In this document: piece after piece, positions 1 through 64,000 of the stretch
Layout of the letters: the number at the start of each line of letters is the position of its first letter
Position numbering within the stretch: the first letter of the stretch is position 1
Source of the DNA: Candidatus Thiosymbion ectosymbiont of Catanema sp. Cochon2018
GTDB lineage: Bacteria; Pseudomonadota; Gammaproteobacteria; Chromatiales; Chromatiaceae
Length of the DNA stretch: 64,000 bases
NCBI GenBank assembly: GCA_011392765.1
Contig: WYCW01000004.1
Coordinates: 234,038-298,037, forward strand
Reading direction: 5' to 3'
Translations under genes and position numbers: made by a program
Notes under the pieces: model-generated
What the model was told of the DNA's origin: nothing
The model's input: only the letters and a program-made list of their open reading frames with translations
Database searches by the model: none

Positions 1-565
1 AAGCCAAGGAAGGCAAGCGCGCTATTTTTTTGTCGATGCTGCCCATTTCGTATTCGGACCTTTTCTCGGTGTACTGTGGTCATTTACACGCCTCTTTGTA
101 AAGGCGACCGCCGGACGGAGACGTTTTAACGTTCTCGGCGCGCTAAATGCCATCACACATGAACTGGTGTTAATCACGAATGACAGCTATATCAACGCCG
201 AAAGTGTTTGTGAATTGCTCCGAAAAATCGCATCGGTAACGCATGGAGTAGCGATTACTCTGGTGTTGGATAACGCGCGTTACCAGAGATGCAAAATCGT
301 CACCGCACTCGCCTTGAAACTCAATATCGAGCTACTTTTTCTGCCACCCTATTCACCGAACTTGAACCTCATCGAGAGAGTATGGAAGTTCGTCAAGAAA
401 GAGGTTCTCTATTCCAAGCACTATTACGACTTTGGCAGTTTTAAACGTTCAATATCGGCGTGTTTAAATCAAACACACACAACGTACAAGAAGGAGCTTG
501 ATTCGCTCCTCACGCTGAGATTCCAAGTGTTCAAGAAATGCAATATTGTGCCAATATGAAGTATA
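1..565 (+). mobile_element. IS630-family element, right part (cut by window edge)
   Basis: Positions 1-565 repeat 36524-37088 with only one base difference seen by eye (at 545), so this is the right-hand part of a second copy of the complete IS630 element at 35920-37088. The right terminal repeat ends in TATA at 565, as expected for an element that duplicates a TA target. The left part lies outside the window. It is inserted in the lipoprotein gene that runs leftward from 1452. Confidence 0.9.
2..559 (+). CDS. IS630 transposase, C-terminal catalytic part (partial)
   Basis: This is the second reading frame of an IS630 DDE transposase. The frame carries the three catalytic acidic positions: the Asp in FVDAAHF near the window start, the Asp in LDNARYQ, and the Glu in YSPNLNLIE. 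In the full copy at 36 kb this frame is reached by a shift at a run of seven T; the same T run is at 25-31 here. The 5' part (helix-turn-helix region) is outside the window. It is probably an intact recent copy because it is almost identical to the other one. Confidence 0.85.
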   Translation, partial: SQGRQARYFFVDAAHFVFGPFLGVLWSFTRLFVKATAGRRRFNVLGALNAITHELVLITNDSYINAESVCELLRKIASVTHGVAITLVLDNARYQRCKIVTALALKLNIELLFLPPYSPNLNLIERVWKFVKKEVLYSKHYYDFGSFKRSISACLNQTHTTYKKELDSLLTLRFQVFKKCNIVPI

Positions 566-1452
566 GTAGATCCAGGTCGAACTTTGTGGGTCCTGCCGGC
601 TAGCCTTATAGTGATCGTTGCTCCAGTATCATTGTCTACTTTAAAATAGCCCACTGCAGGAGGTCGCATTATGATTTTACCTACTGTACACCAATACTTA
701 CCCGTATAGGTCGATCCATTCGTTATATCGAAAGACTCATTCACTGATCCACACCTTGCCGATATTACCGCTGTGTAAGGTCCACTGGGTAACTCTATCG
801 AGAAAGATCCGGGTGCTATTGTATGTCTCGCACCGCCGACCTTTACTGTGAGCTTCGCTTCCGTGTTATTCTCTACAACAAAATTGCCCTTCTGAGGCTG
901 AATATCTTTTTGCGAAAATGTTAGAGTGTAGCTGCTCCCGGACTCGTAAACGTCTTCGCCATGCAGCCGACGCAAGTTGTTACCACAAAGACGGGTATCA
1001 ACACCAAACTCGTAGGAACCTGCCGTAATATCGAGATCCTCCGACCTGCCTGCCTCTACCCCGAATTTACGTGTGGTTGGTCCTAGGAGGTAAAAACCCA
1101 ATTTGCACTTGGTATCGTTCGTGATCGTAAGTTTCACGGGGTATTTGGGTAAACGGGGATGCGTCGCTGGGGATGTGGGGTTTGCAGGTTGGCGAGGATA
1201 TGTCGATGACGATCTAACTTTGCTCCGCCTTGCCCGCGGTGCATTGTTATGCTGGTTCTTCCGGATGTTGTCCAGCACTTTCCGCACATTTGCGGCTTCG
1301 CCAGGATGACTTTCATAAGGTATATATGGTGGGGGTACTGGGAGTGGTGGGGATACTGGGAGTACGGATGAACAGGCGGTAAGAAACAGGGTGGATGCGA
1401 TTACGATAAACAAGAATGTTATACGTTGTACGAAACGATGGATGGCACGCAT
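566..1452 (-). pseudogene. Repeat-containing lipoprotein, 3' end removed by IS630
   Basis: The N-terminus is a lipoprotein signal: basic residues, a hydrophobic stretch, then a lipobox with LTAC as cleavage site, so the mature protein should be membrane-anchored outside the cytoplasm. A Pro-rich linker follows (about residues 32-110). After it come at least three related beta-type units of about 70-75 residues, each opening like 'G-F-x-V-x-N-x-T-x-A'. The reading frame meets the end of the IS630 copy at 565, and the last 32 codons of the open frame are transposon sequence, so the native C-terminus is lost. Its ATG overlaps the stop of the SEFIR gene by one base (TAATG), pointing to translational coupling. 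No known function recognised. Confidence 0.7.
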
Positions 1453-2282
1453 TAGGGGGTTCCTATGAGTGTAGGTATGGGTTCAGGCATCCCGTTACGT
1501 GTCTTTTCAACAGTAAGGGTGCTGAGTGGTTCGTCTTGAATTGAGGTAGTATTACTGACTCGTGTCTTTTTAGTGGAAATGGGATCTGGAGGTGTGTCTT
1601 GGTCCAAAATTCCCATCTCATCCTGCGATTTGGTAATAGTATGTTGCAAATGCTCTCCACTACTATTCAGGTATCCCACAGAAAGCAAACCAAGACCAAC
1701 GAAAGATAGCGCTATCAAGGTGACCAGACGGGAGGAAACGATGGGTTGGGGCCGAAGGAATAGGGGATCGGTTGCCTGGGATGGCAGGTCCGGCGCCGGA
1801 CCGGGTGGAGGCTGCTTGTAGGGCGGGCAGTCCAGCAGTTTGCGCAGCAGGGATTTGTATCCTTCCGGTCCGTCGAGACAGAAATAATCATATCCCTGGA
1901 GCTCGAGTGGGATATGTTCCTGGTCCGAGGCATGGAAAAAGACTGGAAAGATCCGGCCGTTGTGTAGCTTTTTCGAGTAGAGCAGATTTCGGATCAGCCT
2001 GGCCTCCCAACCAACGCCCAACCCGGTAGCGGGCTGCTTCTGGTCATCGAAACCCTGGTCATCGAAACGCTGCGCATAGGTGGGCGTCACGACGCAAAGG
2101 ACAGCATCCGCCTCGATGAGCTGTCGCTTCATCCAGGTAGGCCAATCCTCCTTCGTATCCTTGTAAAAATCGAGACGGCACGCGCACCCGTCCTGCCGGA
2201 GGCTGGCGTCCAGCCTCCGCACGCGCTCGGTATGCCCGTCATTGTCGTGGCTATAACTGATGAAAACGATGGGCTTATCCAT
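1452..2282 (-). CDS. SEFIR (TIR-like) domain protein with one membrane helix
   Basis: Residues 4-140 have the SEFIR/TIR fold signature: a start of the type VFISYSHDN followed by H..RV..L...LR..G, then LDFY and a conserved W-P-x-W-M segment, ADAVLCVVTPTY and GWEARLIRNLLY. Residues about 185-208 form a single hydrophobic helix, followed by a Thr/Ser/Pro-rich tail. SEFIR domains act in signalling complexes and, in bacteria, in several anti-phage systems, some of which use NAD+. Here the domain is tethered to a membrane and coupled (TAATG) to a lipoprotein gene. It lies 12 bases downstream of a Uma2 gene on the same strand, so the three may be one operon. Domain call firm; role inferred. Confidence 0.75.
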   Translation of the reverse strand: MDKPIVFISYSHDNDGHTERVRRLDASLRQDGCACRLDFYKDTKEDWPTWMKRQLIEADAVLCVVTPTYAQRFDDQGFDDQKQPATGLGVGWEARLIRNLLYSKKLHNGRIFPVFFHASDQEHIPLELQGYDYFCLDGPEGYKSLLRKLLDCPPYKQPPPGPAPDLPSQATDPLFLRPQPIVSSRLVTLIALSFVGLGLLSVGYLNSSGEHLQHTITKSQDEMGILDQDTPPDPISTKKTRVSNTTSIQDEPLSTLTVEKTRNGMPEPIPTLIGTP

Positions 2283-2294
2283 TACGAATAGGAT

Positions 2295-2780
2295 TCAGGC
2301 AAAATTTATCTTGATTAAATTTGGAAACCGGGGAATCAGGTCACTCCGACCCAGTTCCCGGTGCCGGTCGAAGAAACGGACCTTGCCGTTCTGGCCGCAG
2401 ATCCAGAACTCCCGCGCCCCGCGGGCGAAATAGAGTCCCTTCTTCTCGTCCATCTCCTGTTCGGAGTTGGAGGGCGAAAGGATTTCGATCACGATATCCG
2501 GGGCCTCCGGGTAGGGATTGGCCCGTCGGTGACGCTTGAAGAACGCCTTTTTGGCCCAGGCCACATCGGCGACCTTGACGCCGGCACCGGTGAGCACGCT
2601 GCACTCGGAGATGGCGTAGCCCCCGGCCCCGAGCTTGGCCAGCCGTTGGACGATCAGGGCCTGAAAGAGCCCGTGTTCATTGGAAGCGGGCGTCATTTCC
2701 AGGTGGCCCCACTGGTTGGTCTCCACCTTGAAGGGGAGGTCACGGAGTTGGGGGTGGTCACAGACCTCCTGCCATTCCAT
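2295..2780 (-). CDS. Uma2 family (DUF820) PD-(D/E)XK nuclease-like protein
   Basis: 161 residues with the Uma2/DUF820 pattern: an N-terminal strand with 'HGLFQALIVQRL', then VADVAW, then 'APDIVIEILSPSNS', then 'KKGLYFARGAREFWIC'. The acidic pair (D in APD, E in VIEIL) and the following K match the PD-(D/E)XK core. The family is very abundant in repeat-rich genomes and its substrate is unknown. This copy is shorter than, and divergent from, the two 194-residue Uma2 genes at 44-45 kb. Its stop is 12 bases before the SEFIR start. Confidence 0.8.
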   Translation of the reverse strand: MEWQEVCDHPQLRDLPFKVETNQWGHLEMTPASNEHGLFQALIVQRLAKLGAGGYAISECSVLTGAGVKVADVAWAKKAFFKRHRRANPYPEAPDIVIEILSPSNSEQEMDEKKGLYFARGAREFWICGQNGKVRFFDRHRELGRSDLIPRFPNLIKINFA

Positions 2781-3129
2781 ATCGGGTTTCCCCGTTGCCG
2801 ATCACCGGATTTATAGACCGATTCTACAAGATAGGGCACATCGGTGCAGCGTAAAGGACTGCAGGGTGCGGTGAACGCCTGCCTATCGTTCGAGGGACAC
2901 CTGCCTGCACCGGTCTACTACCCCGCAGGATGGGACAGGCAGGTCGGCTGTCCCTGCATCAGGGACCCCGGTCAGATTCAGGTTTTAAATCCGCAGATTG
3001 CACAGTCAAAGAACGTGGGCATCAGCCAAGAAATTTATACGCGCTCGCCCTGCGGCGCGGTTCAGGCGAGCGGGCAGAAAATTATATTGCGGTAAAGCGA
3101 TTGCACGTCCAAAGCAAGCCTCGAATGCC
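2781..3129. other. Intergenic region with repeat fragments
   Basis: No gene supported. Around 3029-3050 is a stretch shared with 29831-29856 and 39532-39552 (the 'TTTATACGCGC' repeat). Around 2880-2950 are short CCTGC/GCAGG motifs that look like remains of palindromic repeats. Confidence 0.5.
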
Positions 3130-3859
3130 TCGGTCCTCAGAACCAGAGCATGTTGCGGAAACCAGGGAGTCCTTACGAGAGGACTATTTTGCCGACCGAC
3201 GCCCCTGGGTAGTCGCATACTCCGGTGGGAAAAATTCAACCCTCGTGCTCCATTGGTTTACGAGCTGATCCGGGAGCTTGGACCGGGGGCAAGCAAACCG
3301 ATCCATGTGGTTGCCTCCGACATACGCGTCGAGGCCCCTAATGTGGAGGACTATCTTGCGGACTGCTTGTCTCGGATCGAGAGCCATGCCAGGGCCAACG
3401 GCCTGCACGTCTACGTGCACCGGGTTCAGCCGGCACCGGAACAAGGCTTTTGGGGCAACCTGATCCGAGACCCGAAAAGAGATACTGCACTGGCTCCTGG
3501 CACTGGAGAAACGCGTCGAGCGCCGTCTGATCGACGATGCCGAAATTGCTTACATTCAGCAGCAATGGAGCAACGAGCTCGATGTCACCGAGACCGCATT
3601 GACCATCGCGCGGGAGTTCGGACGGGAGGTTGGGACCTTGACCATCACACCGGAAGACAAATCCGACGATCTGGATCTGATCGAGGAATTGGCCCCCCAC
3701 TTCGAGGTCCAGCCCATCTGGGCCACGGATCTCTACCGGCTGGTCTCGGAGCGATATGCGTCCCTGGATAGCCCAAGCCGCCGGCAACTCCGGGATGAGG
3801 TCATCAAGGTGGTCGAGAACGCTGTGCGACAGGCCGCTGGGACCGATCCGAGGTCATGA
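3130..3859 (+). pseudogene. dndC: DndC-like DNA phosphorothioation sulfurtransferase, degraded
   Basis: Pieces of one protein read across three frames. The first piece carries 'ETRESLREDYFADRRPW' and the PP-loop SGGKNS, where the family has SGGKDS. After about LHW the frame shifts by one base, and the next frame continues with 'YELIRELGP', 'KPIHVVASD' and 'YVHRVQPAPEQGFWGNLI', typical of DndC (PAPS reductase/ATP pyrophosphatase family). Much of the central part is then missing. A third frame from about 3476 carries the C-terminal 'ILHWLLALEKRVERRL' region to the stop at 3859. Known role: sulfur transfer in DNA backbone phosphorothioation. This copy has a frameshift, an internal deletion and a mutated PP-loop, so it is dead. 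Confidence 0.75.
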
Positions 3860-4000
3860 TCTTCGAGTGATATATGCACATCCTAAGTACACTTCATGGA
3901 TCCGTGAGGTAACATCCGGAGAGATAACCATTTGGGGGCCTTCTTGAAGCCATCCGCTGTGCGGGTGGTTGTTGTCTATGGTACATGAGGAGAAAATGGC
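3860..4000. promoter_or_regulatory. Leader with strong ribosome binding site for the DUF433 gene
   Basis: A GAGGAG motif sits eight bases before the ATG at 4001. The rest of the gap shows no gene. Confidence 0.4.
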
Positions 4001-4231
4001 ATGAAAAATAGTTTACTAGAACGAGTTACGTCAGAAGAAGGAAAATGTGGGAGTCGTCCATGTATCAGAGGAAAACGAATGCGTATCAGCGATATCCTTG
4101 AATTGCTTGGAGCAGGAGCATCATTCGAGGAAATTTTGGAGGACTATACTTTTCTCGAACAAGAAGATATTTTGGCCGCTTTACAGTACGCTGCATCTCA
4201 AACAGACCATGTGGTACTCAAGGTAGCATGA
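4001..4231 (+). CDS. DUF433 antitoxin
   Basis: 76 residues with the DUF433 signature: GKCGSRPCIRGKRMRISDILELL, broken here as 'GSRPCIRGKRMRI' followed by 'LELLGAG', then 'EEILEDYTFLEQEDILAALQYA'. DUF433 proteins have a winged-helix fold and are antitoxins of DUF5615 (PIN-like) toxins. The stop overlaps the next ATG (ATGA at 4228-4231), the standard arrangement. The gene looks intact although its toxin partner is truncated. It has a lower GC content than the surrounding dnd remains, suggesting separate acquisition. Confidence 0.85.
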   Translation: MKNSLLERVTSEEGKCGSRPCIRGKRMRISDILELLGAGASFEEILEDYTFLEQEDILAALQYAASQTDHVVLKVA

Positions 4232-4390
4232 AATTTCTTGTTGATAACCAATTACCCGTGGCTCTAAGTCGATTTTTGCAATCACGAAATGTGACCGCCC
4301 TTCATGTCTTGGATGTTCAGTTAGATGAGGCAAGCGACAGAGAAATATGGCAATACGCGAAGTTGAATAATTTAACAATAATCAGTAAAT
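4228..4390 (+). pseudogene. DUF5615 PIN-like toxin, truncated
   Basis: The reading frame starts MKFLVDNQLPVALSRFL, contains the first PIN-type Asp (VD) and 'ASDREIWQYAKLNN', and reaches 'LTIISK', after which the family normally continues with a DxDF motif. From about 4390 the sequence is instead unrelated, GC-rich phosphorothioation-locus DNA. The toxin therefore lacks its second acidic centre and C-terminus. The break marks a deletion or recombination junction. Confidence 0.8.
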
Positions 4391-4402
4391 GTGTGTCTGA
4401 TC

Positions 4403-4811
4403 ATGGGCCGCAACGGCTTCGGCAAGACCAGTCTGCTCAATCGTCCTGGTCGTGGGAGAGCTGGCAGACCTGCTGTTTCAGTCCCGCGAGGTCGAAGAGC
4501 CTCTAGTCCGGCTGGCCTAACAGGCGCGGGCCGTCGGCACCCATCTGGTGTTGGCTACCCAGCGGCCCGACGCGGAGACCTTCAGCGGTCTCTTGCGCAG
4601 CAACGTGCCGGGGCGCATTACCCTCTCGGTACGCACGGCGGACGAATCCAGAATCATCCTGGACGAGACCGGCGCGGAGAAGCTGCTGGGTGCCGGCGAT
4701 ATGCTGCTGCGACCACAGGCCGGCGCTCCCGCCCGCCGTGCCCACGGGGTACTGGTGGGCAGCGACGACATCCGGCTCTGTCTGCAAACCGCCCGTGGGA
4801 GGGCCGAATGA
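4403..4811 (+). pseudogene. Fused ATPase remnants: Walker A piece plus FtsK/DptH-like C-terminus
   Basis: At 4403-4444 a short piece encodes GRNGFGKTSLLN, a Walker A motif like that of DndD-type SMC-like ATPases. It joins directly to a piece reading VLVVGELADLLF, EEPLVRLA, a TAA stop at 4525-4527, then 'QARAVGTHLVLATQRPD', 'LRSNVPGRITLSVRTADES' and 'EKLLGAGDMLL' to a stop at 4811. The second piece is the C-terminal motor region of an FtsK/HerA-like translocase. In phosphorothioation-dependent restriction loci such a protein is DptH, which fits the dndC relic upstream, but a plain FtsK-type protein is possible. The stop probably arose from a CAA codon. The end overlaps the next ATG. Confidence 0.6.
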
Positions 4812-5953
4812 GTGACATCACCGTCTATGAGTTCCAACCTTTGTGGCTGACCCTGGACCGGGTCGGGCCATTTCAGGATACACCTTACGAGATCGATTTC
4901 ACCGACGAGCAGGATCGGCCCTGCAATCTCTTTCTGCTCATGTCCGAGAACGGACGTGGGAAGACCACAGTGTTGGAGTGCATGGCCTTGTTGATGCGTC
5001 TATTCGGGGCAACGGAACCTCGGCAGTTCGGTTATGAGGATCTGGATGCGGGAGAAGGCCGGATTCAGCTCGATGTGCTGACCCGCATTCATTGGCAGGG
5101 GAGTGACCACCGCATCCTGCTGTCCTTGGTAGCCGGCAATCTCGGTGAAGAGACCTTCCTCAAGGCATGGGATACCCCGGATCTGGATCGGTTCGGGGCC
5201 CAGGAATGGCATCGCATCGGTTTCCGGCAGCAACCGGGGCTTCCGGTGGGGGGCTACTGGCGCGGCGACAATCTCGCGCAAGATTTACATTATCACCTGA
5301 TCTTTGCCAACCGGTCGGCACCGGAAGGCTTCGCGAATTCGACCCTGAGTTTGCCCACGGCCCTGTATTTCCCCGCCTATCGAGATGTTCCGTCCATCCT
5401 TGGACTCGGGGACCGACCCATTACCCAGCCGGAGCACTGGGGCTACAGCTCGGCCTTCGAGTTTGCTGCCCACAGCACCCAGTGGACCGAGTCGCTGGAC
5501 AATCTCCTCGTCTGGCTCGCCTGGTTGAGCAACGGCAGCTTCGAGGCGGCGGTCGAGACCGTCAATGGGACCGTTTTCGGAAAATCCCCGGACAAATTTC
5601 TGGTGCCCGAAATCCGCCGGGTTCCGCCGGAGGCGGTGGTCCACAGTGCCGGCCAGACCCACCGCCTGGATCGACTCTCCAGCGGCGAAAAGAACCTGGT
5701 CCAGCTGTTTCTACGGATCGGTGCCCACGGTACCCGCAATACCTGGATTCTGGTGGACGAGCTGGATGTCCATCTCCATGTTCGCTGGCAGCACAAGGCG
5801 ATCAATGCCATGAAGGCCCAGGTACGCCGACAACCCGGAACGACCGTCATTGCCGCGACCCACTCGGTCGAGATACTGGAGGCCTTTCAGGTCGACATTC
5901 GAGAGGAAGGGCTGATCAAAGGCGGTTTGATCATCGATGATAATCTGCGTTAG
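4808..5953 (+). CDS. AAA ATPase of PARIS-like pair (AriA-like)
   Basis: 381 residues. Walker A is SENGRGKTT (about residues 45-53). An ABC-type signature LSSGEKN lies near residue 287, followed by Walker B WILVDELDVHLH and the H-loop in AATHSVEIL. This is the ABC-ATPase architecture of the AAA_15/AAA_21 and OLD-like groups found in anti-phage systems. The gene is followed by a DUF4435 (TOPRIM-like) gene, the composition of PARIS (AriA-AriB). The start was chosen at the ATG overlapping the previous stop (ATGA); the longer open frame upstream is a shadow of the degraded genes. It appears intact. A 99-bp inverted-repeat element sits directly at its stop codon. Confidence 0.75.
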   Translation: MSDITVYEFQPLWLTLDRVGPFQDTPYEIDFTDEQDRPCNLFLLMSENGRGKTTVLECMALLMRLFGATEPRQFGYEDLDAGEGRIQLDVLTRIHWQGSDHRILLSLVAGNLGEETFLKAWDTPDLDRFGAQEWHRIGFRQQPGLPVGGYWRGDNLAQDLHYHLIFANRSAPEGFANSTLSLPTALYFPAYRDVPSILGLGDRPITQPEHWGYSSAFEFAAHSTQWTESLDNLLVWLAWLSNGSFEAAVETVNGTVFGKSPDKFLVPEIRRVPPEAVVHSAGQTHRLDRLSSGEKNLVQLFLRIGAHGTRNTWILVDELDVHLHVRWQHKAINAMKAQVRRQPGTTVIAATHSVEILEAFQVDIREEGLIKGGLIIDDNLR

Positions 5954-6063
5954 AGAGGGTGTCGCAAAAGTAGCGCAGGCGTTCTCGCCTGCATCGAAAA
6001 ATGCAGGCGGGGACGCCTGCGCTACGCCCCACGGATGGGCTTTTGCGACACCCTCCGTTAGAG
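5947..6063. repeat. MITE-like palindromic element with target duplication
   Basis: The element at 5956-6054 has perfect 15-base terminal inverted repeats (AGGGTGTCGCAAAAG and its complement). Inside is a second nested palindrome built on GTAGCGCAGGCG. CGTTAGAG occurs on both sides (5948-5955 and 6056-6063), which fits a target duplication of eight bases, or nine with one mismatch. The ATPase stop codon TAG lies in the left copy. Without the element the two genes would be about 25 bases apart. The same outer end sequence recurs near 62216. Confidence 0.8.
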
Positions 6064-6080
6064 GGGTGGGAGTTGGGGAC

Positions 6081-6968
6081 ATGGGTGTATTCAAAAAAGT
6101 TGAAGGCAAAGACAGGTTGGTTCTCAAACAGCGCGGCGGCGCGATTGTCTTCCTGGAGTCCGAGGAGGACTTTCAGATCATCGCAAAACGCTGGTTCTTC
6201 AACGAGGGGGAGGACATCTTGTTCAAGCCGGCCGATGCTTATGAGGCTGGGACTGGAGGTGGTGGCTGCAAGGCCGTCATTGATTTGGTCGAGGGGTGCA
6301 GGGGGGATGGCATCAAGGCATTCGGGCTGGTCGATCGCGACGCCCTTCTGAACGACCGAAATTGGTCGCTGTGGTGGGAGGATCAAGACGACGAATTCCT
6401 GGCTGCCCGTCCTTACGGTGACTCTATCCGCGTACTGCTACGCTGGGAGTTGGAAAACTATCTGTTCGATCCGGAGGCAATGGCCGATGTGGCGAATGAC
6501 GCCGCGATGACATCTACGCATACCGCCGATTCCATCGTGGAGTCCTGCCTCAAGTGTGCCGATGAGTTGAAGGATAGGACCGCGGCAACCGTTGCAGCCA
6601 GGGCTGCCAATCTCTCGCAGCCGTCAGAGGCATTCGGATGTGATCCACCATTGCATGGTTCCGCCATGACGGAAAAATTGCGGGATCATTTGTCCAAGAA
6701 GGGACATGAGAATGCAGGTCAGGCGATGACCGATGAACGTCGACGGATCGACCGCTTCGACTCGCTAACTGCCCCGGCGCGGGAGCGCTGGGAGCGCTTA
6801 GTTCGCATGTTGGATGGCAAGGCATCGCTCAAGTACCTCAGCTTCCGTACCGGCACTCGTTTCGATGAACGTCGCGGGGATCTCGCCCGTCGCATGTCCG
6901 AGAAGAAGGCCGTTCCAACCGAGATACTCGGCTATATTGAGGAGTTCAAAACCGCCGCACTGCCATGA
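6081..6968 (+). CDS. DUF4435 / TOPRIM-like effector of PARIS-like pair (AriB-like)
   Basis: 295 residues. The N-terminal half reads 'RGGAIVFLESEEDFQIIAKRW', where the E is the expected first acidic residue, then 'GGGCKAVIDLV', then 'IKAFGLVDRDALLND', then 'RWELENYLFDPEAM'. This spacing of a Glu, a D-x-D and E-N-Y-L is that of DUF4435 proteins, which have a TOPRIM-like nuclease core; in PARIS this protein (AriB) is the toxic effector released by AriA. The start at 6081 is preceded by GGAG at a good distance. The open frame extends upstream into the MITE, but those codons are transposon sequence. Intact as far as seen. The match to PARIS rests on domain pairing, not on a search. Confidence 0.7.
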   Translation: MGVFKKVEGKDRLVLKQRGGAIVFLESEEDFQIIAKRWFFNEGEDILFKPADAYEAGTGGGGCKAVIDLVEGCRGDGIKAFGLVDRDALLNDRNWSLWWEDQDDEFLAARPYGDSIRVLLRWELENYLFDPEAMADVANDAAMTSTHTADSIVESCLKCADELKDRTAATVAARAANLSQPSEAFGCDPPLHGSAMTEKLRDHLSKKGHENAGQAMTDERRRIDRFDSLTAPARERWERLVRMLDGKASLKYLSFRTGTRFDERRGDLARRMSEKKAVPTEILGYIEEFKTAALP

Positions 6969-6980
6969 TAGCCTTCCGAT

Positions 6981-7424
6981 ATGACCGCAAAAGACATCAT
7001 CAGCCGCGATCTGCTCAAGCGGCTTACTACCGATCCGGCACGCCATCTCCTCGGAACGGATATCTGTTTTGCCGGCCACTCCGGACCGATCCGACAATTC
7101 CTGATCTACATGGGTAGAAGCCGCTCGCCGGACGAGCATCCGTTCCGATTCTTTCTCAACCTTTCCGATGCCATTGCAACAAATGTTTTCCTGATGCTTT
7201 ATCCCAAGCCGGACGTCCGGTTTTTGTTGGGTGAGAACCGTAGCAGAATGGAAGAACTTCTTGGTTGTCTGAATAGCCTCGAACAGCAGGTTTTAATTAA
7301 CGGAGGAAGGATCTATGGCGGAGGGTTGCACAAGCTGGAACCAAGTGAGCTTGCAAATCTACCGATGCCGAGGCTTCCGGAATGGCTCCGGACTCAAAAG
7401 CAAGCGGAACCGGTCTTTTCATGA
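6981..7424 (+). pseudogene. Chimera: Rpn-like N-terminus joined to DNA methyltransferase C-terminus
   Basis: The first about 40 codons (MTAKDIISRDLLKRLTTD and 'FAGHSGPIRQFLIYMG') match the Rpn/PD-(D/E)XK relic at 50842, with part of it missing. From about codon 52 the frame becomes 'FRFFLNLSDAIATNVFLML', then 'QQVLINGGRIYGGGLHKLEP' and 'LANLPMP', typical of the C-terminus of Eco57I-like N6-adenine methyltransferases. It is an accidental in-frame fusion of two gene ends. It implies that a restriction-modification gene once stood here. Catalytic motifs of both parents are absent. Confidence 0.7.
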
Positions 7425-7444
7425 GCGCAGCCTGAAACAATGTC

Positions 7445-7475
7445 CTAGCGAGGCTTCGCCTCAGACCGACGAGGC
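7445..7475. repeat. CTAG-GAGGC dispersed repeat, copy 1
   Basis: A short palindromic unit starting CTAGCGAGGCTTCGCCTCAG and ending GACGAGGC. Other copies are at 11310, 12937, 16465 (reverse), 16689 (reverse), 21175-21203 (reverse, modified), 57233-57262 (reverse) and 63907 (reverse). Confidence 0.85.
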
Positions 7476-7507
7476 GAGAGTTTTTTGTCAAAGACGTAAA
7501 GATTTTT

Positions 7508-7582
7508 CATCCGCAGATTACGCAGATTTCCACAGATGAAAGACAAAATAATCTGTGGAAATCTGCGTAATCTGTGGACAAA
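7508..7582. repeat. Palindromic 'CAGATTACGCAGATT' repeat
   Basis: An inverted repeat with arms of about 26-28 bases built on CCGCAGATTACGCAGATT and its complement around a short A/T loop. The same family is at 10058-10128, 16583-16658 and 63424-63495; half copies are at 44521, 45234 and 51840. It would form a long hairpin in RNA or single-stranded DNA. Confidence 0.85.
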
Positions 7583-7601
7583 AAAAAGAGGCATCTTTTG
7601 T

Positions 7602-7660
7602 GTAACGCACAAATTTGACTCATTTGTAAAGCTGGCCGGTCCCTCAAGGAATCCTAGCAA
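7602..7660. repeat. End of the 230-bp CTAG repeat, reverse copy
   Basis: The reverse complement of this stretch matches the left end of the long repeat at 16270 (CCTTGAGGGACC ... CAAATGAGTCAAG ... GCAC). Only the end is present. Confidence 0.7.
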
Positions 7661-7768
7661 CCCAGCGATGTTGGGTGGTCCATCATCCCCTATGGGAAGC
7701 TGCTGTTCGGTACAGAAAAAAGCCGGCAAATGCAGAATATGCTGAAATGATATACCAAGGTGAACGGC

Positions 7769-8065
7769 ATGAGTTACAGAGATCATTTCGTCCGTGATCC
7801 TCGGATCTGCGGCGGTGAGACCGTCATCAAGGGCACGCGAGTTACCTTGCGTACGCTCCTTGCAAGCTTGGCCGAAGGCGCTACAGTCGAGGAGATCCTT
7901 GGTGACTTTCCTTCCCTCGATAGGCAGGATGTCCAAGCGGTTATTGCGTTTGCCGCGGTGTCCGCCGAGGAGAAATTGCCTATATCCAACTGCGTACTCT
8001 GTGTCTCTGTGGTTAATCGATCCTGTTGCCGATCTTTTCTATGGTGCATCCGGGGCACGGAATGA
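7769..8065 (+). CDS. DUF433 family antitoxin, orphan, altered C-terminus
   Basis: Residues 1-72 are a clear DUF433 protein: 'DPRICGGETVIKGTRVTLRT', 'LASLAEGATVEEILGDFP' and 'DRQDVQAVIAFAAVSAEEK'. The tail after 'EEKLPI' is Cys-rich and unlike the family, and no DUF5615 toxin follows, so the 3' end of the module was probably replaced. ATG 7769 has AAGG about eight bases upstream; a GTG three codons earlier is possible. The end runs into the 5' region of recD. Confidence 0.75.
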   Translation: MSYRDHFVRDPRICGGETVIKGTRVTLRTLLASLAEGATVEEILGDFPSLDRQDVQAVIAFAAVSAEEKLPISNCVLCVSVVNRSCCRSFLWCIRGTE

Positions 8066-9957
8066 AGAACACCCGCGCATCGGCAGCGGGTAGCGGCTTG
8101 ATAGAGGCATTTCTACGCCAAGCGGTAGCACGAGGCACGCTGCGGGCGGTGGATTTCCACTTCGCACGCCACATGGAAGCCTTGGCCGGCGGCGATGCCC
8201 CGGAGCTGCTGTTGGCCGCGGCCCTGACCAGCCATCGGGTGGGAGAAGGCGATGTGTGCCTGGAGCTGGGCCGCTGTCGGGAGCTTCCCCTGTTTCAGGA
8301 CGGCGGGGACCCGGACAGGCCGCGGATACCGGCCCCGGAGGCCTGGAGCGATGTCTTGCGTACCCGTGCCGTGGTCGGGGAGCCCGACGACCGTGCCCCG
8401 CTCATCCTCGACCGGCACGGCCGGCTCTATCTCGGACGCTATTGGGAGTTCGAGCGACAGGTAGCGGATGCTGTGCGTGCCCGTGCCCGTGCCCGCGCCC
8501 TCGCGCCGACGGTGGACCGCGACCGGCTGCGGCAAGGGCTGGGACGTCTGTTTCCCGGCGTCGGCGCCATCGACTGGCAGCGGGTCGCCGCCGCGGTGGC
8601 GGTGCTGCAGAGATTGTGCCTGATCTCCGGCGGACCGGGTACGGGCAAGACCCGCACCGTGACCGCGATTCTCGCCCTGTTAGTGGAGCAGGCGGCGGAT
8701 ATCCCCCCACGCATCGCCTTGGCTGCCCCCACCGGCAAGGCGGCGGCCCGGCTCTCGGAGTCCATCCGCGTCGCCAAGGCGGAGCTGCCGGTGACGGAAC
8801 AGACCGCGGACTGCATCCCTGAGGCGGCCGTCACCCTGCACCGCCTGCTCGGCTATCGTCCTGGGCGCGCCACGCCGCACCACGGCGCGGACAATCCCCT
8901 GCACCTGGAGGTCCTGGTGGTCGACGAGGCCTCCATGGTGGATCTGCCCCTGATGGCCTGCCTGCTGACCGCACTGCCGGACCAGGCCCGCCTGATTCTG
9001 CTCGGGGATCAGGACCAACTGGCCTCGGTGGAATCGGGCCGGGTGCTCGGCGACCTGTGTGGGCGAGGTCGGGTGTCCGGCTACTCGCCGGGGCTGTGCG
9101 CGGAGGTCGCGGCGGTGGCGGGTGACCGGCTGGAGCCTGCTGCCGCCCCTGGTCCCGACCTGGGCGACCGGATCGTCGTGCTGCGTAAGAGCCGGCGCTT
9201 CGGCAAGGAGAGTGGCATCGGCGCCCTGGCCCAGGCCGTCAACCGGGGCGATCCGGATGCGAGCCTGCGGATTCTGGCCGCCGACCGCTATCCGGATGTC
9301 CGGTTGGAAGCACCGCGGGTACAGGTGCTGACTGATCTGGTCGCACAGCAGTTGGTCCCCGCCTGGCGCCGAGTACTGGCGAGCCCCGATCCCCCGGCGG
9401 CGCTGTTGGAACTGGAGCGGATCCGGGTGCTGTGCGCCCTGCGCTCGGGACCCTACGGGGTCGAGCGCCTGAACGAACGCCTGACGCAGGCCCTGGAAGC
9501 AGCGGGCCTGATTCGGCGCGACGGTGAGTTCTACGCCGGGCGTCCGATCATGCTCACCGCCAACGACCATACCTTGGGGCTCTACAATGGGGATGTGGGC
9601 CTGGTCCTGGCCGATCCTCGGAGCGGCGGTGCCCTGCGGGTATTCTTCGCCACCGCCGAGGGTGTCCGGCGCGTCCTGCCGTCGCGTCTGCCAGCCCGCG
9701 AAACCGTTTATGCCATGACGGTCCACAAGAGCCAAGGTTCCGAGTTCGATGAAGTGTTGCTGGTGCTGCCCGAAGCCGAGAGCCGAGTGCTTACTCGGGA
9801 GCTCATCTATACAGGCATCACTCGGGCCAGGAAACAGGTGCGGCTGCTTGCTACCGAGGAGCGATTGCGCGCAGCGATCGCCCGGTCCGTGGTCCGCACC
9901 AGCGGGTTGTACGATGCTCTGTGGGCAATACCCGGCGCGGATAATTCGGTTCAGTGA
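8062..9957 (+). CDS. recD: RecBCD exonuclease V alpha subunit RecD
   Basis: About 631 residues. The N-terminal domain has 'FLRQAVARGTLRAVDFHFAR', the usual RecD opening. Helicase motif I is SGGPGTGKTRT (about residue 193), motif II VVDEASMVD, and the C-terminal UvrD-like motif is [12 protein letters not shown] followed by 'YTGITRARKQV'. RecD is the 5'-3' motor of RecBCD and regulates its nuclease and Chi response. recB and recC are not in the window; in many genomes recD ends a recC-recB-recD run. ATG 8062 gives the usual N-terminus; upstream in-frame starts (TTG 8026, ATG 8041) would add atypical residues. Confidence 0.92.
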   Translation: MKNTRASAAGSGLIEAFLRQAVARGTLRAVDFHFARHMEALAGGDAPELLLAAALTSHRVGEGDVCLELGRCRELPLFQDGGDPDRPRIPAPEAWSDVLRTRAVVGEPDDRAPLILDRHGRLYLGRYWEFERQVADAVRARARARALAPTVDRDRLRQGLGRLFPGVGAIDWQRVAAAVAVLQRLCLISGGPGTGKTRTVTAILALLVEQAADIPPRIALAAPTGKAAARLSESIRVAKAELPVTEQTADCIPEAAVTLHRLLGYRPGRATPHHGADNPLHLEVLVVDEASMVDLPLMACLLTALPDQARLILLGDQDQLASVESGRVLGDLCGRGRVSGYSPGLCAEVAAVAGDRLEPAAAPGPDLGDRIVVLRKSRRFGKESGIGALAQAVNRGDPDASLRILAADRYPDVRLEAPRVQVLTDLVAQQLVPAWRRVLASPDPPAALLELERIRVLCALRSGPYGVERLNERLTQALEAAGLIRRDGEFYAGRPIMLTANDHTLGLYNGDVGLVLADPRSGGALRVFFATAEGVRRVLPSRLPARETVYAMTVHKSQGSEFDEVLLVLPEAESRVLTRELIYTGITRARKQVRLLATEERLRAAIARSVVRTSGLYDALWAIPGADNSVQ

Positions 9958-10057
9958 GGACAGCAGTCCTGGCTGCGGAATCGTTTGAACCGCGAAGGCG
10001 CAAAGATTTCTATCTTCCCCTACGGGCACGGAGAATGATTGGTAACGACATCTTTTA

Positions 10058-10130
10058 TCCGCAGATTACGCAGATTCTCACAGATGGAAACGAAGTAATC
10101 TGTGGAAATCTGCGTAATCTGCGGATAAAA
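10058..10130. repeat. Palindromic 'CAGATTACGCAGATT' repeat, copy 2
   Basis: Arms of about 27 bases start TATCCGCAGATTACGCAGAT and return as the complement after a short spacer. It belongs to the same family as 7508-7582. Confidence 0.85.
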
Positions 10131-10204
10131 AAGGGTTTTTGTCGGGAACCCCGACCTACCTGACGGTGGACAGGCGCAGGGGACGCGGAGTTTTCAATCA
10201 GGCG

Positions 10205-10378
10205 CTAGGGGGCGTTCTCAATTGAGCCAAATCATCATAAAAATCAAGCCTGTAGGCTGGGTTACGGCCAGGGACGGCCAAACCCAGCACAGGGTATTGC
10301 GGATCGGAAAAGCTGGGTTTCGTTCCTCAACCCAGCCTACAACACTTAGATGATTTATTGATTGAGAACGCCCCCTAG
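10205..10378. repeat. IS5-derived MITE, copy 1 (upstream of folA)
   Basis: 174 bp bounded by CTAG on both sides, with terminal inverted repeats GGGGGCGTTCTCAATTGA and complement. These ends match those of the IS5-type element at 46724-47561. The interior holds the 'GTAGGCTGGGTT ... AACCCAGCCTAC' palindrome also seen at 20860, 50955 and elsewhere. It stops ten bases before the folA ATG, so folA must be expressed from within or across it. Confidence 0.85.
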
Positions 10379-10388
10379 TATAGTCGCC

Positions 10389-11009
10389 ATGACTGTTCGC
10401 CCACCGCTGATCTCCATCATCGCCGCAATGTCCGAAAATCGGGTCATCGGACGCGGTAACCGCCTGCCCTGGCACCTCCCCGCCGATCTTGCCCACTTCA
10501 AGGACCTGACCCTGAACAAGCCTATCGTTATGGGACGGCAGACCTGGGAATCCCTGCCGGGACCGCTCCCGCAACGCATCCACATCGTGGTCACTCGCAA
10601 CCGCTCCTACAGTGCTCGGGGTTGCCTCCTGGTGGGTTCACCAACAGAAGCTATCGAGGCCGCGGGACCTGTCCCGGAGCTGATGGTGGTTGGTGGAGCC
10701 GGTATCTACCGGGACATGCTCCCCCTGGCACGGCGCATGTATCTTACCCTGGTGGCCGCGGTACTGGAGGGGGATGCCTGGTTCCCGGATTGGGACCGGG
10801 CTTGCTGGCGCGAAGTTGTCCGGAAGGAGCGGCGGCACGATGAACGCAACCGCTACGACCTGACCTTTGTGACGCTGGAAAGAATTGCCGAAAGTCGAGG
10901 CCACCTACCGGCGCGGCGATCTGTTCGCCAAGCGTGCCCGGATGATGGAGGAACGGGCGGAGTTCATCACCAAGGCGCCGGCGTCCGTGACCACCTTACC
11001 GGCGACTGA
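10389..11009 (+). CDS. folA: Dihydrofolate reductase with foreign C-terminal extension
   Basis: Reduces dihydrofolate to tetrahydrofolate with NADPH. Residues 8-165 show all hallmarks: 'ISIIAAMSENRVIGRGNRLP', W-H-L-P-A-D-L with the catalytic Asp, GRQTWESLPGPLP, and 'ELMVVGGAGIYRDMLPLARR' binding the cofactor. The native protein should end near 'YDLTFVTLER'. Here the frame runs on for about 38 codons of DNA that in the +1 frame encodes the tail of a tyrosine integrase, so the normal stop was lost by a junction. The start follows a MITE; no clear ribosome site is visible. Probably functional, because the core is complete. Confidence 0.92.
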   Translation: MTVRPPLISIIAAMSENRVIGRGNRLPWHLPADLAHFKDLTLNKPIVMGRQTWESLPGPLPQRIHIVVTRNRSYSARGCLLVGSPTEAIEAAGPVPELMVVGGAGIYRDMLPLARRMYLTLVAAVLEGDAWFPDWDRACWREVVRKERRHDERNRYDLTFVTLERIAESRGHLPARRSVRQACPDDGGTGGVHHQGAGVRDHLTGD

Positions 11010-11049
11010 GAGGCCCCAGGCCGGGAGCGCACGCACGGAACCCGTATAA
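10891..11049 (+). pseudogene. Tyrosine integrase C-terminal fragment
   Basis: In the +1 frame relative to folA, 52 codons read 'VEATYRRGDLFAKRARMMEE', 'WAEFI'-like 'RAEFIT', then a loose tail to TAA. The YxRGDLFxKRxxMM pattern is the C-terminal segment of P4-type (DUF4102) integrases. It begins exactly where folA loses similarity. This suggests that an integrated element was mostly deleted, leaving the integrase end fused to folA. Confidence 0.6.
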
Positions 11050-11079
11050 GCGTGCAGGAGCAAAGCGTAAAGAATAGCT

Positions 11080-11304
11080 TTAAACATTAGATAGCCCCCC
11101 CCAAGAGGTCCGGGAAAGGGAGAAGGAAAAACTAAGTAAGTCTGTAGCTTTATCAGCACCTTGGACAAGTCTTAAAGGTGCCCACGCAATTAATCCCACG
11201 GCCAGGCCACCTATAATCGAACCTATCGCTCCAGCTATTGCCCCAGTCAATGCAAGACCATCATTACTCCCTACGAATGGATCACTGAAAAAATGAAAAC
11301 CCAC
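11080..11304 (-). CDS. Small Gly-rich hydrophobic protein
   Basis: 74 residues with a Gly/Ala/Ile-rich stretch (about residues 18-45, with GAIAGAIGSIIGG) able to span a membrane once or twice. No family recognised. The composition resembles small membrane peptides or bacteriocin-type peptides, but no leader or immunity gene is seen. It could be a chance frame; the codon pattern is plausible. Confidence 0.35.
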   Translation of the reverse strand: MGFHFFSDPFVGSNDGLALTGAIAGAIGSIIGGLAVGLIAWAPLRLVQGADKATDLLSFSFSLSRTSWGGLSNV

Positions 11305-11309
11305 TAATG

Positions 11310-11340
11310 CTAGCGAGGCTTCGCCTCAGACCGACGAGGC
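11310..11340. repeat. CTAG-GAGGC dispersed repeat, copy 2
   Basis: Same unit as 7445-7475. The text after it (GACAAGAACCACGAATGGACACGAATA) is half of the 'GGACACGAA' palindrome found complete at 18537. Confidence 0.85.
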
Positions 11341-11394
11341 GTGAGTCGCGGTTGACAAGAACCACGAATGGACACGAATATTATTTACTCAATT

Positions 11395-11487
11395 CTACAA
11401 CCCGTGCGTTTTCATCGGGAACCCTAACTTCTTCAAGCCCGTGACAACCTCTTTATAGGTTAGCTCTGGTACTTTCTTGAAAAACAT
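11395..11487 (-). pseudogene. hicA: HicA toxin N-terminal fragment
   Basis: Thirty codons: MFFKKVPELTYKEVVTGLKK then LGFPMKTHGL and stop. The 'K-x-L-T-x-K-E-V-x-x-x-L-K-K-L-G-F' start is that of HicA mRNA interferases. The family continues with a G-S-H catalytic segment, absent here. Half of a palindromic repeat begins just downstream, probably the cause of the truncation. It lies nine bases after the hicB-like stop. Confidence 0.6.
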
Positions 11488-11496
11488 CTGCTTATA

Positions 11497-11814
11497 TCAG
11501 GCATGTTTTATCGTGCCATCTATGTCCCGAAACGAAAGAACCTCTACTACCTTTGACGCATTCAAGTGCAATTTATTTAATAGACACGCAACATAATAAA
11601 GGAGAAAGCATTGCCAAGGTCCTTTCCGGTTTAATAGGTATTGTTTTTGAAAGTCGTCTTTTTCCTCATTGATGTCTTCGATGTATTCGGCAATTTGGGA
11701 TTCCAGCTTAGTTTTCGCTTCCGCTAATGTATTTGCTTGAGCGGCTAAGCCAAACTCAAGGCTCATTGCCACATAAAGGCCTCCACTACGCTCGATTAGG
11801 TATCTGATTTTCAT
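11497..11814 (-). CDS. hicB: HicB-like antitoxin
   Basis: 105 residues. The N-terminal 50 residues show the HicB fold: MKIRYLIERSGGLYVAMSLE, then 'LAAQANTLAEAKTKLESQI'. GGAGG lies six bases before the ATG, fixing the start. The C-terminal half is longer and not DNA-binding in an obvious way. It is followed by a truncated hicA, so it is an antitoxin without an active partner. Gene order (antitoxin first) is the less common arrangement for this family. Confidence 0.65.
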   Translation of the reverse strand: MKIRYLIERSGGLYVAMSLEFGLAAQANTLAEAKTKLESQIAEYIEDINEEKDDFQKQYLLNRKGPWQCFLLYYVACLLNKLHLNASKVVEVLSFRDIDGTIKHA

Positions 11815-11968
11815 CGTCGCCTCCTGGTTGAACTGGTCAATCAATAGAGAGAAAGCCAAACGCCATCCGTGGCAGGCCGTTTGCGAGTCGTTACACCCAG
11901 GCCGACGGAAGAACGAGCACTCGGGGCGGACACCGCATCCGCAACGACCGCGAGGCCGCACGCTGGCA

Positions 11969-12071
11969 AGGCACCGCTACACGCACACCCGGCCTCCTAT
12001 ACTTAACCACCTTATGCCATAAGGTGGCACGTGTCCACTGTGCGAGGCACCGCTACACGCACACCCGGCCT
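11969..12071. repeat. Direct repeat pair
   Basis: GGCACCGCTACACGCACACC is found at 11971 and again at 12046, each followed by CGGCCT. A short palindrome with CCACCTTATG/CATAAGGTGG lies between them. Meaning unknown. Confidence 0.6.
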
Positions 12072-12244
12072 GCTACGCCGTAGGACAGGTTAGGGATACC
12101 GGACCATCCGACATCCCCCGCGATTGGTTCCTACCTGCGCGGCGGCTCACTTTGTCGGCCAATCATGGACACAATACCGAGACAGTTGCCACCATTGTTG
12201 CACGCACGCGGGGCTTGCCGATGGATCTGGATTTGATATGTAAC

Positions 12245-12270
12245 ATATCATAATTATGTTATTATGATAT
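12245..12270. promoter_or_regulatory. Inverted repeat, likely operator of the kfrA-like gene
   Basis: Perfect ten-base arms ATATCATAAT and ATTATGATAT around TATGTT. They lie 50 bases before the kfrA-like ATG in an A/T-rich island inside GC-rich DNA. KfrA proteins are autorepressors that bind inverted repeats at their own promoter, so this is the expected place for the operator. Confidence 0.6.
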
Positions 12271-12319
12271 TGTATGGCACGATACGTTATGCAATCCGCG
12301 AACCGGCAGGAGAAGCCCC

Positions 12320-12940
12320 ATGCCCCGCCCTGGTATCACCCGCGAGCAAGTCTTCGAGGCCGCCGAACACCTGACCCATGCTGGCCGTGCCCCTACCGTG
12401 CTGGCGATCCGTGCCCATCTTGGTAGCGGTAGCCCCAACACCATTGGCCCCCACCTGGCCGACTGGAAGGCGCAGCACGCAACGGGGCAGGCCGAGGCCG
12501 TACCGCCCCTCCCGGAACCCGTAGAAACCGCGATGCGGCAGGTTTGGGGTTTGGCCTTGAAGCTGACCCAGGATCAGTTAGAGGGAGAACGCCAAGCCCT
12601 GAGCACGGCCCGAAAGGAGATCGAGCAGGAACGGGCGGAGTTGTCGGCGGAGATCGAACGCCTTGACACCGCCCTTGAGCACGCGCAGAGCGAAGCACGG
12701 CAGGCCGCCGAAACCCTGGACACCGAACGCCAAGCCCACTATCAGACCCAGGCCGAGCGACAAGAAGCCCGTTCCCTGGCGGACGAGCGGGCAAACCGGA
12801 ACGCAGAGCAAGAGCAGGAATTACACCAGTTGCGCACCGAGAACGAGAAGCTACGCATCGAGGCCGCGACCGCCGATGAGCGGGCGGCCCAGACCGCCGA
12901 GCTACGCGCGATCCTCGAACAATTCGTAACCGCAGGCTAG
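12320..12940 (+). CDS. KfrA-type DNA-binding coiled-coil protein
   Basis: 206 residues. Residues 1-60 match the KfrA N-terminal domain: 'GITREQVFEAAEHLTHAGRA', 'PTVLAIRAHLGSGSPNTI' and 'HLADWKA'. Residues 90-200 are a continuous Glu/Gln/Ala-rich coiled coil. KfrA proteins are plasmid- or island-borne repressors and filament formers linked to segregation. A strong operator-like inverted repeat lies upstream. The stop TAG is part of the CTAG that begins a dispersed repeat, so the last residues may have been changed by the insertion. Together with the integrase fragment and the zinc protein downstream it suggests remains of an integrated element ending near tRNA-Ser. Confidence 0.8.
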   Translation: MPRPGITREQVFEAAEHLTHAGRAPTVLAIRAHLGSGSPNTIGPHLADWKAQHATGQAEAVPPLPEPVETAMRQVWGLALKLTQDQLEGERQALSTARKEIEQERAELSAEIERLDTALEHAQSEARQAAETLDTERQAHYQTQAERQEARSLADERANRNAEQEQELHQLRTENEKLRIEAATADERAAQTAELRAILEQFVTAG

Positions 12941-12967
12941 CGAGGCTTCGCCTCAGACCGACGAGGC
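12937..12967. repeat. CTAG-GAGGC dispersed repeat, copy 3
   Basis: Starts with the CTAG that supplies the kfrA-like stop codon. Confidence 0.85.
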
Positions 12968-13284
12968 GTGATCATCGCTCTATCGCTATCGAAAGCGGAA
13001 CCGTGATCGTGATCGTAATCGGAGACGCCAGGCAAAGCGGGCACGGAAAATCTGATGGCTACGAGTTTCGACCCGGTACCTGGCCGGGACCTCCGGAGAC
13101 CACGAACTGCGAAAGAATGCGGTCCCTCCTACGGCGGCTTCGACTACGATCATGATCACGACAACGAGAGGGGTTAGACGTTGGCGAAATTTGACTCATT
13201 TGCACAAAATCCGGTCATTCAAGGAATCCTAGCGGCGCGACGCTGAAATTTCCCAAATGATTTCGGATAAATCCAGAGGTGCAC
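12968..13284. other. Intergenic region with repeat end
   Basis: No gene supported. 12975-13025 has GATCGTGATCG-type simple repetition like the 'CGGGATCGAAATCG' part of the long repeats. 13185-13236 is a reverse copy of the long repeat end (ATTTGACTCATTTGCAC ... CAAGGAATCCTAG). Confidence 0.5.
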
Positions 13285-13857
13285 ATGGGCGGGAAAGGTA
13301 GCGGAAGGCCCTGTTTCGGCGCGAGGGCTACCACCGAGGATTACCCTTCCATCGACGTGCGGCATTGGCAACGGGATGGTCTGCTGGTGCCGTATCAATC
13401 GTTCAACCAGCAATGGTTCCAGCACGGCAAGGTAGCCGCTTCCATCGAGGTATGCACCGAGCCCGACCGGGTAATCCTCACCCACCACCAAAGCAGCGGC
13501 GAGGATTGGGAATACGAAAGCTACCCCGTCGATCTCGACTGGACAAACTGCAATCCTGGCGGGCAATGCCCCTGGTTTCTCTGCCCGGCCTTTGGTTGTG
13601 ACCGGCGCGTGGCAATCCTGTATGAAAGCGGCATCTTCGCCTGCCGTCACTGCTGCCAGTTGGCCTATTCATGCCAGCGGGAAGGCAATTTCTTACGGGC
13701 ACTGCGGCGAGCGGATAAAATCTGCGCCCGCTTAGGCGGGGAGACAACGGGCATCATCCCTCGCTACGGCAGGAAGCCTAAAGGGATGCGCTGGAGCACT
13801 TATGAACGGCTGACCGATCAGTACGACACCATCCTGGATGCGTTAATCCGAAGATGA
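13285..13857 (+). CDS. Conserved zinc-ribbon-like protein of mobile elements
   Basis: 190 residues starting MGGKGSGRP, an opening shared by a group of uncharacterised proteins common in islands and plasmids. The centre has CPAFGC and then FACRHCCQLAYSCQ, a two-pair cysteine arrangement typical of a zinc ribbon. The C-terminus is basic ('RRADKICARLGG') with a helix ending LIRR. AGAGG lies six bases before the ATG at 13285; a GTG two codons upstream is less likely. DNA binding is plausible but not shown. Confidence 0.65.
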   Translation: MGGKGSGRPCFGARATTEDYPSIDVRHWQRDGLLVPYQSFNQQWFQHGKVAASIEVCTEPDRVILTHHQSSGEDWEYESYPVDLDWTNCNPGGQCPWFLCPAFGCDRRVAILYESGIFACRHCCQLAYSCQREGNFLRALRRADKICARLGGETTGIIPRYGRKPKGMRWSTYERLTDQYDTILDALIRR

Positions 13858-13958
13858 TCTTTACCCGTCAACCACCGTCGGGAAGGGGGGCTAATTGGGG
13901 GGTCGAGAAAGATAAACGATAAAAATATCCTTTCAAATCAACAGATTAAAAATCAGAT

Positions 13959-14049
<91 letters not shown>

Positions 14050-14190
14050 GGGAGATCGCATGCCTTGTGATCGGTGTAATTGCCGATCCCGCGGTGCCGA
14101 ATCCACCGCTTCCAAAGCGATTGCGCGGCGGGGAGAATATACGAAGCCGTCTATCCATGCAAACCGGCACCGGCAGGTATCGCAAGGTCT

Positions 14191-15282
14191 TTATAAGTTT
14201 GCCGCCTGCCTGGCAATAACGTAGGTCTTGGCCGAGAGTTCCAGGGAGCAGGTCCATTTGTAAGCCAGGTCGAGGGTCTCGCCCCAGGCGTAGACTCCGT
14301 GGCCGCGGACCATGGCGATCCGATGCTCGGCAAGGGCGTTCGCTATGACCGCCGGCGCCTGCTCCAGGTAGTCCGCGTATTCCACTGAGAACACCGAGAC
14401 CCGCTCGAAATAGGACTGCCCCTCGATGTCCGGCGGGCGGAAGTCCTGACCGGCGAAGCTCAAGGCCACCGAGTAGGGGCCATGGCTATGCAGCACCGCC
14501 CTCGCCTGGGGTTGTTCCCGATACACGCGCTGGTGTAATGGCGCATCCATGGAGGCGCCTCGGGGGCAGGGGCCGTCCAGGGAACAGGCCACCAGGTCGT
14601 CGGGTTCCAAGGTATCCGCGCAGGCCCCGGTCGGGGTGATCCAAAAGGTCTCACCCGAACGTACCGAGGCATTGCCGGAGTGCGAGTCGTTGTAGCCATA
14701 GTGGCGTAGCCAACGATAATAGCGGACCAACTCCGTCCTCGACTTCTCATCGTCGGGGGTCCGGGTCGTCATGTGCTGTTGTACGAAATCGGCGATCGCC
14801 GCGGGGTCTTCCAGGGGTAGCCGCGGGGGGTGATCTCCGCCGGGCAGGTTGTGGTCCGTGACCACGGCGATAATATTCGGGTCTTCCGGATACAAGGGCG
14901 GCTTGCCCATGGTGGTGCGGTGGATCTCGATCTTGGGGTAGGCCGCATGTTTGAATCCCTCCACCAGGATCAGGTCCAGCCGGTCCGCGTCGAATCTTTG
15001 CAGCATCTTCTCCAGGGACGGGTCCTTGCCGTTATCCCCCTGTTCCGACTGCAACGCCCAGCGCTCCCGGGAGGCCAGCAGGATCTGATCCGCACCCGCC
15101 GCCCGGAGCTGGTAGCTGTCCTTGCCCGGCACGTCGAGCGCGAAGGTATGGTGGGCGTGCTTGAGATAACCGACCCGTAGACCCCGGTCCTTGAGTATCG
15201 GCACCAGTTTCTGCAGCAACGTGGTCTTGCCGCTGCCGCTGGGGGCAACGAACCCGATCACGGGTGGTCGAAGATTGCGCAT
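14191..15282 (-). CDS. Fusion: MobB (MGD biosynthesis) with class II aldolase
   Basis: 363 residues. Residues 1-170 are MobB, the GTP-binding adaptor of molybdenum cofactor guanylation: P-loop GFVAPSGSGKTTLLQ, 'GYLKHAHHTFALDVPGKDSY', and LDLILVEGFKHAAYPKIE. Residues 180-360 are a class II aldolase/adducin domain: 'GYNDSHSGNASVR', 'LHSHGPYSVAL' and 'MVRGHGVYAWG' with the metal-binding His residues, plus a Glu/Asp before them. Class II aldolases cleave sugar phosphates such as fuculose or methylthioribulose phosphate. The domains are joined without a stop. The link between molybdopterin work and an aldolase is unexplained; both domains look complete. Confidence 0.85.
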   Translation of the reverse strand: MRNLRPPVIGFVAPSGSGKTTLLQKLVPILKDRGLRVGYLKHAHHTFALDVPGKDSYQLRAAGADQILLASRERWALQSEQGDNGKDPSLEKMLQRFDADRLDLILVEGFKHAAYPKIEIHRTTMGKPPLYPEDPNIIAVVTDHNLPGGDHPPRLPLEDPAAIADFVQQHMTTRTPDDEKSRTELVRYYRWLRHYGYNDSHSGNASVRSGETFWITPTGACADTLEPDDLVACSLDGPCPRGASMDAPLHQRVYREQPQARAVLHSHGPYSVALSFAGQDFRPPDIEGQSYFERVSVFSVEYADYLEQAPAVIANALAEHRIAMVRGHGVYAWGETLDLAYKWTCSLELSAKTYVIARQAANL

Positions 15283-15913
15283 GATGGGGCTTCTCCCAAA
15301 TCGGTCACCGGTGCGGTATCAGGGTAAGAGCCTGTCTAAGAGGCTGTCTAAAAACTAACACCTTGATTTAAAAATGAAAAATTCTTCGTGTCTTGGTGGC
15401 TTTGTGTGAGAAATGAAGAACATCACACAAAGGCACAAAGCCACAAAGGGGTACTAAGAGACTGTCTTTTTACTGCTTGTCAGGATGCACATAGCGCAGC
15501 GTGCCCAACACCCTCCGAAACACTCCGCGGCGCGGAGCTTCTGCGTTCCCACACGCCGCATCAATGCCATTAAGTTAGCTGTTGGCCACTTACCGATGCG
15601 GAAGAGAAAACTACGAATCACGCGAACTTCCGCGAATAAGATCCCTCCCTTCGGTTCGGGATGACAAGTTCGCGAGGATTCGCGTGATTCGTAGGTTGGG
15701 CAAAGCCCCGTAGGATGCGGTGAGCGTGTGTTGTCCTTTCCGGACTGCACCACCGCCAGGCGCGAACCGCATCTGTGGACGGTGGGCGTGCCCAACAAAG
15801 GTCCCTCGCTTCGCTCGGGATAAATGTTGGGCACGGGCCATCCCTTGATGCGGTTCGCGCCCCCTCGTAGTGTCATCCTGATAAGATCTACCGCGCTCAC
15901 CGCATCCTACTCG
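15283..15913. repeat. Block of mixed repeats
   Basis: 15343-15360 is one end of the 'GAGGCTGTCTAAAAAC' MITE. 15385-15450 is an inverted pair built on TTGGTGGCTTTGTG and its complement. 15605-15690 is an inverted pair built on CTACGAATCACGCGAA. 15693-15913 contains GGTTGGGCAAAGCCCCGTAGGATGCGGTGAGCG-type repeat (given in part) that recurs as GGTTGGGCAAAGCC at 39385. No gene seen. Confidence 0.6.
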
Positions 15914-15955
15914 CTGTATGTGATCGAGATAATTGGACAGTCGGTTCTCGTTCAT
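15914..15955 (-). pseudogene. HepT-type HEPN toxin, first 14 codons only
   Basis: MNENRLSNYLDHIQ is the usual HepT opening. The ATG overlaps the stop of the MNT gene (ATGA), as in intact modules. After codon 14 the sequence changes to the 'GTAGGATGCGGTGAGCG' dispersed repeat, so the toxin is lost. Confidence 0.65.
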
Positions 15956-16242
15956 ACCGGCTGCGCCTCCGCAAGTACCTTGTCCCGGAACTTCGGCGGC
16001 AGGTCACTCGGTGTCAACAAATCGACATCAACGCCGAGCAACGATTTCAGCTCGTCTTCCAAATCGCCCAAGTCCAACAACGTGGCACCAGGCAAAGCGT
16101 CGATTAGCAGATCAAGGTCGCTGCCGTCCTGGTCGGTACCATGTAGCACCGAGCCGAAGACGCGCGGGTTCGCCGTGCGGAAGCGGCTCACCGCTTCGCG
16201 CACTGCGCTTCGCTTCATGTCGAGCACAACGGACGGTCGCAT
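15952..16242 (-). CDS. MNT-type minimal nucleotidyltransferase antitoxin
   Basis: About 96 residues. It has the active site GSVLHG followed by SDLDLLID, then 'LEDELKSLLGVDVDLLTPSD' and a C-terminus 'FRDKVLAEAQPV'. MNT antitoxins silence HEPN toxins by adding nucleotides to a Tyr near the HEPN active site. AAGGA lies about five bases before ATG 16242; an ATG at 16248 is also in frame. The gene is complete while its hepT partner is reduced to 14 codons. Confidence 0.8.
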   Translation of the reverse strand: MRPSVVLDMKRSAVREAVSRFRTANPRVFGSVLHGTDQDGSDLDLLIDALPGATLLDLGDLEDELKSLLGVDVDLLTPSDLPPKFRDKVLAEAQPV

Positions 16243-16269
16243 GAGCATCCTTTCTTATCGAAACGCGTT

Positions 16270-16495
16270 GCTAGGATCCTTGAGGGACCCGAATCTTTAC
16301 AAATGAGTCAAGTTTATGCAGTGCACAAATCGGGATCGGGATCGAAATCGAAATTCCGATTGCGATCCCGATTTCGATTTCGATTTCGACCTACCCAAGC
16401 TCTCCAACGGTTGGTTAGGTGTAGGAGATGGGGCCTTACGGGAAAGGGGCTTTCGGGGCATCATGCCTCGTCGGTCTGAGGCGAAGCCTCGCTAG
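16270..16495. repeat. Long (about 225 bp) CTAG-bounded repeat, copy 1
   Basis: Begins CTAGGATCCTTGAGGGACC, contains CAAATGAGTCAAG, a GTGCAGTGCAC palindrome, a run of GGGATCG/GAAATCG units facing CGATCCCGATTTCG units, then a GGTTGG...GGAGATGGGGCCTTACGGG segment and the GAGGC unit ending in CTAG. Other long copies are at 20989-21206 and 57038-57262; partial ones at 62226 and 63718. A second left end follows directly at 16492. Confidence 0.8.
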
Positions 16496-16582
16496 GATCC
16501 TTGGGGGACCCGCATTTTTGCAAATGAGTCAAATTTTGCGTGCACTCAATGATGCGGTTTGCTGAGCGTTTCGATCTCTTTT

Positions 16583-16658
16583 TTGTCCACAGATTACGCA
16601 GATTTCCGCAGATTAAGAAAGAAATAATCTGCGGAAATCTGCGTAATCTGCGGATAAA
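16583..16658. repeat. Palindromic 'CAGATTACGCAGATT' repeat, copy 3
   Basis: Arms of about 29 bases (GTCCACAGATTACGCAGATT onward) meet around AAGAAAGAAA. Followed at 16689-16719 by a reverse GAGGC-CTAG unit. Confidence 0.85.
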
Positions 16659-16864
16659 AAATCTTTACCTCCTTGACAGAAGACTCATGCCTCGTCGGTC
16701 TGAGGTAAAGCCTCGCTAGACTATGCGATCGTAACAGATTAGCGGCCTCGCGGTTCTGTTCCTGCTCGCCCTGCGGCTTGCAGGTCCCGACCGGCATTTG
16801 CTTCCGGGAATAATCGGGTGCATCTTACCGCTTTGGTCCTGATGAAATCCGGATTTTGGTAACT

Positions 16865-18532
16865 ATGGCACAGTACATCTTCACCATGAATCGGGTCGGC
16901 AAGATAGTGCCGCCCAAACGGGTCATCCTGCGCGATATTTCCCTGTCCTTTTTTCCCGGTGCCAAGATCGGCGTGCTCGGGCTCAACGGCGCGGGTAAGT
17001 CCAGCCTGTTGCGCATCATGGCCGGGACAGACACCGAGATCGAGGGAGAAGCCCGGCCCCAGCCCGGCATCAAGGTCGGCTATCTGCCCCAGGAGCCCCA
17101 CCTGGACGAGACCAAGGACGTGCGCGGCAATCTGGAGGCGGCCCTCGGTCACATCAAGGCGGCCCTGGAGAGATTGGACGCCGTCTATGCTGCTTATGCA
17201 GACGCCGATGCGGATTTCGACGCTCTGGCCAGGGAGCAGGCGGAGCTCGAGGACCTGATCCAGGCCACCGATGGTCACAATCTGGAGCGCACCCTGGAGG
17301 TAGCTGCCGACGCCCTGCGACTGCCCCCCTGGGAGGCGGACGTGAGCCGACTCTCCGGTGGCGAGCGCCGGCGGGTGGCCCTGTGCCGGCTGCTGCTCGA
17401 AAAACCCGATATGTTGCTACTGGACGAGCCCACCAACCACCTGGATGCGGAATCCGTGGCCTGGCTGGAGCGTTTTCTGCACGAGTATCCGGGTACCGTG
17501 GTGGCGGTGACCCACGACCGTTATTTCCTGGATAACGTCGCCGGTTGGATCCTGGAGCTGGACCGCGGCCACGGTATCCCCTGGGAGGGTAATTACTCTT
17601 CCTGGTTGGAGCAGAAGGAGCAACGCCTGGAGTTGGAGCAGAAGCAGGAGGCCGCACGCATTCGCACCATTAAGCACGAACTGGAATGGGTGCGCGCCAA
17701 CCCCAAGGGTCGCCATGCCAAGAGTAAGGCCCGCCTGGCCCGTTTCGAGGAATTACAGTCCGCCGAGTTCCAGGGCCGCAACGAGACCAACGAGATCTAT
17801 ATCCCGCCGGGTCCGCGTCTGGGAGATCTGGTGGTCGAGGCCAAGGGGCTGCGTAAAGCCTATGGGGACCACCTGCTCTACGAAGACCTCTCCTTCAACC
17901 TGCCCAAGGGGGGCATCGTCGGCATCATCGGACCCAATGGCGCCGGCAAGACCACCCTGTTTCGCATCCTCACCGGCCGCGAAAAACCGGACGCGGGCGA
18001 GCTACGCATCGGGGATACGGTCGAGATTGCCTATGTGGACCAAAGCCGCGATGCCCTGGACGATGCCAAGACCGTGTGGGAGGAAATCTCCGGCGGTGCG
18101 GACAATATCGTCGTCGGGCGGTACGAGATGCCTTCTCGGGCCTATTGTAGCCGCTTCAACTTCAAGGGTACGGACCAGCAGAAGCGCGTCGGCGATCTCT
18201 CCGGCGGCGAGCGCAACCGGATACACCTGGCAACCCTGCTCAAGCGTGGCGGTAACCTGCTGCTGCTCGACGAACCTACCAACGACCTGGACGTGGAGAC
18301 GCTGCGGGCCCTCGAAGAGGCGTTGCTCGCCTTCCCCGGCTGCGCCCTCGTCATCAGCCATGACCGCTGGTTCCTGGATCGCATCGCCACCCATATCCTG
18401 GCCTTCGAGGGCGACTCCCAGGTGACTTGGTTCGAGGGCAACTACGCGGACTATGAGAAGGATCGCCACCGCCGCCTGGGGGACGCGGCGGACCAGCCCC
18501 ACCGCATCAAATACCGGCGACTCTCCGGTTAA
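16865..18532 (+). CDS. ettA: Energy-dependent translational throttle protein EttA
   Basis: 555 residues, the usual length. An ABC-F protein: first ATPase domain with GLNGAGKSS and LSGGERRR, arm and linker of mixed charge ('[20 protein letters not shown]'), second domain with [16 protein letters not shown] and [12 protein letters not shown]. Start [13 protein letters not shown] is diagnostic. EttA binds the ribosomal E site and gates entry into elongation when ADP/ATP is high. An in-frame TTG three codons upstream is unlikely to be used. An 56-bp palindrome follows the stop and may end transcription. Confidence 0.96.
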
Positions 18533-18536
18533 TAAT

Positions 18537-18592
18537 GGACGAACCACGAATGGACACGAATTCACACGAATAATTCGTGTCCATTCGTGGTC
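18537..18592. repeat. 'ACCACGAATGGACACGAA' palindrome
   Basis: Arms of about 24 bases (GACCACGAATGGACACGAAT type) around a short centre. It lies directly after ettA and could fold into a hairpin working as a terminator, though no T run follows. A half copy is at 11352. Confidence 0.75.
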
Positions 18593-18596
18593 TGAA

Positions 18597-18694
18597 GGCC
18601 GTAGCCAAAACCCAGCAATATCCAAAGCTGGGTTTCATTTCTCAACCCAGCCTACCGATTTAAAATCAATGTGTTAGTTTTCAGACAGCCTCTG
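18597..18694. repeat. 'GGCTGGGTT' palindrome plus one MITE end
   Basis: AAACCCAGC...GCTGGGTTTC...CAACCCAGCCTAC matches the interior of the MITEs at 10205 and 20812. It is followed by AATGTGTTAGTTTTCAGACAGCCTCT, the right end of the element seen whole at 62341-62467. Confidence 0.7.
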
Positions 18695-18766
18695 AGATTT
18701 GGACCAAGAGATCAAGCGGCGAAATGCCGCCTGAGCGGACGCGAATCGCCCCGGTTATTTTCGGAT

Positions 18767-19519
18767 TTAGGGCTCCACCGGATCGGATGCCTCGGATGTC
18801 ATCCCGATCATGGTCACGAATCGGCGCCATGGCCAGCCGCCGTAACGCCTGAGCTCGGGCGCATACATCACGGAGATGTTTCCGTCCAGATACAGTGCAT
18901 TGGGGCACTGGAGCCGGTCCTTGAACAGGGTGCCGAAATCGTGGAAATTCACCGGCTCATCGGAGATGGCAAAGACCACTCGACCTTCCCGGTCGATACC
19001 TACCCCATTGCGGATGTATTTGCTGTGGTAGCCTTCGATGAAGCGGGGATGAAGGCGCCCGTTGGTCACTAAAATAGGCCCTGATTGAATGGCGTTGATA
19101 ACCCGCCCCCGGGGTTGGTAGTCCTCGGTCTCGACAACGCGCGCCCCTTCCTCGGTGATGTAGAAGACGCCGTTGGGCAACAGAGAAAAGTTTCCTCCGC
19201 TTCCTCCTCGCGTGAGTTGGTAATAGCGTTTTCCGTTCTCGATGTACAGACCGAGTGGGGTGAACTGTTCCGAATAGATCCCGCCGTTGACCGCGAAGAC
19301 CAACTTTCGGCCCTCGGTCGCCAGGGTACGGCGCAGGGCGTGGATGCTGCCGTATGGCGTACCGTCCCTGCGTTTCCAGAAGAACTTTAATTGCTGTTCC
19401 TCTCCCACATCCAAGTGGTAGACATCAAACCCCGTCCCCCGGTGGGAGACCTCGATGGCAGTGGCACCGCAGGCCGGTCCCGCGAACATGGACATGAGTA
19501 CCACAAGACAGCGAAACAT
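18767..19519 (-). CDS. Phosphodiester glycosidase family protein (NAGPA/DUF2233-like)
   Basis: 250 residues. An N-terminal signal peptide (about residues 1-18, ending GPACGA) sends it to the periplasm. Core motifs: 'KLVFAVNGGIYSEQFTPLGL', 'GGNFSLLPNGVFYI', 'INAIQSGPILV', 'RNGVGIDREGRVVFAISD' and CPNALYLDGNIS, the pattern of the NAGPA domain. Related proteins cleave N-acetylglucosamine from phosphodiesters in cell-wall or secreted polymers. No operon partner: ettA lies opposite and a transposase remnant upstream. Confidence 0.8.
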   Translation of the reverse strand: MFRCLVVLMSMFAGPACGATAIEVSHRGTGFDVYHLDVGEEQQLKFFWKRRDGTPYGSIHALRRTLATEGRKLVFAVNGGIYSEQFTPLGLYIENGKRYYQLTRGGSGGNFSLLPNGVFYITEEGARVVETEDYQPRGRVINAIQSGPILVTNGRLHPRFIEGYHSKYIRNGVGIDREGRVVFAISDEPVNFHDFGTLFKDRLQCPNALYLDGNISVMYAPELRRYGGWPWRRFVTMIGMTSEASDPVEP

Positions 19520-19627
19520 CAGCAGGATATGATTACGGGGCTACATCAACCGAGGCAGTCTACATGATCCGTGAGGTCCCGGCAGTGACGGTTCGCCAAA
19601 ACCTGGCGAGGCATCGCCTCAGACCAA

Positions 19628-19756
19628 CGAGTATCCAACTCGAGCTTCCTCACACGCCTGATCGACCAGGCCCCGTTCACCATCACCACGTTCCTCACCG
19701 ACAACGGCAAGGCGTTCACCGACCGCAAAATCCACGCAATCATCCGGGACCCGACA
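19628..19756 (+). pseudogene. Integrase-core transposase fragment (IS481/IS3-like)
   Basis: One frame reads SFLTRLIDQAPFTITTFLTD then NGKAFTDRKIHAI. 'LTDNGKAF' carries the second Asp of the rve/DDE core. No terminal repeats found. A degraded GAGGC-type repeat (19602-19628) adjoins it. Confidence 0.55.
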
Positions 19757-19815
19757 GCGGCAGCTGATGCCGCAGATTTTGTACACAGCTATACTGCCGG
19801 GAGGAGGAAGCGCGC

Positions 19816-20394
19816 ATGAAGCTTATCCGTAATCTCCTTGCCCTGCTCGGGCTGGTGGTCGTACTCGCGATCATTGCCGCTTCTGTTTGGCTGGGCCCGA
19901 CGCTATCCAAATTCGACGCCCGCTTCCTGGTCGTTTATCAGGAATTTGCCGGCAAGCTTCTGGCAACCGGAGATCCCGGGGTCTCCATGATGTGGTCCGT
20001 ACCGGTCACCGCGGATCTGAGCCCCGAAGAAGTCGTCGAGTCCATGAAGAGTATCGCCGTATCGCGCAACTTCCTGTTTGTCGGCGAATCGCCCTTTTAC
20101 AAACAGGTCCAGGCGATCACGGGCGAGGATTACCGCTATGTGAATTTCCTCTCCTTCTGCGACGCGCAGGTCGGCAAGAAGATGCTCGAATACCGCGACC
20201 ACTACAGCGGCTTCATGCCCTGCCGCATCGCCCTGGTCGAGGACAAAAAGGGCCGCTTGTGGATGCACACCATGAACCTGGATCTGATGATCCACGGTGG
20301 CAAGGCGTTGCCCGACGACCTCAAAGCGGATGCCATGCGGGTGCGCGGGCACATCAAGGCCATCATGGATGGCGCGGCAAAGGGCGAGTTCTAG
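19816..20394 (+). CDS. DUF302 domain protein with N-terminal membrane anchor
   Basis: 192 residues. Residues 5-28 form a hydrophobic helix (LLALLGLVVVLAIIAASVWL), probably an uncleaved anchor. The rest contains the DUF302 region: 'LSPEEVVESMKSIAVSRNFL', 'YVNFLSFCDAQVGKKML' and 'SGFMPCRIALVEDKKGRLW', ending in 'LKADAMRVRGHIKAIMDGA'. DUF302 proteins are periplasmic or membrane-linked and common in sulfur-oxidising and other chemotrophic proteobacteria; their function is unknown. GGAGGA lies upstream of the ATG. Confidence 0.8.
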   Translation: MKLIRNLLALLGLVVVLAIIAASVWLGPTLSKFDARFLVVYQEFAGKLLATGDPGVSMMWSVPVTADLSPEEVVESMKSIAVSRNFLFVGESPFYKQVQAITGEDYRYVNFLSFCDAQVGKKMLEYRDHYSGFMPCRIALVEDKKGRLWMHTMNLDLMIHGGKALPDDLKADAMRVRGHIKAIMDGAAKGEF

Positions 20395-20544
20395 CGAGTT
20401 TTTCGTGATCGCAACGGGCGCCGGTTCGACCGAACCAGGGGCCATACCCGCACCGACTTCGCGGACCAACCGGCGGCGGCCATCACTGGCCGGCTAGTCA
20501 ACTACCGATAACATCGAGCAAGCGGATCTTTACGGAAAAGTTCG

Positions 20545-20660
20545 CCGCAAATCAACGCAAATGGACGCAAATAAATGCAACGGGATGAGGAACCGTCGAT
20601 GATGGGGAACCGATCTCGGCTGATTTGCGTTGATTCGCGTTTGCCTTTGCGGCAAAAAAG
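20545..20660. repeat. 'CGCAAATCAACGCAAAT' inverted repeat
   Basis: TTCGCCGCAAATCAACGCAA at the left is answered by TTTGCGTTGATTCGCGTTTG near 20620-20656. Similar sequence is at 51715-51925 and 63345-63395. Confidence 0.7.
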
Positions 20661-20811
20661 AACTCCCAAGGGAAGAACCGACCTGATATTATCAGTGGTT
20701 CGATACTAGTACCCCGTTTCAGCATATTTTGCATGTTTGAAAGCATATAACATAATGATTTATAAAATAAAATCAAATTGTTAACATGCAAGATTAGGAT
20801 GAAACGATGTA

Positions 20812-20992
20812 CTAGGGGGCGTTCTCAATTGAGCCAAATCATCATAAAAATCAAGCCCGTAGCCCGTAGCTGGGTTAGGGCCAGGGACGGCCAAACCCAG
20901 CACAGGGTATTGCGGATCGGAAAAGCTGGGTTTCGTTCCTCAACCCAGCCTACAACACTTAAGATGATTTATTAATTGAGAACGCCCCCTAG
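20812..20992. repeat. IS5-derived MITE, copy 2
   Basis: 181 bp, CTAG at both ends, terminal repeats GGGGGCGTTCTCAATTGA and a near complement (one variant base). The interior is nearly the same as copy 1 at 10205 with a small duplication (CCCGTAGCCCGTAGC). The right CTAG is shared with the next repeat. Confidence 0.85.
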
Positions 20993-21206
20993 GGTCCTCG
21001 AGGGACCCGAATCTTTACCAATGAGTCAAGTTTGTGCAGTGCACAAATCGGGATCGAAATCGAGATTCCGATTGCGATCCCGGTCCCGATCCCGATTTCG
21101 GCCTACCCCGGCTCGCCAACGGCTGGTTGGGCGTAGGAGATGGGACCTTACGGGAGAGGGGCTTTCGGGGCATCATGCCTCGTCGGTCTGAGGCGATGCC
21201 TCGCTG
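20989..21206. repeat. Long CTAG-bounded repeat, copy 2, overlapping the gmhA start
   Basis: Same order of parts as 16270-16495. At the right end the usual GAAGCCTCGCTAG reads GATGCCTCGCTGG, so the terminal CTAG is lost and the sequence passes in frame into gmhA. Confidence 0.75.
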
Positions 21207-21801
21207 GTTCTCACCCAATCCTGGAACACCCGAGTTGAGCCGGATCGATCGACATATCGACAATCACCTGCGCACCATAGAGGCGCTGCGTTCCCGGATT
21301 CCGGTCATCGAGCGGATCGGCCGTCTCATGATCTCATGCATAGAGGAGGGGGGGTGTATCTTCTGGCTCGGCAACGGCGGCAGCGCCGCGGACAGCCAGC
21401 ACCTGGCCGCTGAGCTGGTGGGACGCTTCGAGCAGGTACGGCCCGGCATCCGGTCCGTCGCCCTGACCACGGATACCTCGACCCTGACTGCGATCGGTAA
21501 CGATGATGGTTTCGAGCGGATCTTTGCCCGTCAAATAGAAGCCCTGGGCCGTCCGGGCGACCTGGTGATCGGTATCAGCACCTCGGGCAACAGCCCCAAC
21601 CTGCTCGCCGCCGTGCGCAGCGCCCGCGACCTGGGCCTTACGACCGTGGGGCTCAGCGGACGTGACGGCGGCCGGCTCAAGGCGTTGGTGGACCTGTGCC
21701 TGCTCGTCCCCTCCGACAATACGGCGCGGATCCAGGAGGGCCACATCCTGGTGGGACATATCCTCTGCGACCTGGTCGAACAGCGGATCTCGTCAGCGTG
21801 A
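21175..21801 (+). CDS. gmhA: Sedoheptulose 7-phosphate isomerase
   Basis: First step of ADP-heptose synthesis for lipopolysaccharide core. SIS-domain protein: 'IFWLGNGGSAADSQHLAAEL' (split here from the following VGRFE), 'TSTLTAIGNDDGFE', 'GISTSGNSPNLLAAV', and the C-terminal 'EGHILVGHILCDLVE' with the metal-binding His residues. The residues before about 'LSRIDRHIDNHLRTIEALR' come from the dispersed repeat. The ATG at 21175 lies inside the repeat, and one at 21196 exists only because this copy has GATG where others have GAAG. No good ribosome site is seen. hldE, the next pathway enzyme, follows. Confidence 0.92.
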   Translation: MPRRSEAMPRWFSPNPGTPELSRIDRHIDNHLRTIEALRSRIPVIERIGRLMISCIEEGGCIFWLGNGGSAADSQHLAAELVGRFEQVRPGIRSVALTTDTSTLTAIGNDDGFERIFARQIEALGRPGDLVIGISTSGNSPNLLAAVRSARDLGLTTVGLSGRDGGRLKALVDLCLLVPSDNTARIQEGHILVGHILCDLVEQRISSA

Positions 21802-21854
21802 CCCCTATGGCAGGACGAGCGTAGCGAGCCGCACCCGAAAACCCTAAAAAAAGA

Positions 21855-21905
21855 AGGCCCTTTATAGATTCCGGACTGTTTTGGCGTGCGCCGTCTTAAG
21901 CGGCG
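21855..21905. repeat. Partial 'CTTTATGGATTCCGGACTG' MITE end
   Basis: CCCTTTATAGATTCCGGACTGTTTTGGCGTGCGCC (shown in part) matches the left end of the element at 30618. No right end is found. Confidence 0.6.
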
Positions 21906-21947
21906 CGGCCGAATCGAACAAAACCCATGGATGACGGGGATAGCCAG

Positions 21948-23408
21948 ATGGCTTTAGTGTCCGCGGAAGCCTTCGCCGGCTTGACCGCTCGCAAGATCGT
22001 GGTAGTCGGTGACCTGATGCTGGATCGCTTTTTGTGGGGACAGGTGCGGCGGGTCTCGCCGGAAGCCCCGGTGCCGATCGTCGATCTGGAACGGGAGACG
22101 CGGTCCGCGGGCGGTGCGGCCAATGTGGCGCGGAACTTATCGGGGCTGGGGCTCCAGGTCGATCTGGTGGGGGTAACGGGTGCGGACACCGGCCGCGACC
22201 TGCTGCTTGCAGCCCTGACCGCAGCCGACCTGGATAGCGACGGGATACTGATCGCACAGGATCGGGGGACGACCGTCAAGACCCGCGTGCTGGGCAATCG
22301 CCGGCAGTTGATCCGAATCGACGAAGAGCGGGCCGTCCCCTTATCACAGCGCGACCAGGAGCGTCTGCTCACCGTCGCCACCGTGCGCCTGGCGCAGGCC
22401 GATGCCCTGCTCCTTTCGGATTACGCCAAAGGGGTCCTGACCACGGACCTGTGCCGGGCACTGATTGAATCTGCCCGCAACTGCGGCCTGCCGGTGCTGG
22501 TCGATCCCAAGGGCAAGGATTTCAGTCGTTATGCCGGGGCGACCCTGATTACCCCGAATCGCGACGAGCTGGCCCTGGCCACCGGCGTAGCCGCGCAGGA
22601 TCTGGACGCCTTGGTGGCGGCCGGCTCCGCGATGCGCGAGGCGCTTAACCTGGAATCCCTGGTGCTGACGCTGAGCGAGCAGGGCTTGGTGCTCATCGGA
22701 CCGGACGGCAACCAGCGGTTGCCGGCCGTCGCCCGGGAGGTATACGAGGTCTCCGGCGCCGGAGATACCCTGATTGCCACCTTCGCGGCCGGTCTCGTCG
22801 CCGGGCTGGGACAGGTCGCTACCGCCCGCCTGGCGAATCTCGCGGCCGGGATCGTAGTCGGCAAGGTAGGTACCGCGCCCATCACGGCACGGGAGCTGCT
22901 GGCGGCGCTCGGCGAGCAGGCTGCCGGCGAGCAGGCGGCAAAGATCCGCGACGTCGAGGAGGCCCGGGCCCAGGTCCACCGTTGGCAGGCTGCCGGCGAG
23001 CGGGTGGTCTTTACCAACGGTTGCTTCGATCTGTTACACGTGGGCCATGTGACCTATCTGGAACGGGCCCGCCGCTATGGCCGGCGATTGGTGGTCGGGC
23101 TCAACACCGATGTCTCGGTGCGCCGCCTGAAGGGACCCGGGCGACCACTCATGGGCCAGGAGGACCGGGCGCGCGTCCTGGCGGCCCTGGCCGCCGTCGA
23201 TGCAGTAGTCCTGTTCGACCAGGACACGCCGTCGGCACTCATCGAGCGGCTACGCCCCGACGTGCTGGCCAAGGGTGCGGACTACCGGAAAGAAGAGGTA
23301 GTGGGGGCCGCGGAGGTCGAGTCTTGGGGTGGCCGAGTCGTGCTCGTGCCGCTGGTGGAGGACCGCAGCACCACAGACATCATCGCGCGGATGAAAGGTG
23401 ATTCGTAG
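21948..23408 (+). CDS. hldE: Bifunctional heptose kinase / adenylyltransferase
   Basis: About 486 residues. Residues 1-325 are a PfkB-type kinase ('KIVVVGDLMLDRFLWG', 'GGAANVARNLSGLG', then 'VYEVSGAGDTLIATFAAGL' with catalytic Asp) that makes heptose 1,7-bisphosphate. Residues 340-486 are a nucleotidyltransferase ('VFTNGCFDLLHVGHVTYL' with the HxGH motif, and 'VEDRSTTDII') that makes ADP-heptose after GmhB. Between the domains is a duplicated 'LGEQAAGEQAAK'. Start uncertain: ATG 21948 gives the usual N-terminus; ATG 21927 adds seven residues. It lies downstream of gmhA on the same strand. Confidence 0.93.
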   Translation: MALVSAEAFAGLTARKIVVVGDLMLDRFLWGQVRRVSPEAPVPIVDLERETRSAGGAANVARNLSGLGLQVDLVGVTGADTGRDLLLAALTAADLDSDGILIAQDRGTTVKTRVLGNRRQLIRIDEERAVPLSQRDQERLLTVATVRLAQADALLLSDYAKGVLTTDLCRALIESARNCGLPVLVDPKGKDFSRYAGATLITPNRDELALATGVAAQDLDALVAAGSAMREALNLESLVLTLSEQGLVLIGPDGNQRLPAVAREVYEVSGAGDTLIATFAAGLVAGLGQVATARLANLAAGIVVGKVGTAPITARELLAALGEQAAGEQAAKIRDVEEARAQVHRWQAAGERVVFTNGCFDLLHVGHVTYLERARRYGRRLVVGLNTDVSVRRLKGPGRPLMGQEDRARVLAALAAVDAVVLFDQDTPSALIERLRPDVLAKGADYRKEEVVGAAEVESWGGRVVLVPLVEDRSTTDIIARMKGDS

Positions 23409-24021
23409 GGGCAACCCCCCGTGGTTGCCCACCCCCGTAGTCGACCTCTCCGGGGGCAGGCAGGCGCCCGGACAGACAGGTCTGTCAAGGCCCTGTTTTC
23501 AGGAGGAATTATTTATAAATCAGTGGGTTATCGCGTGATGTGACAAAGTGGAAATAGGAGACCTCGAAGACTTGCCTTCCCGGCAATTTTTCATGGTGCC
23601 CTTTCACGATAACTCGATTACCTGCTACCCTTAAGTCTATATACGGATTTTCACGGATGAAAAACAAAACAATTTTGGAAAATCTGCGCAATCTGTGGAT
23701 TAAACAGGTTTTTTGTCGGGTTATGCACCAGTTCGTGGCACTTACTCGAGGTGGCTTCCCCATGCGCCGAAAGTTGGCCTGCCCGGCGGACCCCGTGACC
23801 TGCCCGCAGCGGGCAGGCAGATCCGCCAAGGCCGTGTTTGCGGCTTTGCGACAAGGTTTATTTTCGTGCTAGAGTCGATTCGTACAGAGTTCAAGAAAAA
23901 ACTCAACAGGGTTGCGCAGCTCATCAATTTTTAGGTATATTCCGCGCCCTAAAAAAGAAGACGCGTGTTTCCGGTACACCAGCCACGATCCCCGAAGCAG
24001 GGGAGAGAGGAGGATTTACCC
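23409..24021. other. Intergenic region with hairpin and repeat pieces
   Basis: 23409-23430 is a GGGCAACC/GGTTGCCC hairpin just after hldE, without a T run. 23645-23705 is a degraded 'CAGATTACGCAGATT' type palindrome. A minus-strand frame at 23512-23650 reads 'DLRVAGNRVIVKGHHEKLPG' and could be a gene end, unrecognised. 23795-23825 holds a GCCTGCC-type palindrome. Confidence 0.45.
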
Positions 24022-25641
24022 ATGACAACAACCGCTCGCTTCCAGATACCACTCATCGTTCTGCTCTTCCTGTTGCTCCCGTTTACCGGCTGCTCCAGCA
24101 CCCCCGAATCCAAATCGGAGGACGCGTTCTTTTCCGCCTCGGGCAAGCTTACCGGCTCCGGAACCTTTCCCATTCCGTCCGCGATCAAAGGCAACGTGGC
24201 CTTCTGGCGCAATGTCTACGGTAAGTGGGGCCGCGATAAGGTCGCCATCCACGACAACGAGTATATGGGTGTGATCTACGAGGTGGTGAGTCTGCCCGCT
24301 TCCAACCGGGAGCGTTTCATGCGGGCACGCAAGGCCCATTACAAGCGTCACCTCGAAGACCTGGAGACCAGGGTGCGGGTGGGCCTGTCCCCAAGCAGCT
24401 ACCAGCGGACGCTATATAACAAGCTGGTGGATGCCGGCGGCAAGCGTGCCGTCTATGGCGCCAGCGACCGGGTACGCAGTCAACGCGGCATCCGCGAGCA
24501 CTTCCGCCGCGGGATGGCAATCAGTGGCCGCTACGACAAAAAGTTCCGCGAAATCTTCCGCAAGCGGGGAGTGCCGGAGGATTTGGCCTACCTGCCCCAC
24601 GTCGAGTCATCCTTCCAGGCCCACGCTCGCTCCAACGTCGGCGCGGCAGGTATGTGGCAGTTTATGCGGGGTACCGGCAGGCTTTACAACATGACCGTCA
24701 ACGGCACCATCGACGAGCGTCTGGATCCGGTGATCGCCGCCGAGGGTGCCGCGCGCTATCTCAGCGACGCTTACCGCAAGCTCCGCAGCTGGCCGCTGGC
24801 CATAACCTCCTATAACCATGGCCAAGCCGGCATGGCGAGGGCCAAGGCCATCTACGGCAATAACATCGGGGCCATCGTACGCAGGTACAAGGGGCCCCTT
24901 TTCAAGTTCGCCTCCCGCAATTTCTATGCCCAGTTCGTTGCAGCGCGAGAGGTTGCGAGCCATCCCAAGCGTTATTTTCCGGAAGGCATCAGATACCAGG
25001 CGCCTCTGTCCGAGGACCGGTTGGTGCTTCGCTACAGCATGCCCGCGTCATGGGTCGCTCGCCACTACGGCGTGTCGACCTACCGGCTTGCGAATCTGAA
25101 CCGGCATTGGAGGAAGCCAGCGCGGCAGGGCAGGGCCAACCTGCCGGCCGGTACCACCGTATGGCTTCCGGACGGGGCTCTCAAGCGAGTAAGGAGCACA
25201 CCTACACCCATGCCGGTCATGCTGGCGAAGGCCGAATATAGGTCTACGGCCAAGTGGAAACCAGCCAGGATGGCCAAGGCCGAGCCCAGGCGGAAGCCGA
25301 TCAGGGTGACCAAGGCTAAGCCGAGACCGAAACCGGTCAGGATAGCCAGAGCCAAACCGAAGCCGAAACCAATCAAAGTAGCCAAGGCTAGGCCGAAGCC
25401 GAAGCGGAAACCAGTCAAGATAGCCAAAGCCAAGCCGAAATCGGTCAAGGTGGCTAAGGCCAAACCGAAGAAGGCGAAGCCGGTCAAGACCGCGAAGGTC
25501 CATGTGGTCAAACCGAACGAGACCCTCTATCGGGTGTCCGTCACTTATGACGTGTCCGTCGACCAGCTGCGACGCCTCAACCGCATGGGACCGAACGACA
25601 CCAATATCCGTCCGGGTCAGCGGCTGCGCGTGAGTGGCTGA
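24022..25641 (+). CDS. mltD: Membrane-bound lytic murein transglycosylase D-like lipoprotein
   Basis: 539 residues. Lipoprotein signal with lipobox FTGC (Cys at about residue 23). The SLT catalytic domain has the Glu in 'LPHVESSFQAHARSNVGAAG', then MWQFMRGTG and 'AITSYNHGQAGMARA'. Residues about 410-490 are a Lys/Pro/Ala repeat with units like KPxKxAKAxP, repeated some eight times, a basic flexible linker. The C-terminus is one LysM domain ('HVVKPNETLYRVSVTYDVSV'). It cleaves peptidoglycan glycan strands to 1,6-anhydro ends. GAGAGGAGG upstream fixes the start. The basic linker is longer than in E. coli MltD, which has two LysM domains. Confidence 0.92.
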   Translation: MTTTARFQIPLIVLLFLLLPFTGCSSTPESKSEDAFFSASGKLTGSGTFPIPSAIKGNVAFWRNVYGKWGRDKVAIHDNEYMGVIYEVVSLPASNRERFMRARKAHYKRHLEDLETRVRVGLSPSSYQRTLYNKLVDAGGKRAVYGASDRVRSQRGIREHFRRGMAISGRYDKKFREIFRKRGVPEDLAYLPHVESSFQAHARSNVGAAGMWQFMRGTGRLYNMTVNGTIDERLDPVIAAEGAARYLSDAYRKLRSWPLAITSYNHGQAGMARAKAIYGNNIGAIVRRYKGPLFKFASRNFYAQFVAAREVASHPKRYFPEGIRYQAPLSEDRLVLRYSMPASWVARHYGVSTYRLANLNRHWRKPARQGRANLPAGTTVWLPDGALKRVRSTPTPMPVMLAKAEYRSTAKWKPARMAKAEPRRKPIRVTKAKPRPKPVRIARAKPKPKPIKVAKARPKPKRKPVKIAKAKPKSVKVAKAKPKKAKPVKTAKVHVVKPNETLYRVSVTYDVSVDQLRRLNRMGPNDTNIRPGQRLRVSG

Positions 25642-25647
25642 AGAATA

Positions 25648-25724
<77 letters not shown>

Positions 25725-25880
25725 GAAGCTAAGGAAAGATTGCGAATACCGAGCCAAGTCGGTGTTCATGGTGAGCGAGCAATAGGATAACGATTCTTCC
25801 GGGATTCGTCTACGCCTGCCTGTCGGCCGACAGGCAGGCGCCTGCGCTACGAGGGAAAGGGGCTCTCGGAATGACACTGA

Positions 25881-26381
25881 ATGTCAACACCACCTAGGAC
25901 CGCGATATTCGGCCTGATCGGGGGCGCGGTTCTGATCGCGATTGCCTATGCCCTGACAGCGACATCTTCCAGGGATGGCGACTTGGGTACGCCGGCACAG
26001 CTCGCGGCGCGAACGGCCCCCGTGGGCACTGTCACTCCGGCTGCTGAGCAAGCACCAGCCCCCGCCGCCGCTACCTCGAACCCCACTCCTGCACTGGATA
26101 CAGGTCCCGGTAGTGTCATCTACGAGAAGGCATGTGTTGCCTGCCACGGTACCGGCGCAGCCAATGCCCCCGAATTCGGCAACAAGACAGCCTGGGAACC
26201 GCGCCTGGCGCAAGGTATCGGGCAGCTTCTGCAGACCACGATCGCCGGCAAGGGGGCCATGCCGCCCCGCGGCACCTGCGCGGATTGCTCGGATGACGAC
26301 CTGAAGGCCGCTATCGAGTATATGCTGGTCCGGATCGGGTACGAACCGGTTGCCTCCCAACGGAACCGGGATTCCCGGTGA
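25881..26381 (+). CDS. Cytochrome c5-like monohaem c-type cytochrome
   Basis: 166 residues. Residues 6-27 are a hydrophobic anchor or signal; 35-72 an Ala/Pro/Thr-rich linker. The haem site is CVACHG (about residue 86), the Met ligand lies in GAMPPRG, and the nearby CADC pair is the disulfide typical of cytochrome c5. The last domain helix is 'DDDLKAAIEYMLVRIG'. It is a periplasmic electron carrier. No oxidase or reductase genes adjoin it. Confidence 0.88.
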   Translation: MSTPPRTAIFGLIGGAVLIAIAYALTATSSRDGDLGTPAQLAARTAPVGTVTPAAEQAPAPAAATSNPTPALDTGPGSVIYEKACVACHGTGAANAPEFGNKTAWEPRLAQGIGQLLQTTIAGKGAMPPRGTCADCSDDDLKAAIEYMLVRIGYEPVASQRNRDSR

Positions 26382-26553
26382 AAGGTGACCTGAAGGCAGG
26401 GCTTTAAAATCCCCTATCGGGGACTCTAAAATAGCGCCGGTATTCGGTCGATCCCGCAATCTGAGCTTACTCGCTCCCGCCGGGATAGGAAGGGCAGGTC
26501 GGATACCGGATGGCACGGCCACTTTTGTCACAATGAGAAAACGAGTTCAAATC

Positions 26554-26715
26554 ATGACCCGCAATCGCATCATCATCATCCTGATTCTGGTACTTATCGC
26601 ACTGGTTGCTGCCTGGTCGCGTCTTCGTTACGTCGAAGAGGACGACTATGAGCCGCAACGCATCCCCGCCGTTAAGCATCCGGACCTTCAGAAGAGTCCC
26701 GGAGACGGCGGTTGA
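26554..26715 (+). CDS. Small single-helix membrane protein
   Basis: 53 residues from ATG 26554 (an upstream ATG at 26533 adds seven). MTRNRIIIILILVLIALVAA forms a strong transmembrane helix, followed by an acidic then polar tail. No family recognised. It lies between cytochrome c5 and pckG, convergent with the latter. Confidence 0.5.
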   Translation: MTRNRIIIILILVLIALVAAWSRLRYVEEDDYEPQRIPAVKHPDLQKSPGDGG

Positions 26716-26803
26716 TTGGGGTTTGTGAGTGCCGCCCCCGTCTCGTCCGCGGTCGAGGCGGGTTGCTGCACTCCCCGCACACCGCGTTCCATTCGTTCGG
26801 CAT

Positions 26804-26836
26804 AAAAAGATCGGGGCCGCAACAGCGGCCCCGATC
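26804..26836 (-). terminator. Rho-independent terminator of pckG
   Basis: Perfect 12-base arms GATCGGGGCCGC/GCGGCCCCGATC with a four-base loop (26809-26836). On the minus strand it is followed by TTTTT. It lies about 65 bases after the pckG stop. Confidence 0.85.
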
Positions 26837-26900
26837 AGCCGCTCGGCGCGGCGTGGGAACAATCACCCCCCGGTGGTGGAGGTGATTGTCGAGACGGACC

Positions 26901-28760
26901 TTATGCGGTTGCCGAGAGGTCCCAGACCTGCGGCGAGTGGTGGAGGCGCTGGAGCAGCATCTCGCGTTCGAGCTCCATCTCCCGCGGTAGGTGATCACCG
27001 AAGCGAGTGAAGAGTTCTTCCTGATCGTTGGCCTCCTTACGTGCCACCTCGCGGTCGATGTTCATGATGGCGTAGTAGAGCTTCTTGTCGAAATCCAGAC
27101 CCGTCCAGTCCAGGGCCTCGTAGGGCGGTACCCAGCCCATGGGGCTCTCGATCGCCTCGGCTCCAGTCGTACAACGCTCGACGACCCACTGCAGCGCCCG
27201 CATGTTCTCGCCGAAGCCGGGCCAGATGAACTTGCCCTTCTCATCCTTGCGGAACCAGTTGACGCGAAAGATCCGCGGCGGCGTGGCCACGTGCGAGCGC
27301 CCGATGCGCAGCCAGTGCTTCCAGTACTCGGCCATGTTGTAGCCGATGAAGGGCAGCATGGCCATGGGATCGCGGCGCATGGCCTCCTGGCCGATGGCGG
27401 CGGCGGTGGCCTCGGAGCCCATGGTGGCGGCCATGTAGACCCCGTGCTCCCAGTTGTAGCCCTGATAGACCAGCGGGAAGTTGTGGCTCACCCGCCCGCC
27501 GAAGATGAAGGCGCTGATGGGTACACCGGCGGGATTCTCCCAATCCGGATCGATGGAGGGACACTGGGAGGCCGGCGCGGTAAAGCGCGAGTTGGGATGG
27601 GCGGATGGGGTACCGACACCGGGATTCCAGTCATTGCCCTTCCAGTCGATCGCGTGGGCGGGCGGTTCCTTGGTCATCCCTTCCCACCAGATGTCCCCGT
27701 CGTCGGTCAGGGCGCAGTTGGTGAAGATGCAGTTCTCCTTCAGCGACTCCATGGCGTTGGGGTTGGACTCGTAGTTGGTGCCCGGTGCCACGCCGAAGAA
27801 GCCGTACTCGGGGTTGATGGCGTAGAACTTGCCGTCGTCCTTGGGCTTGATCCAGGCGATGTCGTCGCCGATAGTGGTGACCTTCCAGCCCTCCTGTTTG
27901 ATGGACTCGGGCGGTATCAACATGGCGAGGTTGGTCTTGCCGCAGGCGCTGGGGAAGGCGGCCGACACGTAGGTCTTTTTCCCCTCGGGGGACTCGATGC
28001 CCAGGATCAGCATGTGCTCGGCCAGCCAGCCGTCGTCGCGGGCCATGACGGAGGCGATGCGCAGGGCCAGGCACTTCTTGCCCAGCAGGGCGTTGCCGCC
28101 GTAGCCGCTACCGTAGGACCAGATCTCACGGGTCTCCGGATAGTGGGTGATGTACTTGTCGTCGATATTCGGGGCGCAGGGCCAGGTGACATCCTTCTCG
28201 TCCGCTTCCAGCGGGGCGCCGACCGAATGGACGCAGGGCACGAACTCGCCGTCATCACCCAGGACGTCCAGCACCGCCTGTCCCATGCGGGTCATGATCC
28301 GCTGGTTGACCACCACATAGGCCGAGTCGGTGATCTCGAACCCGATATGCGCGATGTCGGAGCCCAGCGGACCCATGCTGAAGGGAATGATGTACATGGT
28401 CCGTCCGTGCATACAGCCCTTGAACTTCTCGTCGAGAATGGCCCGCATCTTCTTGGGGTCCATCCAGTTGTTGGTGGGGCCTGCGTCCTCTTCCCTGGCC
28501 GAGCAGATGAAGGTGCGGTTCTCGACCCGCGCCACGTCGCTGGGGTGGGAGCGGGCCAGATAGCTGTTGGGCCGTTTCTGCGGATTCAGCCGGGTAAAAA
28601 CCCCGGCATCGACCAACTCGCCGCACAGGCGGTCATATTCTTCCTGCGACCCGTCGCACCAGTAGATGCGATCCGGCTCACAGAGTTTGGCTACCTCGTC
28701 GACCCAGTCGAGCAGCTTTTTGTTGTTGGTACGGGTTGCACCGTCGTGGGTAACTGTCAT
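26901..28760 (-). CDS. pckG: Phosphoenolpyruvate carboxykinase (GTP)
   Basis: 619 residues. It interconverts oxaloacetate + GTP with PEP + CO2 + GDP. Motifs: the P-loop with its reactive Cys in '[18 protein letters not shown]', '[11 protein letters not shown]' for metal binding, '[15 protein letters not shown]', the 'HPNSRF' segment and 'SEATAAA'. This is the GTP class, less common in gammaproteobacteria than the ATP class (pckA). GGAGGAG lies nine bases before ATG 28760; an in-frame TTG at 28778 overlaps that site and is not the start. It is monocistronic with its own terminator. Confidence 0.96.
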
Positions 28761-29054
28761 ATCGAGCTTCTCCTCCAATTTTCACCAGTGGTGGATCATT
28801 AGTATCCGCGGAAAGACCGGAACAGCAGATCATCGGACGCTGGCCGGTGGTCATCCAAAACCTCGTAACAAACACTGTGGACCACCTCCGCGGGGGGTAC
28901 ACAGCAAGCGTGAATCCGAGTGTAGATTAACGTTTTTTGCGCACGGGCGCACTGCCGTGGGTCACAATGCGCGCTCCGGACCCGAATCAGTGCCAATTGT
29001 GGCGTGCAGCGGTGGGTGTTGTCCACTTTGCCGTCGTCTCCGGACCGGCAGTGT
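28761..29054. other. Intergenic region upstream of pckG
   Basis: Holds the pckG ribosome site (GGAGGAG at about 28770) and its promoter, which I could not locate by motif. No gene or repeat seen. Confidence 0.4.
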
Positions 29055-29513
29055 TCAACGCAGGCGGCGCGACCGCTTGCGTCCCTGGTAGGCGGCGATC
29101 CGGCGGATGATGGGCTGGTAGGGAAGAGCGGCCAAGGTGTGGTAGCGATCCAGCGCCGCCTCGATGATGCCGTCGATGTCCTCGATGGTCCCCGGGACAG
29201 GCGCGTCGGGTTTTATCACGGCGTGCAATCCGCGCAGGCCGCCGACCTGGACCCGCATTGCCTTGGCATGGGGCAGGGCCGTCTGTTCGTCCCTGGTTTT
29301 CAGGGCAAAGCGGGCCTGCCTGCGCAAGAGCTCGAGCAGCTCCCGGCACCGGGCCTGGGCCGCATCGGAGCCGCAGTTGATCCCCTCGCGCTCGGCGATG
29401 CAAAAACGCCTGGCGCGGCTGCATCCGCAGTGATTGGTCAGGATACTCTTCTCGAATGGACAGAAGCGCTCGTTGATGGCGCGATAAGTCCGGCGGAATG
29501 CCTCGTTGTCCAT
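29055..29513 (-). CDS. Conserved Cys-rich protein of unknown function
   Basis: 152 residues from ATG 29513. The N-terminal half has a clear Cys pattern: FCPFEKSILTNHCGCSRARR then FCIAEREGINC and ARC, at least six cysteines within 50 residues, suggesting a metal or Fe-S site. The C-terminal part is basic (GRKRSRRLR). I recall similar proteins of unknown function in gammaproteobacteria, but that is memory, not a search. The longer open frame up to 29621 contains repeat-like Trp/Thr codons and is not used. Confidence 0.65.
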   Translation of the reverse strand: MDNEAFRRTYRAINERFCPFEKSILTNHCGCSRARRFCIAEREGINCGSDAAQARCRELLELLRRQARFALKTRDEQTALPHAKAMRVQVGGLRGLHAVIKPDAPVPGTIEDIDGIIEAALDRYHTLAALPYQPIIRRIAAYQGRKRSRRLR

Positions 29514-29577
29514 GTCTGTCAGGGCCTGGTACGGCAGTACCCAAGCCGAATAATGGGAATCACTATTCCACCCTGTC

Positions 29578-29664
29578 CATGTCGTCCACTCGGTCCATGT
29601 AGTCCATGGTGGTAACCGCAAGCTGCGAGGTAACCACTATGGACAACATGGACCAAGTGGACAG
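29578..29664. repeat. 'GTCCACTCGGTCCATG' inverted repeat
   Basis: GTCCACTCGGTCCATGTAGT and GGTGGTAACC on the left are answered by GGTAACCACTATGGAC and CATGGACCAAGTGGAC on the right, around GCAAGCTGCGA. Confidence 0.7.
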
Positions 29665-29851
29665 ATGTCAGACACACCATCATCCTGGTTGGGCATGAGC
29701 CGTCCATTGATGCTGGGCACGGGCCATCCATTGATGCGGTTCGCCGTGGCTCCACCTGCCTGCCGGTAGGCAGGGGCAGGTCCCTGGGGTCACTGCTCAC
29801 CACACCCTGCAAGATCATGTTCGCAGGAGGATTTATACGCGCTTGCTCTGG
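29665..29851. repeat. Mixed repeat fragments
   Basis: CGGGCCATCCATTGATGCGG is shared with 15835, a CCTGCCTGCC/GGCAGG palindrome follows, and GGAGGATTTATACGCGCT is shared with 39530. Confidence 0.6.
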
Positions 29852-30262
29852 TCAATCATCCGCTTTGCGGGTAAAACGCTGGATCATCCGCCGGTCGCGT
29901 TTGTTCGGTCGGCCCCTTGCCCCCGGCACGGTATCACCGCGCTCCCGCCGCTCCCGCACCAGCGCCTGGCGGCGCAGGCGGCTCGCTTCGCTCTCCGTGT
30001 ACAGCAAGGCAGCCTCGGAGGCCGGACGGCGCTGCCGGGAGATGCCTTCGACCACCAGGTCCCATTCGAGGGCGCCCTTGTGGATAATCAGGCGCGTTCC
30101 CGCCTGCACCGTCTTGCCCGGCTTGGTACGCTGGCCGTTGACCTGGACCTTGCCCCCGTTGATGGCCGCGACCGCCAGTTGGCGCGTCTTGAAAAAGCGC
30201 GCCGCCCACAGCCACTTATCGAGACGCAGCTCGGCGTTCCCATTCTCGGTGTGCGCGCTCAT
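29852..30262 (-). CDS. hslR: Heat shock protein 15 (S4 RNA-binding)
   Basis: 136 residues. The S4 domain is at residues 11-72: 'RLDKWLWAARFFKTRQLAVA', 'INGGKVQVNGQRTKPGKTVQ' and 'TRLIIHKG'. The C-terminus is basic (RRQALVRERRERGD). Hsp15 rescues 50S subunits carrying nascent chains after failed translation. It overlaps grxC by four bases. Confidence 0.92.
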   Translation of the reverse strand: MSAHTENGNAELRLDKWLWAARFFKTRQLAVAAINGGKVQVNGQRTKPGKTVQAGTRLIIHKGALEWDLVVEGISRQRRPASEAALLYTESEASRLRRQALVRERRERGDTVPGARGRPNKRDRRMIQRFTRKADD

Positions 30263-30513
30263 CGTCCCAGCAGGGGATCGAGTTCCCCGCCCGCCTCCAG
30301 GGCCGCCAGGTCGTCGAAGCCGCCGACGTGAAAATCGTCGATGAAGATCTGAGGCACCGTCCGGCGGCGGCTACGCTCCATCATAATCCGCAGCTGCTCC
30401 AGGTCGGTGTCGATACGGATCTCCTCGAACGCGACCTCTTTGCGCTGCAGCAGCAGCTTGGCCCGGACACAGTAAGGACAGATCTTGGTCGTGTAGATGA
30501 TGACTTTAGGCAT
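30259..30513 (-). CDS. grxC: Glutaredoxin 3
   Basis: 84 residues. Redox site CPYC near residue 12, 'TVPQIFID' with the cis-Pro, and 'HVGGFDDLAALEAGGELDPL'. It reduces disulfides with glutathione. It is first in a two-gene operon with hslR (overlap GTGA/ATGA type, four bases). Confidence 0.94.
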   Translation of the reverse strand: MPKVIIYTTKICPYCVRAKLLLQRKEVAFEEIRIDTDLEQLRIMMERSRRRTVPQIFIDDFHVGGFDDLAALEAGGELDPLLGR

Positions 30514-30532
30514 TACCTTAATTCTTATCGGA

Positions 30533-30609
30533 ACAAACTACGAATCACGCGAATCCGCGCGAATGGAATGGTTTACGCCCGCGGGAATATTCGTGTCAAT
30601 TAGCAGATT
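30533..30609. repeat. 'CTACGAATCACGCGAAT' palindrome
   Basis: ACTACGAATCACGCGAATCC at the left and GGAATATTCGTGTCAATT at the right; the same family as 15605-15690. Its right end is joined to the remains of the toxin gene interrupted at 30610. Confidence 0.55.
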
Positions 30610-30957
30610 GTAATTTTGGCTCTTTATGGATTCCGGACTGTTTTGGAGTGCGCCGGCAAAGCGGCGCGGCCACATCGAACCTCAGCGACGAAGGATCCCG
30701 GTAGCCGGTGCCGGAAATCCGAGCGTTGGGTTCCCCACGCGCCGCGACGACGGCGCTTTCCCCTGGCCGCAAATGCCTCATGCGTCGCCAAATCCAAAGC
30801 GGCGGCAGGTACGTGCACCAGGCCACCCCTGGGATTACCTTGGCCACCGCGGATTCCGGCAAGTACCGGGGGGAAGGTCGCCGCCGCACGCCAAAGCGTC
30901 CGGTCGTACCTTGCATGATCGGGAGCAGTCCGGAATCCATTAAAGAGCCGTAATTTT
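30610..30957. repeat. 332-bp MITE in a toxin gene, with target duplication
   Basis: The element 30618-30949 has terminal repeats GGCTCTTTATGGATTCCGG (to ACTG) and near complement. GTAATTTT at 30610-30617 and 30950-30957 is an eight-base target duplication. The interior has GAGTGCGCCGGCAAAGCGGC and ACGACGGCGCTTTCCCC, which relate it to the tandem repeats at 49567-50126. Partial ends are at 21860 and 45331. Confidence 0.85.
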
Positions 30958-31030
30958 TATGTACGACCTCTTGGACTTCTTGAGGTAACGCATAGAAGCG
31001 ACGCCAGAACCGCGTTGTCGTTTTGTGCAT
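30958..31030 (-). pseudogene. RelE/HigB-like toxin, N-terminal part, cut by a MITE
   Basis: MHKTTTRFWRRFYALPQEVQ followed by EVVHKNY is the opening of a RelE-superfamily toxin. A MITE with target duplication follows, and beyond it the next few codons (NLLI) run into a palindromic repeat, so the rest is gone. The ATG overlaps the antitoxin stop (TAATG). Confidence 0.7.
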
Positions 31031-31236
31031 TACAAGTCTCGTAGTGTTCCTGCTTTTTTCTCCGCGAGTGCCTCCTCTATCAGAAAATCAAGTTTTCCGG
31101 ATTTGGAATCCATTTCAATTTCTTTATCCCATGTTTTCCAGTCACACTCAGAAAACCAATGAACAATCTTCATGTACTCTTTGCGGGGGAGCGCTTCTAT
31201 ATCAGTTTGTATGTCTTCGGCTGTTTTCACGTACAT
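31030..31236 (-). CDS. Antitoxin of a RelE-type module
   Basis: 68 residues from ATG 31236: 'AEDIQTDIEALPRKEYMKIV', 'WFSECDWKTWDKEIEMDSKS', 'GKLDFLIEEALAEKKAG'. This is the small antitoxin family (about 70 residues, with a W-x-x-W-D core and a LDFLIEEA tail) found before RelE-like toxins. It appears intact while the toxin behind it is cut by a MITE. AttC1 begins 16 bases upstream of the ATG, so the module is a separate integron cassette. Confidence 0.75.
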   Translation of the reverse strand: MYVKTAEDIQTDIEALPRKEYMKIVHWFSECDWKTWDKEIEMDSKSGKLDFLIEEALAEKKAGTLRDL

Positions 31237-31251
31237 GACCTCTTTGTCGGA

Positions 31252-31355
31252 GCCTAACGGCATGGCTCGGGCGCCCAATGCCGCGTGGCATTGAGCTTGA
31301 AAGTTGCTGAGGAGCCAAACCGCGGCATTGGGTCGCCAGCAGCCGTATGTTAGGC
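31252..31355. other. attC recombination site 1
   Basis: GCCTAAC at the left and GTTAGGC at the right, with complementary inner arms (GCGCCCAATGCCGCG and CGCGGCATTGGGTCGC). It is 104 bases long and about 90% identical to the site at 32961. The stop codon of the XRE gene lies inside its right end, as in many cassettes. Confidence 0.8.
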
Positions 31356-31631
31356 AAATTCAATGCGAAGTTTTTTACCTACAGCATGTGCAACACGTTC
31401 CAAAAGCTCTATCGTGATAGAGGTATTATCAGGATCAAGAATTCTGTCGAGCTGGGAACGGCTTGTTTTTAACTTTGCTGCCAAACTGGTTTTGGTCATG
31501 CTGTTTTCTTTCATTATATCTGCAAGTTGAAGCGCCAAAAGTCGTTTGTGCGCCTTGGCAGATACTTCCTCCAGAATACCTTCTTCTTCAAGAAAGTCAT
31601 CGAAGTCGCTACCTGTATATTGATTCATCAT
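31350..31631 (-). CDS. XRE-family antitoxin (HigA-like)
   Basis: About 93 residues from ATG 31631 (a second ATG is the next codon). Helix-turn-helix at residues 40-75: 'LQLADIMKENSMTKTSLAAK', 'LKTSRSQLDRILDPDNTSIT'. It ends 'VAHAVGKKLRIEFA'. It directly follows the toxin gene (stop one base before this ATG), the toxin-first order of HigBA modules. The stop is inside attC1. Confidence 0.85.
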   Translation of the reverse strand: MMNQYTGSDFDDFLEEEGILEEVSAKAHKRLLALQLADIMKENSMTKTSLAAKLKTSRSQLDRILDPDNTSITIELLERVAHAVGKKLRIEFA

Positions 31632-31632
31632 G

Positions 31633-31986
31633 TTATGCCTCATCAAGCCATTGATTTTTCCTAACACGAGCCAATTCGATTTCTTTTTGGGGTGTTTTCC
31701 GGGATTTTTTGATAAAACCATGCAGTAATATCATTTCTTTGTCTTTGACAAAGAAGAAAGTTCGGGCAATGCTTCCATTGTCCAACTTGCTACGAACTTC
31801 CCATAGCTCAGCTTTCATTTTTCGCACCAGCGGCATTCCAAGTGGCCAACGAAATTGGACAAGCTTGATATCCTCACCAATTATTTTTCGATCTTCACGA
31901 TCCATTCCTTTCAACCACTCACGGACGGGTTCATTACCGGGGCTTGTACGGAAAAAACGGACGGTTAAAATTGGCGTTGTACACAT
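31633..31986 (-). CDS. Gp49-like RelE/HigB toxin
   Basis: 117 residues from ATG 31986. 'TVRFFRTSPGNEPVREWLKG', 'MPLVRKMKAELWEVRSKLDN', 'GSIARTFFFVKDKEMILLHG' and 'FIKKSRKTPQKEIELA' are the family's conserved blocks, with the basic residues R, K, R and K of the RNase site. It is expected to cut mRNA on the ribosome and be neutralised by the XRE protein. A promoter-like pair lies just upstream, so the cassette can be expressed without an integron promoter. An in-frame GTG at 32013 overlaps that promoter. Confidence 0.85.
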   Translation of the reverse strand: MCTTPILTVRFFRTSPGNEPVREWLKGMDREDRKIIGEDIKLVQFRWPLGMPLVRKMKAELWEVRSKLDNGSIARTFFFVKDKEMILLHGFIKKSRKTPQKEIELARVRKNQWLDEA

Positions 31987-31992
31987 AAAACA

Positions 31993-32020
31993 AGCGTACC
32001 TTATATGGTTCACTTGTCAA
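31993..32020 (-). promoter_or_regulatory. Promoter of the HigBA cassette
   Basis: On the minus strand TTGACA (32020-32015) and TACGCT (31998-31993) are 16 bases apart, close to the sigma-70 consensus. They lie immediately before the toxin ATG. Confidence 0.5.
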
Positions 32021-32065
32021 GAGTGTAAAAATATCGCTTGATGCGAGGAGTGGGTAAATGCCTAA

Positions 32066-32296
32066 TGGGGAGCTAACCAGCAACCTCCCTTGCTCCCATG
32101 GACGGGGGCAAGGGAGGTTTGTCTGCGTTCAGCGTCTTGATAGGCGGCGCGTCTTCTGTTGCACTGACGTTGTTGTTAGGCGATTGCCTGTTTTGGTGTC
32201 TGAAACGGTTGGGGTATCAAAACGCCGCCGGGCAGATTTCTGTGTGCTTTCCGTTTGGTAATACGTTTTAGATTGCACGTGCTGGTTAGCTCCCCA
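32066..32296. repeat. 231-bp inverted-repeat element, copy A
   Basis: Ends are TGGGGAGCTAACCAGCA and perfect complement. Copy B at 34938-35168 has the same length and only a handful of base differences. It is followed by AATAAGCGGCGCAGGGACGC, as is copy B. No convincing gene inside. It is either a MITE or an unusual long attC-type site. Confidence 0.8.
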
Positions 32297-32405
32297 ATAA
32301 GCGGCGCAGGGACGCGCCGCTTATCGTAAGGCTCAGCCGCTGCCCAAAGCGGAGCAAGCAAAGCGAGCGACGCTTTGGGCAGTCGGCTGTGGCCTTTTGT
32401 TAGCT
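32297..32405. other. attC-like site (candidate)
   Basis: Inner arms CAGCCGCTGCCCAAAGCG and CGCTTTGGGCAGTCGGCTG pair; the right end is TTGTTAGCT, a good attC core. The left core is unclear because the 231-bp element adjoins it. Confidence 0.45.
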
Positions 32406-32433
32406 ACCTCTTGTGATTTGACAGCATTCTTGT

Positions 32434-32946
32434 CTATTGCAGCAAACGGTTTTTACACTGCGCATAACTTTCAGCAACATACTGCCAACGCTCTCTTAGT
32501 CGCACCTGAAGAAGCATAAAATCTGTAGCCATAATCGGTCTTTCAGTTGCCTTTTTGAGCATATCCGTGTAATGCGAGGAATATCCATGGGTGAGATCAT
32601 CTGATTGAATTCGGAAATAATTTATGCATTCTTGGAAAAAGCTCAACGCACATTCTGGGTGTTTTTGATTTTCTTTTTCAATTTTTGTCCATGCATCTAT
32701 CGTTACTCGTAGAGCTTCAAGCTCAATCTTTCTCTCCTTAATTTCTTTATCAAGACGATCACTGTCGTCCCCAATTTCTGACATCCATTGCAAATCGTTT
32801 GTAGCTCTCAAATAGTCTTTGTGTATCACTTCCATGGACTCATAAATTGGCCCGATGTGGTCAGATAAAAGAGATCTTCGTTGCTCAGCGCGAGCCTGAA
32901 GCAACTGAATAATTCTATCTACCACTTTTACTGCTGAATCAAACAT
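32434..32946 (-). CDS. Helical cassette protein, unknown
   Basis: 170 residues, almost entirely predicted helix: 'VVDRIIQLLQARAEQRRSLL', 'YLRATNDLQWMSEIGDDSD', 'KERKIELEALRVTIDAW'. No signal or membrane segment. No family recognised. It lies alone between two attC-like sites in the same orientation as its neighbours, with markedly lower GC than the flanks, as usual for cassette genes. Confidence 0.6.
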   Translation of the reverse strand: MFDSAVKVVDRIIQLLQARAEQRRSLLSDHIGPIYESMEVIHKDYLRATNDLQWMSEIGDDSDRLDKEIKERKIELEALRVTIDAWTKIEKENQKHPECALSFFQECINYFRIQSDDLTHGYSSHYTDMLKKATERPIMATDFMLLQVRLRERWQYVAESYAQCKNRLLQ

Positions 32947-32960
32947 ATATGTTCTTGTTA

Positions 32961-33063
32961 GCTAACGTTTGGGCTCGGGCGCCCAATGCTGCGTGGCACT
33001 GAGCTTGAAAGTCGCTGAGGAGCCGGACCGCGGCATTGGGTCGCTTGCAGCCGAATGTTGGGC
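32961..33063. other. attC recombination site 2
   Basis: GCTAACG at the left, GTTGGGC at the right, the same inner arms as attC1 (GCGCCCAATG ... GCATTGGGTCGC). 103 bases. Confidence 0.8.
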
Positions 33064-33174
33064 GAATAATCTGTGAAAAACGACCCATCAATTGAGCCTG
33101 GCCCCTTTCCCATTGCTAATCAACCGCGTGACTTTTTGCGCCCTCTGAATTAGCTTTGTCAGCAAACTCTAAGT

Positions 33175-33798
33175 TTATAGTTTTTCGATTTCTTTTCTCG
33201 AAAGTTGCGTATATTTCTCAATTTTATCTATTGATTCCCCGTCACCTTTCATAGCTTTTGCCATTTCAATGGCTTTTTCTCTTGACCCTTCTCTCAAACC
33301 TTCTTTTAACCCCTCTGTTTTGCCTTCGTTCCTGATCCGCTCCTTGAGTTTATAAGGCAAAATCCATTTTTCGCTTTCCTGAAGTTTCTTGGAGATCCCC
33401 GCATCGACAAAACTATGATAGGTTTCTTTGCTGATGATGAGATGATCGATCACTTCGACCTTGAGGAATTTGCCCGCCTGAATGAAATGATCGGTGAGAT
33501 CCTGATCTTCGTAGGAAGGCTTCACATTCCCACCCGGGTGATTATGGACCATAATCACCCGAACGGCCAGCTTGTAAATCGCCATGCGGAAGGCTTCTCT
33601 GGGGTTGATGCTTGCCATGTTGGAAGAACCCAGAGCGACCAGTTCAATTATAGAGGATCTTGTTCGCTTGATTCAGACCCACTATCCAGAAGTGTTCCTG
33701 ACCTTGACCGATTTTATTCTCTCTCCGGAGAATCTGGCGCATGATCAGATAAATGTCTTCCGCACCATTTACGGTGATTTTTTGTTGCTTTCTTAATT
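33175..33798 (-). pseudogene. RadC (JAB/MPN) family gene with frameshift
   Basis: The open frame 33618-33175 begins at MASINPREAFRMAIYKLAVR and holds the JAB metal site as 'VIMVHNHPGGNVKPSYEDQD'. The C-terminus carries a GKTEGLKEGLREG segment. In a frame shifted by one base upstream (to 33798) is the missing start: 'EDIYLIMRQILRRENKIGQG', 'HFWIVGLNQANKILY', followed by 'IELVALGSSN'. The shift is at about 33652. No ATG is seen at the far 5' end. So the gene was once a RadC-like cassette gene and is now split, unless the shift is a sequencing error. Confidence 0.7.
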
Positions 33799-33806
33799 TG
33801 ACTTGC

Positions 33807-33952
33807 GCAGGGACGCGCCGCTTATCGCTGAGTTCAGCCGCGTGCGAACTTTTCCATGGCGGCTTGAACCATTGAACAACTCTCCATCTTCAGTGACGCT
33901 CGAACAATCACACGGGTAGCACGTCGGCTGCAACTATTTGTTATCTGCTGAT
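33807..33952. other. attC-like site (candidate)
   Basis: Inner arms CAGCCGCGTGC and GCACGTCGGCTG pair; the right end TTGTTATCT contains the stop codon of the next gene, as in attC1. The left core is not canonical; the GCGCAGGGACGCGCCGCTTA stretch is shared with 32301 and 35173. Confidence 0.45.
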
Positions 33953-34906
33953 CCATCTAATGAAATCCACGACGGCGGCTGGCAAGGTAAAAGCGATGAA
34001 AACGAGAGCCAATATTGTAACGAATACGGCACCGAGATTCACTGGCGGCGGTGCCCACCGTATCCGGAGATTCTGAAATACACTGCGAAAAGAGAATTTG
34101 AGACTTGGGATCACGGGTTTCTCGATGCCCTGTCGCCAAAAGGGGGAATGCAACTTGTGGAAAGTCGGTTTCCACTTGGAGGCAAACGCAATGACTGCCC
34201 AGAGCCCGTATCGATAATGACGAGCGTTTGGCGTTCCGCACGCCGGCGATTTCACGTCTGGTAAAGGGTGGGGAAATAGGCCTTCAGATGATTCGAGAAA
34301 GGACTGATAAAGGTCGAGGTCAGGTGGAACGAGCAGAACTAGTCGTTTCGATTTGGCGAGCTTCACAGCAGTACTGATTTCCCACCACAACCCCTCTGTC
34401 TGCCCGATCCGGACAACTACAAGCTGCGCTCGGCGCATGCACTTCTCGACGTACGACTGCCACTTGTCATCGTCAACGTATTGCCGCGCGGCGCCAAGCT
34501 GAGGCAATTTGTCATCCGGACGGCCGATTGCTATTACGGGGCCAATCTCGGATAGCATTTCGGCCAGCTGCTCCTCATTGGTGGACCGCACAAGTGGCGA
34601 CCGCCCGCTGTAGCTGGCACCGTGTTTATCTGCCGAGAATGAGCGAAGATATAGTACAGGTTTACGTTTGTCTTTGGTGAGTAGCTCTTCGGCGGAGAAC
34701 GCATTGTATTGTTTAACCCGTTTGGCGCAGCGAATAGCCACAACGCAGGTGAACATGCCTAACACGTAGCCGACTTGCCTGACCCAGTCCGGTAGGTTCG
34801 AAATACGCCCAACACCGAACCAGAGAAGCACGGCAAGCAATAAGAGGACAATTGTGAACAGCCGCCAACCGTTGAGTCGAAGTTCGTGGTAGGATGACCG
34901 CTTCAT
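33941..34906 (-). CDS. Membrane protein with TIR/nucleosidase-like domain (cassette)
   Basis: 321 residues. Two N-terminal helices (about 14-31 and 43-60) and one C-terminal helix (about 293-315) flank a soluble domain. The domain reads 'KPVLYLRSFSADKHG', 'EEQLAEMLSEIGPVIAIGRP', 'LGAARQYVDDDKWQSYVEKC', 'AQLVVVRIGQTEGLWWEIST' and 'SKRLVLLVPPDLD'. The order of strands, the E in the WWEI helix and the 'GRP' loop resemble TIR and deoxyribosyltransferase folds that bind or cleave nucleotides. I know similar uncharacterised proteins from integron cassettes but no assigned function. Stop inside an attC-like end. Confidence 0.6.
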   Translation of the reverse strand: MKRSSYHELRLNGWRLFTIVLLLLAVLLWFGVGRISNLPDWVRQVGYVLGMFTCVVAIRCAKRVKQYNAFSAEELLTKDKRKPVLYLRSFSADKHGASYSGRSPLVRSTNEEQLAEMLSEIGPVIAIGRPDDKLPQLGAARQYVDDDKWQSYVEKCMRRAQLVVVRIGQTEGLWWEISTAVKLAKSKRLVLLVPPDLDLYQSFLESSEGLFPHPLPDVKSPACGTPNARHYRYGLWAVIAFASKWKPTFHKLHSPFWRQGIEKPVIPSLKFSFRSVFQNLRIRWAPPPVNLGAVFVTILALVFIAFTLPAAVVDFIRWISR

Positions 34907-34937
34907 CGTATTAACGGTGTTGAAGTGTGACAGATAA

Positions 34938-35168
34938 TGGGGAGCTAACCAGCAACCTCCCTTGCCCCCATGGACGGGGGCAAGGGAGGTTTGTCTGCGT
35001 TCAGCGTCTTGATAGGCGGCGCGTCTCCTGTTGCACTGACGTTGTTGTCAGGCGATTGCCTGTTTTGGTGTCTGAAACGGTTGGGGTATCAAAACGCCGC
35101 CGGGCAGGTTTCTGTGTGCTTTCCGTTTGGTAATACGTTTTAGATTGCACGTGCTGGTTAGCTCCCCA
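34938..35168. repeat. 231-bp inverted-repeat element, copy B
   Basis: Same ends and length as copy A. ATAA flanks it on both sides (34934-34937 and 35169-35172), which could be a four-base target duplication; copy A has CTAA and ATAA. Confidence 0.8.
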
Positions 35169-35208
35169 ATAAGCGGCGCAGGGACGCGCCGCTTATCAGG
35201 TAGTAGAC

Positions 35209-35242
35209 GGCAAATCGCCGTGTTTAAGCACGGCGATTTGCC
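35209..35242. terminator. Strong hairpin
   Basis: Perfect 14-base arms GGCAAATCGCCGTG/CACGGCGATTTGCC with a six-base loop, followed by TTATATA. It could terminate transcription from either side. Confidence 0.5.
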
Positions 35243-35414
35243 TTATATACCACGCTCTTGCTTCTTTGTCGAATTCATGAGTATCTCCATCAACGCATTT
35301 AAAAACAACGGGTTAAGATCTACGAACGACTTTTACCTCGGTCTCCTGAGTGAACAACTACGGCGAACTTCTATCTAGCAAACAGGTTGGAAATGAAGCT
35401 GGAGAAATCGATCA
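35243..35414. other. Intergenic, nothing recognised
   Basis: No gene or repeat supported between the hairpin and the hepT stop. Confidence 0.4.
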
Positions 35415-35789
35415 CTACTCATGCGCTCGGGATAGTCCGTCTCGCAGTTCCTTTACCCGTTTTGCAAATCCCGGTAGGTCGGTCTGAATCGTGTCCCAGA
35501 CAACACCTAGGTCCACTTTAAAATAACCATGTGCGAGGGCATTGTGCATTTCGTACGCGGATACCCAGGGCACATTTGCGTGTTCACGGACGAATTCGGG
35601 ATACCGCCGCTCGATATTGCGCGCAGCCTCGCCGAGGACTTCGAAGTTTCGGATTACCGCATCCTGGATTTGCCCTGTGGACTCGAATTCTACTCGATCC
35701 GGATCGGCAGTGTAACGATCTATCCGCTCAATGGCTTCCAGGATGTGCCCAGGATAGTCACTGAGACAGGGGTTAGCATGATTAGTCAT
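35415..35789 (-). CDS. HepT-type HEPN toxin with altered active site
   Basis: 124 residues. DUF86/HepT pattern: 'YPGHILEAIERIDRYTADPD', 'IQDAVIRNFEVLGEAARNIE', then 'VPWVSAYEMHNALAHGYFKV' and 'DTIQTDLPGFAKRVKELRD'. The HEPN RNase motif normally reads M-R-N-x-L-x-H-G-Y-F; here it is M-H-N-A-L-A-H-G-Y-F, so the catalytic Arg is His (CAC, one transition from CGC). It is therefore probably inactive. The ATG overlaps the stop of the MNT antitoxin gene (ATGA), which is itself split by IS630. Confidence 0.82.
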   Translation of the reverse strand: MTNHANPCLSDYPGHILEAIERIDRYTADPDRVEFESTGQIQDAVIRNFEVLGEAARNIERRYPEFVREHANVPWVSAYEMHNALAHGYFKVDLGVVWDTIQTDLPGFAKRVKELRDGLSRAHE

Positions 35790-35919
35790 ACAGGCATTGC
35801 CTCGCTCAGTACCTTCTCACGGAAACTATCGGGAAGGGCGTTCGGGGTGAGTACGTCCACCTCGACACCGAACAATTTTCCCAATTCGTAGCGGATCGCC
35901 CCAATATCGAAGAGTGTTA

Positions 35920-37086
35920 TATACTCCCTATAGGCACAAAATACGAATTTTAAAATAAATTCCTGGAAAGACGTGTAACTTTCTGAGAGATGATATACTA
36001 AGTTGGGTTAGAGAGCTTATTGTGTACATTGAGGCAGCAATGATAAGAATCGACTTCCGCCCGCAGGATATCAAGAGGATTAAGCAGTTACGCTACGATG
36101 ACCCTCATCCAAGAGTGAGAAGGAGAATGGATGTGCTGTGGCTAAAAAGTCAGGGCCTTTCCCATCAGGAGATCTGTCGGCTTGCCGGTATTGGTAGTAA
36201 CACCTTATGCAAATACCTCAGGATGTATCAAGCGGGTGGGGTGGAAAAACTAATGGAAATTAACTTCTACGCCCCGACGAGTGAGTTGGATGAGCATCGA
36301 GCTCGCCTCAAAGCCCATTTTCGCGCGCATCCGCCAGCGACGCTCAAGGACGCGATAGCAAGCATAGAGCAGCTGACTGGAATCAAGCGCAGCCCCAGCG
36401 CCGTGGGAAAGTTCCTGAAGTCGCTTGGTATGCGCCCGAGAAAAGTCGGGTCGATCCCGGAAAAAGCGGACTCGGAAGAGCAAGAGAGATTCAAAATCAA
36501 TGAGTTAGAGCCGCGCCTCGAAGAAGCCAAGGAAGGCAAGCGCGCTATTTTTTTGTCGATGCTGCCCATTTCGTATTCGGACCTTTTCTCGGTGTACTGT
36601 GGTCATTTACACGCCTCTTTGTAAAGGCGACCGCCGGACGGAGACGTTTTAACGTTCTCGGCGCGCTAAATGCCATCACACATGAACTGGTGTTAATCAC
36701 GAATGACAGCTATATCAACGCCGAAAGTGTTTGTGAATTGCTCCGAAAAATCGCATCGGTAACGCATGGAGTAGCGATTACTCTGGTGTTGGATAACGCG
36801 CGTTACCAGAGATGCAAAATCGTCACCGCACTCGCCTTGAAACTCAATATCGAGCTACTTTTTCTGCCACCCTATTCACCGAACTTGAACCTCATCGAGA
36901 GAGTATGGAAGTTCGTCAAGAAAGAGGTTCTCTATTCCAAGCACTATTACGACTTTGGCAGTTTTAAACGTTCAATATCGGCGTGTTTAAATCAAACACA
37001 CACAACGTACAAGAAGGAGCTTGATTCGCTCCTCACGCTGAGATTCCAAGTGTTCAAGAAATGCAACATTGTGCCAATATGAAGTA
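35920..37086 (+). mobile_element. Complete IS630-family element
   Basis: About 1.17 kb bounded by imperfect terminal inverted repeats (TACTCCCTATAGGCACAAAA at the left, complement of TACTTCATATTGGCACAAT at the right) and by TA on each side. It is one of two near-identical copies in the window, which implies recent activity. Confidence 0.88.
36022..37082 (+). CDS. IS630 transposase, two frames joined by a frameshift site
   Basis: The first frame (36022-36624) begins about MIRIDFRPQDIKRIKQLRY and contains the helix-turn-helix 'GLSHQEICRLAGIGSNTLCK'. A second frame, entered at the seven-T run 36548-36554, carries FVDAAHF, LDNARYQ and YSPNLNLIE with the DDE residues. Frame change at a T run of this kind is a known way to make full-length IS630 transposase. 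Both copies in the window keep the run. Confidence 0.85.
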
Positions 37087-37243
37087 TAGGTTCGTTGGGA
37101 TCGATCAGAAGATCAAGATCACTGTCCTCGCTATCCTTGCCATGCAGCACGGATCCAAACACCCTGGCATTCCCAGCGCGGTGGCTTGCGATGATACGCC
37201 TGATTTCGGCCCGATGTCGTTTCAGGGCTTGCGATGGTTTCAT

Positions 37244-37651
37244 GCTCTGTTTCTCGTAGATTATGGATGACTTCTTTCTGGTAGGAGTGATCTTGCCGGT
37301 CATGGCGATGCAGCGTGCCGGTCGGTTGTGGGCCAGAGAAAGTAGGGCGGAGGCGATGGTGATGCCAGCCGGGGGGCCATCCTTGGGGGTGGCCCCCCGA
37401 TGAAACAAGATGGGTGTCCTTTTTTCCCGCTTTTTTCCCGTTCTTGCAGGCACATAAGGCGAAAGGAAAAACCTGATCCTCGACTTGCGTAGGTTAAGGT
37501 TCACCCTCCACCCTACTTACGCGGGCTCTTCTTTTGCTGACATTGCAAATCAGCCGTGTGAAGTATGAGTGCCAGATGAATCTGCTTTATTCTTTTAGTT
37601 TATCTGTTTTAGACAACGGCTTTTATCCTATTGTTACCATTAACTATTTGC
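37244..37651. other. Intergenic region with hairpin
   Basis: 37376-37400 pairs GGGGGGCC with GGCCCCCC. 37640-37651 is A/T-rich. No gene supported; a minus-strand open frame across this region is a shadow. Confidence 0.4.
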
Positions 37652-37750
37652 GCCTAACGTTGCCATAACCTGCGCCGTGCCCGATCACGAGCCTTGCCCA
37701 AGAGCAGAATACCTAACGGGCACGGCGTCAGGTTGATGGGCTTGTTGGCG
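37652..37750. other. attC recombination site 4
   Basis: GCCTAAC at the left and GTTGGCG at the right. Inner arms ACCTGCGCCGTGCCCG and CGGGCACGGCGTCAGGT pair. 99 bases, right size and layout. Confidence 0.75.
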
Positions 37751-37881
37751 CTTCTCATGCTCGCCGATAGCTCGGAAAGGATGGGTTTCGCTTCGTTCTA
37801 CGCCAACCTACCCCGGATACGCGGGCTACGGCCCTACGCCATCCTACCCGGGCTACGCGCCGCGTTGACGTCCCCACCGCG

Positions 37882-38103
37882 TTACGGCTTCAGCCATACC
37901 TCGCCGCGGTCCGCGAGGCCCGCAACGACGGTGAGTGCGTTCTCGAAGGCGTCTTCCGGGCTCTGCCCATAGATGCGGCGCTCCTTCGGGTCGCTTGGGT
38001 CGAGCGTCAGCACAACGGCGAAATCGCCCGCCCCGCTCGGCTCGGGGTCTCCGACCGAGGCGCTACGGGTCTCACCGGCGACGCGATAGAGATAGAAGGC
38101 CAT
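37882..38103 (-). CDS. Small cassette protein, unknown
   Basis: 73 residues from ATG 38103: 'MAFYLYRVAGETRSASV', 'DFAVVLTLDPSDPKERRIYG' and 'PEDAFENALTVVAGLADRGE'. GAGGAT lies nine bases upstream of the ATG. It is ten bases behind the next gene, so both form a pair. No family assigned with confidence. An immunity-like role is only a guess from its size and position. Confidence 0.6.
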   Translation of the reverse strand: MAFYLYRVAGETRSASVGDPEPSGAGDFAVVLTLDPSDPKERRIYGQSPEDAFENALTVVAGLADRGEVWLKP

Positions 38104-38114
38104 AGGCGCGATCC

Positions 38115-38591
38115 TCAATAGTTGAGTGAAGGGATCGGTTTTCCCGCGAGGCAGGCCGCGTAGCGCATTGCGGCCTGCGCGTAGCAGGACCGCTTGCGCA
38201 CGCGGCGGCATTCCGCAATGTCACGAGCGTATTGCGCCTCACAGCGCGCCTCGTCCGCGGCGGTGCGGGTACTTAGATAGGCCGCACAAGCCAAGGTGCC
38301 GAGCAGGATAACCACACCGACGATGTCGCCGATCGGCAGCAGCCCGTCCGCCGCCGCTGCGCCGCCCGCCACCGGTAGCGCGCCAATCATGGCGCCGCGC
38401 GGGCTTACGCGGCGCCGGAGCGTGCCTTGGTTGGAGAGCGCCCCGACGAACCGCGATGCGTTGTTGCGCGCATCGGCGGCAGTGCTGCCCCAAATGCGCT
38501 TCGGACGGGAAAAAACCACGCTCGTCACGGTGCAGAAATAGGCACCGCCGCTCGCCTCGGCTGGACTCACCTCAAATTCGACATTCTCCAC
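38115..38591 (-). CDS. Cassette protein with hydrophobic hairpin and Cys-rich tail
   Basis: 158 residues. Residues about 68-105 are hydrophobic (GAMIGALPVAGGAAAADGLL, 'DIVGVVILLGTLACAAYL'). The tail reads CEAQYARDIAECRRVRKRSC then YAQAAMRYAACLAGKPIP. Such Cys-spaced tails with 'RYAACL.GKPIP' occur at the end of many secreted-toxin or RHS-associated proteins; here only the tail similarity is recalled. It is the first gene of a two-gene cassette. Confidence 0.55.
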   Translation of the reverse strand: MENVEFEVSPAEASGGAYFCTVTSVVFSRPKRIWGSTAADARNNASRFVGALSNQGTLRRRVSPRGAMIGALPVAGGAAAADGLLPIGDIVGVVILLGTLACAAYLSTRTAADEARCEAQYARDIAECRRVRKRSCYAQAAMRYAACLAGKPIPSLNY

Positions 38592-38649
38592 TTACCACCT
38601 CTAATGTTGCTTGTCAGTGATGTCTGAGAGCTGTACTGGCCTTCGCAAT

Positions 38650-38727
38650 ACCTAACGGTGCCTTACCGGTGATGTCCAGCGGGACTCTTGATGCTTCACG
38701 CGCATCGCGGTAAGATGATTAGTTACC
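38650..38727. other. attC-like site 5 with group II intron junction
   Basis: Left arm CCTAACGGTGCCTTACC pairs with right arm GGTAAGATGATTAGTTA. The right core GTTA is directly followed by the 3' end of the group II intron relic. Confidence 0.5.
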
Positions 38728-39345
38728 CGGCCGCCCCCGCACAGATCCCGGCGTGCGGAACTACCGCACCGGGCTCCTCAGCGTTACTCGCTTCGCACAT
38801 AGCAGCGTGGTGCTACCCTATTCGCTATTCCCAACAGGGAGGTTTGCTTCATGGACCCGCCCTGCCTGTCGGGGTGAAGTTTCCTTTGTTGGCTACGTAA
38901 CTCTGCTGGCCCCTTCCCCTTGTACGCGGCTCTCCCGCGCTCCGAGTACTCTGCGCCAGTCTGACTCCCCACCAACTTCCGGCTGCCCTCCCTCCTCGGT
39001 CGGAACAGCTTCCCCGGCAGGTGGGCTCCAGGCTTCGGTCTAGTTCCGTCTCCGGGTTTCCCCTTGCGTGTCTCACTAACCGCATGCCTTACCTTTGCCT
39101 CCGGGAGCCGATGGGGTCTCCCAAGTTCTCGACGCTTCTCTTCCTGCATGCCAGGTGCTCGGACCCCGGCAGACCCGCAGGAATCTCACCCTGACCAGAC
39201 CGTAGGGCGCGGTTTTGTCTTCTCTGTTTGCTGCCTGGTTTCCCGGCAGTGCCACCAGATTCCGCCCATCGTCCGTTCTCACGATTCCTCTGTGTTGGCT
39301 TCCAGTCCGTTAACTCTGTCGCCGTCTGCTTGGTTGCCTTTCACG
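38727..39345 (-). ncRNA. Group II intron relic without its reverse transcriptase
   Basis: On the minus strand, domain V is readable at 38776-38744: GAGCCCGGTGCGGTAGTTCC continuing to a GCACGCCGGGATC strand, forming the typical bulged hairpin, followed by a GC-rich domain VI and the exon. Upstream are intron-type segments (GCAAGGGGAAACCCGGAGAC, 'GGTGGGGAGTCAGA', 'CAGCAGAGTTACGTA'). Only about 620 bases remain, too short for the usual maturase; a 121-codon minus-strand frame is a by-product. The 5' end is uncertain (near 39345). The position in an attC fits introns of the IIC-attC type. Confidence 0.6.
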
Positions 39346-39628
39346 AGGCTGAAATCGCTTCCGGGTGGTGCGGCCACCCCTCTGGCCTACAAGGTTGGGC
39401 AAAGCCGGATCAGGGACGATCCGGCGTGCCCAACATCAACCTTTCGTTGGGCACGGCGCACCGTCCCCCTCCTCCGTCGGGACAAGCCTGGTGCGCCTTT
39501 GCCCAACCTACAAAATCATGTTTTTGGGAGGATTTATACGCGCTCGCCCTGTATGTTTATGCATCAAATCCTGGCAGTTACCGATAACATCGGGAAGGAA
39601 TGGATGAGGCAAGACTGGAGACCGAGGA
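39346..39628. repeat. 'GGTTGGGCAAAG' inverted repeat and 'TTTATACGCGC' repeat
   Basis: AAGGTTGGGCAAAGCCGG at 39389 is answered by GCCTTTGCCCAACCTAC at 39495. It is followed by GGAGGATTTATACGCGCTCG (39529), also at 29826 and, partly, 3029. Confidence 0.65.
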
Positions 39629-41095
39629 ATGACCATCGATCACTCGGAGGAATATCTGATCGGCCTGATGCGGAAGCTGTGTAAGCTCCCGCATGAGACG
39701 GAGTGGGTAGAGTTCAAGCACAACAAGGCCGAGCCGGAGGAGATCGGCGAGTATCTTTCCGCCCTGGCCAATGCCGCGGCGCTGTTAGGCAAGATCAACG
39801 CTTATCTGGTCTGGGGCGTGGACGATAAGACCCACGAAATCGTCGGCACCACATTCAAACCTGCTGCTGCCAAGGTCGGCAACGAAGAGCTGGAAAATTG
39901 GTTATTGCGGCTGCTGGTCCCCAAGATCGACTTTCGTTTCTTTGCGATCGAGGTCGATGATAGGCCGGTCGTCCTGCTCGAGATCGGCGCGGCATTCCGG
40001 CATCCCGTCCAATTCAAGCATCAGGAGTTCATCCGTGTCGGCTCCTACAAGAAGAAGCTGAAAGACTATCCGGAGAAGGAACGCGCTCTCTGGCGGGTAT
40101 TCGATCAGATCCCCTTCGAACGGGGTATTGCTGCAGAACATGTCTCCAGTGAGGATATTCTGAAGCTCCTCGACTATCCCACCTATTTCGACCTTTTGGA
40201 GCTGCCTTTGCCGGACGGGCAAACTGTTATTCTCGATGCCCTCGCCCAGGATGAGCTGATTCACCCTTGTGCAGCGGGCGAATGGAACATCACCAATCTC
40301 GGAGTCATTCTGTTCGCCAAGAAGCTGGACGATTTTCCCAGACTGAGGCGCAAGGCAGTACGGGTAGTCCTCTACAAGGGCCAAGGCCGGCTCGAAACCC
40401 TGCGGGAGCAGACCGGCGGCAAAGGGTACGCCGGCGGGTTCGAGGGATTGATCGATTTCATCATGACATTGGTGCCGACCAACGAAGTGGTCGAGCAGGC
40501 ATTGCGCCGGACGGTCCCCATGTTTCCCAAACTGGCGGTTCGGGAGTTGGTAGCTAATGCCTTGATCCATCAGGATTTTTTTGTAACCGGAACAGGCTCG
40601 ATAGTGGAGATCTTCGATGACCGGATGGAGATCACCAACCCAGGAGAACCCCTGGTGGATACCCTGCGTTTTATCGATACCCCGCCGAAATCCCGCAATG
40701 AGGCGCTGGCGTCCCTGATGCGCCGCTTCCGCATTTGTGAGGAGCGAGGCAGTGGAATAGACAAGGTGGTCGCTCAGGTCGAGGCCTATCAGTTACCCGC
40801 CCCTTCCTTCGAGGTGCCGGAGGGATTCACTCGAGCCGTACTCTTTGCCCATAAGCCACTGAATGAAATGGATAAGGCGGATCGGGTGAGGGCCTGTTAT
40901 CTTCACGCCTGCCTGAAGTGGGTGATGCGGGACTATCTGACCAATGCCTCGCTGCGGGAACGTTTCGGGGTGGAGGAAAAGAACAAGGCGACGGTTTCCC
41001 GATATATCCGCGAGGCGATCGAGGAGGGGGCGATCAAGCCGTTCGACCAAGAGGCCCCCAAGAAGCTGATGAAGTACGTCCCTTTCTGGGCCTAG
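39629..41095 (+). CDS. AlbA_2 (Schlafen-like) ATP-binding regulator with HATPase domain
   Basis: 488 residues. Residues 15-130 are an AlbA_2/Schlafen-like domain: 'PHETEWVEFKHNKAEPEEIG', 'SALANAAALLGKINAYLVWG', ending 'EFIRVGSYKKKLKDYPEKE'. Residues 270-420 carry the HATPase_c_4 region ('ELVANALIHQDF', 'VEIFDDRMEITNPGEPL', 'ICEERGSGIDKVV'). A winged helix is at the end ('TNASLRERFGVEEKNKATVS'). Such proteins are predicted regulators and are frequent near defence genes. The stop TAG belongs to the CTAG where an IS5-MITE end begins. Confidence 0.85.
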   Translation: MTIDHSEEYLIGLMRKLCKLPHETEWVEFKHNKAEPEEIGEYLSALANAAALLGKINAYLVWGVDDKTHEIVGTTFKPAAAKVGNEELENWLLRLLVPKIDFRFFAIEVDDRPVVLLEIGAAFRHPVQFKHQEFIRVGSYKKKLKDYPEKERALWRVFDQIPFERGIAAEHVSSEDILKLLDYPTYFDLLELPLPDGQTVILDALAQDELIHPCAAGEWNITNLGVILFAKKLDDFPRLRRKAVRVVLYKGQGRLETLREQTGGKGYAGGFEGLIDFIMTLVPTNEVVEQALRRTVPMFPKLAVRELVANALIHQDFFVTGTGSIVEIFDDRMEITNPGEPLVDTLRFIDTPPKSRNEALASLMRRFRICEERGSGIDKVVAQVEAYQLPAPSFEVPEGFTRAVLFAHKPLNEMDKADRVRACYLHACLKWVMRDYLTNASLRERFGVEEKNKATVSRYIREAIEEGAIKPFDQEAPKKLMKYVPFWA

Positions 41096-41190
41096 GGGGT
41101 GTTCTCAAACGAACCGCACCGAAGAACCACGGAGGCAGACACGGATAAACACGGATCACAATCCATGTTTATCCGTGTCTGCCTCCGTGG
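41092..41190. repeat. IS5-MITE left end joined to 'CCACGGAGGCAGACACGG' palindrome
   Basis: CTAGGGGGTGTTCTCAA resembles the left MITE end. Then GAACCACGGAGGCAGACACG (to GATAAACACGGAT) meets its complement to form arms of about 30 bases. The palindrome recurs at 63816-63892. Confidence 0.7.
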
Positions 41191-41565
41191 TTCTTGTTTC
41201 CAGTATTTGCGCGCAAGTGTACCAGCCTTAATTGATGGGTAATTGACGGGTAATTGACGGAAAGCCCCTATAGCCAAAGTGGTTAAACCTTAACATTTTG
41301 AAAATATTGGTTTTTTCCCCCTTATTTTAATTGATGGGTAATTGATGGAGGGCTGTTGTGGGATGTATTAAACTTACTAAGTTTACGGGGAAATCCAGTA
41401 AACGCTCCAAGTAATTTTTCCTATAAAATCATATGGTTGATAATCAAACCTGACATCTTGGAGAAATCAGGCAACGCACCAGAGCGGCAGTCGGTCGGTC
41501 GCCACATCGATGGTCAGGTCGGGAGGCGACGCTTGGTATGTTGCACCTCGAAGGAAATGGGGAAG
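41191..41565. other. A/T-rich intergenic region with short direct repeats
   Basis: AATTGATGGGTAATTGA occurs at 41231 and 41329, with GGGTAATTGACGG variants between. No gene supported. Confidence 0.45.
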
Positions 41566-43809
41566 TTACTCTTCGGCAGCTCCCCTGATCGGCCCCTGGT
41601 GCAATCCGGCGCCCAGCGCCTGCAACCGTTGGCGCAGCTTGGTCAGGCGCTTGACGGCTACCTCGCGTTTGACCGCTATGCCTAAGGCCTTGGTCTGGGC
41701 GATCAGGACTACCAGCCGTTTGCCCCTGGTCACGGCGGTATAAAGCAGGTTGCGCTCCAAGAGCGTGTAGTGTTGGGTCGCCAGAGGGATGACTACCGCC
41801 GGATACTCCGAGCCCTGGCTCTTGTGTACCGTGGTGGCGTAGGCAAGCGAAATTTCGTCCAGTTCACCCAGCTCGTACTCCACCCGGCGGCCGTCGTACT
41901 CGACCGCGACGAACCCCTCTTCCTCGTCGATCCGCTCGATGCGGCCGATGTCGCCGTTGAAAACCTCCTTGTCGTAGTTGTTGACCGTCTGGATGACCTT
42001 ATCTCCCGGCGCATAGGTCCAGCCGAAGCGGGTGATCCTGGGGGAAGCATCGGCGTTCAGGTGTTGCTGTAGCTCCAGGTTGAGAGAGCGGGCGCCGAGA
42101 CCGCCTTGGTTCATGGGAGTCAGGACCTGGATGTCGTTGACGGGGTCCAGGCCGAAGCGTTTGGGAATTCGTTCGGTAGTAACCTGCAGCAAGCGGTCGT
42201 GGATGAGCTCCGGGGTCTCGCAATCGATACGATAAAAATCGCTGTCCGCCCCCTGGCGGTCCGGGCGTTCGGGCATTTGGCCCTGGTTGATCCGATGGGC
42301 ATTGACGACGATCCGGGACCGGGCCGCCTGGCGGAAGATCTCCGTCAGTCGGACCCTGGGTACCGCGGCGGAGTCGATCATGTCGGCCAGCACCGATCCC
42401 GGTCCCACGGAGGGGAGCTGGTCCACATCGCCTACCAATAGCACCGCAGCATGGTTGGGGATCGCCCGTAGGAGCTGGTTCATCAGGACCAGATCTACCA
42501 TGGAGACCTCGTCGATAACCACCAGATCGGCCGCCAAGGGCCTGTACTGGTCCCGCCGAAAACCCATGCTCCGGGGATCGAACTCCAGCAGCCGGTGGAT
42601 GGTCTTGGCCTCGATGCCGGTGGATTCCGACAGCCGCTTGGCCGCCCGCCCGGTCGGCGCGCATAAGAGCACGGAGACGCCCTTTGCCTGCAGAATGCGC
42701 AGGATGCCGTTGACTACCGTAGTCTTGCCGACCCCAGGCCCGCCGGTGATGATGGTGACTTTACCCTCGATCGTGGCGGCCACGGCGGCGCGCTGGGAAT
42801 CGGATAGCTCCAATCCCGTCTGCCGCTCCACCCAGGGGATGGCACCTTGGGGGTCGATCCGACCCCACACCGGCGGATCGCGCTGCAGACGGGCAAGACT
42901 CATGGCGACCCCCCGCTCAGCCCGCTGCAGGGGGGTGAGGAAGAGCGCGGGTCGTCCCTCGATTTCTTCCGCAACCAGGTTCTCTTCCGTCAGTTCCGCA
43001 GCGATGGCCTGCTCGATAATGGGCGTGGGAATCTCCAGCAGCTCGCCAGCCGACTCGACCAACTGCTGCCGGTAAGCGGCGCAATGACCGTTCGTGGCGA
43101 TCTCCTGCAGCGCATGGCGTACCCCGGCCTGGGCGCGGATGAGCGAGTCGTGGGGAATGCCGAGCCTGCGGGCGATGGCGTCGGCGGTCTTGAAGCCGAT
43201 ACCACGGATGTCGAGCGCCAGCCGGTAGGGATTCTCCCGGACCTTCTCGACGGCTGCGTCCCCATAGGTCTTGTAGATGCGCACGGCCCGGGAAGTGCCG
43301 ACCCCATGGGACTGGAGAAAGACCATGATCTCCCGGATCACCTTCTGCTCGGCCCAAGCCCGAGTTACCCGCTCCTTGCGTTTGGGACCGATGCCCTCGA
43401 GGGTAAGCAGCCGGTCCGGGCTGTCTTCGATGACGTCGAATACCCGTTCGCCGAAGGCCCCCACCAGCTTACGGGCGAAGTGAGGACCGATGCCCTTGAC
43501 CATGCCCGAACCCAGGTATTTCTCGATGCCGTCCAGGGTGCTGGGCGGAATCATCCGCAAATTCAGGGCCTTGAATTGGAGCCCGTGGCGGTGGTCGTTG
43601 ACCCAGGTGCCTTCGCATTCGATGTATTCGCCTGCGGTGACGCTCGCCGCCGAGCCGACTACGGTCACCAGGTCCCGCTGCCCGCGTACCTTGACGCGCA
43701 ACACGCAGAAGCCGCTCTCCTCGCTATGGAAGGTGACTCGCTCGACGGCGCCGGCGAGGCGTTCGGGTACAGCGTCCGCGGAGGTTCCGGGATAACGCGG
43801 GTAGATCAT
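41566..43809 (-). CDS. recD2: RecD2-type helicase
   Basis: 747 residues from ATG 43809. The N-terminus has an OB-like region and tandem helix-hairpin-helix motifs ('[20 protein letters not shown]', '[14 protein letters not shown]', '[20 protein letters not shown]'), absent from RecD1. Motif I is [14 protein letters not shown], motif [12 protein letters not shown], and the C-terminal motif is [13 protein letters not shown] with '[14 protein letters not shown]'. RecD2 is a stand-alone 5'-3' helicase linked to replication stress and mismatch repair. It coexists with RecD1 at 8 kb. The longer open frame to 43923 translates a tandem repeat and is unlikely. Confidence 0.92.
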
Positions 43810-43826
43810 CTCCGGTATGGAATGAT

Positions 43827-43876
43827 GGGTGATGAATGATGAGTGATGAATGATGAGTGATGAATGATGAGTGATG
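43827..43876. repeat. Short tandem repeat before recD2
   Basis: TGATGAATGATGAG is repeated about three and a half times in tandem. It lies in the 5' region of recD2 and could vary in copy number. Confidence 0.8.
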
Positions 43877-43912
43877 AATACGGAGCAACCTGCACTCATC
43901 ATTCCGCATTCA

Positions 43913-44497
43913 TCACTCAGCATTCACGAACTCGACCTTGTCGTAGATCTCGGCCAGTACCAGGGTGCAGTCCAGGCTCTCCAGGGGGATCCGGTCTTCG
44001 AGCCCGGTGTAGTCTGTCAGGGTCCAGTGGTCATCCACGTCACGCCGGTAGCACTCCACTCGGACCTGATCCTGGGAGACCAGCAGATACTCCCGCAGGC
44101 TCGGAATACGGCGGTAGAGGGCAAACTTGTCTCCCCGGTCGCAGGCCGCCGTGGAATCGGAGAGGACCTCGATGATCAGGCCGGGGTTGAGCAAGACATC
44201 CCGCCGGTCGTCCAGGAGCTCCGGTTCTCCGCAATGGGCGGCCAGGTCTGGATACGTGCACGCATTAGCAGAGCGGATGAGGACCTTCATGTCATTGGTA
44301 TAGACCTGGCAGGGGCGTCCCTTCATCTGAGCGTGCAGCTTACTGCTGATGTTCACAACGATAATGTTGTGCTCCAGGCTCGCGCCGGCCATGGCGAAAA
44401 CGTCGCCGTCGAGGTATTCGCTGCGCCCTTCGAGAACAGCGCGTTCGTCCTCCAGCCAGTCCTCGAAGCTCAGGAAGGGCTTGGGTTGCAGAGACAT
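43913..44497 (-). CDS. Uma2 family nuclease-like protein, copy 2
   Basis: 194 residues: [20 protein letters not shown], '[20 protein letters not shown]', '[20 protein letters not shown]', '[20 protein letters not shown]', '[20 protein letters not shown]'. The acidic pair (D of YPDL and E of IEVL) and the following K fit the PD-(D/E)XK core. It is the downstream of two tandem paralogues about 88% alike by eye; their upstream and downstream flanks are also duplicated. Confidence 0.85.
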
Positions 44498-44622
44498 GGA
44501 ATCGACTCCGGTAGCGGAAGATTTATCCGCAGATTACGCAGATTCTCACAGATTAAGAGACTGTCTAAAAAAAGATCGGGTAGTGAATACGGAGCAACCT
44601 GCCACTCATCATTCCGCATTCA
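44498..44622. repeat. Duplicated leader and repeat half
   Basis: CATGGAATCGACTCCGGTAG and ATCCGCAGATTACGCAGATT recur at 45207-45265. So the duplication unit is gene plus leader plus half palindrome, about 710 bases. A 'GACTGTCTAAAAAA' MITE end also lies here. Confidence 0.75.
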
Positions 44623-45207
44623 TCACCCAGCATTCACAAACTCGACCTTGTCGTAGATCTCGGCCAGTGCCAAGGTACAATCCAGGCTCTCCAGGGGAAC
44701 TTGGTCATCGAGTCCGGTGTAGTCCGTCAGGGTCCAACGGCCATCCGCGTCGCGCCGGTAACACTCCACCCGGACCCGATCCTGGGAGACCAACAGATAC
44801 TCCCGCAGGCTCGGGATCTGGCGGTAGAGGGCGAACTTGCCTCCCCGGTCATAAGCCGCTGTGGAATCGGAGAGGACCTCGACAATCAGGCTGGGGTTGA
44901 GCAGCACATCCCGGTGGTCGTCCAGGAGCTCCGGTTCTCCGCAATGGGCGACCACATCCGGATACTTGCCCGCATTGGCGGAGCGGATGAGGACCTTCAG
45001 GTCGTTGGTATAGACCTGGCAGGGGCGTCCCTTGAACTGGATGCTGAGCTCGCGGTTGAGGTTACTCACAATCGTGTTGTGTTTCAGGCTCGCACCGGCC
45101 ATGGCGAAGACCTCGCCGTCGAGGTATTCGCTGCGCCCTTCGAGGGCGGCGCGTTCGTCCTCCAGCCAGTTCTCGAAGCTCAGGAAGGGTTTGGGTTGCA
45201 GAGACAT
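44623..45207 (-). CDS. Uma2 family nuclease-like protein, copy 3
   Basis: 194 residues, paralogue of the gene at 43913. Differences cluster in the region after the first helix ('LKHNTIVSNLNRELSIQFKG' in place of '[20 protein letters not shown]'). The same core residues are present ([23 protein letters not shown]). Intact. No evidence for what either copy cuts. Confidence 0.85.
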   Translation of the reverse strand: MSLQPKPFLSFENWLEDERAALEGRSEYLDGEVFAMAGASLKHNTIVSNLNRELSIQFKGRPCQVYTNDLKVLIRSANAGKYPDVVAHCGEPELLDDHRDVLLNPSLIVEVLSDSTAAYDRGGKFALYRQIPSLREYLLVSQDRVRVECYRRDADGRWTLTDYTGLDDQVPLESLDCTLALAEIYDKVEFVNAG

Positions 45208-45507
45208 GGAATCGACTCCGGTAGCGGAAGATTTATCCGCAGATTACGCAGATTCTCACAGATTAAAACGAAACAATTCGAAAAAAAATTTCGACAGCCC
45301 CAGCCGACCATAAAAAATTTGTGGCTCTTTATGGATTCCGGACTGCTGACGATCACGAAAGGGTACCACCGGACACTTTGGCGTGCGGCGGCGGCTTTAC
45401 CCCGACACCGGAAGGAACCCGCGGTGCTCAGAGATACTCGCGCCCGCCACGCCGCTCAGCACGGGCCTTCACCCGTGAGCGGTGCTCACGTTCGCCGTGG
45501 TCGTGAC
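45208..45507. repeat. Repeat remains
   Basis: Half of the 'CAGATTACGCAGATT' palindrome (45237), then a left end of the 332-bp MITE (GGCTCTTTATGGATTCCGG at 45332) without its right end. A 'TGGCGTGCGGCGGCGGC' piece may be its interior. Confidence 0.55.
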
Positions 45508-46595
45508 TCAGTGCTGAGAAAAAGCTGCGTGAAGTCGTTGCAGAACCTCCTCAACGAAACGCTGAACTGGCTGGGCGGGCTTGTTTGGTCACAAGCAAGC
45601 CATTCTGCCAGGCACGTTACCAACTCAAGCACACGGCCTCATCGAGTTCAATGAGAAGGCGGTAGAGACGCTCTACAGCGATGATGATTACCAGCGTTAC
45701 TGGGTTTCCTGACTGCTGGGAGTGACGGCTCTCGAAGGTGCCGCTGCCCGACACGGATGCAGTGCGCGAGGCCTTTGGCACCATCGCCTACAGCAATGGC
45801 CAAAACAGCAAGGTGCAAGGAGAGCACCCCTATGCCTGGCCCTCGGTACTTCATGATCTGTGCAACCGCGTGGCCCCGACGCACGTCTGAGCGGGCTGAT
45901 GCCTATGAGGTGGATCTGGCGGTGGCGCATCTGGAGCATGCCTGCCCGGCGACTTGCCGTTGGCTGATCGCAACTACCCCTCTCCTATCGTCTGCTTTGG
46001 CGGAACTCAGTCAGCGTGGCATCGACTTCGCGATCCGCTGCTCGGCGGCTCCCTCTCAAGCAGGCTCGATTTCATGTTGCGCGGTCAGGTGCCGACAGTT
46101 GCCGTCACGCTCACGCCCTGCTTGCAAAGGCGGCGGACATCTCGCCGCCGTGCTCCTTGCCGATGCGCATTCGCGTGCGCTTCGTGCGTGTGCGCCTGAG
46201 CACCGGGGAATGGAAGTGCTGGTGACGTCTCCAAAGTGACGGCGCACGCTGGCCCACAGCGGATTTTCGCGCGCCTCTTACCACCAGCGCTGGGGGTGTG
46301 GAGAGTTTCTATGGTGCTCAAGACGCGCTTGGCGTTGAGAATTTCACCGGCCTCGGTCCCGGGAGGCGGTGCGCCAGATTTCTTCGCCACCGTCTTCCTC
46401 ACGGCCTGGAGTCGTTGCTCACCGAAAGCGCACAGGTCAACCTCGATGCCAAACCGACCTGCCACCCCAGCAGGTCAACCGCGCTGTCTCCTTCAATGCC
46501 ATCAAAGCGCCAACGCCCCTGCGTGAGCTCATCAGCGATAGAACATCGAGTGCCTTGCGAGCGCCTCACGGCCCTGTTTATGACTAATCCCTGCT
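45508..46595 (+). pseudogene. IS4-family transposase, degraded
   Basis: Pieces in all three frames match one protein: 'EKKLREVVAEPPQRNAELAG', 'CQARYQLKHTA', 'FNEKAVETLYSDDDYQRYW', 'VPLPDTDAVREAFGTIAYSN', 'MRIRVRFVRVRLSTGEWKCW', 'GVESFYGAQDALGVENFTGL' (the Y-(2)-R-(3)-E region around the catalytic Glu) and 'ESLLTESAQVNLDAKPT'. At least five frameshifts. Ends not identified. Confidence 0.75.
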
Positions 46596-46723
46596 CTCAG
46601 CGCTAAGACCGCAACCCCCGCGTCGCAACACCCTCCGCCAGAGGCTTACCTGATTTCTATCGGCGCCGACGCAAGCACTGCTAAATGGGAGTTCGCTGAC
46701 ACTAACTTAATGGCAAGTACCCG

Positions 46724-47561
46724 CTAGGGGAGCGTTCTCAATTGAGCCAAATTATCGCGGATGCCAGGTACAACATCGCCATATAATTCCTGGCGAGTCG
46801 CTCGTAACGGGTTGCCACCCGTCGAAATTGCTTCAGCTTCTGAAACAATCGCTCCACCAGGTTTCGTTCTTTGTACAAGGTCTTATCATAGGCGCGCGGT
46901 TCCTTCCGGTTGCGCCTGGGAGGAATCACCGGCTCGGCGTCCTGGGCCTGGATGACGGCCATGAACTGATCGCTATCATCGCCTTTATCCGCCAACACAT
47001 ACGCCGCCGCAAACCCTTCGATCAAGGCGTTGGCCTGTCCGCATTCCGAGGCTTGCCCACCGGTCAGTATGAACCTCACCGGATTACCCAAGGCATCGAC
47101 CGCGGCATGAATCTTGGTGCTCAAGCCACCGCGTGAGATGCCAACGGCCTCCTGCTCGTGCTTTTTTTTGCGGCGCACCCTGCTGATGAACCCGGATCAC
47201 ACTGCCGTCAACCATCAAATACTCCCAATCCGGGTCCTGAGACAGGGTGGTGAAAATCGCCTCCCAGCGACCGTTGTGAGACCAACGGTTATAGCGCACA
47301 TAAACGCGATGCCAAGGGCCAAATTCCGGCGGCAGGTCACGCCACGGGGAGCCGGTACGCAGAATCCAAAGTACGGCTTCCAGGAATCAGCGATTGTCAC
47401 GTGCCGTAACCCCACGGTCACCGGCTTTTCCCGAGAGCAACGGGGCGATCCGCTCCCATTGGCCGTCACGCAAGATCATACGAGGCATCAGCAGGTTATC
47501 CCAACTCGTTAAAATTGCTCGAATTATATAGGTTAATTTGTCAATTGAGAACGCCCCCTAG
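46724..47561 (-). mobile_element. IS5-family element, parent of the GGGGGCGTTCTCAATTGA MITEs
   Basis: About 830 bp between two CTAG sites. The right end TCAATTGAGAACGCCCCC is the complement of the MITE end; the left end GGGGAGCGTTCTCAATTGAG has one change. A degraded IS5 transposase lies on the minus strand. It cuts the upstream part of the CHAT-TPR gene. Confidence 0.88.
46738..47488 (-). pseudogene. IS5-family transposase with nonsense codon
   Basis: OrfA starts MPRMILRDGQWERIAPLLSG (47488) and runs to an in-frame TGA at codon 34 (47389-47387), where the family has Trp. It then continues 'EAVLWILRTGSPWRDLPPEF' and 'DWEYLMVDGSVIRVHQQGAP'. OrfB (from about 47178) is reached through a run of eight A and reads 'SRGGLSTKIHAAVDALGNPV', 'DKGDDSDQFM', 'YKERNLVERLFQKLKQFRRV' with the catalytic Glu. 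The frame change at the A run is the normal mechanism for this group. The stop codon suggests the copy can no longer move itself or the MITEs. Confidence 0.82.
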
Positions 47562-49566
47562 TACCCTCACCAGCCTCAGCAACCTCGCCGAGCTGTACCA
47601 CGCACAAGGCCGCTATGGCGAGACCGAACCTTTCTTTGTGCGTGCCATCGAGGCCAGCGAGCAGATTCTTGGCCAGGACCATCCGCAAACCCTCACTAGT
47701 GTCAGCAACCTCGCCAAGCTGTATGAAAGCCAAGGCCGCTATGGCAAGGCCGAGCCGCTCTTGGTGCGTGCTCTCGAGGTCAGCGAGCGAGTGTTGGGCC
47801 AAGACCACCCCGATACCCTTACTATTCAGCTCAATCTGGCCTATGTACTGATCAATCGTGGACAGCGGGACTGGGCCGTGCGGGAGCTGCGCCGTATGGA
47901 CGGGCGATTGCGTCGCTTTGTCGGCAATCAGCTCGCCACTACCCACCGGGAGTTGGTCCGCCGTCAATGGTTGGTGTCCGAATCCAAGTTCCAGGATGCC
48001 GTATTCAGTTTCGCCCTACAGTATCCCGAACCGGATGCCTTGCGACTGGCCGCCGATGTACTGCTGCGCTGGAAGCGTTTGGCCGGCGAGGCCGAGGCAT
48101 TGATCGCCCGGCTTGTCCGAACCATCCGAGACCCACAGGTAGTAAAGCTCGCCAAGGAGCTGAGCGAACACCGAGCCGAATTGAGTCGGCTGGTGAACCT
48201 GCCCGTGCCGGAGAAAAAAGCCGCCATTGCTGCCCGTAAGAAGGCCATTGCCGCCGCCCGTTCGGAGGTCGAGCGCCTGGAGGTGGAGCTGGCCGAACTG
48301 AATCCGGAATTCCAGATCCACCTGGCAAATCGTGCCGTCGGCTGGAAACAGGTAAGATCCGAACTGCCTCGGAATTCGGCCCTGTTCTCTCTGCGTGCCT
48401 TCCATCCGATCGACTTTACGACCGGTGACCGCGGGGAACCGCACTGGCTGGCCCTGATGATCCCCGCGGACCCCGGCGACGGGCCCGAACTCCTGCTCCG
48501 GGATCTGGGTCCCATCGGGGCGATGTCCTTGCCTTACCTCATTCTTCGGGAGACCGGCGCCCACGGGGCTGCCCGCAGGCTTTACCAGTTGCTCTTCGGC
48601 AAGCTGGATGTCGAACTGACCAAATACGACCGGCTCTATATCGCCGCGGACGGCGCACTGGATCTGGTGGCCTTCGCGCGGCTGGTGGTTCCGGACGGGC
48701 GCTATTGGGTCAAGCGCCAGGAGCTGCGCCAGATCCGCACGGGCCGAGATCTGGTGCAACAGAATCCGGGCCGGTCGGCAACCGGGGGCATGTTAGTCCT
48801 GGGTGGGGTGGACTACGCCAATTTCCCGGCACCGGAAGAGAAATCACCGCCCCCGATTAATACCCAGGAAAAAACCACCAACCAACTGCTCGCCATGAAT
48901 CTGAACCGGCGCCTGCGTGACGAACGGAAAGGTTTCAAGCACCTGAAGTTCACTGCTACCGAGGCCAAGTTAGTAGGTCAGCTCTATTGGGACCCTGACG
49001 GCTACAAGGCCTAGGTTTGGCAATGCCAAGACGCCTCGGAGACCCGACTCAAATCCCTCGCATCCCCACCACGGATATTGCATCTGGCTACCCAAGGGTT
49101 CTTTTTCGGTCGGAAATCGGAGCGCACCGAGCGGCCCATGACCCTGGCCGGCCTGGCCCTGGCCGGTGCCAATGCCGGCATGAAAGGTAAGCTGAGCCCC
49201 ACCGGCGAGGACGGCGTCCTCTATGCCCTGGAGGTCCAGGACCTTAACCTGGAAGGCACCGAGCTGGTAGCCCTTTCCGCCTGCGACACCGGCAAGGGCG
49301 AAGTGGATTACTCGGAAGGTGTCTATGGCTTGGTGCGCGCCTTTCGCATCGCCGGTGCCCGTAATCTGCTCATGACCCTCTGGCCCCTGAACGACAGCCT
49401 GGCCGCGGATTTCATGCGGGATTTCTATACAACCTGGTTCGAGAATCCCGAACGCCACCCGGCCAAGGTCCTGCGGGAGACCCAACTGGCCTGGATCCGG
49501 GCCAAGGATTCCAGGCGCAGTGATCCGAGCTACTGGGCACCCTATGTCCTGATCGAGGGGCGGTAA
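47562..49566 (+). pseudogene. TPR-CHAT caspase-like protease gene, inactivated
   Basis: The N-terminus is removed by the IS5 at 47561. TPR repeats follow ('LAELYHAQGRYGETEPFFVR', 'LAKLYESQGRYGKAEPLLVR', each ending LGQDHP.TLT). Then a coiled linker and the CHAT protease domain from about 48350 ('YDRLYIAADGALDLVAFARL'). An in-frame TAG stands at 49012-49014; the same frame goes on ('ASETRLKSLASPPRILHLAT'). The catalytic His of HLATHGFF is Gln (HLATQGFF), while the Cys in LVALSACDTG is kept. So three separate lesions: lost start, stop codon and lost catalytic His. Confidence 0.88.
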
Positions 49567-50126
49567 ATTTGGAGTGCGCCGGCAAAGCGGCGCAGTTTGA
49601 ATGGATCCGGGCGGGGTGCGGTACGACCGGTAGTGACCGGGGGGCTCGGCGTTAGGTTCCATACGCGCCGCGGCGACGGCGCTTTCCTTTGCCTGAAGCG
49701 CCTTGGTCCGGAATGAGCACGGCGGTTATCGAGCAGCTCGAATCCAAAGCGGCGGCGGGTATATGCCACTCGGCCAACGCTGTGGTCACACCGGACACCA
49801 TGCGTTCTGGTAGTTACCGGGGTAAAAGGCTGCCGCCGCACTCCAAATTTGGAGTGCGCCGGCAAAGCGGCGCAGCCTGATCGGAATCCAGCTGTATAAG
49901 GTACTATCGTAGTTGTCGGGGGGGTTGGGTGCTACGTTCTGCGCGCGCCGCGGCGACGGCGCTTTCCTTTGCCTGAAGCGCCTTGGTCTGGCATGAACAC
50001 GGCGGTCATCAGACAGCCCGAATCCATAGTGGCGGCGGGTGTGCACCACTCGGCCAACACTGCGGTCACACCAGATACCATGGGTTCTGGTAGGTACCGG
50101 AGTAAAGTTGCTACTGCACTCCGAAT
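49567..50126. repeat. Two tandem copies of a 280-bp palindromic repeat
   Basis: Units 49567-49847 and 49848-50126 are about 80% alike. Each starts TTTGGAGTGCGCCGGCAAAG, has GCGCCGCGGCGACGGCGCTT in the middle and ends near GCCGCCGCACTCCAAA, so each unit is a large inverted repeat. The core sequence recurs within the 332-bp MITE at 30618. They lie directly downstream of the RAYT gene. Confidence 0.8.
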
Positions 50127-50720
50127 CTACCAGTTGCCGGCAGTAACCTCATAGTCATCCTGGACCTGAAGGCGATCTACCTTGAAACTGTAGATCGTCT
50201 TGACCTGGGCAGGTGTGGCAACCCCCTCGAACCAACGGGCCGAACCCCAAGGGTAGTCTCTTGCCTCCGCGACCAGCCCATGTTTGACCGGGTTTCGATG
50301 GACATAGCTCAGGCGTGCGAGGTACGAACGCTCATAGGTTAAGGCGGTCTCCCAATAGTTGTACCAGACCTTGCGCCCCGGAGTGGCATCGAGCCGATTC
50401 ACCCATTTTGCGGTCTTCTCACGCAACAGACCGAGCATAAGGGGTAGGCTCTCGGCGGTTGATTCCGAGCAGTGGCCGATGAAGTGGTAGTGATTCGAGA
50501 ATACCGCCCAAGCCTCGAGCCGCCAGCCGAAATCTTCAGCAACCTTCAGTAGTCCTCGGTGTAGCACACCTAACCGTTCGGGACCGTGAAAATGATGCTG
50601 CTTGCCGTAAGTACCGGCGGAAACAAGAAAGGTCCCACCTTGGGAAAGACGATGTGTTGGTGCATGTGGCCAGGGTGTCCGGATATTCTGTTTCACCATC
50701 GAAGGGGCGATTTGGTTCAT
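50127..50720 (-). CDS. REP-associated tyrosine transposase (RAYT, Y1 HUH family)
   Basis: 197 residues from ATG 50720 (ATG 50699 also possible). The Y1_Tnp domain: 'GGTFLVSAGTYGKQHHFHGP', the histidine motif in 'WAVFSNHYHFIGHCSE' and the catalytic Tyr in 'LARLSYVHRNPVKHGLVAEA'. RAYTs are single-copy, domesticated relatives of IS200/IS605 transposases that bind and cut REP palindromes and are thought to spread them. This gene appears intact, in a region dense in palindromes, with a tandem palindromic pair next to its 3' end. Confidence 0.85.
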   Translation of the reverse strand: MNQIAPSMVKQNIRTPWPHAPTHRLSQGGTFLVSAGTYGKQHHFHGPERLGVLHRGLLKVAEDFGWRLEAWAVFSNHYHFIGHCSESTAESLPLMLGLLREKTAKWVNRLDATPGRKVWYNYWETALTYERSYLARLSYVHRNPVKHGLVAEARDYPWGSARWFEGVATPAQVKTIYSFKVDRLQVQDDYEVTAGNW

Positions 50721-50841
50721 CGGGTCGCTGATTTTAACCGGTGCATTCGGTGAACATTGTATGGGGTAAATGCAGCGCCGAATCCAAAGTGAGGGAAACA
50801 ACCCTGTCGAAACCGCCGCCCTGCCGTGGTAGCCTAACTGT

Positions 50842-51636
50842 ATGACCGCAAAAGACATCATCAGCCGCGATCTACTCAAGCGGCTAACTACCGATTTCGC
50901 GCACCACCTCTTGGGGCTCGAGGCCAAGGCCGTTGAGCTACTGGAGACCCAGGCAGTAGGCTGGGTTGAGCGCAGCGAAACCCGGCACCACGGATAGATC
51001 ATAGACGGAAGCCACTTGCAATGCTGGGTTTCGTACCTCAACCCAGCCTACACGGACATCCGCTTTGCCGGCCACTCCGGACCGATCCGCCAGTTTTTGA
51101 TCTACATCGGGGCCGATCCCCTGACCATGCCGGCGGGCCTCGACGAGCCGGGGCTACTCGACTACCGCTATGGCCTGATCGACATGCATCGCGTCGACTG
51201 TGCCGGCTTGCTGGCCCAGGACGATCCGGATGCCCTGGTGCTGGCCATACTGTGCGACTTCAGGGACCGTAAGCCCCAGGAGGTCGTCACTTACATCGTG
51301 CACCGCTTGTGGGAATTGCTGGGTGCCGACGAGCGGAGATTCCGCGAACACATGATCATGCTGGAGATTCTGTCGAAGAACCGGGATCTCGAGGCGCAGA
51401 TTCAGGAGGCCGAACGCATGTTGACCGAAATCGATATCGAATCTTTGCCGTCTTTCGGCATTGGCTTCGAACGTGGCGAGAAAAGGGGGGAGAAAAGAGG
51501 AGAAGCGCGGGTTGTGCGTCGTCTGTTGAGCCGACATGGCGTCGCGGAAGTTTCCAGGTTGCTCGGTCTTTCAGTGGAAGAGGTGGAACGCCTCGCAGCG
51601 GCGAGAGGCGACGATCCGGCGCATGACAGGCATTGA
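50842..51636 (+). pseudogene. Rpn-like PD-(D/E)XK recombination nuclease gene, disrupted by a repeat
   Basis: The first codons (MTAKDIISRDLLKRLTTDFA then HHLLGLEAKAVELLETQ) stop in a 'GTAGGCTGGGTT ... AACCCAGCCTAC' inverted repeat at 50955-51052. The frame resumes from about 51055: 'DIRFAGHSGPIRQFLIYIG', 'YRYGLIDMHRVDCAGLLAQD', and a C-terminal RGEKRGEKRGEARVVRR helix plus 'HGVAEVSRLLGLSVEEVERL'. The nuclease core between LETQ and DIRF is missing. Its 5' end is the same as that of the chimera at 6981. Confidence 0.75.
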
Positions 51637-51978
51637 TGGGGGCTGACGCGGGCTAGTACGGATGCTCCCGACTGCCGATAATATTGAGCAGTAGGCTTCT
51701 CACGGAAAATTTATCCGCCAATGAACGCAAATGAATCAGAAACCGTTTCCGTCAACGGCACACATGAATAATCAATGGCTTAGAGTCGCTTAATTGGTGA
51801 AAACGCCTATTTTTCGAGGTGCCCTTCAAACGAAACAATCTGTGAGAATCTGCGGACAGAAAAGAGGATGTGATCTTTTGCGACCGATTTGCGTTGATTC
51901 GCGTTCATTTGCGGAAAAAAAATGCTTCCCATGTTATGGGTACTTGGGTACTGCTGTATTAGATGCGGAGACATGATG
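51637..51978. repeat. Repeat block before serC
   Basis: ATCCGCCAATGAACGCAAAT (51710) is answered by GATTTGCGTTGATTCGCGTT (51889). A 'CAATCTGTGAGAATCTGCGG' piece of another palindrome lies between. GGAG at 51967-51970 is the serC ribosome site. Confidence 0.6.
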
Positions 51979-53061
51979 ATGGCCCGAGTTTTCAATTTCA
52001 GTGCCGGCCCCGCCGTGCTGCCGGAAGAGGTCTTGCGGCAGGCCCAGGAAGAGCTGCCGGATTGGCACGGGAGCGGTATGTGTGTCGCGGAGATGAGCCA
52101 CCGCGGTAAGGAATTCGTGTCCATTGCCGAGCAGGCAGAAGCCGATCTGCGCGCGCTCCTGGCCGTTCCCGACGGCTACCGGGTACTGTTCCTGCAGGGC
52201 GGGGCATCCAGCCAGTTCGCCATGGTGCCGATGAATCTGCTGCGTGGCGGCGACAAGGCCGCCTATCTGAACACCGGCTCCTGGTCCGAGAAGGCCATCG
52301 CCGAGGCCAAGCGGTTCTGCGCGGTCGAGATCGCCGCCTCCACCGAGGACACCCGGTTTACCCGCGCCCCCACCCCGGACGAGCTGACCCTGAGCGACAA
52401 AGCGGCCTATGTCCACTACACCCCCAACGAGACCATCGAGGGGGTGGAGTTTCCCTTTATACCCGAGACCGGCGGCATGCCCTTGGCGGCAGACATGTCC
52501 TCCACCCTGCTGTCCCGACCCCTCGAGGTCTCACGCTACGGCGTCATCTATGCCGGGGCCCAGAAAAACATAGGTCCGGCGGGACTGACCGTCGTAATCG
52601 TGCGTGAAGACCTCATCGGCCGATCGCTTGCCGGGACGCCGGCCATGTTCGATTACAAGACCCACGCCGATGCCGGGTCCATGTACAACACCCCGCCTAC
52701 CTACGCCTGGTATCTGGCCGGCCTGGTATTCCAGTGGCTCAAGCGTCAAGGTGGGTTGGCGGCGATGGCGGCGATCAATGCGCGCAAGGCCGAGGCCCTG
52801 TATGCGGCCGTCGATGCCTCCGGTTTCTACACCAATCCGGTGGAGCCCGCCTGCCGTTCCCGGATGAACGTGCCCTTTACCCTGGCCGACCCAGGGCTGG
52901 ATCAGACATTCCTGACCGAGGCCAAGGCGGCGGGATTGGTTACACTCAAGGGCCATCGCTCCGTAGGCGGCATGCGCGCGAGCATCTACAATGCCATGCC
53001 CGAGGAGGGCGTGCGGGCCTTGATTGTCTTCATGCAGGAATTCGAGCGCAAATACGGATAG
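51979..53061 (+). CDS. serC: Phosphoserine aminotransferase
   Basis: 360 residues. A PLP enzyme of serine (and often pyridoxine) synthesis. 'VFNFSAGPAVLPEEVL', 'FLQGGASSQFAMVPMNL', 'YAGAQKNIGPAGLTVVIV' with the Schiff-base Lys, and 'HRSVGGMRASIYNAMPEEGV' are characteristic. Three ATGs in a row (51973, 51976, 51979) are in frame; GGAG fits the last, with eight bases of spacing. serA and pheA follow at 54.6 kb but an IS110 relic stands between, so the likely ancestral serC-serA-pheA operon is broken. Confidence 0.95.
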   Translation: MARVFNFSAGPAVLPEEVLRQAQEELPDWHGSGMCVAEMSHRGKEFVSIAEQAEADLRALLAVPDGYRVLFLQGGASSQFAMVPMNLLRGGDKAAYLNTGSWSEKAIAEAKRFCAVEIAASTEDTRFTRAPTPDELTLSDKAAYVHYTPNETIEGVEFPFIPETGGMPLAADMSSTLLSRPLEVSRYGVIYAGAQKNIGPAGLTVVIVREDLIGRSLAGTPAMFDYKTHADAGSMYNTPPTYAWYLAGLVFQWLKRQGGLAAMAAINARKAEALYAAVDASGFYTNPVEPACRSRMNVPFTLADPGLDQTFLTEAKAAGLVTLKGHRSVGGMRASIYNAMPEEGVRALIVFMQEFERKYG

Positions 53062-53179
53062 TCGGTTGAACCACAGAGGCGCCGTAGGGGCACCCGGATT
53101 GTAGATACTCTGTTCCGATGCAAGTCCAATTTGTCTCCTGATCCACAAAAATTCACCTTCGATACATAAATTAGATTGA
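53062..53179. other. Gap between serC and IS110 relic
   Basis: Nothing recognised. The end of the insertion element probably lies here. Confidence 0.4.
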
Positions 53180-54128
53180 TCAGGAAGCCGTTTCGAGGGG
53201 GGTGTAGAAACGGCTGCTGTCGAAGGGGGTGCGGTTCTTGCGCATGGCGTGGATGGCGTGCAGGAGCTTGCGCATGGCGGTACAGAGAGCCTGGAGCTTC
53301 TTCCGGCCACGGTTCTCAATCAGATGGTGGTAGTAGGCCCTGACCGTGGGATCATGTTGTGCGGCGCTGAGCGCGGGCCTGTAGAGGGCGATGCGCAGGT
53401 AGCGGTTGCCGGCCTTGGAGAGTCGAGGCTTTTGTTGACGCTGGAGCCGGACTGGTATTGCCGGGGATCGAGTCCGGCCATGGCGACCCATTGTTTCGCG
53501 GTCATGTCCTCAGGCAAGACCAGCCGTTCGCCGAGGAGTGAGATGGCGCTGGCGGCGGCGATGCCGGTGACGCTGACTAGGAGTTCGAAGATCTGCTGGC
53601 GTTCCTCCTCGCTAGCGATGAGGTCGAAGACCCGCTGGCGCAGGTGTTCGATCTGGGCCTCGAGGTGGGCAATGCTGTGGTGCAGATCAGCGATCAGGAA
53701 GTCGGGCGTGGTGGCGGTTTGCGCAAGGGCATGGAGCTGGTTTTTGGTTCGGGTTCGGAGCTGGTTGAGGGCGGCGATGCGGCGGGCACAGGCGCGGATG
53801 GCGAGGGCCAGGTCATCGGGGCGTTGCCAGGGCTCGAAGGGCATGCGCCGGGCAAACTCGGCGAGGACCGCGGCATCGACGGCATCGGTCTTGGGGTTAA
53901 CCACCATGAGGGGGGGCCCGGCGTCCTCCAGGGCGAGGGCCAAATCGAGGTGATACTGGCCGGTGGCCTCCAGGCAGACGCGGTTTACCTTTGCCTTGCG
54001 CAAGCGGTTGCTCAGGGTTCGTGCCCGTGGGGGGTATTGTTGAATTCACGGGGTTTTCTGGTGCGACCGTCGCGAGCAATGACCAGGGTGACGGTTTTGC
54101 TGCTGACATCGATTCCGGCAACGTTCAT
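53180..54128 (-). pseudogene. IS110-family transposase with frameshifts
   Basis: N-terminus MNVAGIDVSSKTVTLVIARD (54128) with the first Asp of the DEDD site, then a frameshift near 54005. Middle part 'VNRVCLEATGQYHLDLALAL', 'VVNPKTDAVDAAVLAEFARR' with the other acidic residues, and 'LVSVTGIAAASAISLLGERL'. After about 53440 a second frameshift leads to 'PRLSKAGNRYLRIALYRPAL' with the catalytic-Ser-type C-terminal domain, ending at 53180. IS110 transposases act with a bridge RNA. Confidence 0.82.
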
Positions 54129-54330
54129 GAGCGGTTTCTCGGAAGCAAAAAAGGCGCTAGGATCATGACCTGGTTCCCCGACCCTGGACCCTCGCCTACC
54201 GACCTTGTGTATGCAGGCTCACGAGCATGGCTCACGGCGTCGGATACTCTCCGGTATGGGCGAAGAGGGCGGGGAGCCAATCTGTCCGGACAGGCTCGTA
54301 GCCTCAGGATGCGACGGCTTCCCCAGGTAC
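54129..54330 (-). ncRNA. Possible IS110 bridge-RNA region
   Basis: About 200 bases of non-coding DNA upstream of the transposase start, with several short complementary segments (for example GAGGGCGGGGAG and CTGTCCGGACAG). In IS110-group elements the bridge RNA is encoded between the left end and the transposase gene, which is this position. No specific loops or ends could be fixed. Confidence 0.3.
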
Positions 54331-54612
54331 TCTTCATCAAATCCCTTTCTACCTCATCCTTGGCTTTCCCTTGGAAACAGAACATACAAGGATGTGGTGA
54401 GCCTTGGCCGGGTAGGGATGCCCGGCCAGCGGCGAACCGAATCTTTGGATGGCTCGTGCCCAACACCGATGTCAATGCCGTTAAGTTAAGAGGCTGTCTA
54501 AAAAAGGGCCATAGGCCACAGTCGGGAGTAGGCTGGGTTGAGGAACGAAACCCAGCGTTTACGGGCTTGAACCATAATCCCTTCGCGCCCTTTACGCCTT
54601 TGCGGTTAAAAC
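54331..54612. repeat. Repeat fragments before serA
   Basis: GCCGGGTAGGGATGCCCGGC hairpin (54409), the reverse of the CGGGCCATCC...GGTTCGC repeat (54425-54460), GAGGCTGTCTAAAAAA (54490) and GTAGGCTGGGTTGAGGAACG (54528). Confidence 0.55.
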
Positions 54613-55782
54613 ATGTACAAGATACTCACATTGAACAACATTTCCGTCGCCGGTCTCGACCGGCTGCCGCGGGACAGATATGAGGTTGCCTCCGAGATCG
54701 CGCACCCGGATGCCATCCTGGTGCGTTCCGCCAATATGCACGAGATGGATATCCCGGAGACGGTCCTGGCCATCGGTCGTGCCGGCGCCGGGGTCAACAA
54801 TATTCCCGTAGGGGGCATGACCGGGCGCGGGGTGCCCGTGTTCAATGCCCCCGGCGCCAACGCCAATGCGGTGAAGGAGCTGGTCATCGCCGGCATGTTG
54901 CTGGCGGCCCGCAACATCACCCAGGCCTGGAGCTTCGCACGCGGTCTGACGGGGGACGACACCGCCATCCGCAAAGCCGTGGAGAGCGGCAAGAAGCAGT
55001 TCGTGGGCTTCGAGCTGCCGGGTCGCACCCTGGGCGTTATCGGTCTCGGGGCCATCGGGGTCGAGGTAGCCAATGCCGCAAGCGCCCTCGGCATGAAGGT
55101 GATCGGTTATGATCCGACCATCACGGTGCGACGGGCCTGGCAGCTCGAGTCCGGGGTGGAGCAGGCCTCGAGCGTGGACGAGCTGATCCGACGCGCGGAC
55201 TTCATCAGCTTTCACGTGCCACTGACGGACGAGACCCGGGGGCTGATCAACGCCGAGCGTCTCAGGCACTTGCGGGCCGGCGGGGTATTGTTGAACTTCT
55301 CGCGCGACGGCATCATCGACGATGCGGCGGCCGTGGCGGCCCTGGATGCGGGGACCCTCTATGCCTATGTATGTGACTTCCCGAGCAATCTCATGAAGGA
55401 TCACCCGCGGGTGATCGCGCTGCCGCACATCGGCGCCTCCACCCGCGAGGCGGAGGAGAACTGTGCCCGCATGGTGGCCGATCAGGTCCGCGAGTGGCTG
55501 GAGGACGGCAACATCCGCAACGCAGTGAATTTCCCGGAGATCGACCTCCCGCGCAACAAAGGCTACCGTTTGGCCGTGGTCAACAGCAATGTCCCCAATA
55601 TGGTCGGGCAGATCTCCACCGATCTGGCGCAGGCTGAGCTCAACATCCTGGATATGCTCAACAGATCCCGGGACGAGGTGGCCGTGACCCTGATCGACGT
55701 CGATCGAGAGCCCCCGGAAGAGACCCTGGCCAAGATCCGGGCCATCGATGGGGTGCTCTCGGTGCGCTGCCTGGGTTGTTGA
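54613..55782 (+). CDS. serA: D-3-phosphoglycerate dehydrogenase
   Basis: 389 residues. First step of serine synthesis. NAD-binding fold with 'LGVIGLGAIGVEVANAASAL' and YDP, catalytic Arg in 'VLLNFSRDGIIDDAAAV', Glu in 'CARMVADQ' region preceded by 'LPHIGASTREAEENCA' with the catalytic His. Residues 318-389 are an ACT domain ('NSNVPNMVGQISTDLAQAEL'), suggesting feedback control by serine. This is the short type with one ACT domain, as in E. coli but smaller. It is nine bases upstream of pheA, same strand. Confidence 0.94.
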   Translation: MYKILTLNNISVAGLDRLPRDRYEVASEIAHPDAILVRSANMHEMDIPETVLAIGRAGAGVNNIPVGGMTGRGVPVFNAPGANANAVKELVIAGMLLAARNITQAWSFARGLTGDDTAIRKAVESGKKQFVGFELPGRTLGVIGLGAIGVEVANAASALGMKVIGYDPTITVRRAWQLESGVEQASSVDELIRRADFISFHVPLTDETRGLINAERLRHLRAGGVLLNFSRDGIIDDAAAVAALDAGTLYAYVCDFPSNLMKDHPRVIALPHIGASTREAEENCARMVADQVREWLEDGNIRNAVNFPEIDLPRNKGYRLAVVNSNVPNMVGQISTDLAQAELNILDMLNRSRDEVAVTLIDVDREPPEETLAKIRAIDGVLSVRCLGC

Positions 55783-55791
55783 AAAGCAGTC

Positions 55792-56874
55792 ATGAGCATC
55801 GAGGATCCGCTTTCCCCTCTCCGTGAACGCATCGATACCCTCGACTGGGAGTTGCTGCGTCTGATCAACGAGCGCGCGGCCCTCGCCAAGGAGGTAGCGA
55901 CCGTCAAGGCCGCCAATGGCGACCGGGAATTCTACCGCCCCGAGCGGGAAGCAGCGATCCTGCGCCGCATCAGGGAACGCAATCCGGGTCCTCTGGACGG
56001 AGAAGAAGTCGCGCGGCTGTTCCGGGAGATCATGTCTGCCTGCCTGGCCCTGGAGCAACCCCTGGCCGTGGCCTTTCTGGGGCCGGAGGGGACCTTCTCC
56101 CAGGCCGCCGCCCTCAAGCACTTCGGCCATTCGGTGCAGGCCATTCCCGTAGGCGACATCGGCGACATCTTTCTGGAGGTCGAAGCCGGGTCTTGTTCTT
56201 ACGGTGTGGTGCCGGTGGAGAATTCCACCGAGGGCGTGATCAGCCACACCCTCGATTCCTTCATGGGCTCGCCCCTGCAGATTGCCGGCGAGGTGGCCTT
56301 GCGCATTCATCATCACCTGATGAGTCGGGAGCCGGACTTGGCGGGCATCCGCACGCTATTCTCCCATCAACAGTCCCTGGCCCAGTGTCGTGGCTGGCTG
56401 GACCGCTATCTGCCGGGTGCCGAGCGGGTCGCGGTCGGCAGCAATGCGCAGGCCGCGGACATGGCCGCCGTCACAGCCGGTTCCGCAGCGGTAGCGAGGG
56501 AGGCGGCGGCGGAGATCTACGATCTCGAGATCCTGGCCCGCCGTATCGAGGACGAACCGGGGAATACCACACGCTTCCTGGTAATCGCCAAGGAGGATTC
56601 GCCCCCGAGCGGGCACGACAAGACCAGCCTGCTGCTCACTTGCCGCAACGAGGCGGGTGGCCTTTACCGGCTGCTCGCTCCCCTGGCGGAGCACCATATC
56701 AGCATGACCCGCATCGAGTCCCGCCCCTCGCGGCGGGGCATTTGGGACTATGTCTTCTATATCGATATCCTCGGCCATCGAGAAGACCTGACCGTCAGGA
56801 AGGCGCTGGATCAACTGGAGCACACGGCACTCTACTTCAAGATCTTAGGTTCGTATCCGGAGGCGGTACTCTAG
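55792..56874 (+). CDS. pheA: Chorismate mutase / prephenate dehydratase (P-protein)
   Basis: 360 residues. Residues 8-90 are chorismate mutase ('LRERIDTLDWELLRLINERA', 'YRPEREAAILRRI'). Residues 95-275 are prephenate dehydratase ('AFLGPEGTFSQAAALKHFG', 'VPVENSTEGVISHTLD', 'NTTRFLVIAK'). Residues 280-355 are the ACT domain with the phenylalanine-binding ESRPSRR. It makes phenylpyruvate from chorismate. The stop TAG is part of the CTAG at which the MITE 56871-57041 begins, so the last residue or two may be changed. Confidence 0.95.
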   Translation: MSIEDPLSPLRERIDTLDWELLRLINERAALAKEVATVKAANGDREFYRPEREAAILRRIRERNPGPLDGEEVARLFREIMSACLALEQPLAVAFLGPEGTFSQAAALKHFGHSVQAIPVGDIGDIFLEVEAGSCSYGVVPVENSTEGVISHTLDSFMGSPLQIAGEVALRIHHHLMSREPDLAGIRTLFSHQQSLAQCRGWLDRYLPGAERVAVGSNAQAADMAAVTAGSAAVAREAAAEIYDLEILARRIEDEPGNTTRFLVIAKEDSPPSGHDKTSLLLTCRNEAGGLYRLLAPLAEHHISMTRIESRPSRRGIWDYVFYIDILGHREDLTVRKALDQLEHTALYFKILGSYPEAVL

Positions 56875-57041
56875 GGGGCGTTCTCAATTAAGCCAAATCC
56901 ATGTAGCGCAGGCGTCCCGCCTGCCGGAATGCAGGCGTTTCGCCCGCGGGTTGCAGGCGAGACCTGTCTGCCGACAGGCAGGCGCCTACGTTACGTTCTT
57001 AGTTTCTGCGATGACCCGGCTTAATTGAGAACACCCCCTAG
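56871..57041. repeat. IS5-derived MITE, copy 3 (at the pheA stop)
   Basis: CTAG at both ends, left repeat GGGGGCGTTCTCAATTAAGC, right repeat TTAATTGAGAACACCCCC. The interior is different from copies 1 and 2: it holds a 'TGTAGCGCAGGCG' palindrome like the MITE at 5956. So the same ends carry different cargo. Confidence 0.82.
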
Positions 57042-57262
57042 GATCCTTGAGAGACCCGAATCTTTACAAATGAGTCAAGTTTGTGCAGTGCACAAATCGG
57101 GATCAGGATCGGGATCGAAATCGAGATTCCGATTGCGATCCCGATTTCGATTTCGACCTACCTTGGCTCTTCAACGGCTGGTTGGGCGTAGGAGATGGGG
57201 CCTTACGGGAGAGGGGCTTTTAGGGTCTTCATGCCTCGTCGGTCTGAGGCAACGCCTCGCTA
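57038..57262. repeat. Long CTAG-bounded repeat, copy 3
   Basis: Same order of parts as 16270-16495 and bounded by CTAG at both ends. It shares its left CTAG with the MITE before it. Confidence 0.82.
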
Positions 57263-57361
57263 GGTCCTGTTTCTCTGAAAATCCAGGAATACTTTCACAG
57301 TCTCAGCGCGTGGGAACGAGAAAATATTGTGAAATAAAGTACTACGGACGAGGAAACCTTC

Positions 57362-58669
57362 ATGAGGCATTGCCGCCGGAGTGTTCGAGCCGGAATAACC
57401 ATCCTTTGTTCAATCGCGTTGCTTTGCGCCTTACCGGCATCCGCGGCCAATTGGATCATGTTTCAGGGGACCGAGTCGGCCGCGGCATCGGCCTATCGCC
57501 CCTTCGGATTCATCGGCATTGGGTACCAGCAAACTAATGATTCACGGATTGCGGCTGGTCCCTATAAGGGGCAAACCCTGCGGGCGAACCAGATCGGGCC
57601 GTTGCAGCTCTCTCACGCCCGTCTGGGACTGCGGGGACGCCTGTTTGCCGGCAAACTCAACTACCTGCTCTCGGCCCTCGCCGGCAACAACGGCATCTCC
57701 GACAATGGCGACCCCAATTTGAAGCTCACGGACCTGAGTATCACCCTCAATCTGATTCCCCACGCCCGGATTCGGATCGGTCAGTTCAAGCAACCGGGTT
57801 CGGAGGAAGGCTTGCAGCCCGCGGTCCGGCGTGACTATATCCGGCCTACCAACCTCTCCAGGCAGATTACCAATGAACGTTTCTTCGATAGCGACGGTAC
57901 GCCGAAAAAGAGCGACAATGTCTTCGACGGACCCGTAAGCGGTTGGCGTGCTACCGGCATCCAGGTTTTCGATGCCTTTAAGACCGGCGCGTGGAAGCAC
58001 ACCTACGCCTTCATGGCGAGCACCGGAACCGGTCTGGCGATCTACAACGGCTCCGGTAATGGCCGACCGGACTGGCATCTCTACTGGAGCTCCGAGCGGA
58101 TCTTCAGCGGTAAGGGTTCTTCTCGTGGTGGACTGAAGCTGACCGGCTGGTATCAGGACGGAGAACGGGAACTCCGGATCGGCGCGGAACAAAAGACGGC
58201 AACCTTCGACCGTAGGCGTTACGGCCTAGGCACCACTTTCCGCCGCGGTCCCTGGCGTGTGGCGGGCGAGTGGGTCAAGGCCCACGGTATGATCTTCAAC
58301 GGCACGGACGGCGGTGCCGTTCCCGGCTCCACCAGTAACAGCGGTAAGGAGATCTCGGGCTTCAATGTCTTGCCGGACGACGAGGCCGATGGCTGGTACC
58401 TGGATGGGGGTTATCGATTGTTCGGCGACTGGGAACTGCGTGCCCGCTATGATCGCCTCAACCGAGGCACAAACGAGAAGGGGACCGAGCGCCGCTTCGA
58501 GACCTTTACCCTCGGCATTACCTACCGCCACAATAAGCAGGTGCGCGTGCTGACCGACTATGAATTCCGCCAAGTCGAGGCCCCCGGCCTGTCCGACAGT
58601 GCTACCCCCAACCGGATACTGAGTAAGGTGGACGACGTTTTCGGCGTCAAGGTCTGGGTCAAGTTCTGA
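57362..58669 (+). CDS. Outer membrane porin of the OprP/OprO type
   Basis: 435 residues. Signal peptide of about 28 residues (to ASA). The mature part alternates polar and hydrophobic residues in short strands ending in turns: 'LSHARLGLRGRLFAGKLNYL', 'RIRIGQFKQPGSEEGLQPAV', 'WELRARYDRLNRGTNEKGTE', 'FTLGITYRHNKQVRVLTDYE'. It ends VWVKF with the C-terminal Phe of outer membrane barrels. OprP/OprO-type porins take up phosphate or other anions; the substrate here is not decided. AGGA lies eight bases before the ATG. Confidence 0.85.
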   Translation: MRHCRRSVRAGITILCSIALLCALPASAANWIMFQGTESAAASAYRPFGFIGIGYQQTNDSRIAAGPYKGQTLRANQIGPLQLSHARLGLRGRLFAGKLNYLLSALAGNNGISDNGDPNLKLTDLSITLNLIPHARIRIGQFKQPGSEEGLQPAVRRDYIRPTNLSRQITNERFFDSDGTPKKSDNVFDGPVSGWRATGIQVFDAFKTGAWKHTYAFMASTGTGLAIYNGSGNGRPDWHLYWSSERIFSGKGSSRGGLKLTGWYQDGERELRIGAEQKTATFDRRRYGLGTTFRRGPWRVAGEWVKAHGMIFNGTDGGAVPGSTSNSGKEISGFNVLPDDEADGWYLDGGYRLFGDWELRARYDRLNRGTNEKGTERRFETFTLGITYRHNKQVRVLTDYEFRQVEAPGLSDSATPNRILSKVDDVFGVKVWVKF

Positions 58670-58735
58670 TTAGTGTTCGAGGCGAAACCCAATGCTATTA
58701 AGTTAAGCCTCGGAGTTTGTCGAAGAAATATCTGC

Positions 58736-59752
58736 ATGAACCTAGCTGGTACTCCAACCTCCCGGACCGGGGCTGGGTCCGACGATATTATCCGGAATTC
58801 CGCCGTGCGGATTGCGGTACTGATTCCCTGTCACAACGAAGAAGCCTCGGTTGGAACCATGGTCCGCGACCTCGCAATGGTGGTCCCGGAGGCCGACATC
58901 TATGTCTACGATAATGGCTCCTCGGATAGAACCACCGCGGTTGCCGCAGCGGCCGGGGCACTAGTGCGCCACGAATCCATTCCGGGTAAAGGCTATGTGG
59001 TCTGTCGCATGTTCAGTGAGATCGATGCCGATGTCTACTTATTGATCGATGGCGATGCGACCTATGACACCGGCTGCGCGCGCGCTATGATCGAACAGTT
59101 GATCAAAGATCGGTTGGACATGATCTGTGCCGCCCGGATAGACGAGACACCCCAGGCATATCGGCGCGGTCATCGCTTCGGCAATTCGCTGTTGACGAAA
59201 ATGGTGGCAATGGTCTTCGGCAATCGCTTTCACGACATGCTTACAGGATACCGGGCCTTTTCCAGACGGTTCGTCAAGTCCTTTCCGACGTTATCTAAGG
59301 GATTCGAGATAGAAACCCAGCTCACCGTTCACGCCTTGCAGATGCAGATGCGGGTAGCCGAGATCCCGACGCCTTATTTCGAGCGGACGCAGAGCTCGCT
59401 GAGCAAGCTGCATACCTTCAAGGACGGGTGGCGTATCCTGCGCGTTATCGCCCGGCTGATCAAGGATGAGCGACCGCTCATATTCTTCTCCACGGTCTTC
59501 CTGTTGCTTGCCACGCTATCTGTCGTCCTGGCCTGGCCGGTCATCGTGGAATTCATGGAAACCGGATTGGTACCCCGGCTTCCCACCGCGATTCTTTCTA
59601 CCGGCATAATGCTCTTGGCCTTTCTCTCGCTATTCAGCGGTATCGTCCTGGATACGGTAGCCCAGGGGCGACGCGAATCGAAACGCCTCCACTATATCGC
59701 CATACCACCCCTGCCTACGGATGTTACGGTCGCCGGCAAAGATTCTCCATGA
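58736..59752 (+). CDS. Family 2 glycosyltransferase with C-terminal membrane helices
   Basis: 338 residues from ATG 58736. GT2 domain: 'AVLIPCHNEEASVGTMVRDL', the D-N-G-S-S-D-R-T motif in 'IYVYDNGSSDRTTAV', the DGD metal site in 'YLLIDGDATYDTG', 'MLTGYRAFSRRFVKSFP' and 'GFEIETQLTVHA'. Residues 250-275 and 290-315 are two membrane helices. The type resembles polyprenyl-phosphate sugar transferases such as those paired with GtrA flippases, and a gtrA remnant overlaps its end (ATGA). Confidence 0.88.
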   Translation: MNLAGTPTSRTGAGSDDIIRNSAVRIAVLIPCHNEEASVGTMVRDLAMVVPEADIYVYDNGSSDRTTAVAAAAGALVRHESIPGKGYVVCRMFSEIDADVYLLIDGDATYDTGCARAMIEQLIKDRLDMICAARIDETPQAYRRGHRFGNSLLTKMVAMVFGNRFHDMLTGYRAFSRRFVKSFPTLSKGFEIETQLTVHALQMQMRVAEIPTPYFERTQSSLSKLHTFKDGWRILRVIARLIKDERPLIFFSTVFLLLATLSVVLAWPVIVEFMETGLVPRLPTAILSTGIMLLAFLSLFSGIVLDTVAQGRRESKRLHYIAIPPLPTDVTVAGKDSP

Positions 59753-59951
59753 CGTACCGGTGCCGCGAAATATGGCGTTTCGGCGCCGTCGGCGGCATAG
59801 GATTCTTCATTGATGCCGGCGTCTTGACCTTGCTCGTCTCCACCCAAGGGTGGGGACTGTACAAATCGCGCGCCCTTTCGTTCGCGCCGGCGGTAACCGG
59901 CACTTGGTACTGAACCGCCGATTGACCTTTCCCGAATCGGATCCCGGATGA
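59749..59951 (+). pseudogene. GtrA-type membrane protein, truncated and frameshifted
   Basis: MTYRCREIWRFGAVGGIGFF (IDAGVLTLLVS follows) and 'RALSFAPAVTGTW' are the first two helices of a GtrA family protein. A one-base shift after TW leads to 'LNRRLTFPESDPG' and a stop, about half the usual length. GtrA proteins are thought to flip lipid-linked sugars for the glycosyltransferase upstream. Confidence 0.75.
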
Positions 59952-60016
59952 TGACACGGTAAAAAGAGTCAAACGAGTTAGGCTGAAATGCGACAAAGTG
60001 GAACTATAATTCGTCC

Positions 60017-60757
60017 ATGAACAAACCTGACGCGGTCTATTTCTTCGGAACCTGTCTGATCGATCTGCTCTATCCGCACGTCGGCCTGTCCGCCATGCGG
60101 TTGCTTGCACGTGAGGGCATCCGGGTCCGCTACCCGCAGGGGCAAACCTGTTGTGGCCAGCCGGCGTACAATTCCGGTTATCGGGATCAGGCCCGTAACG
60201 TAGCGGCCGCCCAGCTCACCGCCTTTCCCGCGGATATCCCGGTGGTGGTCCCCTCCGCCTCCTGCGCGGGTATGTTGCGCGTGCACTACCCGCGGCTCTT
60301 CGCCGGCACCGATGATGAGACCCGCGCTCGGGCCTTGGCCGGTCGGGTCTGTGAGTTCACCGAGTTTCTGATGCGGACCCTGGGGTTCAGACCCGTCGAT
60401 CTGGGACCGCCGCTGGAGGTCGTCCTGCACAACTCCTGCTCGGCGCGCTGCGAGCTGGGCGTCGCGGATGCGGCCCTGGAGCTGCTCGACCGCCTCGTCA
60501 ATGTCCGCACCCTGGAGCCCGACCACGCCTACGAGTGCTGCGGCTTCGGCGGGACCTTCGCAGTCAAGGAGCCGGCGCTCTCCGCTGCCATGGCCGCAGA
60601 CAAGACCGCCGCCATCGCCGCCACCGGGGTGCCCCTGTTGGTGGGTCAGGACTGCGGTTGCCTCATGAACTTAGAAAACACCTTCCGGTGCCGGGGGAAC
60701 GGACCACAGGTAAAACACATCGCCGAGCTGGTGTGGGAGCGGACCGGTGGAAACTGA
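60017..60757 (+). CDS. lutA: L-lactate utilisation protein LutA (CCG-domain)
   Basis: 246 residues. Two CCG-type cysteine motifs: 'YPQGQTCCGQPAYNSGY' and 'YECCGFGGTFAVKEPALSAA', with 'PSASCAGMLRVHYP' and 'VLHNSCSARCELG' between. LutABC oxidises L-lactate to pyruvate with iron-sulfur proteins. It overlaps lutB by 11 bases. The promoter is not evident; a gtrA relic lies just upstream. Confidence 0.93.
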   Translation: MNKPDAVYFFGTCLIDLLYPHVGLSAMRLLAREGIRVRYPQGQTCCGQPAYNSGYRDQARNVAAAQLTAFPADIPVVVPSASCAGMLRVHYPRLFAGTDDETRARALAGRVCEFTEFLMRTLGFRPVDLGPPLEVVLHNSCSARCELGVADAALELLDRLVNVRTLEPDHAYECCGFGGTFAVKEPALSAAMAADKTAAIAATGVPLLVGQDCGCLMNLENTFRCRGNGPQVKHIAELVWERTGGN

Positions 60758-62159
60758 GCTGCAGGCCCGGATCACGGCTGCCCTCGGCAACCGGCGGATG
60801 CGGGCAAACATCCGGCGTGCCCTGGATAGATCGGTTGCCAAGCGCCTGGCGGCCTTCCCGGACCGGGATGAGTTGGAAGATCTCCGGGACCAGGGGCAGG
60901 CCATTCGGACCCATGCCCTGGCGCACCTCCCCGAGCTGCTCGATGAGCTGGAGCGCAATTGCAGCGCCAACGGCATTCGGGTCCATTGGGCCGAGACCTG
61001 CGAGCAGGCCAACCGCAAGGTGCTGGACATCCTACGCCGGCACGAGGCGCAGATGCTCATCAAGGGCAAGTCCATGGTCTCCGAGGAGCTGGGGCTCAAT
61101 GCCTTTCTGGAAGCTCGGGGGATCGAGGTGGTGGAGACGGACTTGGGGGAGCTCATCGTCCAGCTCGCGGGAGAACGCCCTTTCCACATCCTCGCCCCGG
61201 CCATCCACAAAGACCGGCGGCAGGTCGCCGAGCTCTTCAAGGCCAGGTTCCCGGAACTCCCGTACAGCGAGGACGCCGAAGAGCTCACGGCCAGCGCCCG
61301 CCGTATCCTGCGCGAGAAGTTCCGTGGTGCCGTAGCAGGACTCACCGGGGTCAACTTTGCAATAGCCGAGACCGGGACCCTGGCCCTGGTGGAGAACGAG
61401 GGCAATGGCCGCATGTGCACCACGGTACCCGAGGTGCATATCGCCGTCACCGGCATCGAGAAGGTGATCGCACGCCTGGACCAACTCCCGACCCTGCTGA
61501 CACTGCTCACCCGTTCCGCCACCGGTCAACCCATCACCACCTACGTCAACCTGATCGGCTCGCCGCGCCGGTCCGGCGAGCTGGACGGACCCCGGGAGGT
61601 CCACCTGGTCCTGCTGGACAACGGCAGATCGCGCATTTTCGCCGATCCGGAGCTCCGGGCCACCCTGCACTGCATCCGCTGCGGGGCCTGCCTGAACCAC
61701 TGCCCGGTGTATGTGCGCCTCGGCGGCCATGCCTATGGCACCGTCTATCCGGGCCCCCTCGGCAGTATCCTCGAGCCCCAGCTCCAGGGTCTGGATCGGG
61801 CCGGGGCGCTGGCGGATGCCTCCAGCCTATGCGGTGCCTGCAGTGAAGTGTGTCCGGTGCGCATTCCTGTCCCCCGACTCCTGAACCGGCTGCGCGCCGA
61901 AAGGGTAAGCGCCGGGGCCGGTTCCCAGGTTCGGGGCCGGGGCAGTCGGCGAGACTCCAGGCAGGCTGCGATCTGGCGCCTCTGGGCCTGGGTCCATACC
62001 AACCCCGGTCGCTACCGGCTCGTGAGCGGTCTGCTGAGCAGGACGGGTTCCCTGGTGCCGCGATTGGTTACCCCCTGGACCAGGAGCAGGCGCGCCCCAC
62101 GGCTCGCCCCGAAGGGCCTGCACCGACTGGCGCGGGAGGCAGGTTTCGGCGATGATTGA
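60747..62159 (+). CDS. lutB: Iron-sulfur lactate utilisation protein LutB
   Basis: 470 residues. LUD domain (about 65-290: 'LIKGKSMVSEELGLNAFLEA', 'EFVVETDLGE'-like 'VVETDLGELIVQLAGERPFH', 'GTLALVENEGNGRMCTTVPE'). Then two 4Fe-4S motifs: CIRCGACLNHCPVY (about 310) and CGACSEVCPVRIPV (about 360). The C-terminal about 80 residues are basic and membrane-facing. The start GTG overlaps lutA. lutC normally follows directly but here is 495 bases away. Confidence 0.93.
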   Translation: METELQARITAALGNRRMRANIRRALDRSVAKRLAAFPDRDELEDLRDQGQAIRTHALAHLPELLDELERNCSANGIRVHWAETCEQANRKVLDILRRHEAQMLIKGKSMVSEELGLNAFLEARGIEVVETDLGELIVQLAGERPFHILAPAIHKDRRQVAELFKARFPELPYSEDAEELTASARRILREKFRGAVAGLTGVNFAIAETGTLALVENEGNGRMCTTVPEVHIAVTGIEKVIARLDQLPTLLTLLTRSATGQPITTYVNLIGSPRRSGELDGPREVHLVLLDNGRSRIFADPELRATLHCIRCGACLNHCPVYVRLGGHAYGTVYPGPLGSILEPQLQGLDRAGALADASSLCGACSEVCPVRIPVPRLLNRLRAERVSAGAGSQVRGRGSRRDSRQAAIWRLWAWVHTNPGRYRLVSGLLSRTGSLVPRLVTPWTRSRRAPRLAPKGLHRLAREAGFGDD

Positions 62160-62653
62160 CACGATCCGAGCCCATAAAAACACCGCCACGAGCCGCACCC
62201 CCTCTTCCTCGGGAGGGTGTCGTAAAAGCCCGAATCAGGATCGGGATCGGGATCGAAATTCCGATTGCGATCCCGATTTCGATTTCGACCTACCTAGGCT
62301 CTCCAACAGTTGGTTGGGTTGGGCGTAGGAGATGGGGCCTTAGAGGCTGTCTAAAAAAAAGACCGTAGGCGTAGGCTGGGTTGAGGAACGAAACCCAGCT
62401 TTTCCGGGTCGCCTGGTTTGCTTGGTCTACCGCTTAGAATCAATGTGTTAGTTTTTAGACAGCCTCTTACCAGCAAACAGGGCAACAAGAAAAAATCCTG
62501 TTAATCCTGTCCTATTGGAATATTGCGACGAGTGTTCAGACGAAACCGCAACGTGTTTTAACTTTAGTTGTTTCCGAGATTCAGTATGTATATCCAGGGA
62601 CAACAAAATTATAACACCACCCGTGGTCCCGCACCGACGGTAAGGGCGTTCCC
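62160..62653. repeat. Repeat cluster inserted between lutB and lutC
   Basis: 62216-62340 is the middle of the long repeat (GGATCGGGATCGGGATCG facing CGATCCCGATTTCG). 62341-62467 is a complete small element with ends AGAGGCTGTCTAAAAA and complement TTTTTAGACAGCCTCT, carrying the 'GTAGGCTGGGTT ... AACCCAGC' palindrome. No gene. Confidence 0.8.
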
Positions 62654-63316
62654 ATGAGCGACGCCAGATCACGGATCCTCCGGCGCCTGGGTGAGAGTGA
62701 TACCCGCGGGAGCCGGGCGCCGCCCGATGTCCCCGTGCGCCGATTCGACTGGGACCCGGCGGAGTCCCTCCAGCGTTTTCAAGCCCGTCTGGGAGCGGCT
62801 CGCGGCGAGGTCCACCGAGTCGGTGCCGACTGGCCGCAACGGATACACGCACTCCTGCGGGCGAAAGGTGGTAACAATCTGCTCTATGGCCCCGCCGGTC
62901 CCCATGGGTCGGCGCTGGAGCAGGGCTGGCCGGACCCTGGTGCAGCTCGCTTGATCCCCTACCGGGAGCCCGTGGAGATCCGGCGCGAGGCCCTGTTCAA
63001 GTCCACGAACGCGGGCTTCACCAGCTGCCGGGGCGCCATCGCCGAGACCGGTTCCCTGATCTTGTGGCCGACGCCCCAGGAGCCGCGCCTCTTGTCCCTG
63101 GTGCCCCCCATCCACTTCGTGCTGCTGGACGCGGCCGAGCTCTGCCCGACCTTTCACGAGCTGCTGATCCGGCAGAACTGGCAGGCCGGCATGCCTGGAA
63201 ACGCCCTGCTGATCTCCGGTCCCTCCAAGTCCGCCGACATCGAGCAGACCCTGGCTTACGGGGTCCACGGACCGAAATCGCTGGTCGTCCTGGTTTGCGA
63301 GGCATTATGTTGTTAG
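62654..63316 (+). CDS. lutC: Lactate utilisation protein LutC
   Basis: 220 residues. LUD domain protein: 'SDARSRILRRLGESD', 'NAGFTSCRGAIAETGSLILW', 'EPRLLSLVPPIHFVLLDAAE', 'ALLISGPSKSADIEQTLAYG' and 'VHGPKSLVVLVCEALCC'. The last four residues may be changed: the family ends in V-x-L with no Cys pair. Probably still co-transcribed with lutAB, but the inserted palindromes may reduce its expression. Confidence 0.92.
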   Translation: MSDARSRILRRLGESDTRGSRAPPDVPVRRFDWDPAESLQRFQARLGAARGEVHRVGADWPQRIHALLRAKGGNNLLYGPAGPHGSALEQGWPDPGAARLIPYREPVEIRREALFKSTNAGFTSCRGAIAETGSLILWPTPQEPRLLSLVPPIHFVLLDAAELCPTFHELLIRQNWQAGMPGNALLISGPSKSADIEQTLAYGVHGPKSLVVLVCEALCC

Positions 63317-64000
63317 TGCAGCAGGGTCGAAGTACCGATAACATGGGAACCGTTTTTTTGCCGCAAAGGCAAACGCCAATTGAACGCAAATCGGTTGTAT
63401 AAAGATGACATGATCTTTTTTTGTCCGCAGATTACGCAGATTACGCAGATTCTCACAGATTGTTTTGTTATTAATCTGCGGAAATCTGCGGATAGATCCG
63501 AGCGACCGGATCATTTTTCCCCTACTCGATCCGAACTTCGGCCGCTCCGCTTCTTACCGCCAATCAACGTAAATCAGTCGAGACCGGTTTCCCATCATCT
63601 CGGTTCTTGGTCCATTTACCTTTATTTGCGTTCATTTGCGGACAACTCTTTCCGGGAAGATCCTGCCGACTCAATATTACCTGCCTGCCGGCAGGTCGGT
63701 AGTTGAGAGCATCTGTACTAGGATCCCTTGAGGGACCTGCATCTTTACAAATGAGTCAAGTTTGTGCACTGCACAAAAACATTTCTGTCTTTTGTTGGGC
63801 GGGAATCGCAAATTCTTTGAACCACGGAGGCAGACACGGATAAACACGGATCATAATCCGTGTTTGTCCGTGTCTGCCTCCGTGGTTCTTCGGTGCGGTT
63901 GGTCACGCCTCGTCGGTCTGAGGCGGAGCCTCGCTAGCGAATAAAGCGAATAAAAGGCCATCCATGACGGACCCATATTCCCTCACCACCCCGTCGCGCG
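63317..64000. repeat. Terminal block of dispersed repeats
   Basis: 63345-63395 'GCCGCAAAGGCAAACGCCAA' type; 63424-63495 palindrome of the 'CAGATTACGCAGATT' family; 63545-63650 'CGCCAATCAACGTAAATCAG' facing TTTGCGTTCATTTGCGGAC; 63718-63775 left end of the long CTAG repeat; 63816-63892 'CCACGGAGGCAGACACGG' palindrome; 63907-63937 reverse GAGGC-CTAG unit. 63938-64000: no call. Confidence 0.75.

Follow-up and report, generated by a model that had tools for sequence, protein, structure and literature searches.

Most described TIR and SEFIR immune proteins detect threats inside the cell, and bSEFIR (PDLC03957), a single-gene SEFIR anti-phage system, is reported to act by NAD+ depletion. In Zorya, the inner-membrane complex ZorAB carries a periplasmic domain that is thought to sense envelope disturbance and to drive a cytosolic effector (PMC11890865). 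In System 4, also known as the EACC1 system (Kaur et al. 2020), the constant part consists of EACC1 and a caspase protein (PMC7159879). Here we describe a locus at the left end of a 64,000-nucleotide stretch of a Candidatus Thiosymbion contig (WYCW01000004.1; hereafter the window), in which the gene of a SEFIR protein with a predicted membrane helix overlaps the gene of a repeat lipoprotein.

The SEFIR gene (1452-2282, minus strand) encodes a protein of 276 residues that matched the Pfam SEFIR family (PF08357) at 43.4 bits (5.6e-11; gathering cut-off 23 bits) and TIR_2 at 48.3 bits. It also matched the PADLOC bSEFIR profile at 5.7e-38 over profile positions 35-200, and nothing past position 200 of the 412 profile positions was matched by this protein. 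The SEFIR domain occupies about residues 6-143 and contains a conserved Trp-Glu pair, which we take to be the place of the catalytic glutamate in TIR domains (W92 was kept in 33 and E93 in 34 of 35 aligned SEFIR sequences). Hydropathy revealed one hydrophobic transmembrane (TM) helix at residues 185-205 (window 1668-1730), as the original prediction had proposed, followed by a 71-residue tail rich in Ser and Thr that is predicted to lie outside the inner membrane; on the same hydropathy, the SEFIR domain would be in the cytosol and the tail in the periplasm. On the minus strand, transcription would pass from a Uma2-family gene (2780-2295) over a 12-base gap to the SEFIR gene (2282-1452), whose TAA stop overlaps the ATG of the lipoprotein gene (from 1452) in the sequence TAATG.

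The native part of the lipoprotein gene (564-1452, minus strand) encodes a signal sequence that, by reading, ends in TLFLTA-C27, a lipobox with its cysteine at residue 27, followed by a proline-rich linker and three related units, unit A (916-1137, residues 106-179, identified from alignments A2 and A4), unit B (688-888, residues 189-255) and the first half of unit C (565-651, residues 268-296), all on the minus strand. Unit A is 25% identical to unit B, and the two halves of unit C are 40% and 55% identical to it. AlphaFold2, with an alignment of five units, modelled unit B as a seven-strand beta sandwich with a mean pLDDT of 92.3. Its structural neighbours in VIA-align (Z 8-9) were transthyretin/carboxypeptidase-regulatory-like domains, AlgF and others, a sandwich that, as modelled, is a common fold and gives no pointer to a ligand. 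In Pfam, the lipoprotein had only two matches, CarboxypepD_reg and DUF6759, both below threshold. Its likeness to CarboxypepD_reg (PF13620) lies in the fold of unit B (Z 8.0-8.3 to carboxypeptidase D/N domains), whereas by sequence it is no member of that family (19.9 bits against a cut-off of 32.3). A sequence search of the PDB with the repeat profile gave as its best match a de novo designed protein, which was not significant (E 0.2), and Foldseek hits among viral models, some of them tail-fibre proteins, were weak (E of about 0.001 at best) and were set aside. The lipoprotein had been assigned to the outer face of the envelope, but it may face the periplasm instead.

An IS630-type element of 1,165 bp with terminal inverted repeats interrupts unit C at a TA target; its right part fills positions 1-563 of the window (plus strand), and the other 602 bp extend to the left of it. 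The genome holds nine full IS630 copies at about 100% identity, including this one, and the presence of eight other nearly identical full copies marks the insertion as recent. The other flank of the element, outside the window, still encodes the remaining 40-odd residues of unit C (TIELSEGSYKAKISTRCGSTTESLEIEEGSQYEGYYSCVVR, then a stop). The insertion agrees with the original prediction, which had also called the locus probably dead; this verdict appears too strong, as the insertion has cost only the second half of unit C and has left the SEFIR gene, unit A and unit B intact.

SEFIR relatives were present in 17 of the 210 genomes of the order, with C-terminal parts that include STAND-type, FGE, TPR, kinase and other modules (the FGE, TPR and kinase assignments were made by reading the sequences). 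The closest homologues, 65-69% identical and from the same genus, have other C-terminal modules and no lipoprotein, which makes the SEFIR module a promiscuous one. Five more SEFIR genes (L002-L006) give the window's own genome a large SEFIR repertoire; one of them (L006) reads as SEFIR-FGE, and two others (L003 and L004) contain further TIR-like stretches. The likeness of the window gene to its closest relatives stops just before the TM helix, and GC3 falls from 70% in the SEFIR part to 41% at the SEFIR/TM border, the lipoprotein gene having 45%. Because both changes fall at the same border, the TM-tail and the lipoprotein look like one acquired module, and the simplest reading of these sequences would be that this module became attached to a SEFIR domain that was already resident.

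The repeats themselves are very rare. Their profile matched the window's own genome alone among 369 genomes at class level, 210 at order level and 398 at phylum level, and viral contigs, phages and plasmids gave no match. In the order to which the Methylococcaceae genome described below belongs, one marginal match (E 0.0096) was rejected, as the protein reads as VgrG. When short peptide patterns were used to scan a collection of 84,980 species genomes, one other locus was found, on a Methylococcaceae contig (L014), where an intact gene encodes a TIR domain (TIR_2, 7.9e-10), a TM helix and units A, B and C in a single chain of 422 residues (P0004), the three units being 52% identical to those of the window lipoprotein. 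This gene is also a mosaic, with a GC3 of 33% in the TIR-TM part and 60% in the repeats, and its TIR domain occurs with many other modules; the model of the whole protein was too poor to use (pLDDT 47). A caspase gene (L014 4407-5291; Peptidase_C14, 2.1e-38) lies 170 bases upstream. The caspase has a hydrophobic, signal-like N-terminus and is possibly periplasmic. In a second genome of the same order as the Methylococcaceae contig (G662), a relic of the repeats was found beside a relic of the same caspase. The outside repeat module is thus shared by two TIR-superfamily effectors that differ from each other, being fused to one and encoded in a coupled gene next to the other. The exact SEFIR and lipoprotein pair, for which a search by the same TAATG overlap had been proposed, had no second locus in the genomes searched; the fused TIR-TM-repeat protein was found instead.

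A parallel two-gene design exists in the bacterial family of the window, in which SEFIR, TIR, a trypsin-like domain or no effector at all is followed by one or more TM helices and a CarboxypepD_reg domain, and then by a second gene for a signal-peptide protein with beta and TPR-like parts. Among the SEFIR genes checked, two overlap a downstream gene whose product is exported, the window gene and one in genome G439, both with TM helices (small numbers). In G439, SEFIR, three TM helices and CarboxypepD_reg (1.4e-07) are followed, in ATGA overlap, by a protein that has a signal peptide, a beta domain and repeats resembling TPRs. Three further loci were reached through homologues of either the membrane part or the exported part. 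G516 has TIR, TM and CarboxypepD_reg (2.6e-08), with a homologous exported protein about 220 bases on, and its TIR domain resembles, by reading, that of the Methylococcaceae protein; G527 has a trypsin-like domain (2.8e-09), TM and CarboxypepD_reg (2.1e-09), with ATGA and a homologous exported protein; G561, which belongs to the genus of the window, has three TM helices and CarboxypepD_reg with no effector domain, again with ATGA and the exported protein. The four loci lie at L103 (6246-7523 and 7520-8956), L104 (2361-3230 and the overlapping gene), L109 (2546-3730 and 108-2327) and L110 (3316-4302 and 4302-6830), the two genes overlap by ATGA in three of the four, and the coupled SEFIR, TIR and trypsin pairs are intact. 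Since the four CarboxypepD_reg domains are plainly homologous, the effector is the swapped part. The exported beta/TPR protein had no copy in the window's own genome and no match in plasmids. Homology between the window repeats and the CarboxypepD_reg domain of L031 was unsupported (hhalign probability 0.2%), and the two designs may therefore be only analogous.

These observations bear on whether the two window genes belong together at all. A shuffled SEFIR-TM gene could have come to precede a functionally unrelated lipoprotein gene, and this would fit a pair seen only once and a SEFIR domain that has other partners in its relatives, which were found in 17 of 210 genomes of the order. However, the TAATG overlap and the parallel coupled pairs speak against it, and the presence of the same three units fused behind a TIR domain and a TM helix makes an accidental pairing unlikely. 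SEFIR homologues without a lipoprotein had been named as the sign of such an accident; the closest homologues do lack one, but beyond the window the repeats were seen only on the TIR-TM protein or as a relic beside the caspase relic. It might also be argued that the lipoprotein restrains the SEFIR protein as a trans-envelope antidote, and that loss of the outer tether, not ligand binding, frees the effector. Overlapping genes would fix the ratio of both products and a fused form would keep effector and module together, but the SEFIR gene has remained open here although the insertion sequence has truncated the lipoprotein. Complete release from restraint is evidently tolerated, unless the shortened form still works, and such an antidote is very unlikely.

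The reading that we prefer is a two-part trans-envelope sensor-effector unit, formed by a SEFIR domain on an inner-membrane helix and a co-translated lipoprotein, and we give it about an even chance of being correct. The SEFIR domain would be cytosolic and held on the helix, the tail would reach into the periplasm, and the co-translated lipoprotein would carry its three beta-sandwich units, transthyretin-like in fold, on the outer side of the inner membrane. The trigger would be an envelope disturbance or a phage component acting on the lipoprotein and the tail; the SEFIR domains would then cluster and degrade NAD+, by which the cell would be halted or killed. More generally, with the coupled effector pairs included, an envelope event would be read on the outside, and the answer on the inside would be NAD+ destruction or proteolysis. 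The TAATG overlap, the conserved Trp-Glu pair, the GC3 break at the SEFIR/TM border and the defence neighbours favour such a unit; against it stand the recovery of the exact pair from one locus, where the lipoprotein is interrupted, and the parallel locus of G561, which has no effector domain. Of the sensor-effector pair originally envisaged, the functional link between a cytosolic TIR-superfamily effector and the repeats has gained support from the TIR-TM-repeat fusion and from the parallel two-gene design with swapped effectors, while topology, contact between the parts, ligand sensing, NADase activity and an anti-phage role are what we infer from these sequences. If the proposal is true, a sensor outside the inner membrane and an NADase-type effector inside it would allow a reaction at the entry step, like that of Toll-like receptors in animals.

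The neighbourhood suggests what such a unit may act against. The Uma2 gene (2295-2780, minus strand; Pfam 2.4e-18), which, as predicted, ends 12 bases before the SEFIR ATG, was absent beside the related loci read; it was rejected as a third component for this reason and is probably an unrelated neighbour. To its right, on the plus strand, lie a relic of a second DndC gene (2998-3771; PADLOC 5.5e-13), a DUF433/DUF5615 pair (4001-4506), an AAA_21 ATPase resembling PtuA/AriA (4391-5953) and an adjoining gene of 343 residues (5937-6968) that had no Pfam or PADLOC match and may be a nuclease or TOPRIM-type partner of the ATPase. On the same contig, a DndC-DndD-DndE operon (L007 254-4234), whose DndD also matches PbeC profiles, ends about 4 kb left of the window start. 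This defence island on both sides makes phages the likely threat. The same trans-envelope unit could also serve regulated cell death, an envelope-stress response or kin and colony signalling, and not chiefly anti-phage defence, as a caspase with a signal-like N-terminus adjoins the fused Methylococcaceae gene and TIR, caspase and trypsin-like domains recur in the conflict systems of multicellular bacteria (PMC7159879, PMC10907252). The island with DndCDE and a PtuA-like ATPase argues otherwise, as does the activity against phages of SEFIR systems tested elsewhere (PMC12322248), and a use of this kind seems rather unlikely.

The window pair and the parallel loci may represent a so far undescribed class of trans-envelope immune systems in gammaproteobacteria, with two genes and a swappable effector, a proposal that we hold with slightly less than even confidence. 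Its members would combine a cytosolic effector (SEFIR, TIR or trypsin-like), one or three TM helices, a beta sandwich outside and a translationally coupled partner with an exported beta domain, either lipoprotein repeats, as in the window, or beta/TPR. In the literature searched, no TIR-superfamily membrane protein was described whose coupled partner is a beta-repeat lipoprotein or an exported beta/TPR protein, which is weak evidence of novelty given thin coverage of subscription journals. By sequence, bSEFIR is the nearest named system, although the remainder of its profile is unmatched; the likeness is confined to the N-terminal SEFIR domain, and the window protein differs in having a TM helix with a short tail and an overlapping lipoprotein gene. 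In manner of working, Zorya would be the nearest by analogy, as an inner-membrane part would sense the envelope for a cytosolic effector, whereas neither a ZorA/ZorB-type motor nor a peptidoglycan-binding domain was seen in the Uma2, SEFIR and lipoprotein genes, the effector shares a polypeptide with the helix, and none of these three genes matched the Zor profiles of PADLOC. The nearest two-gene membrane conflict system is System 4, which also has two genes, a single TM helix, swappable domains and cases with outside domains (PMC7159879). No caspase domain was found by Pfam in the same three window genes, and the part outside the membrane is, in the window, a beta-sandwich lipoprotein.

Follow-up and report, generated by a model that had tools for sequence, protein, structure and literature searches.

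The window, meaning the whole 64,000-nucleotide stretch analysed here, carries on its minus strand an open reading frame (ORF) that begins with ATG, encodes 321 amino acids and lies within a 368-codon frame free of stops. The initial annotation had placed an ORF at 33941-34906 and picked out three motifs, all of which stand in the translation: YLRSF (residues 86-90), IGPVIAIGRP (121-130) and WWEIS (174-178). The features of the locus are as follows.

31252-31355, minus strand: complete attC belonging to this array, outer boxes 7/7 (attC search)
32434-32946, minus strand: gene of the next cassette, same orientation (ORF list, Pfam scan)
33816-33946, minus strand: approximate, degenerate attC of the ORF cassette, without a fold signal (z = 0.02; sequence read and folding)
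33940-33946, minus strand: R''-like box AGATAAC of the cassette attC, overlapping the stop codon (read directly)
33941-34906, minus strand: ORF of 321 aa, membrane-anchored TIR/DNPH1-like protein (ORF list and translation)
33947-34036, minus strand: predicted C-terminal membrane helix, residues 291-320 (AlphaFold2 model)
34154-34657, minus strand: soluble alpha/beta core, residues 84-251, predicted TIR/DrHyd-type fold (models and structure comparisons)
34379-34381, minus strand: E176 of WWEIS, invariant Glu that falls on the catalytic Glu when aligned to TIR and NDT profiles (alignments, hhalign)
34637-34651, minus strand: YLRSF motif in the loop after strand 1, R88 and F90 in 60/60 rows (core alignment)
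34706-34789, minus strand: predicted membrane helix 2, residues 40-67 (AlphaFold2 model)
34808-34900, minus strand: predicted membrane helix 1, residues 3-33 (AlphaFold2 model)
34932-34937, minus strand: TTATCT at the 5' edge of the cassette, exactly complementary to the R'' box (read directly)
34935-35197, no strand assigned: repeated 263-bp element adjoining the cassette 5' edge (repeat search)

The 321-aa gene forms an integron cassette with one ORF, in an array that lacks an integrase. Read in the minus direction, the cassette starts with TTATCT at 34937, the ATG follows 31 bases on, and the stop codon overlaps AGATAAC; the two boxes are complementary, as expected of a cassette end. The earlier description of the gene as cassette-borne is thus borne out by its one ORF, its stop adjoining the attC and its 5' edge. 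The folded attC region, the boundaries of which are approximate, was no more stable than shuffled sequence. The next cassette shows the same arrangement with the pair TTAGCT/AGCTAAC, and the complete attC of the array folds at -35.2 kcal/mol; 40 sites similar to the latter are listed in the genome. The only intact integron integrase of the genome, which also has several decayed ones, is located on the same contig about 264 kb from the ORF (C11:532233-533174), so the array in the window is an attC cluster without an integrase. When the sequence upstream of the ATG was read by eye, no obvious ribosome-binding site was seen; this, together with the distance to the nearest intact integrase, makes expression of the ORF uncertain.

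Two other elements were observed near the cassette. The 263-bp element has copies at 32063-32325 and 34935-35197 in the window, with 16-bp inverted ends (GGGGAGCTAACCAGCA); genome-wide, at least 42 near-full copies were counted. Each of the nine copies examined follows a GATAAGC...GCTTATT hairpin, and the bases after it are ATTA or ATTG, at the beginning of the TTRRRY-like integron crossover box. It appears to be a high-copy element that uses integron recombination sites as targets or as a route of movement. Two adjacent ORFs at 36022-37082 on the plus strand resemble, by eye, a broken IS630-type transposase.

The 321-aa ORF, present as a single copy in its own genome, is a genuine, conserved gene and not a chance reading frame, since relatives with conserved motifs are encoded in genome contigs (78 loci among 355 pattern matches), on plasmids (4 of 72,556 plasmid records) and in one viral-labelled contig (L085, from 21 pattern matches). 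Median pairwise identity among the relatives is 32%, and the motifs are kept. We do not count L085 as viral, because its contig carries an apparent alanyl-tRNA synthetase gene (read by eye); no relatives were found among 50,697 phage records. By record title, the relatives belong to Actinobacteria, Proteobacteria (including deltaproteobacterial groups), Acidobacteria, Verrucomicrobia, Planctomycetes, Bacteroidota and Eremiobacterota. They were sought via two short sequence patterns, so the size and breadth of the family are lower bounds. A single-protein query of a phylum-wide sample matched 2 of 398 genomes, and a core-profile search of related genomes matched 3 of 74, the gene's own genome being included in both counts and a 291-aa relative being found in a genome of the same family. 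The window gene is therefore sporadic and accessory, while its relatives are deep and wide.

No curated family in Pfam, NCBIfam, PADLOC or PHROGs covers the window protein. Its Pfam matches to SfLAP (E = 0.011) and EamA (E = 0.076) were dropped, as they are far below the cut-off and largely over membrane helices. The window protein had no row of any strength for TIR (PF13676/PF01582), and the best of 64 family members, the only one to touch TIR_2, reached E = 0.033, short of the Pfam cut-off; neither the window protein nor the 64 members matched NDT/DNPH1 (PF05014). TM2 was matched in nine of the 64, in the membrane part. A Pfam scan of the extra regions in 10 longer relatives gave almost nothing.

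Two divergent copies were also noted. In a Nocardia sp., an intact member has directly upstream of it a degenerate copy (L043:4256-5353, plus strand) from which the YLRSF half is missing. L162:207-1919 (minus strand) encodes a 570-aa multi-helix membrane protein that aligns with the final part of the core profile (E = 1.2e-7), with LLLLRVFG and NQGCRFEL replacing YLRSF and WWE; it may possibly represent a second, more distant branch.

An AlphaFold2 model of the whole protein, built from 61 aligned sequences (pLDDT 87.2, pTM 0.85), starts with two membrane helices, continues with a soluble alpha/beta core and closes with a third membrane helix. The three helices that the initial annotation had drawn around a soluble domain correspond to the long hydrophobic helices predicted at 3-33, 40-67 and 291-320, and their presence at both ends supports the membrane linkage that it had proposed. 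When modelled alone, the core was much like the core of the whole-protein model (pLDDT 85.3). Lys and Arg are abundant in the linker from helix 2 to the core; following the positive-inside rule, the core is probably on the cytoplasmic side. A hydropathy scan placed the same core of the relatives behind one to several hydrophobic segments, many relatives also having a C-terminal one; a fragment (L059) had no such segment.

To compare folds, VIA-align was run on the 1000 chains ranked highest by Foldseek, and the best 50 rows were listed. With the whole-protein model, 46 of these 50 were DNPH1, the SPARTA TIR, the STING TIR or nucleoside deoxyribosyltransferases. Human DNPH1 was the top row listed (Z = 9.4, 3.1 A over 135 residues), followed in kind by SPARTA TIR-APAZ (Z = 8.8), the TIR of a bacterial STING, SfSTING (Z = 8.6), and nucleoside deoxyribosyltransferase (Z = 7.9). 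With the core-only model, DNPH1 again came first (Z = 9.5), and again 46 of the best 50 rows fell within the superfamily. The other four rows in each list were glycosyltransferases, LOG/YgdH-type proteins and a motor ATPase chain. A VIA-align Z of 9 is little above the usual noise of 7-8, and Foldseek E-values were weak (at best 9.6e-4, for DNPH1 with the core as query) with query TM-scores of at most 0.43. The assignment of the modelled fold leans on the consistency of the lists more than on single scores. DNPH1 ranked at or above the TIR domains, with tied Z values.

Other Foldseek rows, including ThiM, a racemase and an imine reductase, were dropped for their low TM-scores and their absence from both lists of the best 50. 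Sequence searches of PDB with both profiles (full and core) returned no member of the TIR/DrHyd superfamily; their best match, a designed TIM barrel (E = 6.8e-4), spans 46 columns only and was taken as chance. A viral fold library yielded no match below E = 0.001 for the model.

Both models show the three-layer alpha/beta Rossmannoid core seen in known members of the TIR-DrHyd-SLOG superfamily, from which the great majority of the best rows in the two comparisons came. The TIR-like domain proposed in the initial annotation is therefore of the TIR/nucleosidase kind in the predicted structure, and not of an unrelated fold. We consider this kind of fold, together with a conserved glutamate, to be well supported.

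The glutamate of WWEIS, which the initial annotation had singled out, is E176. It was kept in 85 of 86 aligned sequences, the remaining row showing a gap there. Residue counts were taken from a 60-row core alignment, A4. Its parent, A2, holds the window protein and 63 of 84 extracted relative regions, those omitted being mostly close relatives; removal of three plasmid rows gave A3, and removal of the truncated L043 copy gave A4. Three relatives, L002, L076 and L079, are near twins. R88, F90, E111, G128, W149 and E176 were present in 60/60 rows of A4, D93, R141 and W175 in 59/60, and the set R88/D93/E111/G128/R141/W149/W175/E176 was complete in 57/60. According to PMC9503650, members of the TIR-DrHyd-SLOG clade carry polar residues at two places, behind strand 1 and in a helix that follows a later strand. 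R88 and D93 take the first of these positions. E176 takes that of the active-site residue after strand 3: in the AlphaFold2 model it sits in helix 171-183, directly after strand 162-166, which is the third strand only when the short strand 140-143 is left out of the count.

Profile alignments also set E176 on a conserved glutamate of both TIR_2 (hhalign, 40 columns, P = 1.4e-4, probability 53%) and the nucleoside 2-deoxyribosyltransferase (NDT) family (31 columns, P = 0.0018, probability 15%). When the alignments were cut to first-sequence columns, the scores were 31.2 for NDT and 29.1 for TIR_2. None of 200 column-shuffled profiles reached the real scores (maxima 19.2 and 19.0, respectively), and reversed profiles gave 13.4 and 16.9. 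The second catalytic acid of DNPH1 is D80. A counterpart was sought by sequence alignment in columns 150-160 of A4, and a conserved acidic residue was absent from them.

Genes neighbouring the relatives were counted over 82 loci and also inspected at 37 chosen loci. The profiles for SLATT, patatin, TPR-S, STALD and DUF4328 were seeded from neighbours already seen, so the seed loci match them by construction; the TIR profile came from other genomes. Twenty individually scanned neighbour genes had been picked by eye as promising and are not a sample, so the counts rest on the 82-locus scan. DUF4328 was found at 21 loci, TIR at 7, SLATT at 5 (L042, L068, L072, L076 and L079), patatin at 2, TPR-S at 2 and STALD at 1. 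At least one of TIR, SLATT, patatin, TPR-S and STALD occurred at 13 of the 82 loci, and 69 had none in reach. A TIR_2 gene was present at 7 of 78 loci, as compared to 0.9 expected from the TIR_2 density of those genomes (P = 2.9e-5, assuming even spacing of TIR genes along each genome). Some members are thereby linked to nucleotide-based conflict systems; the surroundings of the other members give no such hint.

Individual loci add further observations. The DUF4328 membrane-protein gene lies downstream of the member at all 21 loci (L003, L024, L027 and 18 others), all in Actinobacteria, which suggests a two-gene unit in that group. In a Croceivirga sp. (L081:3215-9029), genes for TPR-S, a patatin phospholipase, the family member, STALD-SLOG and TIR-FGE form one run that is likely a conflict island. 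At L012, only about 15 bases separate the start of the member from the end of a preceding gene that matches TIR and WD40. The window itself has a TIR_2 match at 1851-2267 (minus strand), and its host genome has 41 TIR_2 matches, the most of 94 sampled genomes.

These results led us to propose that the window protein is a membrane-tethered N-glycosidase of the TIR/DrHyd superfamily, most likely an NAD+-acting defence enzyme, delivered by an integron cassette; we regard the case for this as evenly balanced. The cassette gene would encode an inner-membrane protein with a divergent TIR-DrHyd-SLOG member as its cytosolic core. Upon phage attack or envelope stress, the tethered proteins would cluster and the core would be activated. 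It would then use E176 as its catalytic glutamate to cleave the N-glycosidic bond of NAD+ or of a related nucleotide, and cause NAD+ depletion or the release of an ADP-ribose signal. We favour NAD+ as the substrate on two grounds: PMC9503650 describes TIR domains as NAD+ specialists, and some relatives have TIR and SLATT neighbours; nucleoside monophosphates remain candidates given the similarity to DNPH1. NADase activity is our best guess for a protein whose data a DNPH1-like N-hydrolase or a signal-producing cyclase would fit as well.

It is possible, if unlikely, that the core acts as a DNPH1-like N-hydrolase, cleaving (deoxy)nucleoside monophosphates or a modified nucleotide instead of NAD+, and so either limits the supply for phage or plasmid replication or disposes of odd nucleotides. 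The first place of human DNPH1 in both VIA-align comparisons and in the Foldseek search with the core is consistent with this, as is the placement of E176 on the NDT glutamate. However, the TIR rows follow within 2 Z units (within 1 in the whole-protein comparison), the TIR_2 hhalign alignment is longer and scores better than that of NDT (an order reversed in another run), and TIR and SLATT genes are found among the neighbours of relatives. DNPH1/RCL and the NDTs (PF05014; DrHyd) resemble the window protein in the core fold and in the glutamate of the post-strand helix. Unlike them, the window protein is without a PF05014 match and has membrane helices at both ends, and its family appears, from alignment A4, to lack a conserved acid in the helix after W149 and has a signature of its own (YLRSF..D, R141, W149).

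Production of a cyclic or modified signal from NAD+ or a nucleotide, which would open a partner in the membrane, for example SLATT or DUF4328, seems improbable to us. The relatives' DUF4328 and SLATT neighbours point in this direction, and PMC9503650 describes TIR genes beside 2TM SLATT genes in firmicute phages. The window gene, in contrast, is a one-gene cassette beside which no SLATT- or DUF4328-type partner was seen; SLATT was not found among its six scanned neighbours, and the SLATT profile, seeded with L042, L068 and L002 (the latter a near twin of L076), matches these by construction. The solitary action proposed in the initial annotation fits the one-gene cassette, as opposed to the 21 DUF4328 and 5 SLATT loci, which may reflect partnered relatives. 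A non-catalytic sensor, with the core as receptor for a nucleotide or ADP-ribose derivative and the membrane helices as effector, is very improbable: inactive superfamily members do act as nucleotide sensors, according to PMC9503650, and the protein is built around membrane helices, but a near-invariant catalytic-type glutamate and polar residues are probably more than binding alone usually needs.

The membrane-tethered NAD+-cleaving enzyme that we favour can be compared with known systems. NAD-cleaving TIR domains (SPARTA TIR-APAZ, the SfSTING TIR and TIR_2, PF13676) share the fold, and the W149 region and E176 align with TIR_2. In contrast to them, the window family is membrane-embedded, has YLRSF where TIR usually starts F-I-S-Y, and touches TIR_2 in only one of 64 members. 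TIR + SLATT conflict systems are also comparable, in that the five relatives named above have SLATT genes nearby. In PMC13174449, DUF4062 (Swarozyc) is another unnamed TIR/NDT-like family, found by the same route, with a conserved glutamate, a patchy distribution and a place near defence genes, and is a phage-triggered NADase, which sets a precedent for the reading that we favour. The window family was rejected as DUF4062 (PF13271) itself: the hhalign probability was 2.2%, and the 64 members had no DUF4062 match at E 0.1.

NAD-cleaving enzymes of the TIR type play a central part in the immunity of bacteria, plants and animals. New TIR branches are still emerging (DUF4062, 2026), and the present family spans several phyla with membrane anchors of its own; no description of it was found in the open-licence PMC literature. 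We tentatively suggest, while leaning somewhat against it ourselves, that it is an undescribed TIR-DrHyd branch built into the membrane, coupling membrane events to cleavage of NAD+ or another nucleotide, and that the window copy is a complete, cassette-sized, one-gene immune module. If true, the immune functions borne by integron cassettes would gain a one-gene candidate.
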